Positions 1 through 64,000 of a stretch of DNA of 64,000 nt are shown here, piece after piece. The notes under the pieces were generated by a model. The model was not told where the DNA came from. It saw only the letters and a list, made by a program, of their open reading frames with translations, and made no database searches. The DNA is taken from the NCBI RefSeq assembly GCF_009617755.1, contig NZ_BGZH01000001.1, forward strand, positions 1 through 64,000. Reading direction: 5' to 3'. The stretch's first letter is position 1. Every line of letters starts with the position of its first letter. Both the position numbers and the translations under genes were made by a program. Origin of the DNA: Marinobacter salsuginis. Its GTDB lineage: Bacteria > Pseudomonadota > Gammaproteobacteria > Pseudomonadales > Oleiphilaceae.

Positions 1-1
1 C

Positions 2-297
<296 letters not shown>

Positions 298-639
298 AAG
301 GGGTTCTACCCCGTTACTGCGCACCTTTCTAAAAAGAGTCCGAATTTCTTCTAGGGAGAGTCTTGGTCTATCTGTCTGAATATCCGCTTTGCGACCAAAC
401 CCAACTTCGCTTTTCAGTCAACGGGGTATGCTATTAGCCATGAAATCCACGTTGGGTGGGCCGGAGTAGTCAAATTAGTCGATCTCGAGGGGGCAGGGCA
501 GCTACCTGTATACGGCCCTATCAACAAGTTTATTCCAAGGTAGGTGAAAATTTTAACCGGTCATGTACGCAAACCAAGGGCATTCGAGGCGTTTGGATAC
601 TAATAACGACCGTGCTTTAAATGTTATTCGGGTGCTGGA
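298..639. other. Non-coding stretch after the IS end
   Basis: No convincing gene is seen on either strand. The DNA is less GC-rich than the bulk of the window. It contains GGGCAGGG at 491-498 on the plus strand, the KOPS consensus (GGGNAGGG) pointing toward the dif site at 2189-2216. Otherwise nothing recognisable. Confidence 0.5.
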
Positions 640-1443
640 CTAACCAACATATTCGCAGCCAACATCCTGCAACGCTTCCTTCAACGACTCCTCAGGAGGT
701 TCTTCGTAGATAAGCGTTGTTGAAGGTGACACATGGCCAGCAATCTTTTGAGCGACCTTAACGGACTTCTTTTGTTCATGAATGATATTCGTCATTAACG
801 TCCTCCGACCACTGTGGGAGCTGGCTCGCTCAATACCTGCCCACTGCCGCTGCATGAGAGCGAAGTGTTCCTGGAGAGTATTGGGAGAATAGGGGCCTCC
901 TTTTTGAGTCAGGAATAGGGGATCGGTCTTATTCACCGAAGGTTGCGCCGCCAAGCGGATCGCAAGGTAATTTTCGATAGCTTTTCTCAGCGCGATGTCA
1001 TCCATTGGAAGATCACGCGATCTACCACGATGTTTTTTGACCTCAGGATAAAAATCCTCTGGCTTGATCTCGGCGCCGGCCTTGGCCATGGTTTCAATTC
1101 GCTGAACAAGCTGGTGGAAATCGTGCACACTAAAACTGATCCGACGCCGCTGATACGTGGATTTGGATCGCCTCAACGCATCGGCACCCTTAGTGTAAGC
1201 CGCAGGCAACGCAAGGATTTCCTTAAGTTTGAAGGAGCGCTGAACAGAACCCGAACTCAGAGGGCCAAGCTCGGCGACGTCTTTGATCTGGAGTAGCGCG
1301 ATCTCCTGAACTCGAAGTCCGAGCTTGAAGCTGATCTGAACCAGAGCCGTATTCTTTTCCGGGTAACGATGCTCTTTGATCTTACCCAAGAGGTGGGCGA
1401 ACTGCTCGGGCGTGAGCACGCGTGCCTGGCCGGTTTTGCTCAT
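640..1443 (-). CDS. Tyrosine recombinase, catalytic domain only
   Basis: A 267-residue protein with the tyrosine-recombinase hallmarks: first Arg in GLRVQEIALLQ (near residue 43), HSGRRTLMT with the His-x-x-Arg pair, and GHVSPSTTLIYEE with the second His and the nucleophile Tyr close to the C-terminus. It would cut and rejoin DNA at specific sites. It begins almost directly with the catalytic domain (VLTPEQFAHLL), so the SAM-like core-binding domain of XerC/D and phage integrases is absent, and there is an unusually long stretch between the first Arg and the HxxR motif. I start it at the ATG giving MSKTGQ; a longer frame adds 11 residues. It sits about 0.75 kb from the dif site and beside an IS end. 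Its target is unknown. Confidence 0.85.
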   Translation of the reverse strand: MSKTGQARVLTPEQFAHLLGKIKEHRYPEKNTALVQISFKLGLRVQEIALLQIKDVAELGPLSSGSVQRSFKLKEILALPAAYTKGADALRRSKSTYQRRRISFSVHDFHQLVQRIETMAKAGAEIKPEDFYPEVKKHRGRSRDLPMDDIALRKAIENYLAIRLAAQPSVNKTDPLFLTQKGGPYSPNTLQEHFALMQRQWAGIERASSHSGRRTLMTNIIHEQKKSVKVAQKIAGHVSPSTTLIYEEPPEESLKEALQDVGCEYVG

Positions 1444-1491
1444 CGGGTAAGCTCCTGGTAAGCCGCAAGGATGCAAGGAAAGGGGAAAGAT

Positions 1492-1524
1492 AAAATCCGT
1501 AATAATGTTATTTTAACGGATTTT
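1492..1524. repeat. Inverted repeat upstream of the recombinase gene
   Basis: AAAATCCGT (1492-1500) and ACGGATTTT (1516-1524) are perfect 9-bp inverted arms around a 15-base AT-rich spacer. The element lies 49 bp upstream of the minus-strand recombinase start, between it and the next minus-strand gene. It could be an operator, a recombinase arm site or a weak terminator for the secreted-protein gene; the sequence alone does not decide. Confidence 0.5.
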
Positions 1525-1575
1525 GGCTAGGGGAACGAATATTGAAGGTTAGTAGTGGTTACATAGCCGGCGATC

Positions 1576-1965
1576 TCAGTCGCAACGCCCAATTATTTTC
1601 CCTACAAACAAGTTTCCTCCGTTGAAGGCGCCCAAACCATTGATTGATTTGGTGTGGACCAACTTCTTTCTTTCAGGGAAAACAGACCAGGTTTCGATAA
1701 CCGATTTACCATTTTCAACGGCGTCAACGCACAGTAGAGTCAGTGCTCCGACTTGGCTGCAACTCATGTCATTAGGAGTAACTTTGCTTTCCGGCCCATT
1801 CAATTCAACGATAAACTTTGCCTCGGTGATACCGTCCTCAGAGATTTCAAATTCGAAACCTTCGCGCGTGGACTGACCCTCAAGGTTACCGATGACGTAA
1901 CAGCCGGCAGCGGCATCCATTGGAGCCAACAACAATAAGAGTAGAGCTCTTATTCGTAGTCCCAT
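1576..1965 (-). CDS. Small secreted protein of unknown function
   Basis: I do not recognise this 129-residue protein. It starts with a clear Sec signal peptide (basic start, LLLLLLA core, cleavage probably after the AAAG region near residue 20). The mature part has four Cys (CYVIG near the N-terminus, MSCSQ, LLCVD, and GRCD at the very end), consistent with two disulphides in a periplasmic or outer-surface protein. No lipobox is evident. It lies between the recombinase and dif in AT-richer DNA, so it may be part of acquired material. No neighbour suggests a role. Confidence 0.6.
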   Translation of the reverse strand: MGLRIRALLLLLLAPMDAAAGCYVIGNLEGQSTREGFEFEISEDGITEAKFIVELNGPESKVTPNDMSCSQVGALTLLCVDAVENGKSVIETWSVFPERKKLVHTKSINGLGAFNGGNLFVGKIIGRCD

Positions 1966-2086
1966 CTTTATTAGATCCTCACTTCACAATCAGGTCGACT
2001 GTCCAAATTTAGGAAATAGCCGGTAGTAGGAATTTTGATCAGGGCCGCAGTTAACAAATACACCAAAATCAGCAATCTGAACGTTG

Positions 2087-2143
2087 TAGTACTTGTTGTG
2101 GAAATTTAGCACTTGTTGTGGAAAGTTTTAGTACTTGTTGTTG
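2087..2143. repeat. Three direct repeats of a ~20-bp unit next to dif
   Basis: The unit TAGYACTTGTTGTGGAAA begins at 2087, 2107 and 2129; the third copy is truncated to TAGTACTTGTTGT. Spacing is 20 and 22 bp, about two helical turns, so each copy would face the same side of the DNA. They end 45 bp before the dif-like site. This looks like a protein-binding array or a trace of repeated integration. Confidence 0.7.
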
Positions 2144-2188
2144 TCGGCCAAACAAACGGACAAAACAGCATCCAATCCCTAGTATCAA

Positions 2189-2216
2189 ACTGCGCATAAT
2201 GTATATTATGTTAAAT
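2189..2216 (+). other. dif site (XerC/XerD chromosome dimer resolution)
   Basis: The 28 bp comprise ACTGCGCATAA (XerC arm, 2189-2199), TGTATA (central region, 2200-2205) and TTATGTTAAAT (XerD arm, 2206-2216). As I recall the E. coli dif sequence, only the first two bases differ. XerCD, activated by FtsK, would recombine sister chromosomes here. The strength of the match, in a non-coding stretch, makes chance unlikely. Several KOPS-like octamers in the window point toward it. XerC-type elements (phage, IMEX) also use such sites, and a recombinase and an IS end lie just to the left. Confidence 0.92.
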
Positions 2217-2485
2217 TACGAACATGCAGCTACATCCGGTGCACCATATCAACATTGATTACCCTTCGCGCAAGCCAAGTCCCGCCCCCATCAAACCTTT
2301 GACATGCCCCGATAAAGACTTGCTTATACAGCCAATGAAGCTAAACTCCTATTCGGCTTGCTTTTTTACCACCGATTAATGGGTTAGCCGTATAACTTCG
2401 GCATGCCTACAGGACCAGTTAAGGCTGAAGCACTTCCCGGAATGCAGCCAATGATTGAATCGTTTCATCCATTAACAAGGTCAAA

Positions 2486-4633
2486 GTGCTGAGATTTTTT
2501 ATGCAGCAACCCCTATTGGCCCTGGGCCGCACTGCGCTTCTACTTCTTCCCGCTCCGCTGCGAGTGAGCGTGGTTTGTCTTGCGATATCCAATGGTGTTG
2601 CTGCTGCTGATCAATCCCTCTGGGACATCCCCCTGGAGGAGCTTGGGCAGATCCGCGTCGTATCGATTGCATCCGGCACTGAAACCCCTCTGGATAAGGC
2701 GGCTGCTGTTACCTCAGTTATCAATGCTGATGACATTGCGGCCATAGGTGCGACGGACCTCGACGAAGTGCTTGAGACTGTGCCCGGCCTTCACGTGAAT
2801 CATTCCGATCAGGGATTTTCTCCCAAATATGTCTTCCGAGGCATAACGTCGAGTAATAACGCCCAGGCACTCGTTCTTATTAATGGAATTCCCACTACCA
2901 CAATGGTTTACGGCAACCGCGGGAATGCCTGGGGAGGCATGCCGGTAAAGGCAATCGAACGGATCGAAGTGATCAGGGGTCCTGGATCTGCACTGTACGG
3001 TGCAGACGCCTACTCTGGCGTTATCAACATTATTACAAAGGGCCCGGACTCGATTGGAGGTCAGACTGTCGGTGGGCGCCTCGGCAGCTTTGATACTCGG
3101 GGTGGTTGGCTGGAGTCAGTGCACCATATTGGTGGTGAACTGGCGATGAGCCTTGTTCTGGAATACCAGACGACAGAAGGCTGGGACGACGTTATTGAGC
3201 AGGACGCACAGACGAGCTTCGATGAGCTGTTCGGAACTTCAGCGTCTCTTGCCCCAGGTCCGGTCAATACGGGGTCGGACCAGTTTGATGCCCGCTTTGA
3301 AATGGGTGACGACCGGTGGACCCTGCGCGCAGGCCTGCAGGATCGCAGTAATCTCGGTACCGGCCCTGGCCTGGCTCAGGCGCTGGATCCAGAGGGACAA
3401 TATGCGTCTCGCCGGGTAAATCTGGATTACAGTTATCGTTGGTCACACCTCGCCCCTGGCCTGGATGTTGAGGCTCGGGTGTTTTATTTCAATATCACCC
3501 AAGAACCGGAGAACGACATTGTTCTTTATCCACCAGGTGCTTTTGATGGTGACTTTCCCGATGGTTTGATTGGTAGCCCTGGCTACAAGGAAAATCAGGT
3601 TCGGCTCGATTTGAGTGCGGTTTACCGTGGCTTCAAGGACCATCGGGTCCATATGGGTGGCGGTACGTTCTGGGCCGATTTGTATGAAGTGACAGAAAGT
3701 AAGAATTTCAATCCCGACTTCAGTCCCAAGGGCGGCGTGGTAGACGTCTCTGATGATCCGAATCAAGTCTGGATGCCTGAGGAAGACCGTACCAACTACT
3801 ATCTGTTCGTTCAGGATGAGTGGAAGTTTGCTCAGAACTGGCAGCTGGTTAGCGGCGTTCGTTTTGATGAATACTCCGATTTCGGGAGCACGGTCAATCC
3901 TCGTGCCGCCTTGATATGGGCGACAACAGACAGTATCACAACCAAATTGTTATACGGACGAGCCTTTCGCGCGCCGTCTTTGAATGAACTGCATGCATCC
4001 AATAATCCGGTGGTTATTGGTAACGAAGAACTTGATGCCGAGACCATAGACACCTATGAAATCGGTGTATCCCATCAGGCAACCGCCCGTGTTCTGTACT
4101 CCCTGAACCTATTCTATTACGAGATTGACGATCTCATAAATGCTGAGCCGGTTGCAGGCCTCATTGCCAATCAATATCAGAACGTAGGTCAGCGAACCGG
4201 ACACGGTGGTGAGTTCGAACTGAGCTACCAGGCCACTGATGAATTTTCGGTGACGGCAAATTATACTTACCAGACCGCCAAGGATGAACTCACCAGCGAG
4301 TCTGTGGGCGATGCTCCCAACCACCAGGTTTATGCCCGCGCCGATTGGTCTCTGTGGTCTGGCTGGTTCCTGAGCTCTCAGGTCAACTGGGTAGGCGAGC
4401 AGAAAAGAACTGCCGCGGATCAGAGAGAACCTGTGCCCGATTCGACGACTGTGGATATGACCCTTCGAACAAAGGGCTTATGGCGTGGGCTCGATCTCTC
4501 GGTGTCTGTGAAGAATATTTTCAATGATGATGTGCGAGACCCAAGCCCTTTTGCCCAGCCCAGTCCGGCCATACCAAACGACTTTCCGATGCCGGGCCGC
4601 CGTCTGGTCGGAGAACTGTCCTATACGTTCTGA
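2486..4633 (+). CDS. TonB-dependent outer-membrane receptor
   Basis: A 715-residue receptor: N-terminal signal (about residues 1-41), then IPLEELGQIRVVSIASG, a plug domain with SVINADDIAAIGATDLDEVLE, VFRGI, VLINGIP and IERIEVIRGPGSALYGADAYSGVINIITK (through about residue 185), and a beta-barrel ending in the terminal aromatic GELSYTF. It would import a ligand across the outer membrane using TonB energy; the ligand is not evident. I use the GTG at 2486 because AAGG lies 5 bp before it; ATG at 2501 is the alternative. The LEEL...V pre-plug pattern resembles receptors that in other gammaproteobacteria lie beside YfiR/sensor genes (from memory), and such genes are present here on the opposite strand. 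It converges on the citrate-synthase-like gene with 14 bp between stops. Confidence 0.93.
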   Translation: MLRFFMQQPLLALGRTALLLLPAPLRVSVVCLAISNGVAAADQSLWDIPLEELGQIRVVSIASGTETPLDKAAAVTSVINADDIAAIGATDLDEVLETVPGLHVNHSDQGFSPKYVFRGITSSNNAQALVLINGIPTTTMVYGNRGNAWGGMPVKAIERIEVIRGPGSALYGADAYSGVINIITKGPDSIGGQTVGGRLGSFDTRGGWLESVHHIGGELAMSLVLEYQTTEGWDDVIEQDAQTSFDELFGTSASLAPGPVNTGSDQFDARFEMGDDRWTLRAGLQDRSNLGTGPGLAQALDPEGQYASRRVNLDYSYRWSHLAPGLDVEARVFYFNITQEPENDIVLYPPGAFDGDFPDGLIGSPGYKENQVRLDLSAVYRGFKDHRVHMGGGTFWADLYEVTESKNFNPDFSPKGGVVDVSDDPNQVWMPEEDRTNYYLFVQDEWKFAQNWQLVSGVRFDEYSDFGSTVNPRAALIWATTDSITTKLLYGRAFRAPSLNELHASNNPVVIGNEELDAETIDTYEIGVSHQATARVLYSLNLFYYEIDDLINAEPVAGLIANQYQNVGQRTGHGGEFELSYQATDEFSVTANYTYQTAKDELTSESVGDAPNHQVYARADWSLWSGWFLSSQVNWVGEQKRTAADQREPVPDSTTVDMTLRTKGLWRGLDLSVSVKNIFNDDVRDPSPFAQPSPAIPNDFPMPGRRLVGELSYTF

Positions 4634-4647
4634 TTAAAACCTCTGCG

Positions 4648-5445
4648 TCAATCCTCCCAATTTCGCTTGCCCACACCATGATAGACAATGCTCTCGCAGC
4701 GAATCGGGAAGAAGCTGCCCTCTGGTCGTGCTTTCGCATCTTTGAAGCATGGGGCCATACCCGTTACGAAACCGGGTGACAGCAGGAGCTGATACTCTTC
4801 GCAACTGAAGCCCATGTCTGCCGCAAGAGCGGCATGTACGGCGGCAACATTCATTGAATATCCGTACACACTGTTCACATGCTCAAAAACCTCAAACGCC
4901 ATTTTTAAATGGCGTCCATTTGAAAAGCCGTACTCTTTTGCCTTGTCCAGAGTAAAGGCAATGCGCTCGTCTGTTTTGGCGAGAGGGCGCCCGTAGCCGA
5001 ATAGAATACGCCCGAGGGCTTTCTCATTATCGACAAATTCTTCGATCTTACCGCCCTCCTCGCACCATTTTCCTGCCCTGTAAAAGAAATCGAGTGCTCG
5101 AACTTCGGGACGGCGACCGTAAATCGATGCCTCGGAAATACTTAAACCTGCCATCATGCCGAGCGAAGGGGTGGTACGTACAGAACCTGCCAGCGCTGCT
5201 ACGTGATTTGGCCAAATCGATGGGTCAGGGTAGCTGCTGCCCACCCAGTAGCAGTTCAGCATGTTGGCAACATTTTTACCGGGGTCCCTCCCCAGAATCG
5301 CAAACAGGTAAAGGTGCAGCCATTCCATATGGTCCAGCTCATGATGAAGATCTTTACCATGCATAACCACACGCTCGGTGAGAAAAGCCTTTCCAATGCG
5401 GGTTGTCAGGTGGCTCTCAGTTTCGTACAGCCGCTCATGATTCAT
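4648..5445 (-). CDS. Citrate-synthase-fold protein B, catalytic residues apparently replaced
   Basis: A 265-residue protein matching the short citrate synthase/citryl-CoA lyase superfamily: TRIGKAFLTERVVMHGKDLHHEL at the N-terminus, ALAGSVRTT, SEASIYGRRPEVRALDF, GYGRPLAKTDERI and NVAAVHAALAADMGF. Placed by eye against citrate synthase, the first catalytic His (HGG position) reads Tyr, the second (GFGHPxxK loop) reads Arg in GYGRPLAK, and the Asp position (NVDG) reads Ala. It is therefore probably not a conventional condensing enzyme alone; a non-catalytic or complementing subunit is likely. Its start is 3 bp after the stop of the next citrate-synthase-like gene, with GAGGAG ahead, so the two are surely co-translated. 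Last gene of a likely seven-gene operon. Function unknown. Confidence 0.8.
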   Translation of the reverse strand: MNHERLYETESHLTTRIGKAFLTERVVMHGKDLHHELDHMEWLHLYLFAILGRDPGKNVANMLNCYWVGSSYPDPSIWPNHVAALAGSVRTTPSLGMMAGLSISEASIYGRRPEVRALDFFYRAGKWCEEGGKIEEFVDNEKALGRILFGYGRPLAKTDERIAFTLDKAKEYGFSNGRHLKMAFEVFEHVNSVYGYSMNVAAVHAALAADMGFSCEEYQLLLSPGFVTGMAPCFKDAKARPEGSFFPIRCESIVYHGVGKRNWED

Positions 5446-5448
5446 TGG

Positions 5449-6273
5449 CTACTCCTCCTCACCGGCTTTTTTATAGGGGCCAGGATCTTCTTCCAGTTCA
5501 ATTGCGGGACTGTAGAAAGGAAACTTTTTCCAGCCCATCTTTCGTTGTTCCAAGGCATGAACCGCGGCACCCGGGAGCCTCAGCATGAGGTAGAGCATAC
5601 TGCCCTGGTCCTTATCCAAACCAAGATCTACCAAAGTTGCCGCCGCGACTGCACTGATGGATATGGGACAGCCAAAAAACTCTTCCAGATCACTGCGGTT
5701 TATCGCCAGCCAGGCTAACGCGCCGCTCTCGGGAGCGAACTGGACCAATAACTCCAGGGATTGAAGAAGCGTCGTCGGTATCTGGTCCCCGTTGGGATCA
5801 AAGCCAGGTGGATGCTCCATAGCCGGCCATATATCAGCCCTTTCGTCTTCCTCGGGAGATTGCAGACGGGTTATCCATTTCTCAACATCCTGCCCGCATT
5901 CCTGCCATAAACGCATACAGATCTCGAGCTCCTGGGAACCACCATAGAGTCCAGAACCAACAGCGAGTGCTGCCATGAGGGCGGAGCTATGGTTGGTTCC
6001 GGCGACCCCACCATTCATGGCCGCACGAATACTGGCCTCTTTTGGGCCGGCATTGGCAAGAACTAGCGCAAGCTTTTCAAGCAGCACCACATGGGCAGGC
6101 TCGGGTCGATCTCCCTTGAACATTAAAAGCAGATACTCGAACCAGCTTGCCCGGGCAATGATCTGCCCATAAACGTCATAGCCGTGGCAGTAACATGCCT
6201 TGGCTGCGAAAGGATTGGACTCTTCCGGCTCTTCAAGCCAGAAATTGGAGTGATAAACATAGTCTGATGGCAC
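5449..6273 (-). CDS. Citrate-synthase-fold protein A (citryl-CoA-lyase-like)
   Basis: A 274-residue citrate synthase superfamily protein: CYCHGYDVYGQII (RGYD-type start of the fold), WFEYLLLMFKGDRPEP, AALAVGSGLYGGSQELEICMRLW (active-site helix; Tyr where HGG has His), PPGFDPNGDQ at the GFGHP loop with no His in register, and AAATLVDLGLDKDQ with LRLPGAAVHALEQ at the C-terminus. It differs strongly from its neighbour, so the pair is not a recent duplication and more likely forms a heteromer. The start is GTG with AGGGGG about 7 bp ahead; 14 bp separate it from the upstream ThDP enzyme gene. The chemistry is unknown; carbon-carbon bond cleavage or formation with a CoA thioester is the family expectation, weakened by the residue losses. 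Confidence 0.8.
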   Translation of the reverse strand: MPSDYVYHSNFWLEEPEESNPFAAKACYCHGYDVYGQIIARASWFEYLLLMFKGDRPEPAHVVLLEKLALVLANAGPKEASIRAAMNGGVAGTNHSSALMAALAVGSGLYGGSQELEICMRLWQECGQDVEKWITRLQSPEEDERADIWPAMEHPPGFDPNGDQIPTTLLQSLELLVQFAPESGALAWLAINRSDLEEFFGCPISISAVAAATLVDLGLDKDQGSMLYLMLRLPGAAVHALEQRKMGWKKFPFYSPAIELEEDPGPYKKAGEEE

Positions 6274-6287
6274 GCCGGCCCCCTACT

Positions 6288-8024
6288 CTATTCGTGAGTT
6301 TGTATTGAGCTGGTTAACACTTTTATTCGGGAGCCCAATGGTGGCACCTGGTCGCCGTCAACGATTACGTCTAACAAGCATGGGCCAGGTCGGGACAGAA
6401 TCCCCTTAATATCAAGGTCAGCAAATTGTTCCATAGTCTCAATGCGGTAGGACTCGACACCCAATGCCCGGGCGATCATTGAGAAATCCACCCTTGGCAG
6501 CCGAGTGGCCAACTGCTCCCCCCCACTCAGTTTCTGTCCGTGGCTAACCATACCTAGTGAAGAATCGTTCAGCACCACCATGAGAATGTTCAGGTTTTCC
6601 TGGAGGGCTGTGGTCAACTCCTGCCCGGCCATGAGATAGCTCCCGTCACCGGTGAAACAGACCACAGGATGATCTGGATTGGCGCTGGCCATGCCCACAG
6701 AGGTGCCAATAGCCCAGCCCATAGCGGCGAACCCGAGACCTATATGAAAGTGATTAGCACCAGGGTGCATATTCATGGGGCGGTGTATATTCCAATAATG
6801 AATGCCCCATAGGAAGCTATTGCCGGCGTCCATCAAAACCCGCGTATTCTGGGGACAAATCCGGCTCATGTAGGTCATCAGAGTTTGACCCTTTATGGGT
6901 CCGGATCTATCGAAGCATTTTTCAGGGTCATCAAATCTGGTGTTGGCTGGTAAACGGTCGTTGTAGAAGACAGATCGGTTACTCTGAGACACTGAATCCA
7001 CACCGAGGGCATTGGATATGGATTCGAACAGGAGCTTTGGCGAACCCAGAACCACCAATCGGGCCATGGTAGATCGGCTCAGGTCTACCGGGTTGTTGGA
7101 GATGTGAATAAGCCGCTCGGAAAGTATTGTAGTGGGGTCCCATCCGCTGGTAGAAACTTCATCCAGTGCGGTACCAATAGCGACCACTAGGTCGGCGCTA
7201 TCTTCTCGCAGGGCATCAGATGCGCTTTCGTGACCGGCAAAGCCGAACACTCCCCGATAAAGCGGGTGAAAGCTGTCGATCAGCCCTTTTCCGCGTGGCG
7301 TTGTCACCATCAGCCAGTCTCGTGCCTCAGCTAAGCGCACCAGCAGTTCGCTGGCTTCAGATGCGCCCTCACCCAGAACGAGAGTAACTTTTCGGGCAGA
7401 CTCCAGTTCATTTAATGCGGACTTGGTAGAATGATCGCTCGGTGCAACTTCATGATTAGTGAAGGCGTTGAGCGTCGCGTCGATTTCATTGTCTGGGATC
7501 CTGTGGCGCATCACATCCAGAGGTATTCCCAGATGAGCGGGGCCCGGCTGGTTGCCCATCGCGTGGCTCACCGCTTGAAGCAATTTGGTTTCAAGCTGCG
7601 CGGGATGGGAGATTAACGTGTTATACCGTGTGCACTTGGCAAACATCTCAACGGTATGGATACCGGTGCATGAAGTATCCTGGAAGGAACCCTGACCAAA
7701 TCGGTCAAGTGCGGTTTGCGCTGTGATAACGAGCATTGGAATGCCATCTGCATAGGCCGAGGCCACACCCGTAAGCAGATTCGTGGCACCGGGACCCGCC
7801 GTTGAGCAACAAACGCCTATTTTGCCAGTCTCCCGTGCGTAGCCCTCCGCCATGAAAGCTGCGCCGGTTTCGTGCCGTGCCGTGATGGCCCGGATTCCGC
7901 CACGGCGCTCGCTTCTGGCCAAAGCGTCATAGAAGGGCTCTATACTGCCCCCCGGAACACCAAAAACATATTCAACACCGAGGTGCTCCAGATAGCGCAG
8001 TATCAGGTCACCGTTTCCGAGCAT
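6288..8024 (-). CDS. ThDP-dependent enzyme, acetolactate synthase/decarboxylase type
   Basis: A 578-residue protein with the three-domain ThDP enzyme plan. The N-terminal Pyr domain has EYVFGVPGGSIEPFYDAL and ITARHETGAAFMAEGYAR, including the Glu that activates ThDP; STAGPGATNLLTG and GSFQDTS follow. The middle domain spans roughly residues 190-340. The C-terminal PP domain has CFTGDGSYLM and VVLNDSSLGM, the GDG...N metal/diphosphate motif. Catalytic features look intact, so it probably decarboxylates a 2-keto acid. No small regulatory (IlvN-type) subunit gene is next to it, which argues against biosynthetic acetolactate synthase. It sits between signalling genes (53 bp upstream) and two citrate-synthase-like genes, suggesting a dedicated pathway of unknown product. 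AAGGA lies 6 bp before the ATG. Confidence 0.88.
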   Translation of the reverse strand: MLGNGDLILRYLEHLGVEYVFGVPGGSIEPFYDALARSERRGGIRAITARHETGAAFMAEGYARETGKIGVCCSTAGPGATNLLTGVASAYADGIPMLVITAQTALDRFGQGSFQDTSCTGIHTVEMFAKCTRYNTLISHPAQLETKLLQAVSHAMGNQPGPAHLGIPLDVMRHRIPDNEIDATLNAFTNHEVAPSDHSTKSALNELESARKVTLVLGEGASEASELLVRLAEARDWLMVTTPRGKGLIDSFHPLYRGVFGFAGHESASDALREDSADLVVAIGTALDEVSTSGWDPTTILSERLIHISNNPVDLSRSTMARLVVLGSPKLLFESISNALGVDSVSQSNRSVFYNDRLPANTRFDDPEKCFDRSGPIKGQTLMTYMSRICPQNTRVLMDAGNSFLWGIHYWNIHRPMNMHPGANHFHIGLGFAAMGWAIGTSVGMASANPDHPVVCFTGDGSYLMAGQELTTALQENLNILMVVLNDSSLGMVSHGQKLSGGEQLATRLPRVDFSMIARALGVESYRIETMEQFADLDIKGILSRPGPCLLDVIVDGDQVPPLGSRIKVLTSSIQTHE

Positions 8025-8077
8025 GGAGAGTCCTTAGAAGATATGACCAACGAATGGCAGACAGCCCGACAGCTTCA

Positions 8078-9769
8078 TTAATCCAGAGGGCACGGCTTTG
8101 ATATGCCATATCCTTGGGCGCAGTCGAGACCAAGCTCTACAAGCCGTTTTTTGACTTCTTCGTTTTCAACGAATTCAGCAACCGTCTTGAGGCCGGCGGC
8201 ATGCCCGATTCGGTTGCAGGCGTCTACAATTCCCAGATCAATTGGATCGGTCAGAAGGTTACGAACGAATCCGCCGTCGACTTTCAGGTAATCCACTGGA
8301 AGAGCCTTGAGGTAGGAGAAGGAGCTCATACCCGCTCCAAAATCGTCCAAAGCAAATTTGAAGCCTCTTTTCTTGGCTGTATTAATGAACTGTTGAGTCA
8401 CGTTCAGGTTAGCGATAGCCGAGGTTTCAGTAATTTCAAAGCACACTCGCTCGGGCTTGAGACGGTGCGTATCGGCAAGCTCGCAGATGTACAGAAAAAG
8501 CTCTGGCTCATTGAAGGAACTGCCCGACAGGTTGATAAAAAAAGTGCCGGTTTCCTCTCGGCCCAGGCCAGTCTGATCAAGGTATCGAAAGGCCAATTCA
8601 ATGACTTTGCGATCAATTTTGGTCATCAGGCTAAAGCGCTCGGCCGCCGGAATGAAGGCGCCGGGCGGAATGACGTCATCCCCTTCCTTGAGGCGTACAA
8701 GGAACTCGGTTCGGTAGCCATCAGTATCGTTGGGCTGCAATGCGACCATATCCTGTTTCCAGAGACAAAAGCTGTCTGATTGGAGGGCCTGCTGAATCCG
8801 GCTGGTCCAATGCATATCATTTTGACGCTGCTGCATGTCTGCATCGTTCGACTGGTACAGCTGGACATTGTTGCGGCCTCTATCTTTGGCGGCGTAGCAC
8901 GCCAGATCTGCATGGGAAAGAAGCTCGCTGGCATTGTCGTAGTGCTTTTCGATCAGCACCATTCCTATGCTCAGGGATACGGAAAAAGGTTTGTTTTGCC
9001 ACACAAAGCGAAATTCGCTGGCTTCCTGGCACAACTTTTCCGCAACTCTACGCGCATAATATCCATCACAGCCGTGCAACAGTATTCCGAACTCGTCGCC
9101 TCCAAGTCGCGCCAGGGTGTCATCAGATCGAATCTGTTCGGATAGCAACGCGGCGATCTGCTTGAGCAGATGATCACCCGCGATGTGGCCACATGTATCA
9201 TTAATGATTTTGAACTGGTCCAAATCGAGATACAGCAGCACATGATCCCCGTCGCCATTGTGGGTATCTTCAAGAGCTCTCATCAGACGGCGTTCAAATT
9301 CCCGACGGTTTACCAGGTCGGTCAAACTGTCGTGGTAGGCCATATATTCCAGCGTGGTTTCCGCCACGCGTTTAGCCCGTCGAATCGAACCTTCCCGCAC
9401 TTCCCGATTAATAGCTGGAATCAAACGGGAAAGGTTGTCCTTCATAATGTAATCTTGTGCACCCGATTTCATGGCGGTAACGGCAACGCCTTCCCCTATG
9501 GTGCCTGAAACAATGATTACGGGCAGGTCTGCGGAATATTCCCGAACAAGCTCCAGAACCCGGAATGACGAGAACCCGGGCATGTTGTGATCGGTGATAA
9601 GTATGTCCCATTTGTTCTCGCGTAGAGCGAGGCACAGGCGCTCTTCACTGTCTACCAGCTCGCTGTAAGGATCAATGCCGCCTTTACGCAGTTCGCGCAG
9701 TAGGAGAAGTGCGTCGTCTTCAGAATCCTCGACGATCAGCATTCTGAGTCGGCTGGCGGTCTCTGTCAT
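8078..9769 (-). CDS. Response regulator with GGDEF and EAL domains (REC-GGDEF-EAL)
   Basis: A 563-residue cytoplasmic protein. REC domain (about 8-125) has MLIVEDSEDD, the phospho-acceptor Asp in DILITDHNMPG, and IMKDNLSRL. GGDEF domain (about 160-320) has an intact LARLGGDEFGIL and RSDD five residues before it, the product-inhibition I-site. EAL domain (about 330-560) has EFL in place of EAL but keeps the Glu, plus CFEITETSA, LDDFGAGMSSFSYL, KVDGG and AEFVEN, so phosphodiesterase activity is plausible. It should make and/or break c-di-GMP under control of phosphorylation, presumably by the kinase two genes upstream. I start at the ATG with AAGG ahead rather than an upstream one that overlaps the preceding gene. 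Confidence 0.93.
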   Translation of the reverse strand: MTETASRLRMLIVEDSEDDALLLLRELRKGGIDPYSELVDSEERLCLALRENKWDILITDHNMPGFSSFRVLELVREYSADLPVIIVSGTIGEGVAVTAMKSGAQDYIMKDNLSRLIPAINREVREGSIRRAKRVAETTLEYMAYHDSLTDLVNRREFERRLMRALEDTHNGDGDHVLLYLDLDQFKIINDTCGHIAGDHLLKQIAALLSEQIRSDDTLARLGGDEFGILLHGCDGYYARRVAEKLCQEASEFRFVWQNKPFSVSLSIGMVLIEKHYDNASELLSHADLACYAAKDRGRNNVQLYQSNDADMQQRQNDMHWTSRIQQALQSDSFCLWKQDMVALQPNDTDGYRTEFLVRLKEGDDVIPPGAFIPAAERFSLMTKIDRKVIELAFRYLDQTGLGREETGTFFINLSGSSFNEPELFLYICELADTHRLKPERVCFEITETSAIANLNVTQQFINTAKKRGFKFALDDFGAGMSSFSYLKALPVDYLKVDGGFVRNLLTDPIDLGIVDACNRIGHAAGLKTVAEFVENEEVKKRLVELGLDCAQGYGISKPCPLD

Positions 9770-9782
9770 TGCCTTCACCTTG

Positions 9783-10235
9783 TCACAATGAGCGAACGGC
9801 ACTAGCATTCGGTACTCTGTTTACCTGCAACCAATAACGGGCTAATAAGGTCATCTGCTCCACAAATTCACGATAGTCGATGGGTTTGGTGATGAAACTG
9901 TTGGCCCCCAGCCTATAGGCCTCCAGCAGATCCGCCGGTTCATCAGAAGATGTAACCATGATGACCGGTAACCACTGGGTTGAGGGAGACGATCGCAGAT
10001 GCCTGAGCACCTCCAGCCCTCCAACCTTTGGAAGCTTCACATCCAGTAACACCACGCCCAGTGACTCCACGTTCCTTGAGGGTTGGTCGCCGTCACCGAA
10101 CAGAAATTTCAAGGCGGCTTCCCCGTCCTCAAGGACAATCACCGGGCTATCAACGCTGGCACTTTTCAGGGCGCGAACTGTAAGAATCTGGTCGTCAGGA
10201 TTGTCTTCAATCACAAGGATTGAACGTCCGTCCAT
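9783..10235 (-). CDS. Single-domain response regulator (Rcp1-like CheY protein)
   Basis: A 150-residue receiver: ILVIEDNPDDQILTVRAL with the acidic pocket, VVLLDVKLPKVGGLEVL with the phospho-acceptor Asp, VIMVTSSDEPADLLEAYRLGANSFITKPIDYREF with the conserved Thr/Ser and Lys. The NPDD and LGANSF patterns are those of receivers paired with phytochrome-type and CHASE-type kinases. There is no output domain, so it likely shuttles phosphate or competes with the REC-GGDEF-EAL protein. ATG at 10235 has AAGGG ahead; the longer frame begins at a TTG. It is 58 bp after the kinase gene and 13 bp before the REC-GGDEF-EAL start. Confidence 0.92.
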   Translation of the reverse strand: MDGRSILVIEDNPDDQILTVRALKSASVDSPVIVLEDGEAALKFLFGDGDQPSRNVESLGVVLLDVKLPKVGGLEVLRHLRSSPSTQWLPVIMVTSSDEPADLLEAYRLGANSFITKPIDYREFVEQMTLLARYWLQVNRVPNASAVRSL

Positions 10236-10293
10236 ATTTCTTTTGCCCTTCAATCAGTTGCGTTATAGTTTTGCTCTATTTACAAGTGTAGCG

Positions 10294-11742
10294 CTAACGC
10301 CGCGAAACAGGCAACGTGACGTCAAAACGGGCACCTTTTCCAACTTCGGATGAGGCGGAAATTTCACCGTGATGGCGCCGAACGACACGGTAAACTGTCG
10401 CTAGACCGATCCCGGTACCACCGAATTCCGAGGGTGTGTGGAGGCGGTTGAACGCGACGAACAGTTTATCGATATAACGCATGTCGAAGCCCACACCGTT
10501 GTCCCGCACTTCAATCGTAATAAAACCTCCGGTTTCCACTGCGGACACATCAACCCGGCGCTTCTCGACCTTGGCGCTGTACTTCCAGGCATTTTCGAGA
10601 AGATTCTGAAATGCAACCCGTAGCATCCGGCTGTCACCAACCACGTGAATGCCCTTCTGAATGTTCACTTCCGTTGGCACGGAGTGCTCAATGTTCATCA
10701 GTTCATCCGAAATTTCTTGCAGAAGGTTGGTCAGATCAACCGATTCGTTCTCCATCGGTTGCCTGCTGACTCTGGACAGCACAAGCAGACCATCGATCAG
10801 GCTTGCCATTCGTACACTGGCGGCTCGAATTCGCCGGAGATAATCTTTCCCGGCGTCATTGAGCTGTTCACCGCAGTCCTCCTCAAGCGCCTGTCCAAAG
10901 CCCTCGATGGCCCGCAGAGGCTGCCGGAGGTCGTGAGATACTGAGTAACTGAATGCCTCGAGCTCGCGATTTGCCATGCTCAGCTCTGATGTTCGTGCCT
11001 CCACTATTCTTTCGAGGCTATCCCGGCTTTCGAGAATGCGGCGGTTCTGCTGTTCTATGGTCCCGATCATTTCATTGAAAGTATTACCGAGCCGGCCAAG
11101 TTCATCGGTTCCCGACACGGGCGCTCGAATGGTGTAGTCCGCATCTCTCGCGATACGCTCTGCAGTTTCCGATAGCGTGAGGATCGGCCCAGACACGATG
11201 CGTTGGAGCTTCAGGGCCAGAAAGACGAGGGCAAGGAGGATGACGGTTCCAACCGCAATCGTTACCAATACAAAGGTGCGTATATGATTGCGCATAACAT
11301 CGAGGTGCGAGGTCAGATACAAATGCCCAACCGTTTCGCTGTCGAGGGTGACAGGTATCAGGAGTTGGTAGGCGTCACCCACGAAGCCGGCTTCAACTCG
11401 TTGCGTTATATCGGGGCAAGGTTGCCTATCCATGCTTTCCAAAGCGGACAGAACCTCGCCGCCAGGGCTGTAAATGCAGGCTTGCCGGATGGTGCCGATT
11501 CTTTTGAGGCTGGAGATAATGCTTCCAAGTTGTTCCCGGTCGGTAAATAGCAGCGCTGCCGCAGATTGCTCGGCGAGTATGCCAGCAATTACATGGAGTT
11601 CTGATTCAAGCTGTTTACGGTAATTCTGGTTTTCAACCAGGATGAGGCTGATACAAACCAGTGAAATACCCAGCGCACTGGTGAAGAGTGTGAGGAAAAG
11701 CAGTTTCGTTTTAAGCCGCCAATAACGCCATCGTCCGATCAT
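10294..11742 (-). CDS. CHASE8-HAMP sensor histidine kinase
   Basis: A 482-residue membrane kinase. TM1 (about 13-35), a periplasmic segment with ILAEQSAAALLFTDREQL and later VGHLYLTSHLDVM typical of the CHASE8 sensor of YfiN/TpbB, TM2 (about 155-177), HAMP (GPILTLSETAERIARDADYTIR), HisKA with SYSVSHDLRQPLRAIEGFG (phospho-acceptor His) and an HATPase with LLENAWKYS, DNGVGFDMRY and GGTGIGLATV. In YfiN the CHASE8-HAMP unit drives a GGDEF domain; here it drives a kinase. The gene overlaps the YfiR-like gene by 4 bp (translational coupling), so periplasmic YfiR is its probable repressor. Output should pass to the two receivers downstream. Confidence 0.93.
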   Translation of the reverse strand: MIGRWRYWRLKTKLLFLTLFTSALGISLVCISLILVENQNYRKQLESELHVIAGILAEQSAAALLFTDREQLGSIISSLKRIGTIRQACIYSPGGEVLSALESMDRQPCPDITQRVEAGFVGDAYQLLIPVTLDSETVGHLYLTSHLDVMRNHIRTFVLVTIAVGTVILLALVFLALKLQRIVSGPILTLSETAERIARDADYTIRAPVSGTDELGRLGNTFNEMIGTIEQQNRRILESRDSLERIVEARTSELSMANRELEAFSYSVSHDLRQPLRAIEGFGQALEEDCGEQLNDAGKDYLRRIRAASVRMASLIDGLLVLSRVSRQPMENESVDLTNLLQEISDELMNIEHSVPTEVNIQKGIHVVGDSRMLRVAFQNLLENAWKYSAKVEKRRVDVSAVETGGFITIEVRDNGVGFDMRYIDKLFVAFNRLHTPSEFGGTGIGLATVYRVVRRHHGEISASSEVGKGARFDVTLPVSRR

Positions 11743-12269
11743 CGCAACACCCTCACAGCCAGTTCGAGGAGTCGTGAATTGATCGTCAGGCCTGCGTCAG
11801 TCGCAGCCTTCAGATTAATCTCGAAACGAATGACATTGCCCTGTTTGACGTAACCCACCATACCGCCCTTACGTACAAATTCTGGTAGATCACTGACCGT
11901 TAAAATGCCTTGCTGTCGGGCAGCATCAAAAAGTAGGTTCAGGTTTTTTGACTGCGATTCGCTGATATAAAGAACATCACAGCCGGATAGGTCTGAGTTG
12001 ATCTCGGGGTACCTGAGCTGGAGCTCCCTTCCCTGAGACAAACGGCCGCGAATCGGGTCAAGCAGTTCCTTGAAGGGGTCGGTCCCTACTATGCAGATTT
12101 CCAATGGCTCTGCACTGTTTTCAGCATGGGACCAAGTAACAAAACGGGTAAAGTTGAAGAGAAATGCCGCTTTCACTTCATATTCGGAGCGGACGGATCC
12201 ATGAGCGGGTGCCAAGCTCAAGCAGCATTGCAACAAAGCAATAAGTAAAAATTTCAGGTGATCCCTCAC
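11739..12269 (-). CDS. YfiR-family periplasmic protein (DUF4154)
   Basis: A 176-residue protein with a signal peptide (FLLIALLQCCLSLAPAHG) and the YfiR pattern: EYEVKAAFLFNFTRFVTW, EICIVGTDPF, LRYPEINSDLSGCDVLYIS, GILTVSDLPEFVRKGGMVGYV and IRFEINLKAATDAGLTINSRLLELA. In Pseudomonas, YfiR holds the YfiN sensor inactive from the periplasm; here the coupled sensor is a histidine kinase. The start is GTG with no strong ribosome-binding site. It is the first gene of the seven-gene minus-strand run; the 176 bp before it (to 12445) should hold the promoter, but I see no clear hexamers. Confidence 0.92.
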   Translation of the reverse strand: MRDHLKFLLIALLQCCLSLAPAHGSVRSEYEVKAAFLFNFTRFVTWSHAENSAEPLEICIVGTDPFKELLDPIRGRLSQGRELQLRYPEINSDLSGCDVLYISESQSKNLNLLFDAARQQGILTVSDLPEFVRKGGMVGYVKQGNVIRFEINLKAATDAGLTINSRLLELAVRVLR

Positions 12270-12445
12270 TTGTCATCCAGGATGCAGAAATTTGGTTCAG
12301 GGGAAACGCTAACAAGGAAGCCCAACACCAACGGAAGGTTAGCATTCAAAGGGCTGCCGTCAACTGTTACCTGCATCCATGTATCCAACAGAGTCGGGTG
12401 TCAAAGCGGTGTCCAGCCAGCGGCTTCGGGTGATCCGCGAAGAAT

Positions 12446-13060
12446 TTACTGCTTTAACAACTTGTCTTTGTGCGCCTCTGCCAATTCTTCCAGAGTCACA
12501 TATTCGCATTCGTTTTTTGCAAGAAATGGGTCTGCGGAATCAATCAGGATGTTGTCGTCACGCATGAAGCGCCGGCCCAGCAGCGCAGGATAGGAAAACT
12601 TACCCCGGTCAGTAAGTGAGAATTGGGTGGTGTGGGTTGCGCCTGCGATGCAGAAATCCATCATCACGACGTACCGTTTTTGCGACGGCGCACCTTTCCT
12701 CTTGATCAGCACTGTCCTCTCAACCGGGCGTTCAAACTCCAGAACGACGTCGTCATGGTCCAACTCACCCTCGGTCGGCTGGTCCTCGTGGTCACCTAGT
12801 GGGATCTGGAAGCTTACCCATTCCTCTCCATCGCGCTCAAAGCCCTCGATGTTTACCGCGTGCAGAGAAGAAGTCTTGGCGCCTGTATCCAGGCGTGCTT
12901 TAAGCCTCAGGTTGGTATCTTTCATAACCACCCACTCAACATAGCCAAGGGTTTCCGACGGTCTTTGCTGTTCACTGTTGGCATCCGCCTCCGCCGAAAG
13001 CACCATCGATGATGATAAAAGCCATGCTCCTACCAGCAAGGCTCTACTAACAAACCTCAT
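12446..13060 (-). CDS. Retropepsin-like protease of the RimK-associated/Zn_protease family
   Basis: A 204-residue protein: signal peptide (residues 1-23), then ETLGYVEWVVM, RLKARLDTGAKTSSLHA (the DTGA aspartic-protease-like motif), FERPVERTVLIKRKG, RYVVMMDFCIAG and YPALLGRRFMRDDNILIDSA. This matches the family annotated as putative ATP-dependent zinc protease (PF05618), structurally a retropepsin fold. The signal peptide places it in the periplasm; its substrate is not evident. GGAGG lies ahead of the ATG. Its start overlaps the stop of acpH by 4 bp, so the two are co-transcribed. Confidence 0.85.
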   Translation of the reverse strand: MRFVSRALLVGAWLLSSSMVLSAEADANSEQQRPSETLGYVEWVVMKDTNLRLKARLDTGAKTSSLHAVNIEGFERDGEEWVSFQIPLGDHEDQPTEGELDHDDVVLEFERPVERTVLIKRKGAPSQKRYVVMMDFCIAGATHTTQFSLTDRGKFSYPALLGRRFMRDDNILIDSADPFLAKNECEYVTLEELAEAHKDKLLKQ

Positions 13061-13632
13061 TCAATACCTCCTGCAAATTCCTGTAAATCCGGGAAAAAAG
13101 ACAGAAACCTGAATTCCAGTTCGTCGTGGTTTGCGCGGACCTCCGTAATAATGCCGGCGAACTCGTTTCTGAAGCGTATGCGTCCCGCAACCCGGTCCAG
13201 AGCGTGTCCAATGTTTTCAAGGTCCTTGTAGGCTCCAAACCAGTCATTCCAGACCATGCTTCGGGTAACCCGGGCCATCTTGTCCGGCATCAGATGCTCT
13301 TTTTGCTGCAACTCATTGTAAATACGGCGAATAAACGCCTCTCGCTCAATGTCACTGAATCGGTCCCAGTGCTTGAGAAGAAAATGGTCGTAGAGAATAT
13401 CGAGTGCAACCCCGGCAAATCGGCGTCTCTGACGTGAGAACACCTGCTTGCTCGCAAGTACATCCGGATGCTGATCGGTAAAACTATCCACCGCCCGATG
13501 ATGGCGAACGCCGTGTTTTACCGAGTCCGGGAGTGCCGAGAGATCGACACCCCGGGTAAAGTCACCGAGGATGCTTCCCACCCTTGCTTCAGGCGAGTCC
13601 GGCGCCAGAAATACATGAGCCAGATGGTTCAA
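13057..13632 (-). CDS. acpH: Acyl carrier protein phosphodiesterase
   Basis: A 191-residue protein matching AcpH: MNHLAHVFLA, RVGSILGDFTRGVDLSALPDSVKHGVRHHRAVDSFTD, RRRFAGVALDILYDHFL. The conserved His/Asp residues of this HD-like fold are visible (HH in GVRHHR, DILYDHF). It removes the 4'-phosphopantetheine group from ACP in the cytoplasm, affecting lipid metabolism. It overlaps the protease gene by 4 bp. Length is normal for the family. Confidence 0.93.
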   Translation of the reverse strand: MNHLAHVFLAPDSPEARVGSILGDFTRGVDLSALPDSVKHGVRHHRAVDSFTDQHPDVLASKQVFSRQRRRFAGVALDILYDHFLLKHWDRFSDIEREAFIRRIYNELQQKEHLMPDKMARVTRSMVWNDWFGAYKDLENIGHALDRVAGRIRFRNEFAGIITEVRANHDELEFRFLSFFPDLQEFAGGIE

Positions 13633-13655
13633 ACAGTCTCCCCGGTGGTCTGGTC

Positions 13656-14198
13656 TCAGAAGTTGAATTGAATGCCGACACCCAGACCATCGATTTCAGC
13701 ATCACTGTCTTCATAGTAACGCATGTACTCGAGGTTGCCGGACAGGTTCGGCGCAAATTCCATATTCATACCGATGCCGTAAGACACATCCGTTTCATCT
13801 TCGGTGGCCGTGCCAAGGAACGAAGAGGCCTCGAGTTCAACCCGGGTGAAGCCGAGTATGGCGTAGGGGGTAATCGGCGATTCGTTGGCCAGATTGAACG
13901 TGGCGTAGCCGCCGAAGAAATTGTCCAATGAATAGTCGACGCCGCCGACGCGCTCATCATCCACTCCGAAACCGCCACGGGCTTCGATCCCCAGGTAAGG
14001 CGTCGCCATTACGCCCACCTTCGCAGAGAGAGTGCCGACATCGGCATCGGCGTTACCGCTTTCCAGATTCACGAAGGTGTAATTAAGGCCTGTATACAGT
14101 GCACCAACGCCCGACTTGTACATATCCTGGGCCGAAGCCGTGCCGGCAACCGCCAGACCGGTCGCAAAAATAACGGCAATTGAACGTACGTGTTTCAT
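13656..14198 (-). CDS. Outer-membrane beta-barrel protein (OmpA/OmpW-like porin domain)
   Basis: A 180-residue protein with a signal peptide (SIAVIFATGLAVAGTASA) and an eight-strand barrel pattern of alternating residues: GVGALYTGLNYTFVNLE, GTLSAKVGVMATPYLGIEARGGFG, NFFGGYATFNL, ITPYAILGFTRVELEA, and the terminal VGIQFNF with C-terminal Phe, the BAM signal. It lies in the outer membrane; no transported substrate can be named. AGGAGA precedes the ATG. It stands alone, divergent from trkH. Confidence 0.88.
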   Translation of the reverse strand: MKHVRSIAVIFATGLAVAGTASAQDMYKSGVGALYTGLNYTFVNLESGNADADVGTLSAKVGVMATPYLGIEARGGFGVDDERVGGVDYSLDNFFGGYATFNLANESPITPYAILGFTRVELEASSFLGTATEDETDVSYGIGMNMEFAPNLSGNLEYMRYYEDSDAEIDGLGVGIQFNF

Positions 14199-14344
14199 AC
14201 TGGTATCTCCTTAACCGAATCATTCGGTGTACATCGCTGAAGTTGCACCAGACTCACGGATTTTTCCATTAGAAAGATCCGCATTTACGCGTTATTTACA
14301 CCGATTTAATTCGCCGGTAATTTCAGTATCCGCGCGGTGTTACC
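14199..14344. promoter_or_regulatory. Divergent intergenic region between the barrel protein gene and trkH
   Basis: 146 bp that must carry promoters for both flanking genes. No unambiguous -35/-10 pair or operator was recognised. Confidence 0.35.
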
Positions 14345-15862
14345 TTGCGGAAGCCGGAACCCACAGGTATTCTGACGCCGTCTCCCGGTATCAGCTGGCT
14401 CGAGCATCCATTGAGAAATCTCTACCCCGTCATTTTTATTGTCAGCGTCATGTTTGTGCTTTTGAGCATTTTCATGACTTTGCCTGTCATTTTACTTGCG
14501 GGCTCCGAGACGCCGAATGCCATGGCGTTTGCGGAATCGGCCGCTATTGTCTGCGGCCTGGGCATCCTCGGGATGGCTGCCACCTATAGCAAGCCTCGGG
14601 ATCTCAAACCCCGCTACATGTTTGTGCTCACGGTTTCGTCCTGGTTCATCATCGCACTGTTTTCATCCCTTCCTTTCTACCTGAGCGACCTTGGAATTTC
14701 CGCTGCGGACGCTTTCTTCGAGGGTACCTCCGGGATTACCACCACCGGGGCAACCGTTCTCAGTGGCCTGGACGACATGGATCGGGATCTGCTGATCTGG
14801 CGTTCCATTCTGCAATGGATCGGCGGCATCGGTATTATCGGCATGTTCGTTGCGGTGCTTCCGTTTCTTCGCGTCGGTGGCATGCGGCTGTTTGCCACGG
14901 AGTCCTCGGAGTGGACCGACAAGGCATTGCCGAGAATGAAAACCCTCAGCCGCGGTCTGCTGGTGGTTTACCTTGTTTTCTCGATCATCGCAGTGGTCAC
15001 CTACTACTTCTCTGGCATGACGCTGTTCGATGCCTTTAATCATGGCCTGACCAGTATTGCCACCGGCGGCTTCTCCACGTCGGATATGTCCATGGGTAAG
15101 TTCAATGATCTGATTCTCATGGAAGCGACGTTGTTCATGATTATCGGCAGCCTGCCCTTCTTCCTTTTTGTGCGCGAAATGCATGGTCAACATGGCGTGC
15201 TTTTCAGGGATCAGCAGGTTCGGCTCTTCCTGGCCATCCTGTTCTTCGTGCCGCTGTTGTTGACCCTCTACCGCTGGATGGTGTCTCCGGTACCTTTTGA
15301 TCCCATCCACAATTATGCGTCGACTCTATTCAACGTTACTTCGGTGGTAACAACCACGGGCTACGCGTCCGAGGATTATTCAGCCTGGGGCCCGCTGGCA
15401 TTCGTGTTGTTTTTCTTCCTGATGTTCGTGGGTGGCTGTTCAGGATCCACCGCCGGCGGTATGAAGATTTTCCGGTTCCAGCTGTCCCTTATTATTCTTC
15501 GTGAACAGCTGATGCGGCTTCTGCACCCGCGAGCGGTGCTTACCCGGAACTACAACGGGCGGGCAGTGAGCGATGAGATCATCTCGTCCATGATTGCCTA
15601 CACGTTTATATTCCTGTTATGTCTGCTGTTGATTACGATTGCCCTCGCCGCAATGCAACTGGACTTCGTAACCGCACTGTCAGGCGCCCTCACCTCGCTG
15701 ACCAACGTTGGCCCCGGTCTTGGTGACATCATCGGTCCGGCCGGGAACTTTGGACCACTGCCCGACGCGGCGAAATGGGTCCTGTCTGTGGGAATGTTGA
15801 TGGGGCGTCTGGAAATCCTGAGTGTTGTAATCGTTCTTTCGCCGGCGTTCTGGCGAAGCTGA
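14345..15862 (+). CDS. trkH: Trk-type potassium uptake protein, membrane subunit TrkH
   Basis: About 505 residues, membrane-embedded, with four pore-loop repeats carrying filter glycines: GTSGITTTGATVLSGL, NHGLTSIATGGFSTSD, NVTSVVTTTGYASEDY and GALTSLTNVGPGLG. FVGGCSGSTAGGMKIFR is the conserved intramembrane loop of TrkH. It imports K+ with a cytoplasmic TrkA, whose gene is not in the window. The frame opens with TTG at 14345; the first TM begins near residue 26, so the N-terminus is short and the exact start is uncertain. It converges on the phosphorylase gene with 3 bp between stops. Confidence 0.93.
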   Translation: MRKPEPTGILTPSPGISWLEHPLRNLYPVIFIVSVMFVLLSIFMTLPVILLAGSETPNAMAFAESAAIVCGLGILGMAATYSKPRDLKPRYMFVLTVSSWFIIALFSSLPFYLSDLGISAADAFFEGTSGITTTGATVLSGLDDMDRDLLIWRSILQWIGGIGIIGMFVAVLPFLRVGGMRLFATESSEWTDKALPRMKTLSRGLLVVYLVFSIIAVVTYYFSGMTLFDAFNHGLTSIATGGFSTSDMSMGKFNDLILMEATLFMIIGSLPFFLFVREMHGQHGVLFRDQQVRLFLAILFFVPLLLTLYRWMVSPVPFDPIHNYASTLFNVTSVVTTTGYASEDYSAWGPLAFVLFFFLMFVGGCSGSTAGGMKIFRFQLSLIILREQLMRLLHPRAVLTRNYNGRAVSDEIISSMIAYTFIFLLCLLLITIALAAMQLDFVTALSGALTSLTNVGPGLGDIIGPAGNFGPLPDAAKWVLSVGMLMGRLEILSVVIVLSPAFWRS

Positions 15863-15865
15863 GGC

Positions 15866-18400
15866 TTACTTGAGCCAGAGTATCGCCGGATTTTCCAGCG
15901 GCAGGTTCAGGCGCTCATCACGCACTCGAAGCCTCGGTGTGTAATGTCCTTGCGGCCTTGAGGGCACTATGCACTCGTAAAGATAGGTGTGTGCAGAACC
16001 GCCCAGGGGATGCTTCATTTCCATCGCCACCACCGTTCTGGGCCCCTGCTCTGATTCTTCCGCCACCAGGTCAACGGCAATCCGTTGCTCGTCGATTCCA
16101 TCCAGGTAGACTTCCACTTTGCAGAACAGGCCGTCTGGGGTTTCAATGGCATTGAAACTGTTGAACCTCAATCGAGGCCAGTGCTGCGCGATTGCGTTGC
16201 ATTCCGCCAACAGTTCCTTCGAGGTTTCCATCGTCCGGTTTCTGCCTTTTTCGGCCATGGGCAGGTAAAACTGCTCCACGTACTCTCGCACCATGCGATT
16301 GGCAGAATACGCGGCTGTCAGCTGGTCCATGCTGGCACGCATTCGCTTCAGCCATTGCCGGGGAATGCCCTCTTCGTCCTCATTGTAGAAGTCGGGAACG
16401 ACCTCTTTTTCAAGCAGATCAAACAGTTCACTCGCGTCTGAAAGGTCGTGGTCGTGATTGTTGGAGCCACTGAGCTCCCGGAACGTAGCGCCGGGTCGAA
16501 TGGCCCAGCCCACATCCCGGTTCCAGGCCTCCGCCCACCAGCCGTCGTACTGGGACAGGTTCAGGCCGCCGTTCACCAGTACTTTCATGCCACTGGTGCC
16601 GCAGGCTTCCCAGGGGTGTCTCGGGCAGTTGAGCCAGACATCCACTCCCTGAACCAACTGATTGGCCACACCCAGGTCGTAGTCTTCGATGAACACGACC
16701 TTGCCCTCTACATCCGGGCGCCTGGAAAATGCTTTCCACTGGCGGATGATGTCCTTCCCGACAAGGTCATAGGGATGAGCTTTGCCGGCAAGAACGATCT
16801 GGAGTGGGCGGTCCCGGCTTGCCAATAGCTTTAGCAGTCGATCCTGATCCTTGAGCAGAAGGTCCGGTCGTTTGTATTCGGTAAAACGCCGGGCAAACCC
16901 CAGGGTCAGGGTTTCATGGTCCAACAACAGCCCGCAGGCAGCAGCATGGTCGAAGCCAGGATTCTGCTCACAGTGCTGGCTTGAAAGCCGTCGCCGCAGG
17001 TAGCCGACCAACCGTGTCCGCTGCAGACGCCTCATCTCCCACAACGCCTCATCGGTGATGTCGGTCATCGGGCAGGATTTCTGAAGTGGTCTGCGCCATC
17101 TATCCTTGCCGCAGGCCTGTGTCCATATGGCATCGGATTCCGGTGAATCCCAACTGGGCGTGTGAATGCCATTGGTTACATAGTCGGCGGGAATGTCCTC
17201 GGCCGGCCAGCGGGGAAAAAACGGCTGAAAAATGGTCTGGGTGACTTTCTGGTGGATGCGGCTGACCCCATTGAACCGTCCGCTCATGTTCAACGCCAGC
17301 AGGGCCATGTTGAGCTTCTGGCTGCCAGACTGATCTTCTGAATGCTGGTTTTCGCTGCCTAAATCCATCAACTGGTCGATATCCAGGTCGCGCCCCTCAA
17401 GCCAGGGAGCCAGGTACAACCGGAGCAGCGATCGGGAAAAATGATCAAAGCCAGAGGCCACCGAGGTGTGCGTGGTGAACAGATTGGTTGCCCTGGTTGC
17501 GGTACGGGCGAGCTGAAAATCGGCGTTGCATTGATCCTGCCAGCTGAAGGCCCGTTCAATCAGTGCCAACGCGCAATGCCCCTCGTTCAGATGGCACAGT
17601 GCAGGCCTTCGGCCCAGCTGTTCGATCAGGCGCCAGCCGCCGATGCCAAGCACCATTTCCTGTTGCAGGCGTTTTTCCGGGTCGCCGGTGTATAGCTCAC
17701 TGGTAATCCCCCTGTCGCCGGGTTCATTGCGCGGGTCGTTGCTGTCAAGCAATAACAACTCGCAGCGGCCAACCTGAGCCTTCCAGGCTCGTAGGCGAAC
17801 GTTTCGCCCGGGGAAAGGTACAACCACCCTCACCCACTGGCCTTCATCATCCCTTAAGGGGGAAACCGGCAGCATAGTAGGGTCGTTGTAGGGATAAAAT
17901 TCGAGCTGTTCACCATCGGTGCTGATGGCCTGGCGGAAATAGCCCTGCTGGAAAAGCAACCCGACAGCCATTACGGGCACACCAAGATCGCTCGAGGCCT
18001 TCAGAAAATCCCCCGCCAGGACACCCAGTCCGCCACTGTACAGCGGCAGAGATTCGCTCAGTCCATATTCCATGCAAAAATAGGCAATGCCCTCGCCCAG
18101 ATTCCCGGGGCACTCCGATGTATACCAGGTATCAGCCTGAATAAACTCACTATGTGCTGATATCTGGTCACGGTAGCGTTTCTGGAAGTCAGGATCGGCG
18201 GCCAGTTCTTCAAGCCGGTCGCCGGAGACACTGTTCAGCACCAGCCAGGCGTTCCGGGTGGTATCCCAGATTTCCTCATCGAGGGCGCGCCAAAGCTCAT
18301 CGGTGCCATGGTGCCAGGTCCATCGTAGATCCAGGGCCAGCTGAAACAGACCGGCCAGGGAGTCCGGCAAGGATCGCGTGGTATAGGCTGCCAGCGTCAA
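15866..18400 (-). CDS. glgP: Alpha-glucan phosphorylase 1
   Basis: An 844-residue protein of the short alpha-glucan phosphorylase family: N-terminal domain LPDSLAGLFQLALDLRWTWHHGTDELW, then IAYFCMEYGLSESLPLYSGGLGVLAGDFLKASSDL, FTTHTSV, GFARRFTEYKRPDLLL, LAGKAHPYD and EACGTSGMKVLVNGGLNL with the PLP-binding Lys. It releases glucose-1-phosphate from alpha-1,4-glucans. The start is TTG with GGAG 8 bp ahead. It heads away from glgC at the far end of a minus-strand run and is diverged from the second phosphorylase at 26985, suggesting different chain preference or regulation. Confidence 0.92.
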   Translation of the reverse strand: MTLAAYTTRSLPDSLAGLFQLALDLRWTWHHGTDELWRALDEEIWDTTRNAWLVLNSVSGDRLEELAADPDFQKRYRDQISAHSEFIQADTWYTSECPGNLGEGIAYFCMEYGLSESLPLYSGGLGVLAGDFLKASSDLGVPVMAVGLLFQQGYFRQAISTDGEQLEFYPYNDPTMLPVSPLRDDEGQWVRVVVPFPGRNVRLRAWKAQVGRCELLLLDSNDPRNEPGDRGITSELYTGDPEKRLQQEMVLGIGGWRLIEQLGRRPALCHLNEGHCALALIERAFSWQDQCNADFQLARTATRATNLFTTHTSVASGFDHFSRSLLRLYLAPWLEGRDLDIDQLMDLGSENQHSEDQSGSQKLNMALLALNMSGRFNGVSRIHQKVTQTIFQPFFPRWPAEDIPADYVTNGIHTPSWDSPESDAIWTQACGKDRWRRPLQKSCPMTDITDEALWEMRRLQRTRLVGYLRRRLSSQHCEQNPGFDHAAACGLLLDHETLTLGFARRFTEYKRPDLLLKDQDRLLKLLASRDRPLQIVLAGKAHPYDLVGKDIIRQWKAFSRRPDVEGKVVFIEDYDLGVANQLVQGVDVWLNCPRHPWEACGTSGMKVLVNGGLNLSQYDGWWAEAWNRDVGWAIRPGATFRELSGSNNHDHDLSDASELFDLLEKEVVPDFYNEDEEGIPRQWLKRMRASMDQLTAAYSANRMVREYVEQFYLPMAEKGRNRTMETSKELLAECNAIAQHWPRLRFNSFNAIETPDGLFCKVEVYLDGIDEQRIAVDLVAEESEQGPRTVVAMEMKHPLGGSAHTYLYECIVPSRPQGHYTPRLRVRDERLNLPLENPAILWLK

Positions 18401-18466
18401 AGTAGGACTCCGCTCAGGTTGGCCGGTAAATTAGAGGGAGCTTCATGAGAGATCTCCCCCATCAAT

Positions 18467-18829
18467 TCAGAAGGCTTGCTGACGACGAACCGGAAAATAA
18501 TTGACGGGCATATGGTGCTTTCTTAGCCATTGCAGCAGAGAGGAGATGGTGAAGCTGTCGTTTTCAACGCCTTCGAAGTCGACACCCAGCCCCCGGTCGG
18601 ATTTGCGGACTACGTGTGCTTTGAGGCGACGAAACCGCTTTTCCTGCTGGTCTGGGAAGCGAAACTCCAGCTCTACCGTCTGGTTTAACTGCACGTCCGT
18701 GTAATCGGTCGCAATGAAGAGCCCTCGTTTGGACGCATCCCGAATCTGTCCGGTGGCCACCGGCATCCCGCGTTTGTATACCAACAGGCCAAGCTTTCCC
18801 TGAACGCGTTTACTGAGTCTGTGTTCCAT
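18467..18829 (-). CDS. PilZ domain protein
   Basis: A 120-residue PilZ protein: HRLSKRV gives the RxxxR motif and DASKRGLFI the D/NxSxxG motif, both of which bind c-di-GMP. I start at MEHRLSK, with GGGGGGAAAC directly before the ATG; the longer frame to 18952 would overlap malQ. It is a single-domain receptor, so it must act on a partner. Its place between malQ and a glucan phosphorylase gene suggests that c-di-GMP tunes glycogen turnover, an inference from order only. Confidence 0.88.
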   Translation of the reverse strand: MEHRLSKRVQGKLGLLVYKRGMPVATGQIRDASKRGLFIATDYTDVQLNQTVELEFRFPDQQEKRFRRLKAHVVRKSDRGLGVDFEGVENDSFTISSLLQWLRKHHMPVNYFPVRRQQAF

Positions 18830-18929
18830 GTTTCCCCCCGGTGACTCATCAAGAACGGCAATTGTTGATACTGTTCGTGCTTTATAGCGAAGGTTGGGAG
18901 ACGCCTCTTTGACTCTGGTCAAAAAATGC

Positions 18930-20423
18930 TCAGCCAGCGGGTAAGCGTCCATGTCGCTTTACAGCTTCAGCAATGCGTATTGACAGATCTTCCTGTGGAA
19001 AATTCCAGTCCAGTTGCCAAACCCAATTATTGGTAATCGTTCCCGGCGTATTGAATCGCGCCTCGGTTCCCAGCCCCAGAAAGTCCTGCATTGGTACCAC
19101 CGCGATAGAGCACACGGATCTGAGAGCCGCCTCAATCACCGGCCATGGCATGCCCTCACCGGTGGTTCCCAGATAATCGTTCACGTTGCGTCTGGTGTGC
19201 TCGTCTAGACTCTGATACCAACCGAGTGTCGTATCGTTATCGTGGGTACCTGTGTAAACCAGATCCCGATGATGGTGGTTATGCAACAGGTGGGGATTGC
19301 TGGGACTGCCATCGAAACCGAACTGCATCACCGTCATCCCCGGCAACCTGAACCGCTGCCTGAGCTCTTCGACGTCGTCGCTGATGATGCCGAGGTTCTC
19401 GGCCACCAGCGGCAAGTCCGGAAACCGGTTGAAGCAGGCTTGCAGAAAATGATCGGCCGGACCTGGCACCCAATATCCGTTTCTCGGCGCTGGCGACTCG
19501 GCAGGAATCTCCCAGTACGCCTGAAGACCCCGAAAGTGATCAATCCGGATCAGATCGAAAAGCTGACGCTGACTTTCCAGCCGTTCCAACCACCACCGAT
19601 AACCGTCTTCAGCCATAATCTGCCAATCGTAGAGAGGGTTTCCCCAGTGCTGTCCATCGGCGGAAAAGTAATCCGGCGGGACGCCAGCAACAACCGTGGG
19701 TTCACCCCTGGCGTCAAGTTTGAACAGGTGTCGATTGGCCCAGACGTCCGCGCTGTCATGTGCGACGAAAGTGGGAATATCACCGAATAACAAAATGCCC
19801 CTGTCGCGCGCATAGTCCCGCAGGGCTTGCCATTGATGATTAAACAGGTATTGCTCGAATTGTATGCGGGCCAGCCGAGCCTGATTCTGGTCAATAAAGC
19901 TCTTTAGTGCGCTAGGGTCCCGGTCTCTCAGGGGCACCGGCCACTGCAACCAGCCCGGCGACTCCTGAACCTCACGGATTGAGCAGAACAGGCAGAAATC
20001 ATCCAGCCAGTAATCGTTCCTGGCCCGGAAATGCTCGAACCCGGGTTGATCAAGACCGTTCCGGCCTTGCGCCTTGCCATCGAAAAAACGCTGGGCGGCA
20101 ATGCCCAGAAGCTGTTGCCGGGACTCACCAATCGGCTGTGCAATTTCTGAATCCACCAGCAGGCCGACCTGCAGCAGCTCCGCCAAGTCGATGAAATTCG
20201 GATTGCCCGCGTGGGCGCTGAGGGACTGATAGGGGGAAAGATCGGAATGTGTTGGGCCGATTGGCAGAGTCTGCCAGACCGTGATATTGCTGGCGGCCAG
20301 GAAATCCACGAAACGGCGCGCACCTGCTCCCAAGACACCGAGGCTGCCCGGCAGACACGTAGGATGCAACAGCACCCCCGCTCTCCTTACACTGAACAGG
20401 TCGTTGGTATTCGTTTGCGTCAT
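18930..20423 (-). CDS. malQ: 4-alpha-glucanotransferase (GH77)
   Basis: A 497-residue GH77 enzyme: RRAGVLLHPTCLPGSLGVLG, FLAASNITVWQTLPIGPTH, FDLIRIDHFRGLQAYWEIPA (nucleophile Asp), LPLVAENLGIIS (acid/base Glu), VYTGTHDNDTTLGWY and TPGTITNNWVWQL. It transfers maltodextrin segments between chains in the cytoplasm, feeding phosphorylase. The ATG overlaps the stop of the GH57 gene (ATGA), so the two are translationally coupled. Confidence 0.95.
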   Translation of the reverse strand: MTQTNTNDLFSVRRAGVLLHPTCLPGSLGVLGAGARRFVDFLAASNITVWQTLPIGPTHSDLSPYQSLSAHAGNPNFIDLAELLQVGLLVDSEIAQPIGESRQQLLGIAAQRFFDGKAQGRNGLDQPGFEHFRARNDYWLDDFCLFCSIREVQESPGWLQWPVPLRDRDPSALKSFIDQNQARLARIQFEQYLFNHQWQALRDYARDRGILLFGDIPTFVAHDSADVWANRHLFKLDARGEPTVVAGVPPDYFSADGQHWGNPLYDWQIMAEDGYRWWLERLESQRQLFDLIRIDHFRGLQAYWEIPAESPAPRNGYWVPGPADHFLQACFNRFPDLPLVAENLGIISDDVEELRQRFRLPGMTVMQFGFDGSPSNPHLLHNHHHRDLVYTGTHDNDTTLGWYQSLDEHTRRNVNDYLGTTGEGMPWPVIEAALRSVCSIAVVPMQDFLGLGTEARFNTPGTITNNWVWQLDWNFPQEDLSIRIAEAVKRHGRLPAG

Positions 20424-22147
20424 GCCTGTTTTTCCGCGTCATGGCCCGGACGCATGGTTCCGCCCCGGGCTGGTTCTCCGCTGCCCTGGCTTAGCTGCTG
20501 GAATACCGAGGGCGGCGCCGGGTACCCGATCATTTCATAGAGGTTGACCAGGTGGCGGCGGTAGAGATGTTCAAAGTCGCTGACGATCTGAGCCGGGTTG
20601 TAGTCGCCAAACCACCAGAACCAGTCGGAGCCTTCACAGATCGCCAATTGTTGCATGGCAGCCTCTTTTTGTTCTGAATTGAGGCTGCCGTTATCCATCA
20701 CACGGTCAAAGTGGACTTTTGCCTCGCAGAGCAGATCCCAGGCGCGGTTCTTGTCCGGATCACCAATCCAGGTAGAGAAGGTGCCGTAAATCCAGCTCCC
20801 GGCAACCAGATGTGGCAGATTGATGGGCTCGGTGACGGGGTTGGCTACCAAATCGCTGTAGGTGGTCAATTGCAGCTTGGGGTGGTTCGCCAGAACCCGA
20901 TAAAGCTCATCCAGAAAATGAAAGCCGTTTTCCGGGTAATATTCCCAGGCGTTTTCACCATCCATGATCACCGAAATCACCGGCCGTGCTTTGCCTTTGC
21001 CCTGGCCTGCGATGTTCTCCATGTGATGAACCAGGTCGCCGACGGCATCCCTGGCATGCCAGTCCGCGTAGGTAAACCCGATAAGATCAGACAGGCCGTC
21101 GTCCCGAAAGAACACGAACGTGCCCGATTCACCAAAGGTATACGGCCGATGAATGCCGTAATCGGGCAGTTCCGGGTTGGTTTCCCGGGCTCGGTTCAGG
21201 CTGTTGTGCACCACCGAATCCCCACTGGCCGTCCAACGGAATTGATGGTCTTCCAGCAAGGCCAGTGTGGCGGCGCTGAGGCCACCCTCTGAGGCCCAGC
21301 AGCCGGATGGTTCAAGGCCGAAGAATCGCTGGAAGACGGTCTTCGCCTCCTGGAGTTGCCAGCCGGCCCGCGCCTCACCACCCGGGTAGTCACTGTGCAC
21401 CGGCAAAGTGATGTCTCGCATGGCCTCCCGGGCGGAAGCCAGGTCGATGAGCAGAGGCAGCATGGCATGGGTGTAGGGGCTCACGGAGAGTTCAACCTGG
21501 CCCTTCTGGGCGAGATGGCGGTATCTCGGGCCGATGCCGGATAACACATCAAAGATCACGTCCAGCAAAGCTCGCCGGTCGTCCATCGAGAAATTATGGC
21601 CTTTTTCCTGAAGGCTCTGGATGCAATGGCTTTTCCTGCGAATCGTCTCCCCCATCCAGCCGAGGTGATACCAGACCAGCAGATCCGAGAGAAATCTGCG
21701 CGAAATATACCTCTGAAGCTCCGGTTTTCGGCGATAGACGTCAGCCAGTTCAGCAAGACGCGCGAACGCGGGGTAGCGATTGATTATCCGCTCGCGGTTC
21801 GCCCGAAGGGACTTTTCCATCAGGCCAAGAAAAGCCGGGGTGCCGGTTTCCGGTAACTCCTCGGCGACAAGGGCAGCCAGCAGAGGATCACCGATTTCAC
21901 CTGCTCCATGCCGCCAACGCTCGATCTGGATCAGATAGGTCTCGATCTGCTCAAGCAGAACGGGCGCGAAATTGACCACTGCCCTGGCCTCTGGATTACC
22001 TTCCAGATGGGCAGCCATGTCGCTGTAATCCTTGATGGTATGCAGGTATACCCAGGGAAACAGGAATTGATTGGTTCGCATGTCCTGATAGGACGGCTGG
22101 TGCATGTGCCAGCAAAGTACTACCGGCGTTTTTGTGTCAGAGGCCAT
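20420..22147 (-). CDS. Glycoside hydrolase family 57 amylase-type enzyme
   Basis: A 575-residue GH57 protein: [14 protein letters not shown] at the start of the (beta/alpha)7 barrel, [37 protein letters not shown] (probable nucleophile Glu) and [15 protein letters not shown] (acid/base Asp). It acts on alpha-glucans as amylase, glucanotransferase or branching enzyme; family membership does not say which, and a normal GH13 branching enzyme gene (glgB) is present as well. It overlaps glgC by 11 bp and malQ by 4 bp. Confidence 0.9.
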
Positions 22148-23402
22148 GGGGATAATCCTGCCCGAGCATCTCGGGCGTGATCAGCACAATACCTTTTGGA
22201 GAAACATGGAACCGCTTCCGGTCTTCCTCGGCATCAAACCCAATCCGGGTGCCCTCCGGAATCCGGCAGCCACGATCAATGAGGCAGTTTCGAAGGCGGC
22301 AATGGCGCCCTATCTGCACATCCGGGTAGATCACTGAATCTGATATTTCACTAAAGGAATGCACCATAACCTGCGAAAAAAGCAGGGAATGTTTTACCAG
22401 TGAGCCGGAGACAATGCACCCGCCCGCCACCATGGAATCCACTGCCATTCCGCGTCGGTTGTCGTCGTCGAACACGAACTTGGCCGGTGGCAGTTGCTCC
22501 TGATAGGTCCATATCGGCCAGTGAGAATCGTAGAGGTTCAGTTCCGGGCTGATGCTGATGAGCTCAAGGTTCGCCTGCCATAGGGCATCAACGGTACCCA
22601 CGTCCCGCCAGTAGGCAGGTTTGTTCTCGACCGGGTTCCGAAATGGAAATGCCACCACCCGCAAACGTTTGATCACCGATGGAATAATATCCTTGCCGAA
22701 ATCGTGGGAGGAATCGCCATCCATCTGGTGGTCACGCATCAGCTCATCAAACAACACCTGGGTGCTGAACACATAGATGCCCATAGAGGCGAGCGCCTTG
22801 CCGGGTTGGCCGGGCATCGGCTTTGGCTGCTTCGGTTTCTCGACGAATTCAGTGACTCTGAGCTCATCATCCACCGACATAACGCCGAATGCGGAGGCTT
22901 CATCGAGTGGCACCTCGATACAGCCCACGGTGATATCGGCATCGTTTTCAACGTGATGGGCCAGCATCGTGCCGTAGTCCATCTTATAGACATGGTCACC
23001 TGCCAGGATCAGCACGTACTCCGGCTGATGGCTGCGGATGATGTCGAGGTTCTGGAGCACAGCATCCGCTGTTCCCTCATACCAGGAGGTTTCGATCCGT
23101 TGTTGTGCTGGCAGGAGCTCGACGAATTCATCCAGTTCCCCGCGGAGAAACCCCCAGCCCCGCTGGATGTGGCGAATCAGGGAATGGGATTTGTACTGGG
23201 TGATTACACCAACCTGGCCAATGCCCGAGTTGATGCAGTTCGAGAGGGGAAAATCAATGATCCGGAACTTACCGCCAAACGGAACCGCCGGTTTGGCCCG
23301 CCATTTGGTGAGATCATGAAGGCGGGAGCCCCGCCCTCCGGCAAGTACCAGTGCAAGAGTCTGACGAGTGAGACGACTGACGAAACGCTTGGCCGTTTGC
23401 AT
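22137..23402 (-). CDS. glgC: Glucose-1-phosphate adenylyltransferase
   Basis: A 421-residue protein of usual length: [17 protein letters not shown] (nucleotide binding), [48 protein letters not shown] and a C-terminal left-handed beta-helix ([17 protein letters not shown]...[19 protein letters not shown]). It makes ADP-glucose, the committed step of glycogen synthesis, and is usually allosterically controlled. First gene of the minus-strand glucan operon, divergent from glgB across a 155-bp gap. Confidence 0.96.
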
Positions 23403-23557
23403 AGCTGCTTCCCTGAAGCAAACCTTCCCTCGGACCGATCGTTCAACCGCTAGGGTTTGCCACGTTTTTGACGCCTTAAACTATATTAGAACACTAGCAC
23501 GGAATTATGACGTAAACTTGTTTTGGGTCATTTTTTAAACAGGCCCTTTCGCGTCCA
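23403..23557. promoter_or_regulatory. glgC/glgB divergent promoter region
   Basis: 155 bp that must drive glgC (minus) and glgB (plus). It is AT-rich in the middle and includes TATATT after TTTTTGACGCC, but no hexamer pair with normal spacing could be fixed by eye. Confidence 0.4.
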
Positions 23558-25492
23558 ATGAACGGACGCCCAATGCGCTTTACCCGGTCAGGAACAGCAC
23601 GGTCTATGGACAGTCCAACGCTCAGCGAATTTGACCTCCACCTCTTCGGCGAAGGCCGTCACTGGCACATTTACAATGTCCTTGGGGCCCACGTTTGCCG
23701 GAGCAAGGGAGTGGAAGGCGTGCGGTTTGCGGTCTGGGCACCCCACGCCAAGTCCGTCAGCGTTGTCGGGGATTTCAATCACTGGGCCACCGGCGCCAAC
23801 CCCATGGCGTCCAACGGGGACACCGGTGTCTGGTCCTGCTTTGTTCCCGGCATAGGTACCGGCGCTCTCTACAAGTACTCCATCACGACAGAAAGAAGCG
23901 ACCAGCTTCTAAAAACCGATCCCTACGGGCAGGCCTTCGAATTGAGGCCCTCCACCGCCGCTGTTGTGACCGAACGCGGCCGTTTCGGCTGGGGCGACGG
24001 CGACTGGCTTGCCCGCCGTAGCCGCTGGAACTGGCAGCAATCTCCCATTTCCATTTACGAGGTGCATGCTGCCTCCTGGCGACATCACGGGTCCGGTCGC
24101 TGGCTGACATATAGAGAGCTGGCCGACCAGCTTGTTCCCTATGTCCTGGAACTGGGCTTTACCCACATTGAGCTTTTGCCGGTGACGGAACACCCGCTGG
24201 ATGAATCCTGGGGTTACCAGACCACCGGTTATTACGCGCCGACCAGTCGTTTCGGCAGCCCGGACGATTTCCGCTACCTGGTAGACCAGTGCCATCGGCA
24301 CAACATCGGCGTGATCCTGGACTGGGTGCCGGGTCATTTTCCCACCGATGAGCACGCCCTGGCCCGGTTTGATGGCAGCGCGCTCTACGAGCATGAAGAT
24401 CCCCGCAAGGGGCGTCATCAGGACTGGGGTACCCTTATCTACAATTACGGGCGCCACGAGGTTCGGAACTTCCTGATCGGGAGCGCCCTCTTTTGGCTGG
24501 ACGCCTTCCATATTGATGGTTTGCGGGTAGATGCAGTGGCGTCGATGCTCTATCTCAATTATTCCCGCAAGGAGGGCGAATGGCTGCCCAATGTCCACGG
24601 CGGACACGAAAACCTTGAAGCCATCGAGTTTCTCCGCGAGTTGAACCGCGTTTGCCAGAGCCGCTTTCCGGGAACGTTGATCTGTGCGGAGGAATCCACG
24701 TCCTGGCCCCGTGTTACACGGCCGCCCGAAATCGGTGGGCTGGGGTTCAATCTGAAATGGAATATGGGTTGGATGCACGACACCCTCGATTATCTGGCCC
24801 AAGACCCGGTATACCGACAGTACCACCACGACAAACTGACCTTTGGGCTGTTATATGCGTTCTCTGAGAATTTTCTCTTGCCGCTGTCCCACGATGAGGT
24901 TGTTCATGGCAAAGCCAGCCTGATCAACAAGATGTCCGGCGACGACTGGCAGCAGCGGGCAACCTTGAGACTGCTCTTCACCTATATGTTCTGCTATCCC
25001 GGCGCAAAGCTTCTTTTTATGGGCGGGGAGTTTGGTCAGCGCCGTGAGTGGAGTGAATCCCGGGAGCTGGACTGGTCTCTGCTGGCGCACCCGGAGCATC
25101 AGGGAATCAAGAAGCTGGTCCAGGACCTCAACGGCGTTTACCGGCGGGAAGTTTCGCTAAACGGCGCCTGCTTCACGCCGGATGGATTCGAGTGGATCGA
25201 TTGCCATGACTCCCCACAATCCGTGATCAGTTTCCTGCGCACGGCTGGAGGCGAAACCTCGGTGATTGTGGTCAATTTCACCCCTGTGCCCCGGCACCAT
25301 TACCGGATCGGGTTGCCCCAGGGTGGCAACTGGCGGGAAATCTTCAATTCCGATTCGGAATACTACGGCGGCAGCAATCTCGGTAACCCTTACACCATGC
25401 CAGCGGATCAACAGCCGTGGATGAACCGTGACTGGTCACTGGAACTCACGCTGCCACCGATGGGCGCGATAATCCTGAGGCCAGCGTTATGA
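23558..25492 (+). CDS. glgB: 1,4-alpha-glucan branching enzyme (GH13)
   Basis: A 644-residue GlgB: CBM48 domain ([23 protein letters not shown]), then [58 protein letters not shown] (nucleophile Asp), [11 protein letters not shown] (acid/base Glu) and [11 protein letters not shown]. It introduces alpha-1,6 branches into glycogen. It is shorter than E. coli GlgB because it lacks the N1 extension. The start at 23558 has no good ribosome-binding site; ATG at 23606 is possible. It overlaps glgA by 4 bp. Confidence 0.96.
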
Positions 25493-26952
25493 TCCGGGTT
25501 CTTTTTGCCACCAGTGAAGTCTATCCACTGGTGAAGACCGGCGGTCTTGCCGATGTTTCTGCCAGCTTGCCCGAAGCGCTCTGTCGTCTTGAATACGATG
25601 TTCAGATTCTCCTGCCTGGTTACCCGGACGCGATAAAGGCCGCCAGAAAAGCCGGTTCCCGCAGAAAGGCCCGATTCCAGCTTGGCCAATACAATGTGAG
25701 CCTGTGGCAGACTCGGCTGCCAGGCACCGCGGTTACTCTCTGGTTGGTTGACTGCCCGCCCCTTTTCGATCGCCCCGGCAACCCCTACAAAAACGAGGAA
25801 GGGAGAGACTGGTGGGACAACGCCCACCGGTTTGAGCTGTTTGGCAAAGTGGGGGCCATGATCGCCATGGGCGAAGCCGGTCTGAACTGGAGGCCCGATC
25901 TGGTGCACTGCAATGACTGGCAAACCGGGCTGATACCGGTATTCCTGGAAGCCTATCAGGAGCGGCCGGGCACCGTGTTTACCATTCATAACCTTGCCTA
26001 CCAGGGGCTTTTCTCAAACGAGACGTTCCGCGCCCTCGGTCTGCCCGACACCCTCTGGAGGTTTGAACAACTGGAGTTCTATGGCCAGCTTTCGTTTATC
26101 AAGGGCGGCCTGGTATTCAGTGATCGGATCACCACCGTCAGCCCCACCTATGCACGTGAGATTCAGACTCCGGAATTCGGCAATGGCCTCGATGGTCTGC
26201 TCCGGCACCGGCAACACGCCTTGACCGGCATTCTCAACGGCATCGACACCCGGGTCTGGGACCCGGAGGAAGATCAAGAGCTGGCCTTCCACTACGGACG
26301 CGACCATCTGAAGAACAAAGCACAGTGTCGGGCAGCGCTGCAACACGAGCTTGGGCTGGAAGTGAACGGCGCGCCGCTTCTTGGTTTCATTGGCCGACTG
26401 GTGGAGCAAAAAGGGGTGGACTGGATAGTGTCCGTGATGCCGGATTTGCTGGAACAGGGCTGCCAGTTTGTGATTCTCGGTTCGGGAGAGGACCGTTACG
26501 AGGAGCCGCTGAAACAACTGGCCCGTCAATGGCCCGGGCAGTTCTCACTCACCCTGGGCTACAACGAAGGGCTGTCCCATCGCATCACGGCGGGCTGTGA
26601 TCTCTTCCTGATGCCGTCCAGATTCGAACCCTGTGGGTTAAACCAGATGTACAGCCTTCGGTACGGGACAATTCCGGTGGTGCACGGTGTCGGAGGGCTG
26701 GCCGATACGGTACAGGATCCGCAGCAGGTGGGAATCGACAAGGCCAACGGATTCGTGTTTGCCGGTGCCAGTGCCGCATCGCTGCTGACTGCGATACACC
26801 GGGCACTGCAGGTGTTTGAAAAGCGAAAACAATGGCGGCGATTGCAGGAAAACGGCATGGCCATCGATTATTCGTGGAAGCAGCGCGCTCGCACCTATGG
26901 TGACCTGTATCAGGGCATTCTCAAAGAACGTGATCAACAACAGCTGGATTAG
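25489..26952 (+). CDS. glgA: Glycogen synthase (ADP-glucose, GT5)
   Basis: A 487-residue GT5 enzyme: [25 protein letters not shown] (KTGGL binds ADP-glucose), [54 protein letters not shown] and [35 protein letters not shown]. It extends alpha-1,4 chains. It overlaps glgB (ATGA), so both are made together. Length and motifs are normal. Confidence 0.96.
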
Positions 26953-26984
26953 TGCGAGCGTTTGCCCGCCTGGAGGCAACCAAC

Positions 26985-29540
26985 ATGCATAAAGCAACGG
27001 AATTTCGACTCGAAGCCCATCCCTTGATTCCAGAACCCCTTGAGCGACTGGAAGAACTTGCCAACGATCTGTTCTACAGCTGGGACCATGGCGTCCGTAG
27101 TCTGTTCGCCAGGATCGACCTGCGGCTGTGGCAGAAAGTGGAGCACAATCCCAAGCTGTTCCTGCGCCGGGTCGCCCAGGACCGGTTGGACGAAGCATCG
27201 GAAGACCGAGCGTTTCTGGCTGAGTATCGCCGGGTTCTGAGCAGTTACGATGCTTACCTCGAAGCCGGCCCCGGCCCGGAAGTCACCGAAAAACTGGATC
27301 CGGAGCAGGCTCTGGTGGCCTACTTCTGCGCCGAGTTCGGTTTCCATGAGAGCTTTCCGATTTATTCCGGCGGCCTTGGTATCCTGGCCGGGGACCACTG
27401 CAAGGCCGCCAGTGATCTTGCCCTGCCGTTCGTGGCTGTGGGCCTCCTGTACCAGCAGGGCTACTTCATCCAGAGTATCGACGCCCACGGCCAACAGATT
27501 GCACGTTACCAGTCCCATTCAAGCGATGAGCTGCCGATAACACCCGTGGAAATGGATGGCCAGGTTCTGAAGGTATCGGTTCCCTTCCCTGGCCGTGATG
27601 TGGTCGCAAGGGTCTGGGAGGCTCGGGTTGGTCATATCCGGCTGTACCTGCTGGACAGCAACACCGAGGAAAATAACCCAGAGGATCAGGACCTCACACT
27701 CCAGTTGTATGGTGGTGACGAGTCCACCCGCATCAGCCAGGAAATGCTCCTTGGCATCGGCGGAACCCGGGTTCTGGAGGCATTGCATCTGAAGCCGACG
27801 GTCTGGCACATCAACGAAGGGCATGCCGCGTTCCAGATCCTCGAACGCTGCCGAAGCACCATGTTGAGTTCGCAACTCGGTTTTGAAGCGGCCCTGGAAG
27901 CGGTTGCTGGTGCCACCCTCTTCACCACCCATACGCCTGTACCCGCCGGCCACGATATTTTCCCCAGGGCTCTGGTGCATCATGCCCTTGGCCGCTACCT
28001 GGAGGAGTCCGGGCTGGATTTCGAGCAGGTGTTCGCCCTGGGTTCAAAAGATGGCGGCGACAGCTTCAACATGACCAGCCTGGGGCTCCGTGGCTCCCGT
28101 TACCACAACGGCGTCAGCCGCATTCACGGAGGCGTCGCGTCGCTGATGGAGGGCGATGTCTGGCCCCAGGTACCACCAGCCGAGAACCCTATCGGTTACA
28201 TCACCAATGGCGTGCATGTACCCACCTTCCTCGCGCCGGAATGGTCCAGCTTGTTCGATATACAGGCGCCTACCTGGAAAAGCGAGCTAAGGAATCCGGA
28301 TTTCTGGGAATTTATCGACCAGATTCCGGATTATCACTACTGGAGCGTGCATAAAGCGCTTAAACAGCAAATGGGCGAGTATATTGTCCAGCGCCTGAAG
28401 CGCCAGCATAAGCGCAATGGCACCGGCCACTCCGTGACAGACCGGATGACCCGGCAGATTATGTCCTCGGAAAAGGACACGCTGGTTATCGGTTTTGCCA
28501 GACGCTTCGCCACTTACAAACGCGCGACGCTGATTTTTTCAGATCTGGAACGGCTTGAGCGGATTCTCACCAATCCGGACAGGCCGGTGGTGCTGGTCTT
28601 TGCCGGCAAAGCTCACCCGAAAGACAAGCCTGGCCAGCAACTGATCAAGGTTATCCACGATCTGTCCATGCATCCCTCCCTGATGGGGCACCTTATTCTG
28701 CTGGAAGATTATGATCAGGCCATGGCTCGCCGGCTTCTTAGTGGTGTGGATGTCTGGCTGAACACCCCGGAATACCCGAAGGAAGCGAGTGGCACATCCG
28801 GTGAAAAAGCCGCCCTGAACGGCGCCCTCAACCTCAGCGTACTCGATGGCTGGTGGGGGGAAGGCTACAACGGCAAGAATGGGTGGGGCATTCCGCCACG
28901 AGATACCGAACTGGACCCGGAGTTCCGGAACGAGGAGGAAGCCAGAGACCTGATCGATCTGATCGAGTTGGAGGTGGTGCCCCTGTATTACGATCGGGCA
29001 TCCCAGGGCTTTTCGAAGGGCTGGGTCAAGCGCTCCAAAGCGTCGATGAAATCCATAACCCCCAGGTTCAATGCCCAGAGGATGGTGATGGACTACGTCA
29101 ATAACTATTACCACCCCGCCTCCAGTCAGGGCGCGCTCCTGATGGCCGACGGCGGCCGGGTAGCGATTGAACTCGCAAACTGGAAAGCAAGGGTGCGACA
29201 GGCTTGGAACGGGGTTGAACTGCGGGTAGTGGGCTGCGTGAAATCCTCATGCCCCCACGATGGCGCCGTGGAACTGCGGGTTGAGGCGGCGCTTAACGGC
29301 CTGACCGCGGAGGATGTCCGGGTGGAGTGCCTGGTCAGCCCCGAGTGCACCGGCACCGATGGCAGCCCCGGGCCAAACAGCTTCCTTCTGGAAAAAGAGG
29401 GTGAAGAGGACGGCCGAACCCTATTTGCCACCCATGTGCAGCCACCCTACCCTGGCTTGCAGACCCTGAGGCTGAGGATGTATCCATACCATGAGTCGCT
29501 GACCCACCCGCTGGAAATGGGCGCCATGCTCTGGGTCTGA
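26985..29540 (+). CDS. glgP: Alpha-glucan phosphorylase 2
   Basis: An 851-residue phosphorylase of the same family as the one at 15866: PLERLEELANDLFYSWDHGVRSLF, AYFCAEFGFHESFPIYSGGLGILAGDHCKAASDL, HINEGHAAFQ, FTTHTPVPAGHD, GFARRFATYKRATLI, FAGKAHPKD and EASGTSGEKAALNGALNL with the PLP Lys. I start at the ATG with GGAGG about 8 bp ahead rather than the GTG at 26952. Third gene of glgB-glgA-glgP; two phosphorylases in one island suggests separate roles. Confidence 0.92.
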   Translation: MHKATEFRLEAHPLIPEPLERLEELANDLFYSWDHGVRSLFARIDLRLWQKVEHNPKLFLRRVAQDRLDEASEDRAFLAEYRRVLSSYDAYLEAGPGPEVTEKLDPEQALVAYFCAEFGFHESFPIYSGGLGILAGDHCKAASDLALPFVAVGLLYQQGYFIQSIDAHGQQIARYQSHSSDELPITPVEMDGQVLKVSVPFPGRDVVARVWEARVGHIRLYLLDSNTEENNPEDQDLTLQLYGGDESTRISQEMLLGIGGTRVLEALHLKPTVWHINEGHAAFQILERCRSTMLSSQLGFEAALEAVAGATLFTTHTPVPAGHDIFPRALVHHALGRYLEESGLDFEQVFALGSKDGGDSFNMTSLGLRGSRYHNGVSRIHGGVASLMEGDVWPQVPPAENPIGYITNGVHVPTFLAPEWSSLFDIQAPTWKSELRNPDFWEFIDQIPDYHYWSVHKALKQQMGEYIVQRLKRQHKRNGTGHSVTDRMTRQIMSSEKDTLVIGFARRFATYKRATLIFSDLERLERILTNPDRPVVLVFAGKAHPKDKPGQQLIKVIHDLSMHPSLMGHLILLEDYDQAMARRLLSGVDVWLNTPEYPKEASGTSGEKAALNGALNLSVLDGWWGEGYNGKNGWGIPPRDTELDPEFRNEEEARDLIDLIELEVVPLYYDRASQGFSKGWVKRSKASMKSITPRFNAQRMVMDYVNNYYHPASSQGALLMADGGRVAIELANWKARVRQAWNGVELRVVGCVKSSCPHDGAVELRVEAALNGLTAEDVRVECLVSPECTGTDGSPGPNSFLLEKEGEEDGRTLFATHVQPPYPGLQTLRLRMYPYHESLTHPLEMGAMLWV

Positions 29541-29559
29541 CCCGGAGCATGGCTGAGCC

Positions 29560-30219
29560 TCATAGCAGGTGTCGGCGAATGAACCGGCCAATATCCTGTA
29601 TTTCCTCCAGGCACACGCTGTGTTCCATGGGAAATGTCTGGTACGACGGGTCGTAGCCCATTTCTTTGAGGGTTTCGACACTGCGAACGCCCAGAGACTC
29701 CGGCACCATCGGATCGAATGTTCCGTGATACACACTGATCGGCACATCGGCATTTGCCTCTGAACACTGAACCGTCTTGGCGGTGGCAAAGTAGGTGGAG
29801 AGCGCCAAAATGCCGCCCAGACGTTCCGGGTAGCTGAGCCCCAGTTCGTAGGCAACCGCCCCACCCTGGGAGAAGCCGGCAATGATGATCCGGTCTGCCG
29901 GAACACCTTTCTCCTTTTCGTGCTCCACCAGTCTGGCGACGGCATCGGCAGAGGCCCGCAGTTGTTCGGTATCCACTACCCGGTCAATATCCATTGCCTT
30001 GATGTCGTACCAGGCCGGCATGGACATCCCACCGTTAATCGTCACAGGCAGGTTCGGCGCATGGGGAAAGATGAACCGCACCGCGGCATCTTCCGGAAGG
30101 CCCAGTTCAGGCACGACCGGCTCGAAGTCGTGGCCACTGGCACCCAGGCCATGAAGCCAGATCACGGCCGCGGTCGGGTTTTCTCCGGTTTCAATCTCGA
30201 TGTACTGAAGATCCTGCAC
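29560..30219 (-). CDS. Carboxylesterase/phospholipase of the alpha/beta-hydrolase fold
   Basis: A 219-residue cytoplasmic hydrolase: AAVIWLHGLGASGHDFEPVVPEL (oxyanion hole), FPHAPNLPVTINGGMSMPAWYDI, IIIAGFSQGGAVAYELGL (nucleophile Ser), YHGTFDPMVPESLG (Asp) and FPMEHSVC (His). The full triad is present and the length fits the EstB/acyl-protein-thioesterase-like family, which hydrolyses short esters. The start is GTG with AGAGG ahead. It shares a direction with the acyltransferase gene upstream, 33 bp away. Confidence 0.9.
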   Translation of the reverse strand: MQDLQYIEIETGENPTAAVIWLHGLGASGHDFEPVVPELGLPEDAAVRFIFPHAPNLPVTINGGMSMPAWYDIKAMDIDRVVDTEQLRASADAVARLVEHEKEKGVPADRIIIAGFSQGGAVAYELGLSYPERLGGILALSTYFATAKTVQCSEANADVPISVYHGTFDPMVPESLGVRSVETLKEMGYDPSYQTFPMEHSVCLEEIQDIGRFIRRHLL

Positions 30220-30252
30220 GATATACCTCTTTTCTGAAAATTGGGTGCCGAA

Positions 30253-31449
30253 TTACTCGGAATGGCCGGATTTTTCGGAATTGGCCTCAAGCGCGGTAAC
30301 TACCGGATTGGCATACATATCCAGTAGATAGGGCCGGATGGCCGGATCGCAGGCTTCCAGGCGCCGCTCCATCTCCGCCTCGGCCGCTTCCATCTCCGCC
30401 GGTGACCAGGTTTCGGCGGTGACCACCGCATCGCTGACGGTATCAGGCGTGTCGTGAGCCTGGGGATGAAGGCCGCGTTGCTGGTAGGCCACCAGGTTCG
30501 AGGCATGCAGGTGGTAGTTCGCATGCATCTCGCGGTCTATACGCTGGGCCAGATCCTTGGGGTTATCAGGTGAATCATGAATGGGCGCGCCGAAGTGCAC
30601 ATGCACGTGCCCCTTGAATCCGGTCAAACCTTTCATGATCTGCTCGGTGTCCTCGCCCTCACGCTTGATGTATTTGCCGGTTCTGGCGCGGGTTTCCAGT
30701 TCCTGAGCCTTGTCGGCATCGCATGGGTCGTACTCATAGGCGATGGAAACCGGCACGATGTGCAGCCGGCTCATGGCCTCGCCAAAATCCAACCCGCTCT
30801 TCTTACGGCTCATGTAGAACATCTTGATGATGGCCGGATCGGTGAAATCAAGGCCGTCCTTCGCCCTGCCTTCCCGTTGGGCAATCCAGATACTGTGGTT
30901 GGTATCAATGCTGTGGTTGATGAAGCCGGAGAGTGTGATGTAGGCATCGCGCATCTCCCGCGGGCTGGTCATGCTACGACGTACCACAAAGCTCTTGTTC
31001 AGCCGCATCATTTCGGCGAACACACGGTTTGCCAGCAGATTGTCGCCTATGGCAATTCGGGTGGTGTGGAAGCCGTTTTGAAACAGCAGGTAGTTCACCA
31101 CCATGGGGTCAAACACGATGTCCCGGTGGTTTGAAATGAACAGATAGGCGCCGTGTTTATCGAGTTTATCCAGGCCGCTGGTTGTCACTCGTGTGGTGGT
31201 GCTGTCGACCAGTTCACCAACGTAGCCGGAAAGCCCAGCCTGGAGATCATCAACACGCGTATAGCGACCAAAATGGCTGGTGAGCCATCGGCGGGTAAAC
31301 ACACGCAACATGGCCGGTGCCCAGCGTGCCAGTGTCGGAGACTTGAAGCGACCGACCATATCCAGAAATTCCCGGTCGTTGACCAGGCGGTTAATAGCAG
31401 CGCCGGTTTCTTCGTCCGAATACGGACGGATGGCATCAAATTCCTGCAT
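30253..31449 (-). CDS. 1-acyl-sn-glycerol-3-phosphate acyltransferase-like protein
   Basis: A 398-residue protein with a PlsC-type acyltransferase domain: [22 protein letters not shown] (catalytic His and Asp block), [46 protein letters not shown] (the EGR substrate motif) and [12 protein letters not shown]. It likely acylates a lysophospholipid or related acceptor at the inner membrane. I prefer the ATG at 31449 with AGGG ahead; a GTG at 31479 adds ten residues but has no ribosome-binding site. The substrate is not determined by sequence. Confidence 0.85.
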
Positions 31450-31666
31450 GGAAGCCCTGTTATTATCAGTGTCTGTCACAGTATGGCGTGAAACGGTGGT
31501 TCAAAAACGCGGTATTGTAGCGTTTCTTACACTGCTTTGCCTCCATCTGGCACACGGGTTTGCTGGCCAACCCTCAGGGTTAATCTGGTATCATTGCCCA
31601 CCGTGCCGACCCCGGCTTTCCACCCGTCTCAATAAAGCGGCTCCACGTCGACGAACCGGTTACCCT

Positions 31667-33535
31667 ATGTATCTTGATCAGGACTTCGAACAGCTTTCCA
31701 CCGAGCGGCCCACCACCTCGGGAAGGGATCCGGAACAGGTGCTGCACGAAGTCTTCGGCTACGAATCGTTCCGGCCGCTGCAGGGTGACATCATCCGGGA
31801 AGTGTCGGAAGGCCGCGACGCCCTGGTGCTTATGCCAACGGGCGGGGGTAAATCCCTGTGTTACCAGGTGCCGGCACTGGTTCGCTCTGGCACGGCGATT
31901 GTGATATCCCCGCTAATCGCCCTGATGCAGGATCAGGTGGCAGCGCTCAAGGAGCTCGGGGTAAGAGCTGCGTTCCTCAACTCAACCATGGATTTCGAGC
32001 AGGCCCGAGCCACCGAGTACGCGCTGATGACCGGTGAGCTGGACCTGCTGTACTGCGCGCCGGAGAGGCTGATTCAACCTCGCACGATTGAACTGCTTCA
32101 TGATGCCTCGATCTCGTTGTTCGCCATAGATGAAGCCCACTGTGTGTCCCAATGGGGCCACGACTTCCGGTCCGATTACCTGCAGCTGAGCATGCTGAGT
32201 GAGCAGTTTCCCGGCGTGCCCCGCATTGCGCTGACCGCAACAGCCGACGAGCGGACACGCAAGGAGATCGCGGAACGTTTGTCGCTGACCGGGGCAAGAC
32301 ACTTCGTCAGTGGCTTCGATCGCCCGAACATTCAATACCGAATTGCACCAAAAACAAACGCAAACAAACAGTTATTGGATTTTATTAAAGCCGAGCATGA
32401 GGGCGACTGCGGCATTGTGTACTGCCTGTCCCGCAACAAGGTTGACGCTACCGCGAAAACCCTCGCCCAGAAAGGCTACACCGCTCTGCCCTACCATGCC
32501 GGCCTGTCCTCGGAGCAACGCGCCCATCATCAGGAACGCTTTCTGCGAGAAGATGGCGTGATCATTGTTGCCACTATTGCGTTCGGCATGGGAATCGATA
32601 AACCCGACGTGCGCTTCGTCGCTCATCTGGATCTCCCAAAGAGCCTTGAAGCCTATTACCAGGAAACCGGCCGCGCCGGACGGGACGGCAAGCCTTCGAC
32701 GGCCTGGATGGTGTATGGCTTGCAGGATGTGATCAAACTGCGGCAAATGCTGGAAAGTTCCCAGGGCAACGACCATTTCAAACGGGTTGAGCGCCAGAAG
32801 CTCGACGCCATGCTGGGTCTCTGCGAGGTCACCAGTTGCCGTCGTCAGGTGTTGCTGCGCTATTTCGGGGACGAACTCGATCAGCCTTGCGGCAATTGCG
32901 ACACCTGCCTGAATCCTCCGGAAACCTGGGATGGAACAGTGGCCGTCCAGAAAGCGCTGTCCTGTGTGTTCCGCACCGGGCAACGCTTCGGTGTGACCTA
33001 CCTGATCGACGTACTCCGTGGCTCAGAGAACGAGCGGATTCTACAGGCCGGTCATCATCAGGTTTCCACCTACGGCATTGGCACAGAGCTCAGCGCCAAC
33101 GAATGGAAATCTGTATTCCGCCAACTGGTCGCCAACGGCTATTTGCGGGCAGATCCGGAGGGTTACGGCGCACTTCAACTTACAGAAGAATGCCGCCCGC
33201 TGCTGAAAGGCCGGCAAACCATTGAGCTGCGTAAGGATCCGGTGGTCAAGAAGGCAGCAGGCCGGGCCTCCGGTGGCCGCTCAAGCGCTCCGGTTAAAGA
33301 CCAGATAACGGATCAGGCCGGCTGGGACGCCCTGCGGGCCTGCCGCAAGGAGTTGGCTGACAAACAGGGCGTGCCTCCTTACGTTATCTTCCATGACACG
33401 ACCCTGTTCGGAATGCTTGAACGCAAGCCCCGCACCCTTGAAGAGCTGGCCGAAGTCAGCGGTGTGGGTGCCGCCAAGCTTGAAAAATACGGCGAGATCT
33501 TTCTGGAAGCCATTGCCGGCCTTGATCCGGCCTGA
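31667..33535 (+). CDS. recQ: ATP-dependent DNA helicase RecQ
   Basis: A 622-residue Rec[16 protein letters not shown] (motif 0), [20 protein letters not shown] (Walker A), [17 protein letters not shown] (DEAH box), [50 protein letters not shown], then the zinc site C-x5-C...CGNCDTC, winged helix and a C-terminal HRDC domain ([22 protein letters not shown]). It unwinds DNA in the RecF pathway. The start is the ATG before YLDQDFEQ; the open frame upstream runs antisense through the acyltransferase gene and is not used. Confidence 0.96.
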
Positions 33536-33538
33536 TCT

Positions 33539-34093
33539 TCAGGCCTCTGCTTTAAAGCCTTTCTTACGTACCCGGTAATGAGCAATGGAGGTAGCCACAT
33601 GGTTGCCCTCCTCGTCTTTCAGTGTCCCCTCCAGGGTGAACTTGGCCCGGCCGGTTTCGTCGGCGTCTGCAAGGATGCCTGCCACGGTTTCCGGCGGAAG
33701 CGTGAACTCCACTGTGACATCGCTATTTGCCGGTTGCAGGAATTGCAGGGTCATTTCCTTGAGGATCGGGGTGTACGCAGGGCCCAGGTCAAACAGCGTC
33801 AGGACGCCACCCGGGATTTCCGCCACCAGAAAATAGGCGCCGGCATACAAGCTTCCAAAGTGGTTCTTGTTGCCTTTGAGCCGGATTCTCGCCCGCACAT
33901 AGCCCGGCCGCACTTCTTCCACACTGAAGTTGTTCCGCGGCGCAAAGGGTATGGACAGGCCTATGATCTTGTTTACCGCCGCATAACCGCCGGTTTTCTT
34001 TAGCCAGGCCAGCGGACTGGCCAAGGTGGCCTTTGGGTCTGTGCTGGCGACCCACTGGCCAGTGGCGCCGATAAGGTTGTCGATAATTGCCAT
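33539..34093 (-). CDS. DUF4442/hotdog-fold thioesterase-like protein
   Basis: A 184-residue protein with LSIPFAPRNNFSVEEVRPGYVRARIRLKGNKNHFGSLYAGAYFLVAEI, the pattern of the DUF4442 hotdog family related to acyl-CoA thioesterases. No catalytic residue can be pointed to with confidence, so the substrate is open. GGAGCGAG precedes the ATG. It converges on recQ with 3 bp between stops and is separated from the next gene by a 187-bp divergent region. Confidence 0.82.
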   Translation of the reverse strand: MAIIDNLIGATGQWVASTDPKATLASPLAWLKKTGGYAAVNKIIGLSIPFAPRNNFSVEEVRPGYVRARIRLKGNKNHFGSLYAGAYFLVAEIPGGVLTLFDLGPAYTPILKEMTLQFLQPANSDVTVEFTLPPETVAGILADADETGRAKFTLEGTLKDEEGNHVATSIAHYRVRKKGFKAEA

Positions 34094-34280
34094 TCACTCG
34101 CTCCGAATTCTTGGTCGAAGCCGATGATTACAATGGTCTCTGGCAGCCGCAAGAATCTTTTACAATTTTTTTGGACATCGTCTGATTTATTTTTGAATTT
34201 ATGTTCTAAAGTGAGGGTGGCTGCCTGAATTACGGCTGCTTTTTTGCCGGTTTTTCCAGTATTAAGAAAGGATTTCTGAT

Positions 34281-35234
34281 TTGGAATGTTCTCTGCCCGC
34301 CTTCAGGAACTTGTTCCGGTTGCCCAAACTGGCCATCTTCCTCGCTCTGCTCGGTCTGTGCCTTGAAGTGGCCCCCATCGCAGCCTCAACCTCAACGTCC
34401 GGCATTACGGGGGCAGCCAGTCGTGACTATGTTCTCTGGTACAGGAATTATGACAGCCCGGCTATTCGTGCGCTTGTCGAGCTTGCATTAGAGAAAACGC
34501 CGGAATATGGCGACTCCCGGGTTATTCGCAGTGAAGAACTGAGTCAGGGGCGCGTGCTCCGCGAACTGGCAGATGGCCAGTCTCGCCTGGTTGATATCGC
34601 CAATGTAGCCACCTCGGCCGAGCGGGAAGAGTTTCTGACCGCGATTCCTTTCCCGGTTGATGGTGGCCTTCTGGGCTTTCGCGTCTGCGTGGTGTTGCCG
34701 CAATCTCTGCCCAAGTTCGCCGACATAAAGAATCTGGATGACTTTCGAGCCAGCCAGATCTGGATCGGTCAGGGCTCACACTGGCCAGACACGCCGGTGC
34801 TGGAGGCAAATGGTATTCCGGTGGTGACGCACTCGCGATACGAAATACTGTTCGGGATGCTCCGTAACGAACGCTTTGATTGTTTCGCCCGCGGCGTGAG
34901 TGAGGTCCTGTACGATCTGGAAATGGAGCAGGATCCCAATCTGGTGATTGAGCCCAATCTCCTGATCGCCTACCCCATGCCGTCCTATCTGTTCGTTGGC
35001 CCAGACGACCAGGAGACCGCTCATCGCCTGCAGCTCGGCATTGAGCGCGCCATCCATGATGGGAGTTTCAGCGAGTTCCTGAAGCGCTACTACTCCCGTG
35101 CTGTCAAGGAGCTCAACCTGAGCCAACGCCGGGTAATTGCCCTCGAGAACCCGTACCTGAGTGAGGAATCCCGATACATAGGGCGCAGCACCCTTGAGAA
35201 TCTGCGCCGGCGCCTCGAGATCCTCAGCCGCTAG
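34281..35234 (+). CDS. Orphan periplasmic solute-binding protein-like (SBP_bac_3 type)
   Basis: A 317-residue protein with a signal peptide (KLAIFLALLGLCLEVAPIAAS) and a two-lobe binding-protein pattern: YVLWYRNYDSPAIRALVELAL, ELADGQSRLVDIANVATSAER, VDGGLLGFRVCVVLPQSLPKFADIKNLDDFRASQIWIGQGSHWPDTPVLEANG, RFDCFARGVSEV and LGIERAIHDGSFSEFLKRYY. There are no permease or ATPase genes nearby, so it may be a sensor component rather than a transporter part. It converges with the chemoreceptor gene (9 bp between stops). The start is TTG with AAAGGA ahead. Confidence 0.75.
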   Translation: MECSLPAFRNLFRLPKLAIFLALLGLCLEVAPIAASTSTSGITGAASRDYVLWYRNYDSPAIRALVELALEKTPEYGDSRVIRSEELSQGRVLRELADGQSRLVDIANVATSAEREEFLTAIPFPVDGGLLGFRVCVVLPQSLPKFADIKNLDDFRASQIWIGQGSHWPDTPVLEANGIPVVTHSRYEILFGMLRNERFDCFARGVSEVLYDLEMEQDPNLVIEPNLLIAYPMPSYLFVGPDDQETAHRLQLGIERAIHDGSFSEFLKRYYSRAVKELNLSQRRVIALENPYLSEESRYIGRSTLENLRRRLEILSR

Positions 35235-35243
35235 GTTTTCCTG

Positions 35244-37130
35244 CTATACCCGGAACCGGGAGACGTTCTGGTTCAGGGCCTTGCCAATGCTCTCTATCTG
35301 CCCGCTGTAAACGTCATTTTCCGTGGCTGCGGCGGCCGCTTCCTGCCCCTGATCCGCGATTCTCGTAATCGACGAGTTTAGCTCTTCGGTCACCGACGTC
35401 TGCTCTTCGGAGGCCGTGGCAATCTGCGACGTCATCTGGCTGATCGAGGTAATGGCTTCGGCAATCCGGTTCAGGGCCTCCATGGCATCCTGGGCTTTTT
35501 CCATGCTGACACTGGAAACCGCAGTTGACGCTTTCATTACATCAACCGCATCGTTAGCGCCTTTCTGCAGACGCTCGATCATATTGTTGATTTCCTCGGT
35601 GCTGGATTGGGTGCGTTGGGCAAGGTTGCGCACCTCGTCGGCCACCACCGCAAAGCCCCGCCCTGCCTCGCCGGCCCGTGCGGCTTCAATAGCAGCATTC
35701 AGCGCAAGCAGGTTGGTTTGTTCGGCAATGCCCTGAATCACTTCCAGGACAGTCGTGATTGAAGCGACATCCTTGCCGAGTGTGTCGATGACTTCAGCCG
35801 CCGCGTTGACCTCCCTCGAGAGCTTCTGCACCGCATCCCGGGAGGCGGCGACGGTCTCAAGCGATGCCCGGCTGTCGCCGTCGGCAGTATTGGCGGCGTC
35901 GGCTGTCTGTTGGGCGTTCTGTGCGATTTCGCCTGCGGCCGCCGACATTTCGTTGATGGCGGTGGCCACCATGTCGATCTCGACCTGCTGGCTCTCCACG
36001 CTTGAACGGCTGGTGCTGGCTGTGTCTCTCAGGGAGCTGACATTCTGGCCCAGCTCCGCACTGCCCTGCTGTACGTCCCGGACGACGTTCTGGATATTCT
36101 CGACAAACCGGTTGAAGCTTCTGGCCAGCTCACCAAATTCGTCTTTTGCACTGTCGTCAAGGCGCTGGGTCAGATCTGCATCGCCGCTACCGATGTCTCC
36201 CATGGCTTTGTTCAGACGACGAACAGGCGCCATAAGCACCTTGATGCCCAGATGCAGAATGACCAGTGAAACGATCAGGCCAATGACTGCCATGATCAGA
36301 CCGGTCATGCGGGCACTCTGAACCGGCGCGTTGATCTTGTCTGCATTCACAAAAGTGCCCAGATACCACTCCACGCCGCGGGCATCGCTGATTGGATGGA
36401 AGCTGGCCTCCCAGTTCCCCTCTTCATTGTTATATTCGTGGGCAGCTCCGCCGAGGTCCGGGCTGCCGCCAATCAAAGCATTGATGTTCTTGCCCACAAG
36501 CGCCTGCTGAGGGTGGAACAGAACGGTTCCGCGTTCGTTGATCAAGGCTGCGTAGCCGGTATCCGCCAGGGTTACAGTAGAAAGGGTTTCCGCGATAGCG
36601 CCCAGACCGATATCTGCGCCGGCCACGCCTTCGTAGTCACCGCGCTTCACAGGCGCAAGCGTGGAGATAATCATGTCGTTGGTGCTGGCATCCTGGTACG
36701 GTTCGGTAAATGAGGCGCTTCCAAGGCTCATGGCCTTCTTGTACCAGGGACGTTCGCGGGGGTCGTAATCAGACGGCAGGGTTGCATTGGCTTCCGGCGA
36801 TTTCATCAGCATGTAGCCGTCGGTGCGGCCCACATACACATCGCGAAACCCTCCACCGGTCGTAATGGCCTGGAGCACAACACGCGCCTCTTCATCATTC
36901 TTGGCGCTTTCCAACGCTTTGGCAGTGGCTTCGGTCATCACCAGCCGGGTATTGAGCCATTCGGCAATGCTTGAGGTGCTTTGCTGCACTGTGTCGTCAA
37001 TCAGCGCGTCTACATAGGTTTTCGTGGTGTTCTGCAGCCGTAAATCGCCAGAGAGGGTGAAAGCCCCCATAACCAAAAGCAACAGAATACCGAAAGCAGT
37101 CAGGAGCTTTTGCCCGAATGTCAGCTGCAC
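35244..37130 (-). CDS. Methyl-accepting chemotaxis protein with dCache sensor
   Basis: About 628 residues. TM1 near 10-28; periplasmic dCache_1-type domain ([56 protein letters not shown]) to about 270; TM2 ([20 protein letters not shown]); HAMP; and the signalling hairpin [26 protein letters not shown]. It binds a small ligand and controls CheA. No pentapeptide tether is seen at the C-terminus (ends SRFRV). GTG at 37130 has AGGA 8 bp ahead and is preferred over TTG at 37136. Confidence 0.94.
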
Positions 37131-37136
37131 GGTCAA

Positions 37137-37278
37137 ATCCTCAGCAATGAAAATTGATATTCGTTAATTTGTCTTTCGGCCTGCGGTGCGAAGTCTTTAG
37201 CGGCTTCTGTTAAACTTTCTAAGTATTGACGCAAATGCCGAGCTTGTCCTACTCCATAACGAACGGGAGCCGAACTGA
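37137..37278. promoter_or_regulatory. Divergent region between chemoreceptor and GNAT-nitrilase genes
   Basis: About 140 bp, AT-richer in the middle (around 37145-37165 and 37205-37225). It should carry promoters for both genes; no clear hexamer pair or FliA-type promoter was recognised. Confidence 0.35.
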
Positions 37279-38799
37279 ATGGCCCATGAAGAACTGCACC
37301 TCAACCTCCGGAACCTGAAGCTTGAAGATTACGAACAGCTTCAAAAGCTTATGGACCGCGTTTACGACGACATCGGAGGCGCCTGGCCCAAGGACACGAT
37401 CAAAGCTCTGGTGGAACAGTTTCCAGACGGCCAGATCTGCATTGAGGAAAGTGGCCAGCTGGTAGCAGTTGCGCTGACGGTTTCCGTAAAATACGACCGA
37501 TTCAGCAACCCCCATACCTACGATGACCTGATCCTTCGCAACGAGAAGATCTGGCACAACGCCAATGGCGATTCGCTTTACGGTCTGGATGTTTTTATTC
37601 ACCCGGATTACCGGGGTTACCGGCTCGGGCGTCGTCTCTATGAGGCCCGGAAAGAACTCTGCCGCTCCATGAACCTCAGGGGCATCCTGGCTGGCGGCCG
37701 CATACCCAACTACTTCAAGTATGCCGAGCAGTATTCCCCCGAGGAGTACATCCAGCGCGTGGATCGCAAGGAAATCTACGATCCGATCCTGAGCTTCCAG
37801 CTTTCCAATGATTTCCAGGTCACCCGGCTGATGCATAAATACCTGCCGGAGGATGAGAAATCGATGGGCTACGCCACCCTGTTGGAGTGGCGCAACATCC
37901 TTTACACCCCGCCTTCTCCGGTCCTCAGCGTCAAGAAGACGCAGGTGAGGCTTGGTGCCGTGCAGTGGCAGATGCGGGAATTCACCTCCGTTGAAGAAGT
38001 TCTAAAGCAGGTGGAATACTTCGTGGATGCGCTGTCTGATTACAAGAGTGACTTCGCTATCTTCCCGGAATTCTTCAACGCGCCGCTGATGGGGCTTACG
38101 GACCAGATGGACCAGACCCGCGCCATTCGCTTCCTCGCCGGGTTTACCCAGCAGTTCAAGGAAGAAATGTCTGAAATGGCGGTGAGCTACAACATCAACA
38201 TCATCACGGGCTCCATGCCGTTGATCGAAAATGACCGGGTGTACAACGTTTCCTATCTCTGCCACCGGGATGGCCGAGTGGACGAGCAGCGCAAGGTTCA
38301 CATTACGCCCCATGAACGGCGCGACTGGGTTATTGAAGGTGGTAACCAGTTCGAGGTCTTTGAAACCGACGCCGGCCGGGTCGCTATCATGATCTGCTAC
38401 GACATAGAATTCCCGGAGCTGGGGCGAATTGCTGCCAGCCAGGAAGTCGATATCATCATGGTGCCCTTCTGGACCGATACCAAGAATGGCTACTTGCGGG
38501 TTCGCCAGTGTGCACAGGCGCGGGCGATCGAAAACGAGTGTTATGTCGTAATCACCGGCAGCGTGGGCAACTTGCCGAAAGTCGAGAACCTGGACGTCCA
38601 GTACGCGCAGTCCTCCGTATTCTCGCCATCGGATTTCGCCTTCCCCCACGATGCGGTGATGGCCGAAACCACGCCCAATACGGAGATGATCATGTTCTCC
38701 GATATGGACCTGGAAAAGTTGAAGCTGGTTCGCAACGAGGGGTCTGTCACTAACCTGAAAGATCGCCGCGTTGATATGTACGAGCTGAAAACAAAGTAA
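37279..38799 (+). CDS. Fusion of GNAT acetyltransferase and nitrilase-superfamily amidohydrolase
   Basis: A 506-residue two-domain protein. Residues 1-195 are a GNAT domain (LDVFIHPDYRGYRLGRRLYEARKELC is the acetyl-CoA loop). Residues 225-500 are a carbon-nitrogen hydrolase with the Glu-Lys-Cys triad: SDFAIFPEFFNAP (Glu), DEQRKVHITPHERRDW (Lys) and RVAIMICYDIEFPEL (Cys). The fusion is a known architecture in proteobacteria, but its substrate is not known to me; linked acylation and amide hydrolysis of one metabolite would fit. GGGAG lies ahead of the ATG. It stands alone. Confidence 0.92.
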   Translation: MAHEELHLNLRNLKLEDYEQLQKLMDRVYDDIGGAWPKDTIKALVEQFPDGQICIEESGQLVAVALTVSVKYDRFSNPHTYDDLILRNEKIWHNANGDSLYGLDVFIHPDYRGYRLGRRLYEARKELCRSMNLRGILAGGRIPNYFKYAEQYSPEEYIQRVDRKEIYDPILSFQLSNDFQVTRLMHKYLPEDEKSMGYATLLEWRNILYTPPSPVLSVKKTQVRLGAVQWQMREFTSVEEVLKQVEYFVDALSDYKSDFAIFPEFFNAPLMGLTDQMDQTRAIRFLAGFTQQFKEEMSEMAVSYNINIITGSMPLIENDRVYNVSYLCHRDGRVDEQRKVHITPHERRDWVIEGGNQFEVFETDAGRVAIMICYDIEFPELGRIAASQEVDIIMVPFWTDTKNGYLRVRQCAQARAIENECYVVITGSVGNLPKVENLDVQYAQSSVFSPSDFAFPHDAVMAETTPNTEMIMFSDMDLEKLKLVRNEGSVTNLKDRRVDMYELKTK

Positions 38800-38971
38800 A
38801 CTGGCCTGATCTGCCGTAAAAGATTGTTAAAAAACTGCCTTAGCGGTGGAGCGTATGGCACTGATGGCGTTGCAAAACCAAAGTCCAGTGTCTATTGTTT
38901 AATCAATATCCAGCCTGTCTCCCCATGAGACAGGTTGCTGTGGATACGGACATCACCAGAGAAGTTGATTC

Positions 38972-39370
38972 ATGAACGAAGCATTGCCGGATCTTGTCGC
39001 CCGATTTCGAATCAGACAGGGCCTTTTTCGAAAGGAACTTGTCGAGGCAGCCCTCTACGAACTGGACGGCTATGGATGCGTGATGAAAACCGACAAGGTG
39101 TTCAACCCCGGTGATACCGTGGTGCTGGATCTCGTGATGGACATGCCGTTTGACAAGATCCGTGCGGAAGGTCTGTCCGGGCTGGTCACCGAACGCAGAA
39201 AACACTGCAGCAATTTCTTCTACTCCATCGATTTCGTGGAACTCGACTCCAACGGTGGCTCGTCCCTGGCGGAGAAGCTTCGCAGAATTCGGGAAGTGGT
39301 ATCCAAAAAGCAGTCACTCAAGTCACGTCGTTCCCCAGGCTCCATTTCCGGTTTCCGGCAAATGGCCTGA
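38972..39370 (+). CDS. PilZ-like domain protein
   Basis: A 132-residue protein whose strand pattern (RKELVEAALYELDGYGCVMKTDKVFNPGDTVVLDLVMDMP...NFFYSIDFVEL) resembles PilZ. The c-di-GMP motifs are weak: RIRQGLFRK may stand for RxxxR and LDGYGC replaces D/NxSxxG without the Ser. It may therefore bind poorly or be a divergent family member. It lies just upstream of the phasin/HhH gene on the same strand, 41 bp away. The C-terminal tail is basic (KKQSLKSRR). Confidence 0.65.
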   Translation: MNEALPDLVARFRIRQGLFRKELVEAALYELDGYGCVMKTDKVFNPGDTVVLDLVMDMPFDKIRAEGLSGLVTERRKHCSNFFYSIDFVELDSNGGSSLAEKLRRIREVVSKKQSLKSRRSPGSISGFRQMA

Positions 39371-39411
39371 TTCTGATTTTTCGTTGAAACCTGTCCGTAA
39401 GGAGACAATCC

Positions 39412-40080
39412 ATGGCGAAGAAAGCCAAACAGAACGTTGATAAGATCGTGAAGAAGGTCAACAAGGAGTTCGAAAAGACCTCCGCCCAGATCGAAGGTCT
39501 GGTGAACGATGCACTGAAGCAGTTCGACAGTCTGCAGAATCAGGTTCAGGAGCCAGTACGCAAACTGCTCAAGGAAATTGACGAACTTCGCGACCGTGAG
39601 ATGAAGCGTTTCCACGAAGAGTTTGAACGCCGCCTTGACGAATTTCACGAACTTCAGAGCAGTATTCTTGAACGTCTGGGTGTTGCCTCCAAGGAGGCGG
39701 GCAAGGAAGTGAAGAAACTCACCGACGAAGTGAGCAAAGAAGCCGGCTCCGCCGCTAAAAAAGCAGCCCCGAAGAAAGCCGCCAAACCGGCCGCCAAAGC
39801 AAAAGCCGCTGCCAGCAAGCCTGCTGCCAAAAAGCCGGCTGCCAAGAAACCTGCCGCCAGGAAAGCGCCTGCGGCCAAAGCGGCCAAGCCGGTGGACAAG
39901 AGCGACCTGACACTGGTCAAAGGCATTGGTCCTGCCACTGCCAAGAAGATGAAGGACGCTGGAATCACTTCCATCGACCAGATCGCAAATCCTTCTGCAG
40001 CAGACCAGGAAAAGCTGAAGGCTTTCTCCAACGTCAAGGGATACAGCCAATTTACAGCTGAAGCCAAGAAAATCAGCTAA
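39412..40080 (+). CDS. Coiled-coil (phasin-like) protein with histone-H1-like tail and HhH domain
   Basis: A 222-residue protein with three parts. Residues 1-108 are highly charged helix (QNVDKIVKKVNKEFEKTSAQ and ELRDREMKRFHEEFERRLDEF), reminiscent of phasins. Residues 110-160 are Lys/Ala/Pro repeats (PAAKKPAAKK), like histone H1 or AlgP. Residues 165-222 are a helix-hairpin-helix domain (LTLVKGIGPATAKKMKDAGI). It may bind DNA or polyhydroxyalkanoate granules. Strong AAGGAG precedes the ATG. Its stop overlaps the start of the SelD fusion (TAATG), so the two are coupled, yet no functional link is obvious. Confidence 0.8.
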   Translation: MAKKAKQNVDKIVKKVNKEFEKTSAQIEGLVNDALKQFDSLQNQVQEPVRKLLKEIDELRDREMKRFHEEFERRLDEFHELQSSILERLGVASKEAGKEVKKLTDEVSKEAGSAAKKAAPKKAAKPAAKAKAAASKPAAKKPAAKKPAARKAPAAKAAKPVDKSDLTLVKGIGPATAKKMKDAGITSIDQIANPSAADQEKLKAFSNVKGYSQFTAEAKKIS

Positions 40081-42356
40081 TGCGAACGCCTGACCAGCCT
40101 GTATTACGGGACATTGTCCTGATTGGCGGCGGGCACAGCCACGTCGGGGTACTCAAACGGTTCGCCATGAACCCGGTCCCCGGCGTGCGCCTGACCCTCA
40201 TCTGCCGCGACACCCACACCCCCTATTCCGGCATGTTGCCTGGCTATGTGGCCGGCCACTACAGCTACGATGATGTCCATATAGATCTGAGCCGCCTGGC
40301 AGAATACGCCGGTGCGCGCTTTTATCGTGCCGAAGCCATGGGCATCGACCGGGAACGCAAGCGGGTTATCTGTCGGGGGCGCCCGGACGTACCCTACGAT
40401 ATTCTTTCCATCAACATTGGTTCCTCGCCGCGGGTTAACGAAGTGGAAGGCGCCTCCGATCATGCCGTGCCGGTGAAGCCGATTACCGGTTTCAACAACC
40501 GCTGGCTTGCGCTGCTCTCCCGGATCGAGAACCACGAAGGCCCCCTGACGGTGGCGGTTGTCGGAGCGGGTGCCGGTGGTGTTGAGCTCACCCTGGCAAT
40601 GCAGTTCCGGCTCAAGAACGAATTGAAACAGCGTGGCAAAGACCCTGGGCAGCTCCATTTCCACCTGTTTGACGCAGCAAGCGAAATCCTGCCCACTCAC
40701 AATCCGAAGGTTCGCGAGGTTTTCCGCAGGACGCTGGCGGAACGCGGTGTGAAGGTGCACCTGGGGTCCCCGGTAAGCAAGGTTCAGGAAGGGCTATTGA
40801 TCACCGAATCCGGTGAAACCCTGCAAACCGACGAAGTGCTCTGGGTAACGCGGGCTGGCGGACCGGAGTGGTTGAAGGATACTGGCCTCGCCCTGGATGA
40901 CGGACTGTTCCTCCGTGTGCGGGATACCTTGCAGGTGGAAAACGACGACAGCATTTTCGCTGCCGGCGACATCGCCAATGTACTGAACCATCCCCGGGAG
41001 AAAGCGGGTGTGTTCGCGGTAAGGCAAGGCCCACCGCTGGCTGACAACCTCAAGCGCCTGGCGACTGGCAAGGATCCAAAGGATTTCTACCCCCAGAAAA
41101 AATGGCTGGCGCTGATCAGCACCGGCGATAAATACGCGGTTGCTTCCCGTGGGGATACCCAGTTCGACGGCGCCTGGGTGTGGCGATGGAAGGACTGGAT
41201 CGATCGCCGGTTCATGAAAAAGTTCAACGATCTCCCTCCCATGGAGGAAGAATCCAAATTGCCGGATACCGCGGCGGCCCAGAATGCCGAGGAGGCTTCC
41301 CAGGCAATCTCAGCCGTTGCCATGCGATGCGGGGGTTGTGGTGCCAAGGTGGGCAGTACAGTGCTTTCGCGGGCCCTGGGGGAACTCAAGCCCATTGAAC
41401 GCGACGATATCCTCATCGGCCTTCACGCCCCGGACGATGCAGCCGTCCTGAAGGTACCGCCGGGCAAAGCCGTGGTTCACACGGTGGATTTCTTCCGCGC
41501 ATTTATCGACGATCCCTACATCTTCGGTAAAGTCGCTGCGAATCATAGCCTGGGTGACGTGTTTGCCATGGGCGCCGAGGCACAAAGTGCTACCGCTGTT
41601 GCTACCGTGCCCTACGGCATTGAATCCAAGGTGGAGGACGTGGTCTACCAGATGATGTCCGGTGCCGTGGAAGTGCTGAACGAAGCCGGTTGTGCCCTTG
41701 TTGGCGGGCATACCGGTGAAGGCAAGGAACTGGCCCTGGGCTTTGCGGTTAACGGCCTGATCGACCCGGAAGAGGTCATGAGCAAAGGTGGCCTGAAAGC
41801 CGGAGACGCTCTGATCCTCACCAAGCCCATCGGCACGGGTACCCTGTTCGCTGCTCACGCAAAGCTGGCTGCGAAAGGCCGGTGGATCGACTCTGCCCTC
41901 GCCTCCATGGTGCAATCCAACAAGGCCGCGGCAGACTGTCTCCGTAAGTTTGGCTCCAAAGCGTGCACGGACGTGACCGGGTTCGGCCTGCTTGGGCATC
42001 TGGTTGAAATGACCAAACCTTCGGGCGTCGATGCCGAGCTGGACCTGTCTGCCATACCGATTCTTCCGGGCGCCGAGGAGACCGCAGCCGCCGGGATCCT
42101 CAGCTCCCTGCAACCGGCCAATATCCGCTTGCGCCGGGGGATCCGGGATCAGGGAAAGTGGGTTAACCACGCAAGGTATCCGCTGATCTTTGATCCGCAA
42201 ACCGCGGGAGGGCTACTGGCAAGTGTTGCGGCAGACAAAGCCGAGGAATGTGTGCGGGAGCTAAAGGCCCTGGGCTACCCACATACTGCAGTCATCGGCC
42301 GCATCACCGCTCAGGATGAATCGGGGCCCATCGAGCCCATTTCCCTGCGGGATTAA
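40080..42356 (+). CDS. selD: FAD oxidoreductase-SelD fusion (selenophosphate synthetase)
   Basis: A 758-residue fusion. Residues 1-390 are a pyridine-nucleotide-disulphide oxidoreductase (DIVLIGGGHSHVGVLKRF for FAD, TVAVVGAGAGGVELTLA for NAD(P)H, DSIFAAGDIAN). Residues 410-758 are selenide, water dikinase: MRCGGCGAKVGSTVL with the Cys and Lys of the active site, HAPDDAAVL, VVHTVDFFRAFIDDPYIFGKVAANHSLGDVFAMGA, VGGHTGEGKELALGF and CTDVTGFGLLGHL. The N-terminal family is known as TIGR03169 (N-terminal to SelD), from memory. It should make selenophosphate, perhaps reducing selenium itself. The active-site residue is Cys, not Sec. It overlaps senB tail-to-tail by 4 bp. Confidence 0.95.
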   Translation: MRTPDQPVLRDIVLIGGGHSHVGVLKRFAMNPVPGVRLTLICRDTHTPYSGMLPGYVAGHYSYDDVHIDLSRLAEYAGARFYRAEAMGIDRERKRVICRGRPDVPYDILSINIGSSPRVNEVEGASDHAVPVKPITGFNNRWLALLSRIENHEGPLTVAVVGAGAGGVELTLAMQFRLKNELKQRGKDPGQLHFHLFDAASEILPTHNPKVREVFRRTLAERGVKVHLGSPVSKVQEGLLITESGETLQTDEVLWVTRAGGPEWLKDTGLALDDGLFLRVRDTLQVENDDSIFAAGDIANVLNHPREKAGVFAVRQGPPLADNLKRLATGKDPKDFYPQKKWLALISTGDKYAVASRGDTQFDGAWVWRWKDWIDRRFMKKFNDLPPMEEESKLPDTAAAQNAEEASQAISAVAMRCGGCGAKVGSTVLSRALGELKPIERDDILIGLHAPDDAAVLKVPPGKAVVHTVDFFRAFIDDPYIFGKVAANHSLGDVFAMGAEAQSATAVATVPYGIESKVEDVVYQMMSGAVEVLNEAGCALVGGHTGEGKELALGFAVNGLIDPEEVMSKGGLKAGDALILTKPIGTGTLFAAHAKLAAKGRWIDSALASMVQSNKAAADCLRKFGSKACTDVTGFGLLGHLVEMTKPSGVDAELDLSAIPILPGAEETAAAGILSSLQPANIRLRRGIRDQGKWVNHARYPLIFDPQTAGGLLASVAADKAEECVRELKALGYPHTAVIGRITAQDESGPIEPISLRD

Positions 42357-43339
42357 CACCTCTCTGAGCAGCGCTGCATCGCCAGTTGTAGCGCCTGCTC
42401 CAGGGATGCCTGCTCCTTTTCTGGAAGAAAACGCTCTGCCAGCTTTCCAACCTGTTGCGCCAAAGTGGCCAGAAACCCGGGATCGGTCTCGGCTCGATTC
42501 AGCAGCTCGGCCAGTGCCTCCTCGTTGCCAACCGGGAAATATCCACCATAGTCCGGCCCCAACAAACCGACGTTGCCCGGAATATCGGATGCCAAAACCG
42601 GTAAGCCAGCCCGACAGGCCTCGGATACCACGTTTGCCCCGCCTTCCATGATGGAGCTGATCACCATCACCTGGCTGTTTACCATCAACTGCCGGGTGTC
42701 GGCCTGATCCAACTCTCCGAGCCAACGGAAGCGAGGGTTCTCGGCCATTTCCCGCTCTGCTTTGCGTTGCCACTCGTCGTTGTGAGCCTTGCCGGCGCAG
42801 ACAACCTCGATCCGCGAGTACCCTGGCAGGAGCCGCGCAGCATAGGCCGCCCGGAGAGAGTCCTTTTCGTGCCGCAAATGACCGATTACACACACGCCGA
42901 ACCGGTTGCTCTTGGAGTCCATTTCCGGTTCTGGAAAGGACTCTGGACCCTCGGCTGACTGATACAGCGTTACCAGTTTCTCCGCCAGACCGGCCGGTAT
43001 GTCGTCGGCTACCAGACCGTGCAGTCCGATGAGCGCATCCGCCACGTTCATGGAATAGAGGGTTTGTTCAGGATACTCGTGCTGGTGGTGATAGATATCC
43101 GTACCAGTCAGCGCCACTATGAGTGGCTTTTCGGGCCACGTTTCACGGAACCGCCGGATGGCACCAGCGCTGCGCCAGGCATGCAACGCTATCAGGGCAT
43201 CACAGGGCTCACCGTCGTATTCAGTAACCACACGTACGGAATGACCGGCATTTGCCAGCAGGGTTTTCCAGCGCTCAGCCGTTGCCCGGTTCCCTGCTTT
43301 CGATCCCGGCTTCGCCGGTGTAACCAAGATTAAACGCAT
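42353..43339 (-). CDS. senB: Selenosugar synthase-like glycosyltransferase (SenB, TIGR04348 family)
   Basis: A 328-residue GT-B glycosyltransferase: MRLILVTPAKPGSKAGNRATAERW at the N-terminus, LIALHAWRSAGAIRRFRETWPEKPLIVALTGTDIY, VIGHLRHEKDSLRAAYAARLLP, and SSIMEGGANVVSEACRAGLPVLASDIPGNVGLLG with the EX7E motif. This matches SenB of selenoneine biosynthesis, which joins selenophosphate and UDP-GlcNAc to a selenosugar (from memory of the family). The ATG at 43339 begins the conserved protein; the frame continues upstream but that part covers the solute-binding gene on the other strand. It sits tail-to-tail with selD. No SenA/EgtB-like gene is in the window. Confidence 0.9.
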   Translation of the reverse strand: MRLILVTPAKPGSKAGNRATAERWKTLLANAGHSVRVVTEYDGEPCDALIALHAWRSAGAIRRFRETWPEKPLIVALTGTDIYHHQHEYPEQTLYSMNVADALIGLHGLVADDIPAGLAEKLVTLYQSAEGPESFPEPEMDSKSNRFGVCVIGHLRHEKDSLRAAYAARLLPGYSRIEVVCAGKAHNDEWQRKAEREMAENPRFRWLGELDQADTRQLMVNSQVMVISSIMEGGANVVSEACRAGLPVLASDIPGNVGLLGPDYGGYFPVGNEEALAELLNRAETDPGFLATLAQQVGKLAERFLPEKEQASLEQALQLAMQRCSERC

Positions 43340-43492
43340 TCTAATCGCCTGAATTGGTCGGCCGTCTTGAGCCATTTGAAAACGTATGCCGTATAGCTGT
43401 TCAGAGTTTACGTGAATACAGGTATCCTTCTTTAACAGGAGCCGCTCGTTCAGACTCCCCACTCTAAATATCCGTTTCAACAAGGAAAAACC
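43340..43492. promoter_or_regulatory. Divergent region between senB and the ABC importer operon
   Basis: 153 bp that must hold promoters for senB (minus) and the importer (plus). No recognised operator. Confidence 0.4.
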
Positions 43493-44359
43493 ATGACCCA
43501 CAATCTTATACGGAAATTGCTGATTATTGGTCTCTGTTCTCTGTTCTCTGCAGCCGCATCGGCCCAGACGTTTATTTTCACGGCCATCCCCGATGAAGAC
43601 GAAACCAAGCTCGTCGAGCGTTTCCGCGGCATTGCGGACTACCTGTCCGAGGAACTGGATGCGGATGTAAAGTACATCCCCGTCAAGTCCTATGCAGCCG
43701 CCGTATCTGCATTCCGGAACAATCAGGTGCAACTGGCATGGTTCGGCGGCCTGTCCGGCGTTCAGGCCAGATCCCTGGTACCCGGTTCGCAGGCGATCGC
43801 GCAGGGCTCCGAAGACCAGGCCTTCTACGTTTATTTTATTGCTCATGAGAGCACCGGCCTGGATCGCGCAGACCGTTTGCCTGAAGATGTGCGTGGCAAG
43901 ACATTTACCTTTGGATCGAAAGGCTCGACTTCCGGGCGATTGATTCCCGAATACCACATCCGCGAAACCTTTGGAGAAGCTCCTGAAGACGTATTCTCCC
44001 GTGTGGGTTACAGCGGCAACCACACCCGCACCCTCCGCCTGGTAGAGTCCGGCACTTATGAAGTGGGCGCCATGAACTTCGCGGTCTGGGAAAAAGAACT
44101 GGAAAACGGAAACATCAATACCGATGCGGTGAAGGTGATCTGGAAAACGCCAAGTTTCCCAAACTATCAGTGGAGCATCCGTGGCGACGTGGATGAAAAC
44201 TACGGCGAAGGCTTTACCGATCGCGTCCGCGAGGCCCTGCTCTCCCTGGATGATCCTGAGTTGCTTGAAAGCTTCCCGCGCTCTGCGTTTGTTCCCGCTT
44301 CAAACGATGATTACGAGCCGATTCGCAAGGTTGCAAAAGAAATCGGAATCATTGATTGA
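43493..44359 (+). CDS. PhnD-type binding protein, putative selenium oxyanion importer
   Basis: A 288-residue periplasmic protein: signal peptide (LIIGLCSLFSAAASA), then FIFTAIPDEDETKLVERFRGIADYLSEEL, VKSYAAAVSAFRNNQVQLAWFGGLSGVQA, KTFTFGSKGSTSGRLIPEYHIR and GNHTRTLRLVESGTYEVGAMNFAVW. This is the phosphonate/phosphite PhnD fold. A subfamily annotated as putative selenate binding protein lies beside SelD/SenB genes in other genomes (from memory), and that context is exactly what is seen here. Ligand is therefore inferred: selenate or another selenium oxyanion. First of three genes with 1-bp and 13-bp junctions. Confidence 0.82.
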   Translation: MTHNLIRKLLIIGLCSLFSAAASAQTFIFTAIPDEDETKLVERFRGIADYLSEELDADVKYIPVKSYAAAVSAFRNNQVQLAWFGGLSGVQARSLVPGSQAIAQGSEDQAFYVYFIAHESTGLDRADRLPEDVRGKTFTFGSKGSTSGRLIPEYHIRETFGEAPEDVFSRVGYSGNHTRTLRLVESGTYEVGAMNFAVWEKELENGNINTDAVKVIWKTPSFPNYQWSIRGDVDENYGEGFTDRVREALLSLDDPELLESFPRSAFVPASNDDYEPIRKVAKEIGIID

Positions 44360-45009
44360 TGGCAGGCTTTGATCTCTCGGGCCTCACGGCCTCATTTGGG
44401 GGTGAGCGGGTTATCGGCCCGCTCACCCTTACTGTTAAGGAGGGAGATCAGGTCGCCCTGGTCGGGAAGAGTGGTGCCGGAAAATCCACTCTGATCCGGC
44501 TCATTCACAAGAGGGTGGATCGGGAATCGTCTCTCGTACCACAAGAGCTTGGCCTGGTTAACGCCCTACCGGTATTCCACAACGTTTTCATGGGGCAGCT
44601 GGACAAACACGCCACCTGGTACAACACCGTTACCCTGATCCGGCCCTTCAAGCAGGATAGAAAGCAGATTTCAGAACTGCTGGACGCGCTGAGAATGTCA
44701 GAGAAACTCTGGATCCCGACAGCGTCCCTTTCCGGCGGACAGCGCCAACGGGTGGCCATTGCCAGAGCCCTTTATCGCAACGCTCCCGTGTTACTGGCAG
44801 ACGAACCGATCTCCGCACTGGATGGGCCAATGGCACATCACGTCATGAAACTGCTGAAAGACCGCTTCAAAACCAGCGTTATTGCGCTGCACGACGTGGA
44901 CATGGCCATGAAGTACTGTAACCGCATTGTTGGCATCCAGGATGGCCAGGTCGCCCTGGATGAGCCTACAGAACGATTGACGGCTGCAGACATCATGTCG
45001 CTGTACTAG
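44359..45009 (+). CDS. ABC importer ATPase (PhnC-like)
   Basis: A 216-residue ATPase: ALVGKSGAGKSTLIRLIHK (Walker A), ASLSGGQRQRVAIARALYRNAPVLLADEPISALD (signature and Walker B), ALHDVDMAMKY (switch His). It powers the importer with the adjacent permease. The ATG overlaps the stop of the binding protein gene (TGATG). It is shorter than PhnC (about 260 residues), having a compact helical domain. Confidence 0.92.
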   Translation: MAGFDLSGLTASFGGERVIGPLTLTVKEGDQVALVGKSGAGKSTLIRLIHKRVDRESSLVPQELGLVNALPVFHNVFMGQLDKHATWYNTVTLIRPFKQDRKQISELLDALRMSEKLWIPTASLSGGQRQRVAIARALYRNAPVLLADEPISALDGPMAHHVMKLLKDRFKTSVIALHDVDMAMKYCNRIVGIQDGQVALDEPTERLTAADIMSLY

Positions 45010-45022
45010 GACCTGTCCCGCG

Positions 45023-46489
45023 ATGCTCTCCTACCCGACGGTTCGCACCAGCCTGATTTTTCTTACGATTGCGCTCGTGGGGTTGCTGTTTGCCGACATA
45101 GCGATAACCGCCAACAATCCCTGGCGAGACCTTGGCAATTTTTTCCTGGGCGTACTGACCCCCAATTTCTTCAGTAGCGAAGGGCTGCTTACCGCCCTGT
45201 TACGAACCGTGGCCTTTGCGTTCGTGGGGGTGACGGTTGGCGCTATTTGCGGCTTTCTGTTGGCACTGGTATATCGCTTTCTCCCGGTTCGTATATTCTG
45301 TGCCTTTATCAGGGCCATTCACGAGCTGTTCTGGGCTCTGATTTTTCTCCAATTTTTCGGCTTCCACCCGCTGACGGGCGTACTGGCAATCGCAATTCCC
45401 TATTCCGGCATTTTTGCCAAGGTTTACTCCGAGATTCTTGAAGAGGCAGATCCGGAACCGGGCAGGTTATTGCCTCCGGGCACTGGCACCATTGCGGCCT
45501 TCCTGTACACCAAGATCCCGGATTGCTGGGTTCAGCTTCGGACCTACACGGCCTATCGTCTTGAATGCGGTCTTCGCTCAAGCGCTATCCTCGGTTTCGT
45601 TGGCCTGCCGACATTGGGGTTTTATCTGGAAACCTCATTCTCGCAAGGCATGTACTCTGATGCCGGCGCGATGCTGATCCTGTTCTATGTGCTTATTGCC
45701 ACCATCCCCCTCTGGGTGAAACCCAAGTTGTTGCCAGTGTATATCCTGGGCGCTCCGTTCTTCCTTGGCGATGGCTTGCCCATAGTCTGGGGCAACGTTG
45801 AGCGGTTCTTCACCCAGGACATTGTGCCCAGCCCACTGAGGGATGATGAGGGCCTCTCTGGCCTACTGCCGTGGCTCAATGAATTGATGATTGAACAGGC
45901 CCTGCCCGGTATCTGGAATACCGTGATCCTCACGCAGATCGCGCTCGTGGCCACCGGCATCCTCGCATTACTCGCGTTCCCGCTGATATCGAACCATTTT
46001 GGTGGCCCAATACGCCGGACCTCCGGGCATGTTTTCCTGGTGATTGCGCGATCAACACCGGAATACATCCTGGCCTACATTCTCCTGCAGCTGTGGGGGC
46101 CCTCCATGCTGCCGGCCGTAGTTGCATTGGCGCTGCACAACGGCGGAATCATCGGCCATCTCATTGGCCGGCAAACCAACACAATCCGGTTGAGATCCGA
46201 CGCTCCCCACGGCTTCAATCGTTATGGCTGGGAGTTGGTACCCCGAATCTACCGCGCATTCCTGGCCTTCCTGTTCTACCGCTGGGAAATCATCATGCGT
46301 GAGACCGCCATCCTGGGCATTCTTGGAATCTATACCCTTGGTTTCTACGTCGATAGTGCCATTCAAAGCATCCGTTTTGATCAGGCAATGGTGCTCATAC
46401 TGATCACCGCCATGCTGAACATTGGCGTAGACATCCTTGGCCGCTTCATTCGCCGCAAGCTGGCCCTGCAAACCATGCCTACCTGCTAG
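45023..46489 (+). CDS. ABC importer permease, two fused PhnE-type units
   Basis: A 488-residue membrane protein with two BPD_transp_1 units in one chain: first unit about 60-240 (TALLRTVAFAFVGVTVGAICGFLLALVYRFLP, SGIFAKVYSEILEEADPE), second about 290-480 (GIWNTVILTQIALVATGILALLAFPL, RSTPEYILAYILLQLWGPS, RETAILGILGIYTLGFYVD). A single fused chain can replace the PhnE homodimer. With the binding protein and ATPase it completes an importer, by context for selenium oxyanion. Confidence 0.9.
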   Translation: MLSYPTVRTSLIFLTIALVGLLFADIAITANNPWRDLGNFFLGVLTPNFFSSEGLLTALLRTVAFAFVGVTVGAICGFLLALVYRFLPVRIFCAFIRAIHELFWALIFLQFFGFHPLTGVLAIAIPYSGIFAKVYSEILEEADPEPGRLLPPGTGTIAAFLYTKIPDCWVQLRTYTAYRLECGLRSSAILGFVGLPTLGFYLETSFSQGMYSDAGAMLILFYVLIATIPLWVKPKLLPVYILGAPFFLGDGLPIVWGNVERFFTQDIVPSPLRDDEGLSGLLPWLNELMIEQALPGIWNTVILTQIALVATGILALLAFPLISNHFGGPIRRTSGHVFLVIARSTPEYILAYILLQLWGPSMLPAVVALALHNGGIIGHLIGRQTNTIRLRSDAPHGFNRYGWELVPRIYRAFLAFLFYRWEIIMRETAILGILGIYTLGFYVDSAIQSIRFDQAMVLILITAMLNIGVDILGRFIRRKLALQTMPTC

Positions 46490-46624
46490 CCCCAGCCACT
46501 GCGATCCCCGTCACAGTTCCGTCATTTCAGTCAATCCTCGCCCGGGTAATGGGGACGGGTTGGCGGTATTGGCAGGATACATTCCGTTACACTCCGATAA
46601 CCTCTTGCAACATTCAGAGTTCTG

Positions 46625-47236
46625 GTGATGATGGTAAACGGATTGATTCTCTTGGTTCAGCTTGGGCTGCTTGCACTGCTTGTTCTTCTGGCTGTGAAGA
46701 TGATCTCGCTGATGCGCGCCGAGCCTCTGGCTGCCGGCCATCGGGAAGACTGGGCAGGCAATCATCCGGGAACCCATCAGTCTGAACCAGCCTCACGGCA
46801 TTCAGAGTGGCCAGTCGCAGTGCGCAAACCGGTTGTCGACGCTGCCCCGGACCGCGCCGAGCTGATTACCCAGCTGCATATTCTGGCGGGCCTTCAGGAA
46901 AGGGATTGTCGAGTGAACGGCCTGGATCTATCAACGGCGCCGAATGCGGTTAAGACGTACGCGGCGGTCTGGCTCTATGGCGCTGGTTGTGCCCTCAGCG
47001 ACAAAACCAATCGGCACTCTTCGGCTCTGGCAGCCACCGTTGCCCAGATTGCCAGTCGAAAAACCGGAATTCGTCAGTCAGAGATCGTTGAGGCGATCGA
47101 TACCTTGACGGCCAGTACGGTTTACCTGGCGTGTTTCAAGGCGGGGTTGGAAGGAGCGGAATTCTGGCGGTTCAACCACTATGTACCGCCGACTTCGAGC
47201 CTTTACGAGGCCATCACCGCTAACGCGTTTATTTAG
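46625..47236 (+). CDS. Membrane-anchored protein of unknown function
   Basis: I do not recognise this 203-residue protein. It has one N-terminal TM segment (GLILLVQLGLLALLVLLAVKMI), a polar linker to about residue 70, and a helical C-terminal domain (AVKTYAAVWLYGAGCALSDK, HSSALAATVAQIASRKTGIRQSEIVEAIDTLTASTVYLACFKAGLEGAEFW). The start may be GTG at 46625 or one of two ATGs directly after. It converges with a small minus-strand gene, overlapping it by 8 bp at the stops. Confidence 0.65.
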   Translation: MMMVNGLILLVQLGLLALLVLLAVKMISLMRAEPLAAGHREDWAGNHPGTHQSEPASRHSEWPVAVRKPVVDAAPDRAELITQLHILAGLQERDCRVNGLDLSTAPNAVKTYAAVWLYGAGCALSDKTNRHSSALAATVAQIASRKTGIRQSEIVEAIDTLTASTVYLACFKAGLEGAEFWRFNHYVPPTSSLYEAITANAFI

Positions 47237-47540
47237 CAGCCTGCCCGGGGGCAGTCTCAAGTACCCAATCGGTGCCCAGTGCCACAGGTTCTGCGTGATC
47301 CTGTTCGTCAGCACGGGTGCCGGTGATCTCGGGCCGGCTGAATCCACCATCGTCGGTATTGGCCATGCTGTCCACATCGACAGAACGAACCACATAGGCC
47401 ACGCCATCGGACAACACTTTCGCCCGGTGAGTTAATCCGAAGACAAACCGGCAGTAATCCAGTTTGAGCTGAATCAGATCCTGCTCCGCTTTGCGGATTT
47501 TTCTCAGCAGTACCTTCTGAACGCTATCTCCGTAATCCAT
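47229..47540 (-). CDS. Small protein of unknown function
   Basis: A 103-residue soluble protein with a basic, helical N-terminus (SVQKVLLRKIRKAEQDLIQLKLDYCRFVFGL) followed by HRAKVLSDGVAYVVRSVDVDSM and a low-complexity tail. No family recognised. ATG at 47540 has AGGGAC ahead. It overlaps the preceding gene tail-to-tail by 8 bp; the 85 bp to the next gene hold nothing evident. Confidence 0.5.
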   Translation of the reverse strand: MDYGDSVQKVLLRKIRKAEQDLIQLKLDYCRFVFGLTHRAKVLSDGVAYVVRSVDVDSMANTDDGGFSRPEITGTRADEQDHAEPVALGTDWVLETAPGQAAK

Positions 47541-47624
47541 CACGTTGTCCCTGGTAGTGGCGGTATGGTGATTTTACACAATCCGGGCCCGTTGTCAGCC
47601 GACTGACGTCCGGTTGCCCTTGTC

Positions 47625-48107
47625 TCAGTGTGGCTCGGCCTGAAATACCAGCTTTGCCGGAATGCCCTCGATAGGCTGTTGCCCCTGCTGCAGATCAATC
47701 CGCCAGGTCATGGTAGCGTCTACGGTACAGAATGGCGCCGTAAAACGCGCGGAGTATTCGTTTCCGTCCCGGTTGCCCAGTGGTACGGGATACTCGCCCA
47801 TGTACATGGACTCTCCCCGAAGAACGGCGAGAAAACGCTCCGGCCGTTCTGGTGTAACTACCGTGAGTTGGTACTCCATGCCCTGGGTGCCCTCACCCAG
47901 TTCGCTCAGGCTGATTTGCCACTCGCCCGAACCGTCTGACCAACTGCAAGGGCCCTCCTGAAGCAAATCACAGCGGGCAAGGGGCGAACTCTCTTTGGCA
48001 GTAGCACCTTCCAGGTCACTATTAGCATCTTCAAGCAAGCCCGGACCAAACACTGCCACGGCAACAAGCCCCAGAATCAATCCTGCCACTGCTATTGCGC
48101 GTAACAT
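47625..48107 (-). CDS. Exported protein of unknown function
   Basis: A 160-residue protein with an N-terminal hydrophobic segment (IAVAGLILGLVAVAVFG) that is a signal peptide or anchor, and a mature part with three or four Cys (ARCDLLQEGPCSW, APFCTVDATMTW) and a beta-rich pattern. Not recognised. I start at MLRAIAV; longer frames would run into the start of the divergent ABC gene at 48240. Its head-to-head position with the ABC exporter may only reflect shared intergenic DNA. Confidence 0.6.
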   Translation of the reverse strand: MLRAIAVAGLILGLVAVAVFGPGLLEDANSDLEGATAKESSPLARCDLLQEGPCSWSDGSGEWQISLSELGEGTQGMEYQLTVVTPERPERFLAVLRGESMYMGEYPVPLGNRDGNEYSARFTAPFCTVDATMTWRIDLQQGQQPIEGIPAKLVFQAEPH

Positions 48108-48239
48108 AACGGCACCCCGAACAAACCTGCCGGGCATTATGGGGATTTCTACCGCCAAGGCAAAGGTTTCTAAACTGGCGCCAGTCATGAGAAAATACCG
48201 CGCCTTCAATTCGACCCATTTTGACCACAGGACACGCCC

Positions 48240-49160
<921 letters not shown>

Positions 49161-49185
49161 GCCCGCCGGCCCAACGGAGAAAGGC

Positions 49186-49947
49186 ATGAACCTTTACGGT
49201 ATCCGCGCAATCTACAAATTCGAAATGGCCCGCATGCGCCGAACGGTGATGCAGAGCGTGCTCTCGCCGGTGATTTCCACCTGCCTGTATTTCGTGGTCT
49301 TTGGCTCCGCGATCGGCTCGCGCATGGGTGATATCGACAACATCGCCTATGGGGCCTACATCATTCCAGGGCTGGTGATGCTGTCCCTGCTGATGCAGAG
49401 CATCTCCAACGCCTCGTTTGGCATCTACATGCCCAAGTTCTCCGGCACCATCTACGAAGTGCTCTCAGCACCGGTGTCCTACGTGGAAGTGGTCCTGGGA
49501 TACGTTGGCGCCGCTGCCACCAAATCCGTGATCCTCGGGCTGATCATACTTGCTACGGCGAAGTTCTTTGTGGATTACGACGTACTGCACCCGTTCTGGA
49601 TGTTCTCGTTCCTGGTGCTGACCTCCATCACCTTCAGCCTGTTCGGGTTCATCATCGGGATCTGGGCGGATGGCTTCGAAAAACTCCAGATTGTCCCGAT
49701 GATGATCATCACCCCGCTGGTGTTCCTCGGCGGCACCTTCTATTCCATCGATATGCTGCCGGAGGTCTGGCAAACGGTTAGCCTGTTCAATCCGGTGGTT
49801 TACCTGATCAGCGGCTTCCGCTGGGCATTCTACGGCGTGTCCGACGTTCATGTCGGCATCAGCGTGGGCATGACCCTGGTGTTTCTCACTGCGTGCATGG
49901 TGGGCATCTGGTGGATCTTCAAAACCGGGTACCGGTTACGCTCGTGA
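49186..49947 (+). CDS. ABC-2 type permease (YadH-like)
   Basis: A 253-residue permease with six TM segments: [61 protein letters not shown] (the conserved ABC-2 loop), [38 protein letters not shown] and [25 protein letters not shown] at 49186 has GGAGAAAGG ahead. The stop overlaps the GTG of the DUF192 gene, so all three genes form one operon. Confidence 0.92.
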
Positions 49948-50462
49948 CAGCAACACCGCAACGCCTTCGAGGCCTGAAAGTCTGGGTCGTACTGGCGGTC
50001 AGCTCGTTGATCTACGGGTGCTCCTCCGGGATCGCAGCGCCGCAGGAAGGTCTTCCGGTTGTCGACGCCTGCTTTGTGTCCGCAGCGGGCACAGTGCCGG
50101 TAAAACTGGAAGTGGCCAATAGCTCTGAACAGCGCCGGAAGGGATTGATGGGCCGTACGTCTCTGGCGCCTGACGCCGGAATGCTGTTCGAGTACAGCGA
50201 GCCCAGGGAAGCAAGCCACGGCTTCTGGATGTACAAAACCCTGATCCCCCTGGACATTGCCTACCTCAACGAGGATGGCGTGATCGGCAGTATCCGGCAG
50301 ATGGTGCCCTGCGCCTCGGCCACTGGTGCCGGCTGCCCCACCTACCCCGCCGGCGTGTCGTTTATCCAGGCCGTTGAGATGAACGCCGGTTTTTTCCAGG
50401 AACATGGAATCCGGACCGGCGACCGGCTATTCATTGGAAACGGTAATTGCCAGACGCAGTAG
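49944..50462 (+). CDS. DUF192 family lipoprotein
   Basis: A 172-residue DUF192 protein: [62 protein letters not shown] and [17 protein letters not shown] is a good lipobox, so it is probably lipid-anchored. DUF192 has no firm function. The GTG start lies in the TGA of the permease gene (GTGA), so translation is coupled. Confidence 0.9.
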
Positions 50463-50487
50463 GCCGGGCTGATACTCCCAGGCGATT

Positions 50488-51279
50488 CTAGCTGTCCTGC
50501 CACTCCGGCTTACGCTTCTCCAGGAACGCACAGATACCCTCCTGAGCATCGTTGGCCATCATATTGTCGGCCATTACTTTCGATGTGTACTCGTAAGCAT
50601 CTTCAAGCGGCATTTCCAGCTGACGATAGAAGGCTTCCTTGCCAATTTTCAGGGTGTGGCCGGATTTGTCGGCAATGGTGCGGGCCAGCTTGTAGACCAT
50701 CTCGTCCAGGTGCTGCTCATCGACTATCTGATTAACCAGCCCGATGCGTTCCGCCTTCACGGCGCCGATCATTTCGCCGGTCAGCAGCATTTCCATGGCG
50801 TGCTTGCGGGACACGTTGCGGGACAAAGCCACCATCGGTGTGGAACAGAACAGCCCGATGTTCACGCCCGGGGTGGCAAACCGCGCCGTATCCGCCGCTA
50901 CCGCCAGATCACAGCTGGCCACCAGCTGACAGCCCGCGGCCGTGGCAACACCCGCTACCCGGGCAATCACCGGCCGGGGCAGATTGACGATCTGCTGCAT
51001 CACCTTGCTGCACTGGTTGAACAGCGCCAGCTGGAATTCATGGCTATCAAACTGCTCCCGAACTTCCCGAAGGTCGTGGCCGGCACAGAACACATTGCCA
51101 TGGGCCGCAAGCACCACAACCCGGGTTTCCGTATCGGAGGCAATAATCTCCAGCTCTTCAGACAGCGCCTCCAGCATGGCCATAGACAGGCTGTTCTTCT
51201 TCTCCGGCTGGTTCAGCGTGAGCGTGGTAATGCCATTTTCGCTGTACTTGTGAACCAGTTCTGCGGTTTGTTCAGTCAT
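50488..51279 (-). CDS. Enoyl-CoA hydratase/isomerase 1
   Basis: A 263-residue crotonase: LNQPEKKNSLSMAMLEAL, VVLAAHGNVFCAGHDLREV (oxyanion hole), VAGVATAAGCQLVASCDLAVAADTARFATPGVNIGLFCSTPMVALSR, KHAMEMLLTGEMI. The usual hydratase Glu positions read C/G (GCQL and GLFC) rather than Glu pairs, so isomerase or another crotonase reaction is possible. GGAGTG precedes the ATG. It is monocistronic, divergent from the small gene at 51467. Confidence 0.88.
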   Translation of the reverse strand: MTEQTAELVHKYSENGITTLTLNQPEKKNSLSMAMLEALSEELEIIASDTETRVVVLAAHGNVFCAGHDLREVREQFDSHEFQLALFNQCSKVMQQIVNLPRPVIARVAGVATAAGCQLVASCDLAVAADTARFATPGVNIGLFCSTPMVALSRNVSRKHAMEMLLTGEMIGAVKAERIGLVNQIVDEQHLDEMVYKLARTIADKSGHTLKIGKEAFYRQLEMPLEDAYEYTSKVMADNMMANDAQEGICAFLEKRKPEWQDS

Positions 51280-51466
51280 GAGGACACTCCATTTTTAACG
51301 GTGCTGCACCAGGCAACCTGCAAACTTACCCTGAGTATTGCTGACTGCGTCTATACTGTCGAAGCGACTTTTGTAGGATGCTCAGTTTTCGGGGCTTTGC
51401 GGTTGTTATAGCCCTCTCCCGCCCATAGGCTGTTTGTATAAGCCAGAACGCAGAGAGGAAGAACGC

Positions 51467-51610
51467 ATGTCCAAATCGATAATCCTCAAAGCCATCTTTG
51501 CCATCGCGGTTATTGGCGGCGCCATCTTCATTATCATCGAGGACGAACCGGCAACACCAACCGGCGATATCAACAGCATCCAGCCGCTGCCAGAGCAGGA
51601 TAACCCCTGA
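51467..51610 (+). CDS. 47-residue single-pass membrane protein
   Basis: An ATG with AGAGAGGA about 8 bp ahead opens a 47-residue frame: SKSIILKAIFAIAVIGGAIF forms one TM helix, followed by an acidic tail (EDEPATPTGDI) that ends QDNP. The good ribosome-binding site, K/S-rich start and membrane pattern support a real gene. Function unknown; it lies 38 bp before the DMT transporter gene and may be co-transcribed. Confidence 0.6.
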   Translation: MSKSIILKAIFAIAVIGGAIFIIIEDEPATPTGDINSIQPLPEQDNP

Positions 51611-51648
51611 ACTGAACAACACACCTCACCAGAACAGGCGAACACACA

Positions 51649-52527
51649 TTGCAGACAACCCGAATCAAAGGACTGACCATCGCCGCCCTTGGCGTGCTGT
51701 TTATCGTGCCGGATGCGCTGCTTGTGAAAATCACCTCCGTGGACCCGGTGGTGTTCCTGTTCTGGCGGGGTTTATTGCTGGCCCTCAGTTTCTTTGTGAT
51801 CAGCTGGGCCCGTTACCGCTCCAGGCTGGTGCCTGAAATTCGCAAATGCGGACGCAAAGGCCTGTTCTGTGCCGGCGCCTTCGCCATCAGCACTCTCGGA
51901 TTTGTGGTGGGCATGAAAAACACCGCCGCAGGCAACGTGCTGGTGATTCTCAACACCGCCCCGGTGATCGCCGCCGTCATCGCCTGGGCGGTCTGGAAAG
52001 AAACCCTGCCCCTGCGGACCTGGGTCGTCATCCTGGTATGTGTGACCGGCGCGACCTTCATGGCCGTTGGCGAATTCGGCAAGGGCGACCCGCTGGGGTT
52101 GTTGATGGCCGTGGTTGCCGCCACGGCCCTGGCCTCCAACCTTAACGTGGCCCGCTCTAAGCCCGACAGTGACATGAGCGTGATGCTCATGTTCGGAGCC
52201 CTGGTGTTGGCCGCTGTGGCCGCTCTGTTTGGCGGGGCCCAGATGCCCTCAGGCCGGGACTTCTTCTTCATTGCCCTGCTCTGCCTTGTATTCCTGCCGA
52301 CTGCCTGCATCCTGATCCAGATTGGCCCGCGCTACATTCCCGCGGCAGAGGTCAGCCTGATGCTGCTTTTGGAAACCGTGTTCGGGTCCTTCCTGGTGTG
52401 GCTGTTCCTGGGCGAGGTACCGCCAAACCTCAGTCTGGTGGGCGGGGTCATCGTATTCTCAGCTCTGGCTGTGCACGGCTGGACGGAAGTCAGCCGCTAC
52501 CGAAAGGCGCGGCTATTAGTTGATTAA
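51649..52527 (+). CDS. DMT-superfamily transporter (two EamA repeats)
   Basis: A 292-residue protein with ten TM segments in two EamA halves: GLTIAALGVLFIVPDALLVKITSVDPVVFLFWRGLLLALSFF and VGMKNTAAGNVLVILNTAPVIAAVIAWAVWKETLP in the first, LGLLMAVVAATALASNLNVAR and AEVSLMLLLETVFGSFLVWLFLGE in the second. It likely exports a small metabolite; the substrate is open. The start is TTG at 51649 with no better codon nearby. Confidence 0.9.
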   Translation: MQTTRIKGLTIAALGVLFIVPDALLVKITSVDPVVFLFWRGLLLALSFFVISWARYRSRLVPEIRKCGRKGLFCAGAFAISTLGFVVGMKNTAAGNVLVILNTAPVIAAVIAWAVWKETLPLRTWVVILVCVTGATFMAVGEFGKGDPLGLLMAVVAATALASNLNVARSKPDSDMSVMLMFGALVLAAVAALFGGAQMPSGRDFFFIALLCLVFLPTACILIQIGPRYIPAAEVSLMLLLETVFGSFLVWLFLGEVPPNLSLVGGVIVFSALAVHGWTEVSRYRKARLLVD

Positions 52528-52580
52528 TCCGGTTCCCGCGCGCGAAGATACGCGCTGATCAAAAACAAGGAACCGCATTC

Positions 52581-53384
52581 ATGACCAACGTACCCAAGCT
52601 CACCGACGCACTGCTCACCATGGAAAACCGGGTAGCCACCCTTACCCTGAACCGTCACGACCTGCGCAATGCGCTGACAGGCTCACACCTGATCGACGAT
52701 ATCGTGACCACCGCAGAATGGGTGAACCAGTGCGACGATGTGTCGGTACTGGTGATCACCGGGGCGGGCTCTGCCTTCAGTGCTGGTGGCAACATCCGGG
52801 ACATGGCCAACCGAAGCGGCGATTTTGCTGGCGACGTGGCCGAATGCGCCGATCGCTACCGCAAAGGCATCCAGCGCATTCCCCTGGCCCTGCAGAACGT
52901 TGAAGTGCCCATTATTGCCGCCGTGAACGGCCCAGCCATTGGTGCCGGCTTCGATCTGGCCAACATGGCGGATATCCGCATTGCCTCGGAAAGTGCCAAG
53001 TTCGGCGAAACCTTCCTCAACCTCGGCATCATCCCCGGCGACGGCGGCGCCTGGTTCATGCAGCGCCTGATCGGCTATCAGCGCGCCTTCGAGCTCACCC
53101 TCACCGGCCGCGTGATAGACGCCGCCGAAGCCAAAGACTTGGGTATTGTTCTGGAGGTGGTGCCAGCAGACGAATTGATGAATGCCGCAAACGCCATCGC
53201 AAGCCGCATGGCCAGCCAGCCGCCGAAAGCCACACGCCTGACCAAACGCCTGATGAAAATGGCGCCGAGGATGGAACTGAAGGATTTTCTGGACGTGTGC
53301 GCCAACTTCCAGGGCATGTGCCACAACGAGCCAGAGCACCTGGAAGCGGTGAATAAAATGCTGGAGGCGATGTCGAAGAAATAG
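52581..53384 (+). CDS. Enoyl-CoA hydratase/isomerase 2
   Basis: A 267-residue crotonase: LNRHDLRNALTGSHLIDD, LVITGAGSAFSAGGNIRDMANR, AAVNGPAIGAGFDLANMADIRIASESAKFGETFLNLGIIPGDGGAWFMQRLIGYQRAFELTLTGRVIDAAEA. The Glu of ESAKFGE is present, but the second hydratase Glu is replaced by Asp/Gly (GDGG), suggesting isomerase-like or dehydration chemistry. AAGGA is ahead of the ATG. The stop codon is directly followed by the 3' end of a minus-strand tRNA gene. Confidence 0.9.
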   Translation: MTNVPKLTDALLTMENRVATLTLNRHDLRNALTGSHLIDDIVTTAEWVNQCDDVSVLVITGAGSAFSAGGNIRDMANRSGDFAGDVAECADRYRKGIQRIPLALQNVEVPIIAAVNGPAIGAGFDLANMADIRIASESAKFGETFLNLGIIPGDGGAWFMQRLIGYQRAFELTLTGRVIDAAEAKDLGIVLEVVPADELMNAANAIASRMASQPPKATRLTKRLMKMAPRMELKDFLDVCANFQGMCHNEPEHLEAVNKMLEAMSKK

Positions 53385-53471
53385 TGGTGCTCCGGGCCGG
53401 AATCGAACCGGCACGACCTAACGGTCGAGAGATTTTAAGTCTCTTGTGTCTACCAATTTCACCACCGGAGC
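53385..53471 (-). tRNA. tRNA-Leu (anticodon TAA)
   Basis: Reverse complement gives an 87-base tRNA: acceptor arms GCTCCGG and CCGGAGC, long variable arm as in tRNA-Leu, anticodon stem AGAGA/TCTCT with loop CTTAAAA (anticodon TAA), T-arm GGTTCGATTCC and encoded CCA at 53385-53387. The 3' end touches the stop codon of the enoyl-CoA hydratase gene on the other strand with no gap. tRNA-Leu genes are common integration sites for mobile elements, but no element is seen here. Confidence 0.97.
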
Positions 53472-53500
53472 ATTCGGGGGGAGGTTTTGACGGGCAGAAT

Positions 53501-53527
53501 TGTATAAGTCTGCGTGGGGTAACGCAA
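53501..53527 (-). promoter_or_regulatory. Candidate sigma-70 promoter for tRNA-Leu
   Basis: On the minus strand TTGCGT (53522-53527) and TATACA (53501-53506) are 15 bp apart, somewhat short, and the -10 lies about 29 bases before the tRNA 5' end. It would leave a short leader. Confidence 0.45.
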
Positions 53528-53547
53528 TTCGGATTCTGCCCTCGCCT

Positions 53548-54201
53548 TCAGGCGGCCGGGCTTGCCTCTGCGGGCTTGGTTGCCCTGCCCTTGTAGATGT
53601 ATCCGGCAATTTTCGGTGCCTTGGGGATGTAGAGGTTTTCCAGTTCCTGGATTTCGAAGCCGGAGTCTCGGATCAGGTCGGCGATGTGGCGGTTCAAATG
53701 GCAGCCGCCCGCGAGTTTTTTCCACCCGGGGGTGATGCGGTGTTGCCACTTTCGGGTGCCGTCGTCGGGGGATTCGCCGTGTTCCAGGAACAGGAGTTCG
53801 CCGCCCGGTTTGAGTACCCGCCACATTTGCCGGAGGGCTGTATGCCAATCCGGGATCGTGCACAGAGTGAAGGTCAGAAGTACGGTATCAACAGAGTGGT
53901 CTTCCAGGGGGATTTTCTCGCCCGGCAGGTCCAGCCACTCTACCTTGATGGGGGATCTTTCGATATTCGGCTGGGCCTTGCGACGCATGCCCTCTGAGGG
54001 CTCAAGGCCGTACACCATGTCCACGTGTTTGGCATTGTAGAATTCCATATTGATGGCCGAGCCCATACCCACTTCCAGCACCACGCCTTTTGCATGGGGT
54101 ACTACCTGGCTACGAAGCTTCATCACCTGGCCCATGGAGCATGCGCGGTCTATGATGTGGGGGAGAATCCTGTCTTCGTAAAAGCTCATCGGCAACACCA
54201 T
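53548..54201 (-). CDS. Class I SAM-dependent methyltransferase
   Basis: A 217-residue methyltransferase: VPHAKGVVLEVGMGSAINMEFYN (SAM-binding motif I), VYGLEPSEGMRRKAQ (motif II), VDTVLLTFTLCTIPDWHTALRQMWRVLKPGGELLFLEHGESPDD. This pattern is that of the family around METTL7-type and phosphatidylethanolamine methyltransferases. The substrate is unknown. The start may be ATG at 54201 or 54189; neither has a strong ribosome-binding site. It lies upstream of the tRNA, same direction. Confidence 0.87.
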   Translation of the reverse strand: MVLPMSFYEDRILPHIIDRACSMGQVMKLRSQVVPHAKGVVLEVGMGSAINMEFYNAKHVDMVYGLEPSEGMRRKAQPNIERSPIKVEWLDLPGEKIPLEDHSVDTVLLTFTLCTIPDWHTALRQMWRVLKPGGELLFLEHGESPDDGTRKWQHRITPGWKKLAGGCHLNRHIADLIRDSGFEIQELENLYIPKAPKIAGYIYKGRATKPAEASPAA

Positions 54202-54372
54202 AATTGTTTTAAATCAAGGGTGCGGCAAAACGCCCTATCGAATTTGCTACCATGTTTAGTAGCATAGTAATTATCTGCCGGTAATAACAATATAACAAAC
54301 AGAGCTAAGGCAGCGGCTGAACGGGTTCGCTGGGCCCGTTTGTTATGATGTGACCGTTACCGGAGGGTTCCC
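54202..54372. promoter_or_regulatory. Divergent region upstream of cydA
   Basis: 171 bp, AT-rich around 54240-54300, including the inverted repeat GCTAC-N7/8-GTAGC near 54246-54263. It should carry the cyd operon promoter. No convincing FNR or ArcA box was found by eye. Confidence 0.4.
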
Positions 54373-55815
54373 ATGGAACTTGATCCTCTCATTCTATCGC
54401 GAATCCAGTTCGCGTTCGTGGTGTCATTTCACGCCATCTTTCCTGTGTTTACCATCGGCCTTGCCTCCTACATTGCGGTACTCGAAGGCCTTGCCTTCAA
54501 AACCGAGAATCCTGTGTGGGTAAAGCTCTCTGCCTTCTGGACCAAGGTGTTTGCCGTGGTTTTCGGCATGGGAGTGGTGTCGGGCATCGTGATGTCGTTC
54601 CAGTTCGGAACCAACTGGAGCAATTTTGCGCAGGCCTCAGCCAATTTCCTCGGCCCTATCCTGAGTTATGAGGTGGTTACGGCGTTCTTCCTGGAGGCGG
54701 CGTTCCTCGGGGTGCTGCTCTTCGGTCGGGATAAGGTGCCGGCAGGCGTTCACCTGTTTGCCGCCATCATGGTTGCGACGGGTACCTTTATTTCCTCCTT
54801 CTGGATTCTCTCGGCCAACAGCTGGATGCAGACTCCGGCCGGCACCGAGCTCCGCGACGGCGTGTTCTATGTGACTTCCTGGAGCGAGGCGATCTTTAAC
54901 CCGTCCTTCCCTTACCGCTTTGGCCATATGGCGCTGGCGTCCTTCCTGACCGGCGGCTTCGTGGTGGCCGGCGTGAGCGCCTGGTATCTCCTACGGGGTC
55001 GCGAGGTTGAGGCCAACAAAAAAGCGCTGTCCATGTGCCTGTGGCTGTTGCTGTTCATTGCGCCTGCTCAGGCGGTGCTGGGTGATTTCCACGGCCTGAA
55101 CACTCTGGAGCACCAGCCCACAAAGGTTGCGGCCATGGAAGGTAACTGGGAAACCTCCCGCAATGTGCCGTTGCTGCTGTTCGCCATTCCCGATCAGGAA
55201 AACCAGCGGAACCTCTACGAGATCGGTATTCCAAGCCTGGCCAGCTTCATCCTGACCCATGAATGGGACGGAGAGGTGCCGGGTGTGAGCGCAGTGCCGG
55301 TTGAAGAGCAGCCTCCGGTGGCGATTGTGTTCTGGTCCTTCCGGATCATGGTAGGTATTGGCCTGCTGATGATCGCCTTCGCGGTAACCGGTCTGGTTCT
55401 GCGTGCCGGCGGCAGGTACTGGCGCACCAACTGGTTCCTGCAGGGGATGCGTTTCATGAGCATTGCGCCCTTCTTTGCGGTGCTCACCGGCTGGTTCGTC
55501 ACCGAAGTGGGCCGCGCGCCCTGGCTCGTGTATGGCCAGATGACCCAGGCCGAGGCACTGACCCCGTCACTGACCGGCGGCATGGCGTTGTTCACGCTCA
55601 TCGGCTATATCGTTGTGTACGCTCTGGTGTTTTCTGCCGGTGTCTACTACCTCATGCGTGTGTTGTATGTCGGTCTTGAAGACCGTGATGAGGACGAACA
55701 CGAGGCAGATCGACCCAAGCGTCCGTTCTCCGCTGCACATGTGCCTTTCGAAATTGACCACAATTCTGACGATACTGTTGGTACTGCCAAGCCCGTCAAC
55801 CAGGGAGGTCACTGA
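54373..55815 (+). CDS. cydA: Cytochrome bd-type quinol oxidase subunit I (CIO-like)
   Basis: A 480-residue membrane subunit: LSRIQFAFVVSFHAIFPVFTIGLASYIAVLE (heme b595 ligand His), FGMGVVSGIVMSFQFGTNW, SYEVVTAFFLEAAFLGVLLFG, FGHMALASFLTGGFVVAGVSAWYLLRGR (heme b558 His) and TEVGRAPWLVYGQM. The short Q loop and overall length place it with cyanide-insensitive (CioA) oxidases. It oxidises quinol and reduces O2. The usual GRQPW reads GRAPW here. GGAGG lies before the ATG. First gene of cydABDC. Confidence 0.95.
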   Translation: MELDPLILSRIQFAFVVSFHAIFPVFTIGLASYIAVLEGLAFKTENPVWVKLSAFWTKVFAVVFGMGVVSGIVMSFQFGTNWSNFAQASANFLGPILSYEVVTAFFLEAAFLGVLLFGRDKVPAGVHLFAAIMVATGTFISSFWILSANSWMQTPAGTELRDGVFYVTSWSEAIFNPSFPYRFGHMALASFLTGGFVVAGVSAWYLLRGREVEANKKALSMCLWLLLFIAPAQAVLGDFHGLNTLEHQPTKVAAMEGNWETSRNVPLLLFAIPDQENQRNLYEIGIPSLASFILTHEWDGEVPGVSAVPVEEQPPVAIVFWSFRIMVGIGLLMIAFAVTGLVLRAGGRYWRTNWFLQGMRFMSIAPFFAVLTGWFVTEVGRAPWLVYGQMTQAEALTPSLTGGMALFTLIGYIVVYALVFSAGVYYLMRVLYVGLEDRDEDEHEADRPKRPFSAAHVPFEIDHNSDDTVGTAKPVNQGGH

Positions 55816-55817
55816 TT

Positions 55818-56819
55818 ATGGAACTGTTTGATCTGCCTCTTATCTGGGCATTCATTATCGGCTTCGGCATCATCATGTATGTGTTGATGGACGGGTTCGA
55901 CCTGGGCGTGGGTATTCTCTTCCCCTTTGCTCCGAACGAGGAAGCCCGCGACACCATGATGAATTCGGTGGCCCCGGTGTGGGACGGCAATGAAACCTGG
56001 CTGGTGCTCGGTGGCGCCGGTCTTCTGGCCGCCTTCCCCATGGTGTATTCCATCTTCCTGCCGGCACTCTATATCGGTGTATTCCTGCTATTGGCCGGGC
56101 TGATCTTCCGGGGCGTGGCCTTTGAGTTCCGGTTCAAGGCCCGTACGTCACGTTATCTCTGGAACTGGGCGTTTGCCGGCGGCTCCACAGTTGCATCCTT
56201 TGCCCAGGGCGCCGTGGTCGGGGCCTATATCCAGGGCTTTGAAACCGCCAATGGCGTCTATGTTGGCGGCGCGCTGGACTGGCTGACGCCGTTCACTGTG
56301 CTCACGGGTCTGGGTATGCTGGCCGGCTATGCCCTGCTGGGCTCCACCTGGCTGATCATGAAAACCGAGGGGAACCTGCAGCAGTGGGCCTACAAGATCA
56401 CCCTGCCCTTGCTCCTTGCGGTGCTGGTGGTCTTTGGCATCATCGGTGTCTGGACGCCCTTCGTGGATGAAATGGTGCGTGAGCGCTGGTTCTCCAACCT
56501 GAGCATTATCTGGGTCCTACCGGTTCTGACACTGCTTTGCGCTATCCAGATTTACCGTTCGGTTCGTGATCGCAAAGACGGCATGCCGTTCGTGGCTACC
56601 ATGGGCCTGTTCATCACCACCTATCTGGGCCTGGTGGTCAGCCGCTGGCCCTATGTGGTCCCGCCGGAATACACGCTCTGGGAGGCAGCCTCCGCCTATG
56701 AATCCCAGCTGTTCCTCCTGTTGGGTCTGCTGTTCGTGATTCCGATTGTGCTGGTCTACACCGCCTGGACCTATTGGGTCTTCCGCGGCAAGGTACGCGC
56801 CGGCGAGGGATATCACTAA
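55818..56819 (+). CDS. cydB: Cytochrome bd-type quinol oxidase subunit II
   Basis: A 333-residue membrane subunit: IWAFIIGFGIIMYVLMDGFDLGVGILFPF, NSVAPVWDGNETWLVLGGAGLLAAFPMVYSIFLPALY, RGVAFEFRFKA and TFYLGLVVS-like segments near the end. It completes the oxidase core. The gene begins 2 bp after cydA stops, with GGGAGG ahead. No cydX-type small gene follows; cydD begins at the base after the stop. Confidence 0.96.
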   Translation: MELFDLPLIWAFIIGFGIIMYVLMDGFDLGVGILFPFAPNEEARDTMMNSVAPVWDGNETWLVLGGAGLLAAFPMVYSIFLPALYIGVFLLLAGLIFRGVAFEFRFKARTSRYLWNWAFAGGSTVASFAQGAVVGAYIQGFETANGVYVGGALDWLTPFTVLTGLGMLAGYALLGSTWLIMKTEGNLQQWAYKITLPLLLAVLVVFGIIGVWTPFVDEMVRERWFSNLSIIWVLPVLTLLCAIQIYRSVRDRKDGMPFVATMGLFITTYLGLVVSRWPYVVPPEYTLWEAASAYESQLFLLLGLLFVIPIVLVYTAWTYWVFRGKVRAGEGYH

Positions 56820-58532
56820 GTGGCGGAGCCATCGGCCAATGGGGGCGGAGAGAATACCTTCGCCGCCGATCAGAAAGCCGTCAAAGGATGGCTTGCGGAT
56901 CTGGCCCGTGGCAGTCGCCTGTGGATCCGAAGTACCGTGGCTGCCGGCACCGTTGCCGGCATTGCCACCATTATTCAGATGGTTTTGCTTGCCCGGATTA
57001 TCCACCTGGGCATCATTGACGAGGTTCCGGTTGCGGACCTCACTCCTCTTTTTCTGGGTCTGATTATCGCCCTCGTTGTGCGCGCACTTGGCCAGGGCTA
57101 CCAGACCCGCTTCGCCGCTCGATGCAGCGAACAGGTTCGCCGTGACGCCCGCCGGCAACTCCACAAGCACTGGCAGGCCACCGGCCCCGTTGAACTGGGC
57201 CAGTCTTCGGCTGGCGCGCTTGCCCGCGAATGGATAGATCACGTGGAAGCCCTGCATGGCTACTTCGCCCGTTTTCTGCCGCAGATGACCCTGTCGATGA
57301 TTGTGCCACTGCTGATCCTCGCCCTGGTGTTCTGGCTGGACTGGCTGGCCGGCACCTTCCTGCTGTTGTCCGCGCCGCTGATTCCCCTGTTCATGGCGCT
57401 GGTGGGTATGGGTGCGGAGAAACTGAACCAGCAGCATTTTGAAACCATCAGCCGACTATCCGGCCAGTTCCTGGACAAGGTACGCGGCCTGACTACGCTG
57501 CAGCTCTTCGGGCAGACCGAGGGGGCAGCCGAGCTGATTCGCAAGCGCTCGGATCATTACCGACGCATTACCATGAAAACGCTCCGGGTCGCGTTTCTGT
57601 CGTCGGCGGTTCTGGAGTTCTTTGCCTCGGTTGCCATCGCCGTTATCGCCATCTACATCGGGTTTGGTCTGCTGGGCTACATCACCTACGGCCCTTCCGA
57701 AGATCTGACCCTGTTTTCCGGGCTGCTGATTCTTTTACTGGCCCCGGAGTTTTTCCAGCCGCTGCGCACCCTTTCCCAGCATTATCATGATCGTGCCGCA
57801 GCGATGGGTGCTGGTACCGAAATTCTTGAGCGGCTGGCATCCCCGGTGAACCTTCAGAGCGCGAGTGAAACCGTGTCTGCGGAGGGCGCGGAAGACCGGA
57901 TCGAGCTGCGTTCCGTCAGCAAGAGCTTCCGGTCGGGTCAGAAGGTGTTGAGTGATCTCACGCTGACCATCCGCAAAGGCGAAGTGGTTGCCCTGACAGG
58001 CCCCTCCGGCGGCGGGAAGTCCACCCTGCTACACCTGCTGGCCGGCTTTATCGCACCGGATGCCGGTCAGATCCACCTGTTCGGCGAGACGCCGGGCAGC
58101 TTCCGGTTTGGCTGGCTGGGCCAGAAAGGGTTTCTGGTTCACGGCACCTGGGCCGACAACCTCAGACTGACCACTCCGGATGCCTCCGATATCGCCATCG
58201 AGACGGCCCTGCGTAATGTGGGCCTCGGTTCCCTGCTCGACAGTCGCCAGCAGGGTATTTACAGCCCGGTATCCGAGGAGGGCCAGGGGCTTTCCGGCGG
58301 CCAGGCAAGAAGGCTGAGTCTGGCGCGTATTTTCCTGGCGGATTACGACCTGATTCTGCTCGATGAACCCACTGCCGGCCTGGACAGCGACAGTGAAGTG
58401 TTTGTGCTGGAGGCCCTGCATAAACTGGCGGTGGCCGGCAAAACCCTGATTTTCTCCACCCACCACCAGGCCCTGCTGACTCTTGCCAATTGTGTATTGC
58501 TGGTCTCCGACGGGGAGGTGCGCGATGCGTGA
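56820..58532 (+). CDS. cydD: Cysteine/glutathione exporter half CydD
   Basis: A 570-residue ABC half-transporter: six-TM domain (residues 40-340, with SSTVAAGTVAGIATIIQMVLLARII-like TM1 region) and an ATPase (LTGPSGGGKSTLLHLLAGF; GLSGGQARRLSLARIFLADYDLILLDEPTAGLD). With CydC it exports thiols needed for cytochrome bd assembly. The start is GTG immediately at the cydB stop. It overlaps cydC by 8 bp. Confidence 0.94.
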   Translation: MAEPSANGGGENTFAADQKAVKGWLADLARGSRLWIRSTVAAGTVAGIATIIQMVLLARIIHLGIIDEVPVADLTPLFLGLIIALVVRALGQGYQTRFAARCSEQVRRDARRQLHKHWQATGPVELGQSSAGALAREWIDHVEALHGYFARFLPQMTLSMIVPLLILALVFWLDWLAGTFLLLSAPLIPLFMALVGMGAEKLNQQHFETISRLSGQFLDKVRGLTTLQLFGQTEGAAELIRKRSDHYRRITMKTLRVAFLSSAVLEFFASVAIAVIAIYIGFGLLGYITYGPSEDLTLFSGLLILLLAPEFFQPLRTLSQHYHDRAAAMGAGTEILERLASPVNLQSASETVSAEGAEDRIELRSVSKSFRSGQKVLSDLTLTIRKGEVVALTGPSGGGKSTLLHLLAGFIAPDAGQIHLFGETPGSFRFGWLGQKGFLVHGTWADNLRLTTPDASDIAIETALRNVGLGSLLDSRQQGIYSPVSEEGQGLSGGQARRLSLARIFLADYDLILLDEPTAGLDSDSEVFVLEALHKLAVAGKTLIFSTHHQALLTLANCVLLVSDGEVRDA

Positions 58533-60141
58533 ACTGAAGCCCTGGCTGGACCTGATCTTCAAACGCCCGGGGCGCCTGGTTGTGGGCGGTTTCCTGATTT
58601 TGGCTACCCTGCTCTACGGCATAGGTCTGTTGGCGGTATCCGGATGGTTCATTACTGAAACTGCGCTGGTGGGCCTGCTGTTGGCCGCCGGCGTGGCGGC
58701 GACCATAAACCTCTATGTACCCGGCGGCGCGATCCGGTTTTTCGCCGTTTCCCGCACGGTATTCCGGTATCTGGAGCGGGTCTACAACCACGATACCGTT
58801 CTGAGGTTGCTCACGGACATCCGTGTCGCTTTGTTCAAACGTTTGTCCCGCGCCAGTCGCGTTCGCCGTGGCGAGCTGAGCGGCGCCCAGTGGCTATCCA
58901 GGCTCACCACCGATGTGGATGCCCTGGACACCCTCTACCTGCGCCTGATCGCCCCCACCGCCCTTGCGGGCCTGGTTACTCTGCTGGTGATGGTTCTGGC
59001 TGCCGTGCTCTTTGATATCGGCACGGCATTGCTGGTGGGACTGTTGCTGGTCGTTGCCCTGGTAATCGCCACCGCAGGGGTTTATCTGAGAACCTGGCGC
59101 TTGGCGGCCCGGCAAAGCGACCGGCAGGAAGACCTTCGAACGGCGGTGATCGAGCACATCGAGGGTTTCCCGGAGCTGACCGCCGCCGGGCGTACTGGTA
59201 AACATGCGGCCTGGCTCATGCGCCAGGCCCATCAGGTAACGGCCGAGCAAGCCAGGGCCGATACCCGGGTGGGCTGGCATCTGGCTGGCGCCCATTGGTT
59301 CGTCAATCTCTCTGCCGTTCTGGCCCTTTGGGCAGGCTTTGCCCTGTTCCAGTCGGGGTCGGTGTCTGGCCCGGTGTTGGTGTTACTGCCCATTGCGCTG
59401 CTCGGCCTGGCCGAGGTCTACGCCATGCTGCCGGATGCCTTTGGCAAGCTCGGGGCAACTGTCGCGTCTGCGGCGCGGTTGAACCGGGATTGCCGGGAGG
59501 ATGACCAGAACGCCGCGCCCAGCGCCTCAGAACTGCCGCCGGGAAAAGCCCTTCTGGCGGAAGATATTGCCGTAAAACATGAGGATTACGCGCCTTTATT
59601 TACGCACTTCAACCTTGGGATTGAGGATGGAGAGCACATCGGCATTCTCGGGCATTCGGGCAGCGGCAAATCCTCCCTGGCGGATGTGCTCGCCGGCCTG
59701 CTGCCCACCGCCCAGGGCAATCTGGCGAGGAGGGAGTGCGTTTACCTCACCCAGAAAACCGTGTTGTTTGAGGATACCCTCCGGGCCAATCTGCTGTTGG
59801 GCTCGCCCGAGGCCTCGGACACCGAACTCTGGAGCATGCTGGAGCAAATGGAGCTGGCTGAGCGCTTCGCCACCGAACCGGATCGCCTCGATACCTGGCT
59901 CGGCAGTGCCGGCAGCCGACTCTCCGGCGGTGAAGCAAGGCGTGTGGCCCTGGCGCGTGTGCTATTGAACCCCGCCCCGCTGGTAATACTGGATGAGCCG
60001 TTTACCGGCCTGGATGCCGATACCCGGGCGCGGATTTCAAAACGGATGGAAACGCGTCTGGAAGGAAAAACCGTGGTTAGCCTGGCACACGGGTCGGATG
60101 CCCTCCCGGACACCGACCGTGTGATTTACCTCAGCGGTTAA
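58525..60141 (+). CDS. cydC: Cysteine/glutathione exporter half CydC
   Basis: A 538-residue ABC half-transporter: RPGRLVVGGFLILATLLYGIGLLAVSGWFIT, FRYLERVYNHDTVLRLLTD (typical CydC), ATPase with ILGHSGSGKSSLADVLAGL and RLSGGEARRVALARVLLNPAPLVILDEPFTGLD. Partner of CydD. ATG at 58525 has GGGGAGG ahead and lies inside the end of cydD. It converges on the saccharopine-dehydrogenase-like gene with a 4-bp overlap. Confidence 0.94.
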   Translation: MRELKPWLDLIFKRPGRLVVGGFLILATLLYGIGLLAVSGWFITETALVGLLLAAGVAATINLYVPGGAIRFFAVSRTVFRYLERVYNHDTVLRLLTDIRVALFKRLSRASRVRRGELSGAQWLSRLTTDVDALDTLYLRLIAPTALAGLVTLLVMVLAAVLFDIGTALLVGLLLVVALVIATAGVYLRTWRLAARQSDRQEDLRTAVIEHIEGFPELTAAGRTGKHAAWLMRQAHQVTAEQARADTRVGWHLAGAHWFVNLSAVLALWAGFALFQSGSVSGPVLVLLPIALLGLAEVYAMLPDAFGKLGATVASAARLNRDCREDDQNAAPSASELPPGKALLAEDIAVKHEDYAPLFTHFNLGIEDGEHIGILGHSGSGKSSLADVLAGLLPTAQGNLARRECVYLTQKTVLFEDTLRANLLLGSPEASDTELWSMLEQMELAERFATEPDRLDTWLGSAGSRLSGGEARRVALARVLLNPAPLVILDEPFTGLDADTRARISKRMETRLEGKTVVSLAHGSDALPDTDRVIYLSG

Positions 60142-61379
60142 CGGGTCTCGAGTACCTCGAAAGTCAGGCCCGCCTTGCTGGTGAGACGGTCCATCAGCTT
60201 GCCGTCGAGCAGCGAAGACGGCGTCCAGAACCCGCCGGGCTGATCCGCCGGAATATCGAACGCCAGACACATCCCTGCTTCACCCAACATCTTGCCGGTG
60301 GAACCGTAGCCCGGGTCCTGATCGCCGGTCACCTTGGTGATAATGGTTTTGCCATCCTCTGTGCGGCCAACAAAACGAAGGTCATAGAACCCGGCCTTCT
60401 GGGCTTCCGGGCTGGGTCCTTCGCCCGGCTTGGGCACGAACTTCTCAACCAGCCAGCGGGTGGGTTTGACGGCAGAGGCCATCAGGAATGCCCCCAGACC
60501 GCCGGTGACGGCATACGCTGCCAGACGGCCCTTGGTACCACGACCGGTCATCATGGCTTCGTCGTAGGTGAACTCCTTGCCATAACGCGCGTTCTGCAGG
60601 GCGTTGGAACGATGAACCACGCGTGTGTTGATCGCTGCCATCACAAAAGGCGCCAGCCAGGCGTTGAAGGTCTTGTCGTACTCTGCACCTTTCAGGCTCG
60701 GCTGACGGGTCTTGGAGCGATGATCTGGCGGGCAGATTGAAAACGGATTGGCCATTTGTTTCCGCAGTTTCGGATCGGCCGCGGCTTCCTTTACCGCGTT
60801 CATCAGGGAGGCAACGGTCCCACCCGAGAATTCGCCTTTGGCGGTTTTCACCCGCATGCGAACATCCCGGCATGGCGCACCGAAGGTCTGCTCTGCCTGG
60901 TTCTGAAGGAACCACACGCCCATGTCGGAGGGAATCGAATCGAAGCCGCAGCAATGCACGATGCGGGCACCGGAGGACTTGGCTTCTTCCTCGTAGCGTT
61001 CCACCATCTTGCGGATCCATTGCACTTCGCCGGTCAGGTCGCAATAATCCGTGCCACTGCGCACACACGCCTGCACCAGAGGCTCACCGTAAAGTGCGTA
61101 GGGGCCAACGGTGGAAATAATGACGCGGGTTTGCTCGCACATGGCCTTCAGGGCGGCCTCGTCGGACGCATCCGCCAGGATCACTGGCAGGTCTTTGGCT
61201 TTGGAACCAAGTTCACCCTTCAGGGTGTTGAGCTTGCTCTCGGAGCGACCGGCAATTGCCCATTTCACCGATTGACCCACTCCGTAGGTTTCGAGCAAGT
61301 AACGGGTGAGAATCTGGCCAACGAAACTGGTGGCTCCGAACACCACCAGGTCATAGGCCGTTTCTGAGGATTTGGTCAT
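60138..61379 (-). CDS. Saccharopine dehydrogenase-like NAD(P)-binding protein
   Basis: A 413-residue protein: YDLVVFGATSFVGQILTRYLLETYG (Rossmann GxTxFxG), VKWAIAGRSESKL, RVIISTVGPYALYGEPLVQACVRSGTDYCDLTGEVQWIRKM and IVHCCGFDSIPSDMGVW. It belongs to the family that includes trans-acting enoyl reductases of mycobacteria and eukaryotic SCCPDH, so an oxidoreductase acting on a lipid or acyl intermediate is plausible, but lysine metabolism is unlikely. Monocistronic. Confidence 0.88.
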   Translation of the reverse strand: MTKSSETAYDLVVFGATSFVGQILTRYLLETYGVGQSVKWAIAGRSESKLNTLKGELGSKAKDLPVILADASDEAALKAMCEQTRVIISTVGPYALYGEPLVQACVRSGTDYCDLTGEVQWIRKMVERYEEEAKSSGARIVHCCGFDSIPSDMGVWFLQNQAEQTFGAPCRDVRMRVKTAKGEFSGGTVASLMNAVKEAAADPKLRKQMANPFSICPPDHRSKTRQPSLKGAEYDKTFNAWLAPFVMAAINTRVVHRSNALQNARYGKEFTYDEAMMTGRGTKGRLAAYAVTGGLGAFLMASAVKPTRWLVEKFVPKPGEGPSPEAQKAGFYDLRFVGRTEDGKTIITKVTGDQDPGYGSTGKMLGEAGMCLAFDIPADQPGGFWTPSSLLDGKLMDRLTSKAGLTFEVLETR

Positions 61380-61444
61380 TGCTCTTCCTTAGTCAAAATT
61401 ATCTGGAAAGTTGATAGAGATTTAACAGAGCACTGGTTCAGGGT

Positions 61445-61861
61445 TCAACGAATGGCTGCGGTTGCCTTGGTGCCCATCAGGCGCATGAATACGGCCACGC
61501 CCAGGCCCCAGAACCCGTTGAGGATAAGCCCGCCAACCCAGGTCTGAGCAGAGACATCGAGCCCTTTAAGAGGAAACACCACCAGCATGGCAACGGCTGT
61601 GGGACCAACTGCCCCTACAATGACATGCCCCAGCCAGAACTTCATCCCCGCAAGGCGACCGAGAATCAGCCACAGCAACATACCCCAGAGGCCACCAAAG
61701 AACGCCAGTGATACAACCTGCGGAGCGCCCAGCGGTGGCACCGGTGACATGTTGAACGGCGCTGCGGGCACAACACCGCCCAGCCAGAACAGTGCGAACA
61801 GGCCCTGATGGAATACCAGGGTCGCGAGAAAACCACTTGCAAACGCCTTGAACCAAACCAT
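61445..61861 (-). CDS. Small integral membrane protein
   Basis: A 138-residue protein with about four TM segments: FASGFLATLVFHQGLFALFWLGG, VVSLAFFGGLWGMLLWLIL, FWLGHVIVGAVGPTAVAMLVVF and WVGGLILNGFWGLGVAVFM. No family I can name. ATG at 61861 with AGAGG ahead is preferred to the upstream TTG. Placed 65 bp upstream of the saccharopine-dehydrogenase-like gene, same strand. Confidence 0.75.
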   Translation of the reverse strand: MVWFKAFASGFLATLVFHQGLFALFWLGGVVPAAPFNMSPVPPLGAPQVVSLAFFGGLWGMLLWLILGRLAGMKFWLGHVIVGAVGPTAVAMLVVFPLKGLDVSAQTWVGGLILNGFWGLGVAVFMRLMGTKATAAIR

Positions 61862-62068
61862 GAACAATCCTCTGTTGGTGTGAATAGCTGGCCTTAACTC
61901 GTTGATTCTGCGTAGCTCATCCTACAACTGCAACCGATATTAGCAGTTTTGAGCGCTCGTTCTACTTTCCCCGCCGCGCTATTGAATCCGTCGTCACGGC
62001 CAATCGTTTGTCACACTTCATGGGGCACACTGCAACACAGTGCACGACACGATTTTCGGAGGTTCGAA

Positions 62069-62398
62069 TTGATCACCTTTTTGATGGTACTGAGCATCTT
62101 GCTTGTGCTGTTCAGCGCTTTCGTCTGCTGGCAGGTTCTTGAACAGCGCAAAGTGATCGCACAGATGATGGAGAATGACGACATCGCAGATTCCGAGCAG
62201 CAGCCGGAGATGGTTATTACGCTACGGGTACTGGATCCGATTGCCCTGGCCAAACGGGAATCACGCTCTGCCCGCGTGCTTGCCGACAAACTCCCCGTGA
62301 TGGTCCGCAAAATGGTGTACCAGGAAGTGCTAAAAGAGCTCGAAAGCGAAATGGCAGAGCGTGAAATCGAGGTCGACATGCAGCTCGAGTATCGATGA
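62069..62398 (+). CDS. Single-pass membrane protein of unknown function
   Basis: A 109-residue protein with one N-terminal TM helix (LMVLSILLVLFSAFVCWQVLEQ) and a soluble domain with VITLRVLDPIALAKRESRSARVLADKLPVMVRKMVYQEVLKELESEMAEREIEVDMQLEY-type pattern split here only for description. I use TTG at 62069 because CGGAGG lies 6 bp before it; the upstream frame lacks such a signal. Not recognised. The next gene, 37 bp on, is also a small membrane protein. Confidence 0.65.
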   Translation: MITFLMVLSILLVLFSAFVCWQVLEQRKVIAQMMENDDIADSEQQPEMVITLRVLDPIALAKRESRSARVLADKLPVMVRKMVYQEVLKELESEMAEREIEVDMQLEYR

Positions 62399-62435
62399 TT
62401 CGGGTAGTCACTCCGGTTGATGGAAGCGCATTAAC

Positions 62436-62909
62436 ATGATCACCACCGCGATCGTATCTTTTCTCCTGCTACTGGCCTTCATGGGCTTCGGCATCGCCTA
62501 TTGGCAGCTCCTGCTGTGCCGCCGTGAAGCCCGGATTCTCAATTCTCACCGGGTGGCGGCACACAGCGCCCTACAGAAAAGCAGAATGGATCTTCTGGAA
62601 GTACGGAACCGTGCCCGCCTGCTGGAAGATTCCGTCTCAGGCGGTGCCAGCGCAGTGGAGAAAGTTCACAAGGCGATTTCCAACACCACCTTCGGGCTGA
62701 TTGATCTATTCTCGAAAGATGAAGAGTTCCGGCAGACGGCCCGAAAAGCGCGAGCCACCCATGACCAGACCAGCCAGCAGATCTACCGAACGGTGCGCAC
62801 CACCAATAAGGCGCTTCACATCCTTGCCGATACCCTAATCATCGGCAAGGCCGAAAAGCGGCTCGCGTCGCGCAAGCGTGGCAAGGACTCGGGTTCCGAC
62901 GATCAATAA
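62436..62909 (+). CDS. Single-pass membrane protein with coiled-coil domain
   Basis: A 157-residue protein: N-terminal TM (IVSFLLLLAFMGFGIAYWQLLL), then a charged helical domain (RMDLLEVRNRARLLEDSV, RQTARKARATHDQTSQQIYR) and a basic C-terminus (KRLASRKRGKD). Function unknown. It probably forms an operon with the preceding small membrane-protein gene and converges on rlmA with 10 bp between stops. Confidence 0.65.
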   Translation: MITTAIVSFLLLLAFMGFGIAYWQLLLCRREARILNSHRVAAHSALQKSRMDLLEVRNRARLLEDSVSGGASAVEKVHKAISNTTFGLIDLFSKDEEFRQTARKARATHDQTSQQIYRTVRTTNKALHILADTLIIGKAEKRLASRKRGKDSGSDDQ

Positions 62910-62919
62910 CTTTCGGGAG

Positions 62920-63759
62920 TCAGCTCTTTTCCCAGGATTTGAGCACCACGTCGACGGTCACCTCCAGTGAGTCAAGCGCCGCTGCCTTCTCAAGTCCCTC
63001 GGCGCTGGCCCGGTACAGATGCGGAGTCATGGCCAGAAGATCGGCAATACTTTCCTGATCCGGCAGTGTCAGGGGAAAACGCACGACGGTAGAGTCCAGT
63101 TGTCGAAAGCCCTCCGGCGCTGCACTGTCGGTCTTTCCAGGCGGTTTCAGCTCGGGATAGATGATTTCTCGCAATTCCCGAAGATGATCCGCACCGCCAT
63201 CCACCTGGATCACCCGCCCTCCTGGCTTGAGCACACGGGCAAATTCGCCATAGACCGGAAAACCAAACAGGCAAAGAACCAGATCCAGCGATTCCGCCAG
63301 AACCGGCAGGTTTGCATTGCTGCCCACTACCCATCGGGTCTGTTTATCCTGTTTTGCCGCTGCGAGGACCGCCCATTTCGAAATATCGACACCAATCATC
63401 GCAAGGTCTTTATCGCCAGCCTTGCCTGCCAGGTGCCGTAGGTAATAGCCTTCTCCGGAACCCGCGTCCAGCACCGACCCCTTCCCCTCATCGGGCAGCG
63501 ACTGCAGCGCCCGATCGCTAACCGACTCAGCGATCCTTGCGTAGAAGCCGGAATTCAGGAACCGTTGTCTGGCCGCCACCATCGCCTTGCTGTCGCCCGG
63601 GTCCAGGGTACGTTTCTTCTGGACCGGCAACAGGTGCACGTAGCCCTGCCGGGCGACATCAAAACTGTGCCCGTTCTCGCACCGCCAGGACGTTCCGCTG
63701 GCGGTGAGCGCGCACCCGTCCAACGGGCAGGCTAAAGCATCAAAGGGTGCGGTGGTCAT
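62920..63759 (-). CDS. rlmA: 23S rRNA (guanine-N1)-methyltransferase RlmA-like
   Basis: A 279-residue protein: N-terminal zinc site (ACPLDGCAL...WRCENGHSFD, three Cys and His), RQGYVHLLPVQKKRTLDPGDSKAMVAARQRFLNSGFY, then the SAM domain GSVLDAGSGEGYYLRHLA, IGVDISKWAVLAAAK, VVGSNANLPVLAESLDLVLCLFG and RVLKPGGRVIQVDGG. It methylates a guanine in helix 35 of 23S rRNA. I start at MTTAPFD; the longer frame passes through the terminator region. A Gammaproteobacterial RlmA I (G745) is the likely type. Confidence 0.9.
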   Translation of the reverse strand: MTTAPFDALACPLDGCALTASGTSWRCENGHSFDVARQGYVHLLPVQKKRTLDPGDSKAMVAARQRFLNSGFYARIAESVSDRALQSLPDEGKGSVLDAGSGEGYYLRHLAGKAGDKDLAMIGVDISKWAVLAAAKQDKQTRWVVGSNANLPVLAESLDLVLCLFGFPVYGEFARVLKPGGRVIQVDGGADHLRELREIIYPELKPPGKTDSAAPEGFRQLDSTVVRFPLTLPDQESIADLLAMTPHLYRASAEGLEKAAALDSLEVTVDVVLKSWEKS

Positions 63760-63825
63760 GGTGTTTGAATCCGGTTCAACTGTCAGGCCGGGTATCATGG
63801 CAGGTATTGAGGTTTCACCCAACGC

Positions 63826-63852
63826 AAAAAGGCACCCGGAGGTGCCTTTTTT
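63826..63852 (-). terminator. Rho-independent terminator after etfA
   Basis: GGCACC (63831-63836) and GGTGCC (63841-63846) form a stem with a CGGA loop, flanked by A5 and T6. Read on the minus strand the stem is followed by a T-tract, so it ends transcription from etfA before rlmA. It is nearly symmetrical and may also act on the plus strand. Confidence 0.85.
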
Positions 63853-63868
63853 CAAGCTTGTTAGAAAG

Positions 63869-64000
63869 TTACAGAACTTTCTTCAGCTCTTCCTCAAGCT
63901 GCGGAACCGCTTCAAACAGGTCCGCTACCAGGCCGTAATCGGCAACCTGGAAGATCGGCGCTTCTTCATCCTTGTTGATCGCAACGATCACCTTGGAATC
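63869..64000 (-). CDS. etfA: Electron transfer flavoprotein alpha subunit, C-terminus (cut by window end)
   Basis: The visible 43 residues are [29 protein letters not shown] followed by [14 protein letters not shown] and a TAA stop. This is the conserved FAD-binding end of EtfA (AINKDxxAPIFxxADYGxVxDLF). EtfA/EtfB carry electrons from acyl-CoA dehydrogenases to ETF-quinone reductase. The rest lies beyond the window. It fits the fatty-acid oxidation genes (crotonases) elsewhere in the window but is not in one operon with them. Confidence 0.93.

Follow-up and report, generated by a model that had tools for sequence, protein, structure and literature searches.

A selenium gene block in Marinobacter salsuginis as the probable front end of an unclustered ovoselenol pathway

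The selenium gene block found at positions 40080..46489 of the window (the whole 64,000-nucleotide stretch of Marinobacter salsuginis DNA that was analysed) probably encodes the first steps of an ovoselenol pathway, the later ones (OvsA and a methyltransferase) being encoded elsewhere in the genome. As judged from the sequence, the most likely product is a selenohistidine (ovoselenol), and neither selenoneine nor a bare selenosugar. The coordinates and reading frames given for the block by a first-pass annotation were correct, and its genes are listed below.

40080..42356, plus strand: oxidoreductase-SelD (selenide, water dikinase) fusion (TIGR03169, TIGR00476).
42353..43339, minus strand: senB, predicted selenosugar synthase (TIGR04348, solved SenB chains, five key residues).
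43493..44359, plus strand: PhnD-like periplasmic binding protein of the TIGR04553 "putative selenate ABC transporter" family.
44356..45009, plus strand: PhnC-like ABC ATPase with a TTG start as listed (TIGR02315 below cut-off, PF00005).
45023..46489, plus strand: permease made of two PhnE-like halves (TIGR01097 below cut-off, two stretches).

The tail-to-tail overlap of selD and senB claimed by the first-pass annotation was confirmed (4 bases), and the cut-offs of curated profiles bear out the identities given to both genes. In the upstream gene product a pyridine-nucleotide oxidoreductase is joined to SelD. It matches TIGR03169 with 512 bits (cut-off 310), and its SelD part matches TIGR00476 with 302 bits (cut-off 125). 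TIGR04369, the "fusion_not_SelD" model, gives 480 bits, under its cut-off of 700. When aligned to the solved SelD 3u0o, the GGCGAK/AGCGCK stretch keeps the second Cys and the Lys; the Cys and Lys of this stretch are the residues that we take to be catalytic. The fusion was detected in 86 of the 98 same-genus SenB stretches fetched. SelD and SenB overlap by their ends in 58 of these 86, and SelD is more than 900 bases away in two. In Marinobacter vinifirmus (L009) SenB and the importer are kept and the SelD fusion was not found in the stretch, as in 12 of the 98 same-genus stretches. SelD would also feed SelU for the synthesis of 2-selenouridine in tRNA. Of selA and selU, which had been proposed as genes to look for, SelU is encoded in the genome (353 bits) but SelA gave no match in a whole-genome TIGR00474 search at E 0.001.

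The minus strand frame 42353-43339 reaches 415 bits with TIGR04348 (cut-off 300) and 180 bits with the solved SenB chains 8jjq/8fbx. Its placement by profile search had been named beforehand as the result on which the annotation could fall, and it is inside the SenB family. The available text of the Variovorax SenB study (PMC10891094) reports N20, T23, K158, E231 and E239 as important, among them the lysine and sugar-binding residues. Their equivalents in M. salsuginis SenB are N17, T20, K159, E232 and E240. All five are kept in 108 of 108 aligned rows, which come from the 98 same-genus stretches and ten other loci, with some genomes represented twice. By family and catalytic residues this gene is thus predicted to code for an enzyme that makes a selenosugar. 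Marinobacter accounts for six of the seven named loci carrying a SenB relative, a ground for taking the same-genus set to be Marinobacter.

A three-gene importer of the PhnD type is present, as had been noted, but the description that it follows SenB has to be amended. senB is on the minus strand and divergent from the importer, which is therefore not in one transcript after senB. The binding protein scores 428 bits with TIGR04553 (cut-off 250), a family whose own name is marked putative, and 141 bits with the PhnD equivalog, under the cut-off of 261. The ATPase (TIGR02315, 166 bits, under the cut-off of 266) matches ABC_tran PF00005, and the permease reaches 199 bits with TIGR01097 across two stretches, under the cut-off of 216.7. 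It is possible, if rather unlikely, that this importer carries phosphite or phosphonate and is a mere neighbour, a view otherwise compatible with ovoselenol synthesis and favoured by the names of the nearest solved binding proteins, which are phosphonate-binding (7s6g, 227 bits; 5lq5, 194 bits). Against it stand the position of the binding protein well above the TIGR04553 cut-off and below that of PhnD, as well as two kinds of linkage. The SenB neighbourhood comparison suggested by the first-pass annotation showed that the importer adjoins senB in nearly all same-genus stretches: the binding protein is found in 97 of 98 (missed in L164), adjoining senB on the opposite strand in 97 of 98, and the ATPase and the permease in 97 each, both being missed in L202, a contig of 3,994 bases. 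The same importer is also found near SenA, SenB, EgtD and SelD in the genomes G042, G104 and G001, which represent two other families; this ties it to selenium and not to ovoselenol alone. Import of selenium is thus a putative function of the transporter, supported by conserved linkage, including linkage to complete SenA clusters elsewhere.

No Rfam match was found at gathering thresholds in the segment 38800-48300. A comparison with 8 close relatives shows uneven sequence identity across the region. SenB (80% in the median), the binding protein (either 73-75% or 94-97% identical to that of the window) and the genes 46625-47236 and 47625-48266 vary strongly; the SelD fusion, the nitrilase and the ABC gene at 48240 are 94-99% identical to the window. 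This uneven pattern across 42353-48266 may reflect recombination within the block or rapid evolution there.

The block itself has no SenA/EgtB-like gene, as had been stated, an observation that is true locally. The genome (4.15 Mb in 10 contigs, 99.93% complete) was searched for the FGE-sulfatase domain and three proteins were identified: a lipoprotein, a full OvoA and an enzyme of 459 amino acids. The lipoprotein (L001) was ruled out as a SenA candidate, with 39 bits to the SenA model. The 459-aa enzyme is encoded on the same contig as senB, 1.46 Mb apart by contig coordinates.

G000:C1:1503823-1505202, minus strand: OvsA (selenoxide synthase), 459 aa (660 bits to 8u41).

The genome-wide search for an EgtB/SenA homologue, as advised in the first-pass annotation, thus does return a SenA-like enzyme, but this enzyme is OvsA by sequence and not SenA: it aligns to the solved OvsA 8u41 with 660 bits, to the solved SenA with 171 and to EgtB with 181. 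As read from the alignments, the solved variant 8ux5 departs from 8u41 by Met to Tyr and Gln-Ala to Asn-Phe. At these sites M. salsuginis OvsA has Met409, Gln438 and Ala439, and three His are also present. Met/Gln/Ala was found in 52 of 52 same-genus OvsA sequences, own included, sampled from the 99 OvsA-bearing genomes (one repeat OvsA was left out). The four SenA examined all have Tyr first, followed by Asn-Phe in two and Thr-Tyr in two, while the same sites read Tyr-Asn-Phe in 14 of 14 EgtB and Phe-Tyr-Ala in 8 of 8 OvoA. In a tree built by a quick method, with long-branch warnings, OvsA, SenA, EgtB and OvoA fall in separate groups and the OvsA sequences form one clade with 8u41. We identify the distant enzyme as a predicted OvsA on these three lines, namely sequence, active-site letters and tree. 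Three side observations concern the distribution of such enzymes. In the single-contig genomes G197 and G204, ovsA appears split over two frames. The same-genus genome G159 (L108, L109) combines SenB with both kinds of enzyme, a SenA-type one (511 bits) encoded at 34 kb from senB and an OvsA whose gene is on a different contig; EgtD was not found within 17 kb around its SenA, and this strain may make two selenium compounds. The Planctomycetota MAG L010 has a SenA/OvsA-like enzyme, 42% identical to OvsA, directly adjoining a SenB of 45% identity; in its 21 kb neither the EgtD query nor the methyltransferase query found a relative.

Production of selenoneine would require that the distant enzyme work as a SenA and that its substrate hercynine be imported. 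The NCBIfam SenA model NF041186 does call it SenA (431 bits, just over the cut-off of 420). However, all ten same-genus OvsA that were tested also pass this model, at 425-441 bits and so near the cut-off, whereas four SenA score 471-515. The far higher score with OvsA (660 bits) than with SenA (171) and the signature residues M/Q/A, instead of Y/N/F or Y/T/Y, make this alternative scarcely credible. EgtD is required for hercynine. It had no match in a PF10017 search of the whole genome at E 0.1, which makes selenoneine unlikely. In the three genomes of two other families EgtD is encoded near SenA and SenB. Among nine genomes tested for EgtD, six of them same-genus, it was found in these three with SenA and also in the OvsA-bearing G017 and G082, where it adjoins an EgtB. 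EgtD is thus not a clean marker of SenA. A literature search found no paper joining Marinobacter with selenoneine. The assignment of the distant enzyme to OvsA on all three lines, together with the failure to find EgtD, points to a selenohistidine product.

SenB and OvsA occur together. Within 112 same-genus (Marinobacter-like) genomes SenB is present in 99 and OvsA in exactly those 99, and both are absent from the other 13. Without correction, such a pattern has a chance probability of 3e-17, a figure that ignores shared ancestry; in five of the 13 genomes lacking SenB and OvsA the OvoA frame has the same length (736 aa) and the same score (about 318 bits), and these five may form one clade. 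Among 145 genomes of the order, SenB exceeds the cut-off in eight, and the same eight hold the eight best OvsA/SenA matches (at least 272 bits; the next one has 146). Five of the eight are same-genus genomes with a distant OvsA; the other three belong to two different families, and in them SenA adjoins SenB and EgtD is near. The association is not one of position in the genus. SenB and OvsA are unlinked in 27 of 27 same-genus genomes that carry both on one contig, where the smallest distance is 1.14 Mb in linear coordinates (if the circle is closed some are nearer, about 0.50 Mb in G204).

A block that ends at the selenosugar, or a SenB that glycosylates something else, would account for the lack of SenA or OvsA beside the block, and the available text of one source reports that SenB uses several UDP-sugars (PMC10891094). 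With OvsA in 99 of 99 SenB-bearing genomes of the genus, this is very improbable. The first-pass annotation had allowed for another organoselenium product, for a pathway ending with the selenosugar and for reliance on a distant senA. Its reading is partly supported. The evidence favours the different product, reached via a distant SenA-like partner; as OvsA was found, a bare selenosugar is not the likeliest product.

The last step would be carried out by an N-methyltransferase encoded 0.91 Mb beyond ovsA.

G000:C1:2416776-2417531, plus strand: stand-alone N-methyltransferase (TIGR04345, 309 bits).

Compared with solved structures this protein scores 258 bits with OvoA, 256 with OvoM and 221 with OvsM. 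At least one TIGR04345 match exists in all 99 OvsA-bearing genomes, and its location defines two types. In 30 of the 99 a copy of at most 330 aa is found beside ovsA on the same strand, and these 30 have no second short copy. In 65 a copy of at most 330 aa is located at another site, to which G174 adds one of 338 aa (66/99). In the remaining three (G211, G214, G221) the methyltransferase domain is found only inside a full OvoA. The 13 genomes without OvsA have a full OvoA in six cases, no TIGR04345 match in seven and a stand-alone copy in none. One ovsA-adjacent copy, also compared with the solved structures, scores 272 bits with OvsM, 245 with OvoA and 232 with OvoM. A tree of 73 rows was built from 20 of the 30 adjacent-copy genomes, 22 of the 66 distant-copy genomes and 28 OvoA rows (nine repeat fetches were left out and three genes are still present twice). 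The ovsA-adjacent type forms one deep clade. Of the distant copies, 19 of 22 are in a clade beside the OvoA C-terminal domains and three (G174, G175, G217) are on the OvoA side; no OvoA N-terminal half was found in the 7-8 kb around the stand-alone copies of these three (L213, L216, L225). A frame as long as OvoA also occurs in 18 genomes of the distant type (out of 65) and in 7 of the adjacent type (out of 30), counts that cover frames with a methyltransferase domain, the OvsA search thresholds being such that an OvoA N-terminal half would be missed.

The stand-alone methyltransferase may instead serve ovothiol. The pathway would then stop at unmethylated 5-selenohistidine and the enzyme would be an OvoM. 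Its greater proximity to OvoA/OvoM than to OvsM, the place of its clade beside the OvoA C-terminal domains and the full OvoA of the genome agree with this reading, which we nevertheless hold to be unlikely. The OvoA of M. salsuginis has its own methyltransferase domain (359 bits), which would make a second one redundant for ovothiol; a role in selenohistidine methylation would be the simplest explanation of the additional copy. Furthermore, TIGR04345 in a frame of at most 338 aa is restricted to OvsA-bearing genomes in the genus (96/99 versus 0/13), and the 30 genomes with an ovsA-adjacent copy lack a second short one. Taking methylation of selenohistidine as the preferred role, we lean slightly towards the view that the genus holds ovoselenol synthesis as an unclustered trait whose last enzyme has been exchanged. 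The adjacent enzyme (30/99; OvsM-like in the one compared) and the distant enzyme (66/99; OvoM/OvoA-like in the one compared) were not found together in any one genome, and in 3/99 the domain exists only inside OvoA. A literature search on OvsM/OvoM as selenohistidine or thiohistidine methyltransferases gave no match, and the papers found for ovoselenol refer to it only in passing.

The proposed pathway would begin with uptake of a selenium oxyanion by the importer. After reduction of the oxyanion SelD would make selenophosphate, which SenB, by its family and catalytic residues, is expected to join to a UDP-sugar to give the selenosugar. OvsA, by its family, would couple the selenosugar to histidine, yielding 5-selenohistidine after loss of the sugar. 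Finally, the stand-alone N-methyltransferase would probably methylate 5-selenohistidine to ovoselenol. As senB, ovsA and the methyltransferase gene are not linked to one another, operon structure lends the pathway no support in this genome. A selenium cluster without a coupling enzyme resembles a locus for a new selenometabolite; the whole-genome view points towards a known antioxidant, ovoselenol. Cluster-based mining misses split pathways such as this block and the ovsA 1.46 Mb away, and the current NCBIfam SenA model, labelled "selenoneine synthase SenA", also passes OvsA (11/11 tested). If the methyltransferase exchange is real, it offers a natural experiment on the acceptance of selenohistidine by OvoM-type enzymes, and Marinobacter would be a marine genus suited to studying the function of ovoselenol.

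The system described here can be compared with four known ones. The SelU selenouridine trait has SelD in common with it, and SelU is present, but that trait is a tRNA modification and is not known to need SenB. The selenoneine (sen) pathway uses SenC/SelD, SenB and SenA acting on hercynine (PMC9814287). SelD and SenB are shared, and the same SelD, SenB and importer genes surround SenA, with EgtD near, in the three genomes of two other families, whereas in M. salsuginis the block has no SenA and EgtD was not found in the genome. In the ovothiol pathway (OvoA, OvoM), OvoA couples cysteine to histidine, according to the available text of PMC12631010. The resemblance lies in the full OvoA encoded elsewhere in the genome and in the extra methyltransferase that is similar to OvoM; the difference is that OvoA uses cysteine and not a selenosugar, and that its gene is separate from that of OvsA. 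Closest is the ovoselenol pathway, with an OvsA that has the same three active-site letters (660 bits) and with SenB and SelD present. Here the genes are at three places of one contig, and the stand-alone methyltransferase is nearer OvoM/OvoA than OvsM; OvsA and OvsM are named as such in PDB entries. The ovoselenol biosynthesis pathway was reportedly presented by Kayrouz et al. in Nature Chemistry in 2024, and the dispersed layout may already have been described in that study. Ovoselenol is a known compound; the dispersed layout and the methyltransferase swap are the less familiar parts.
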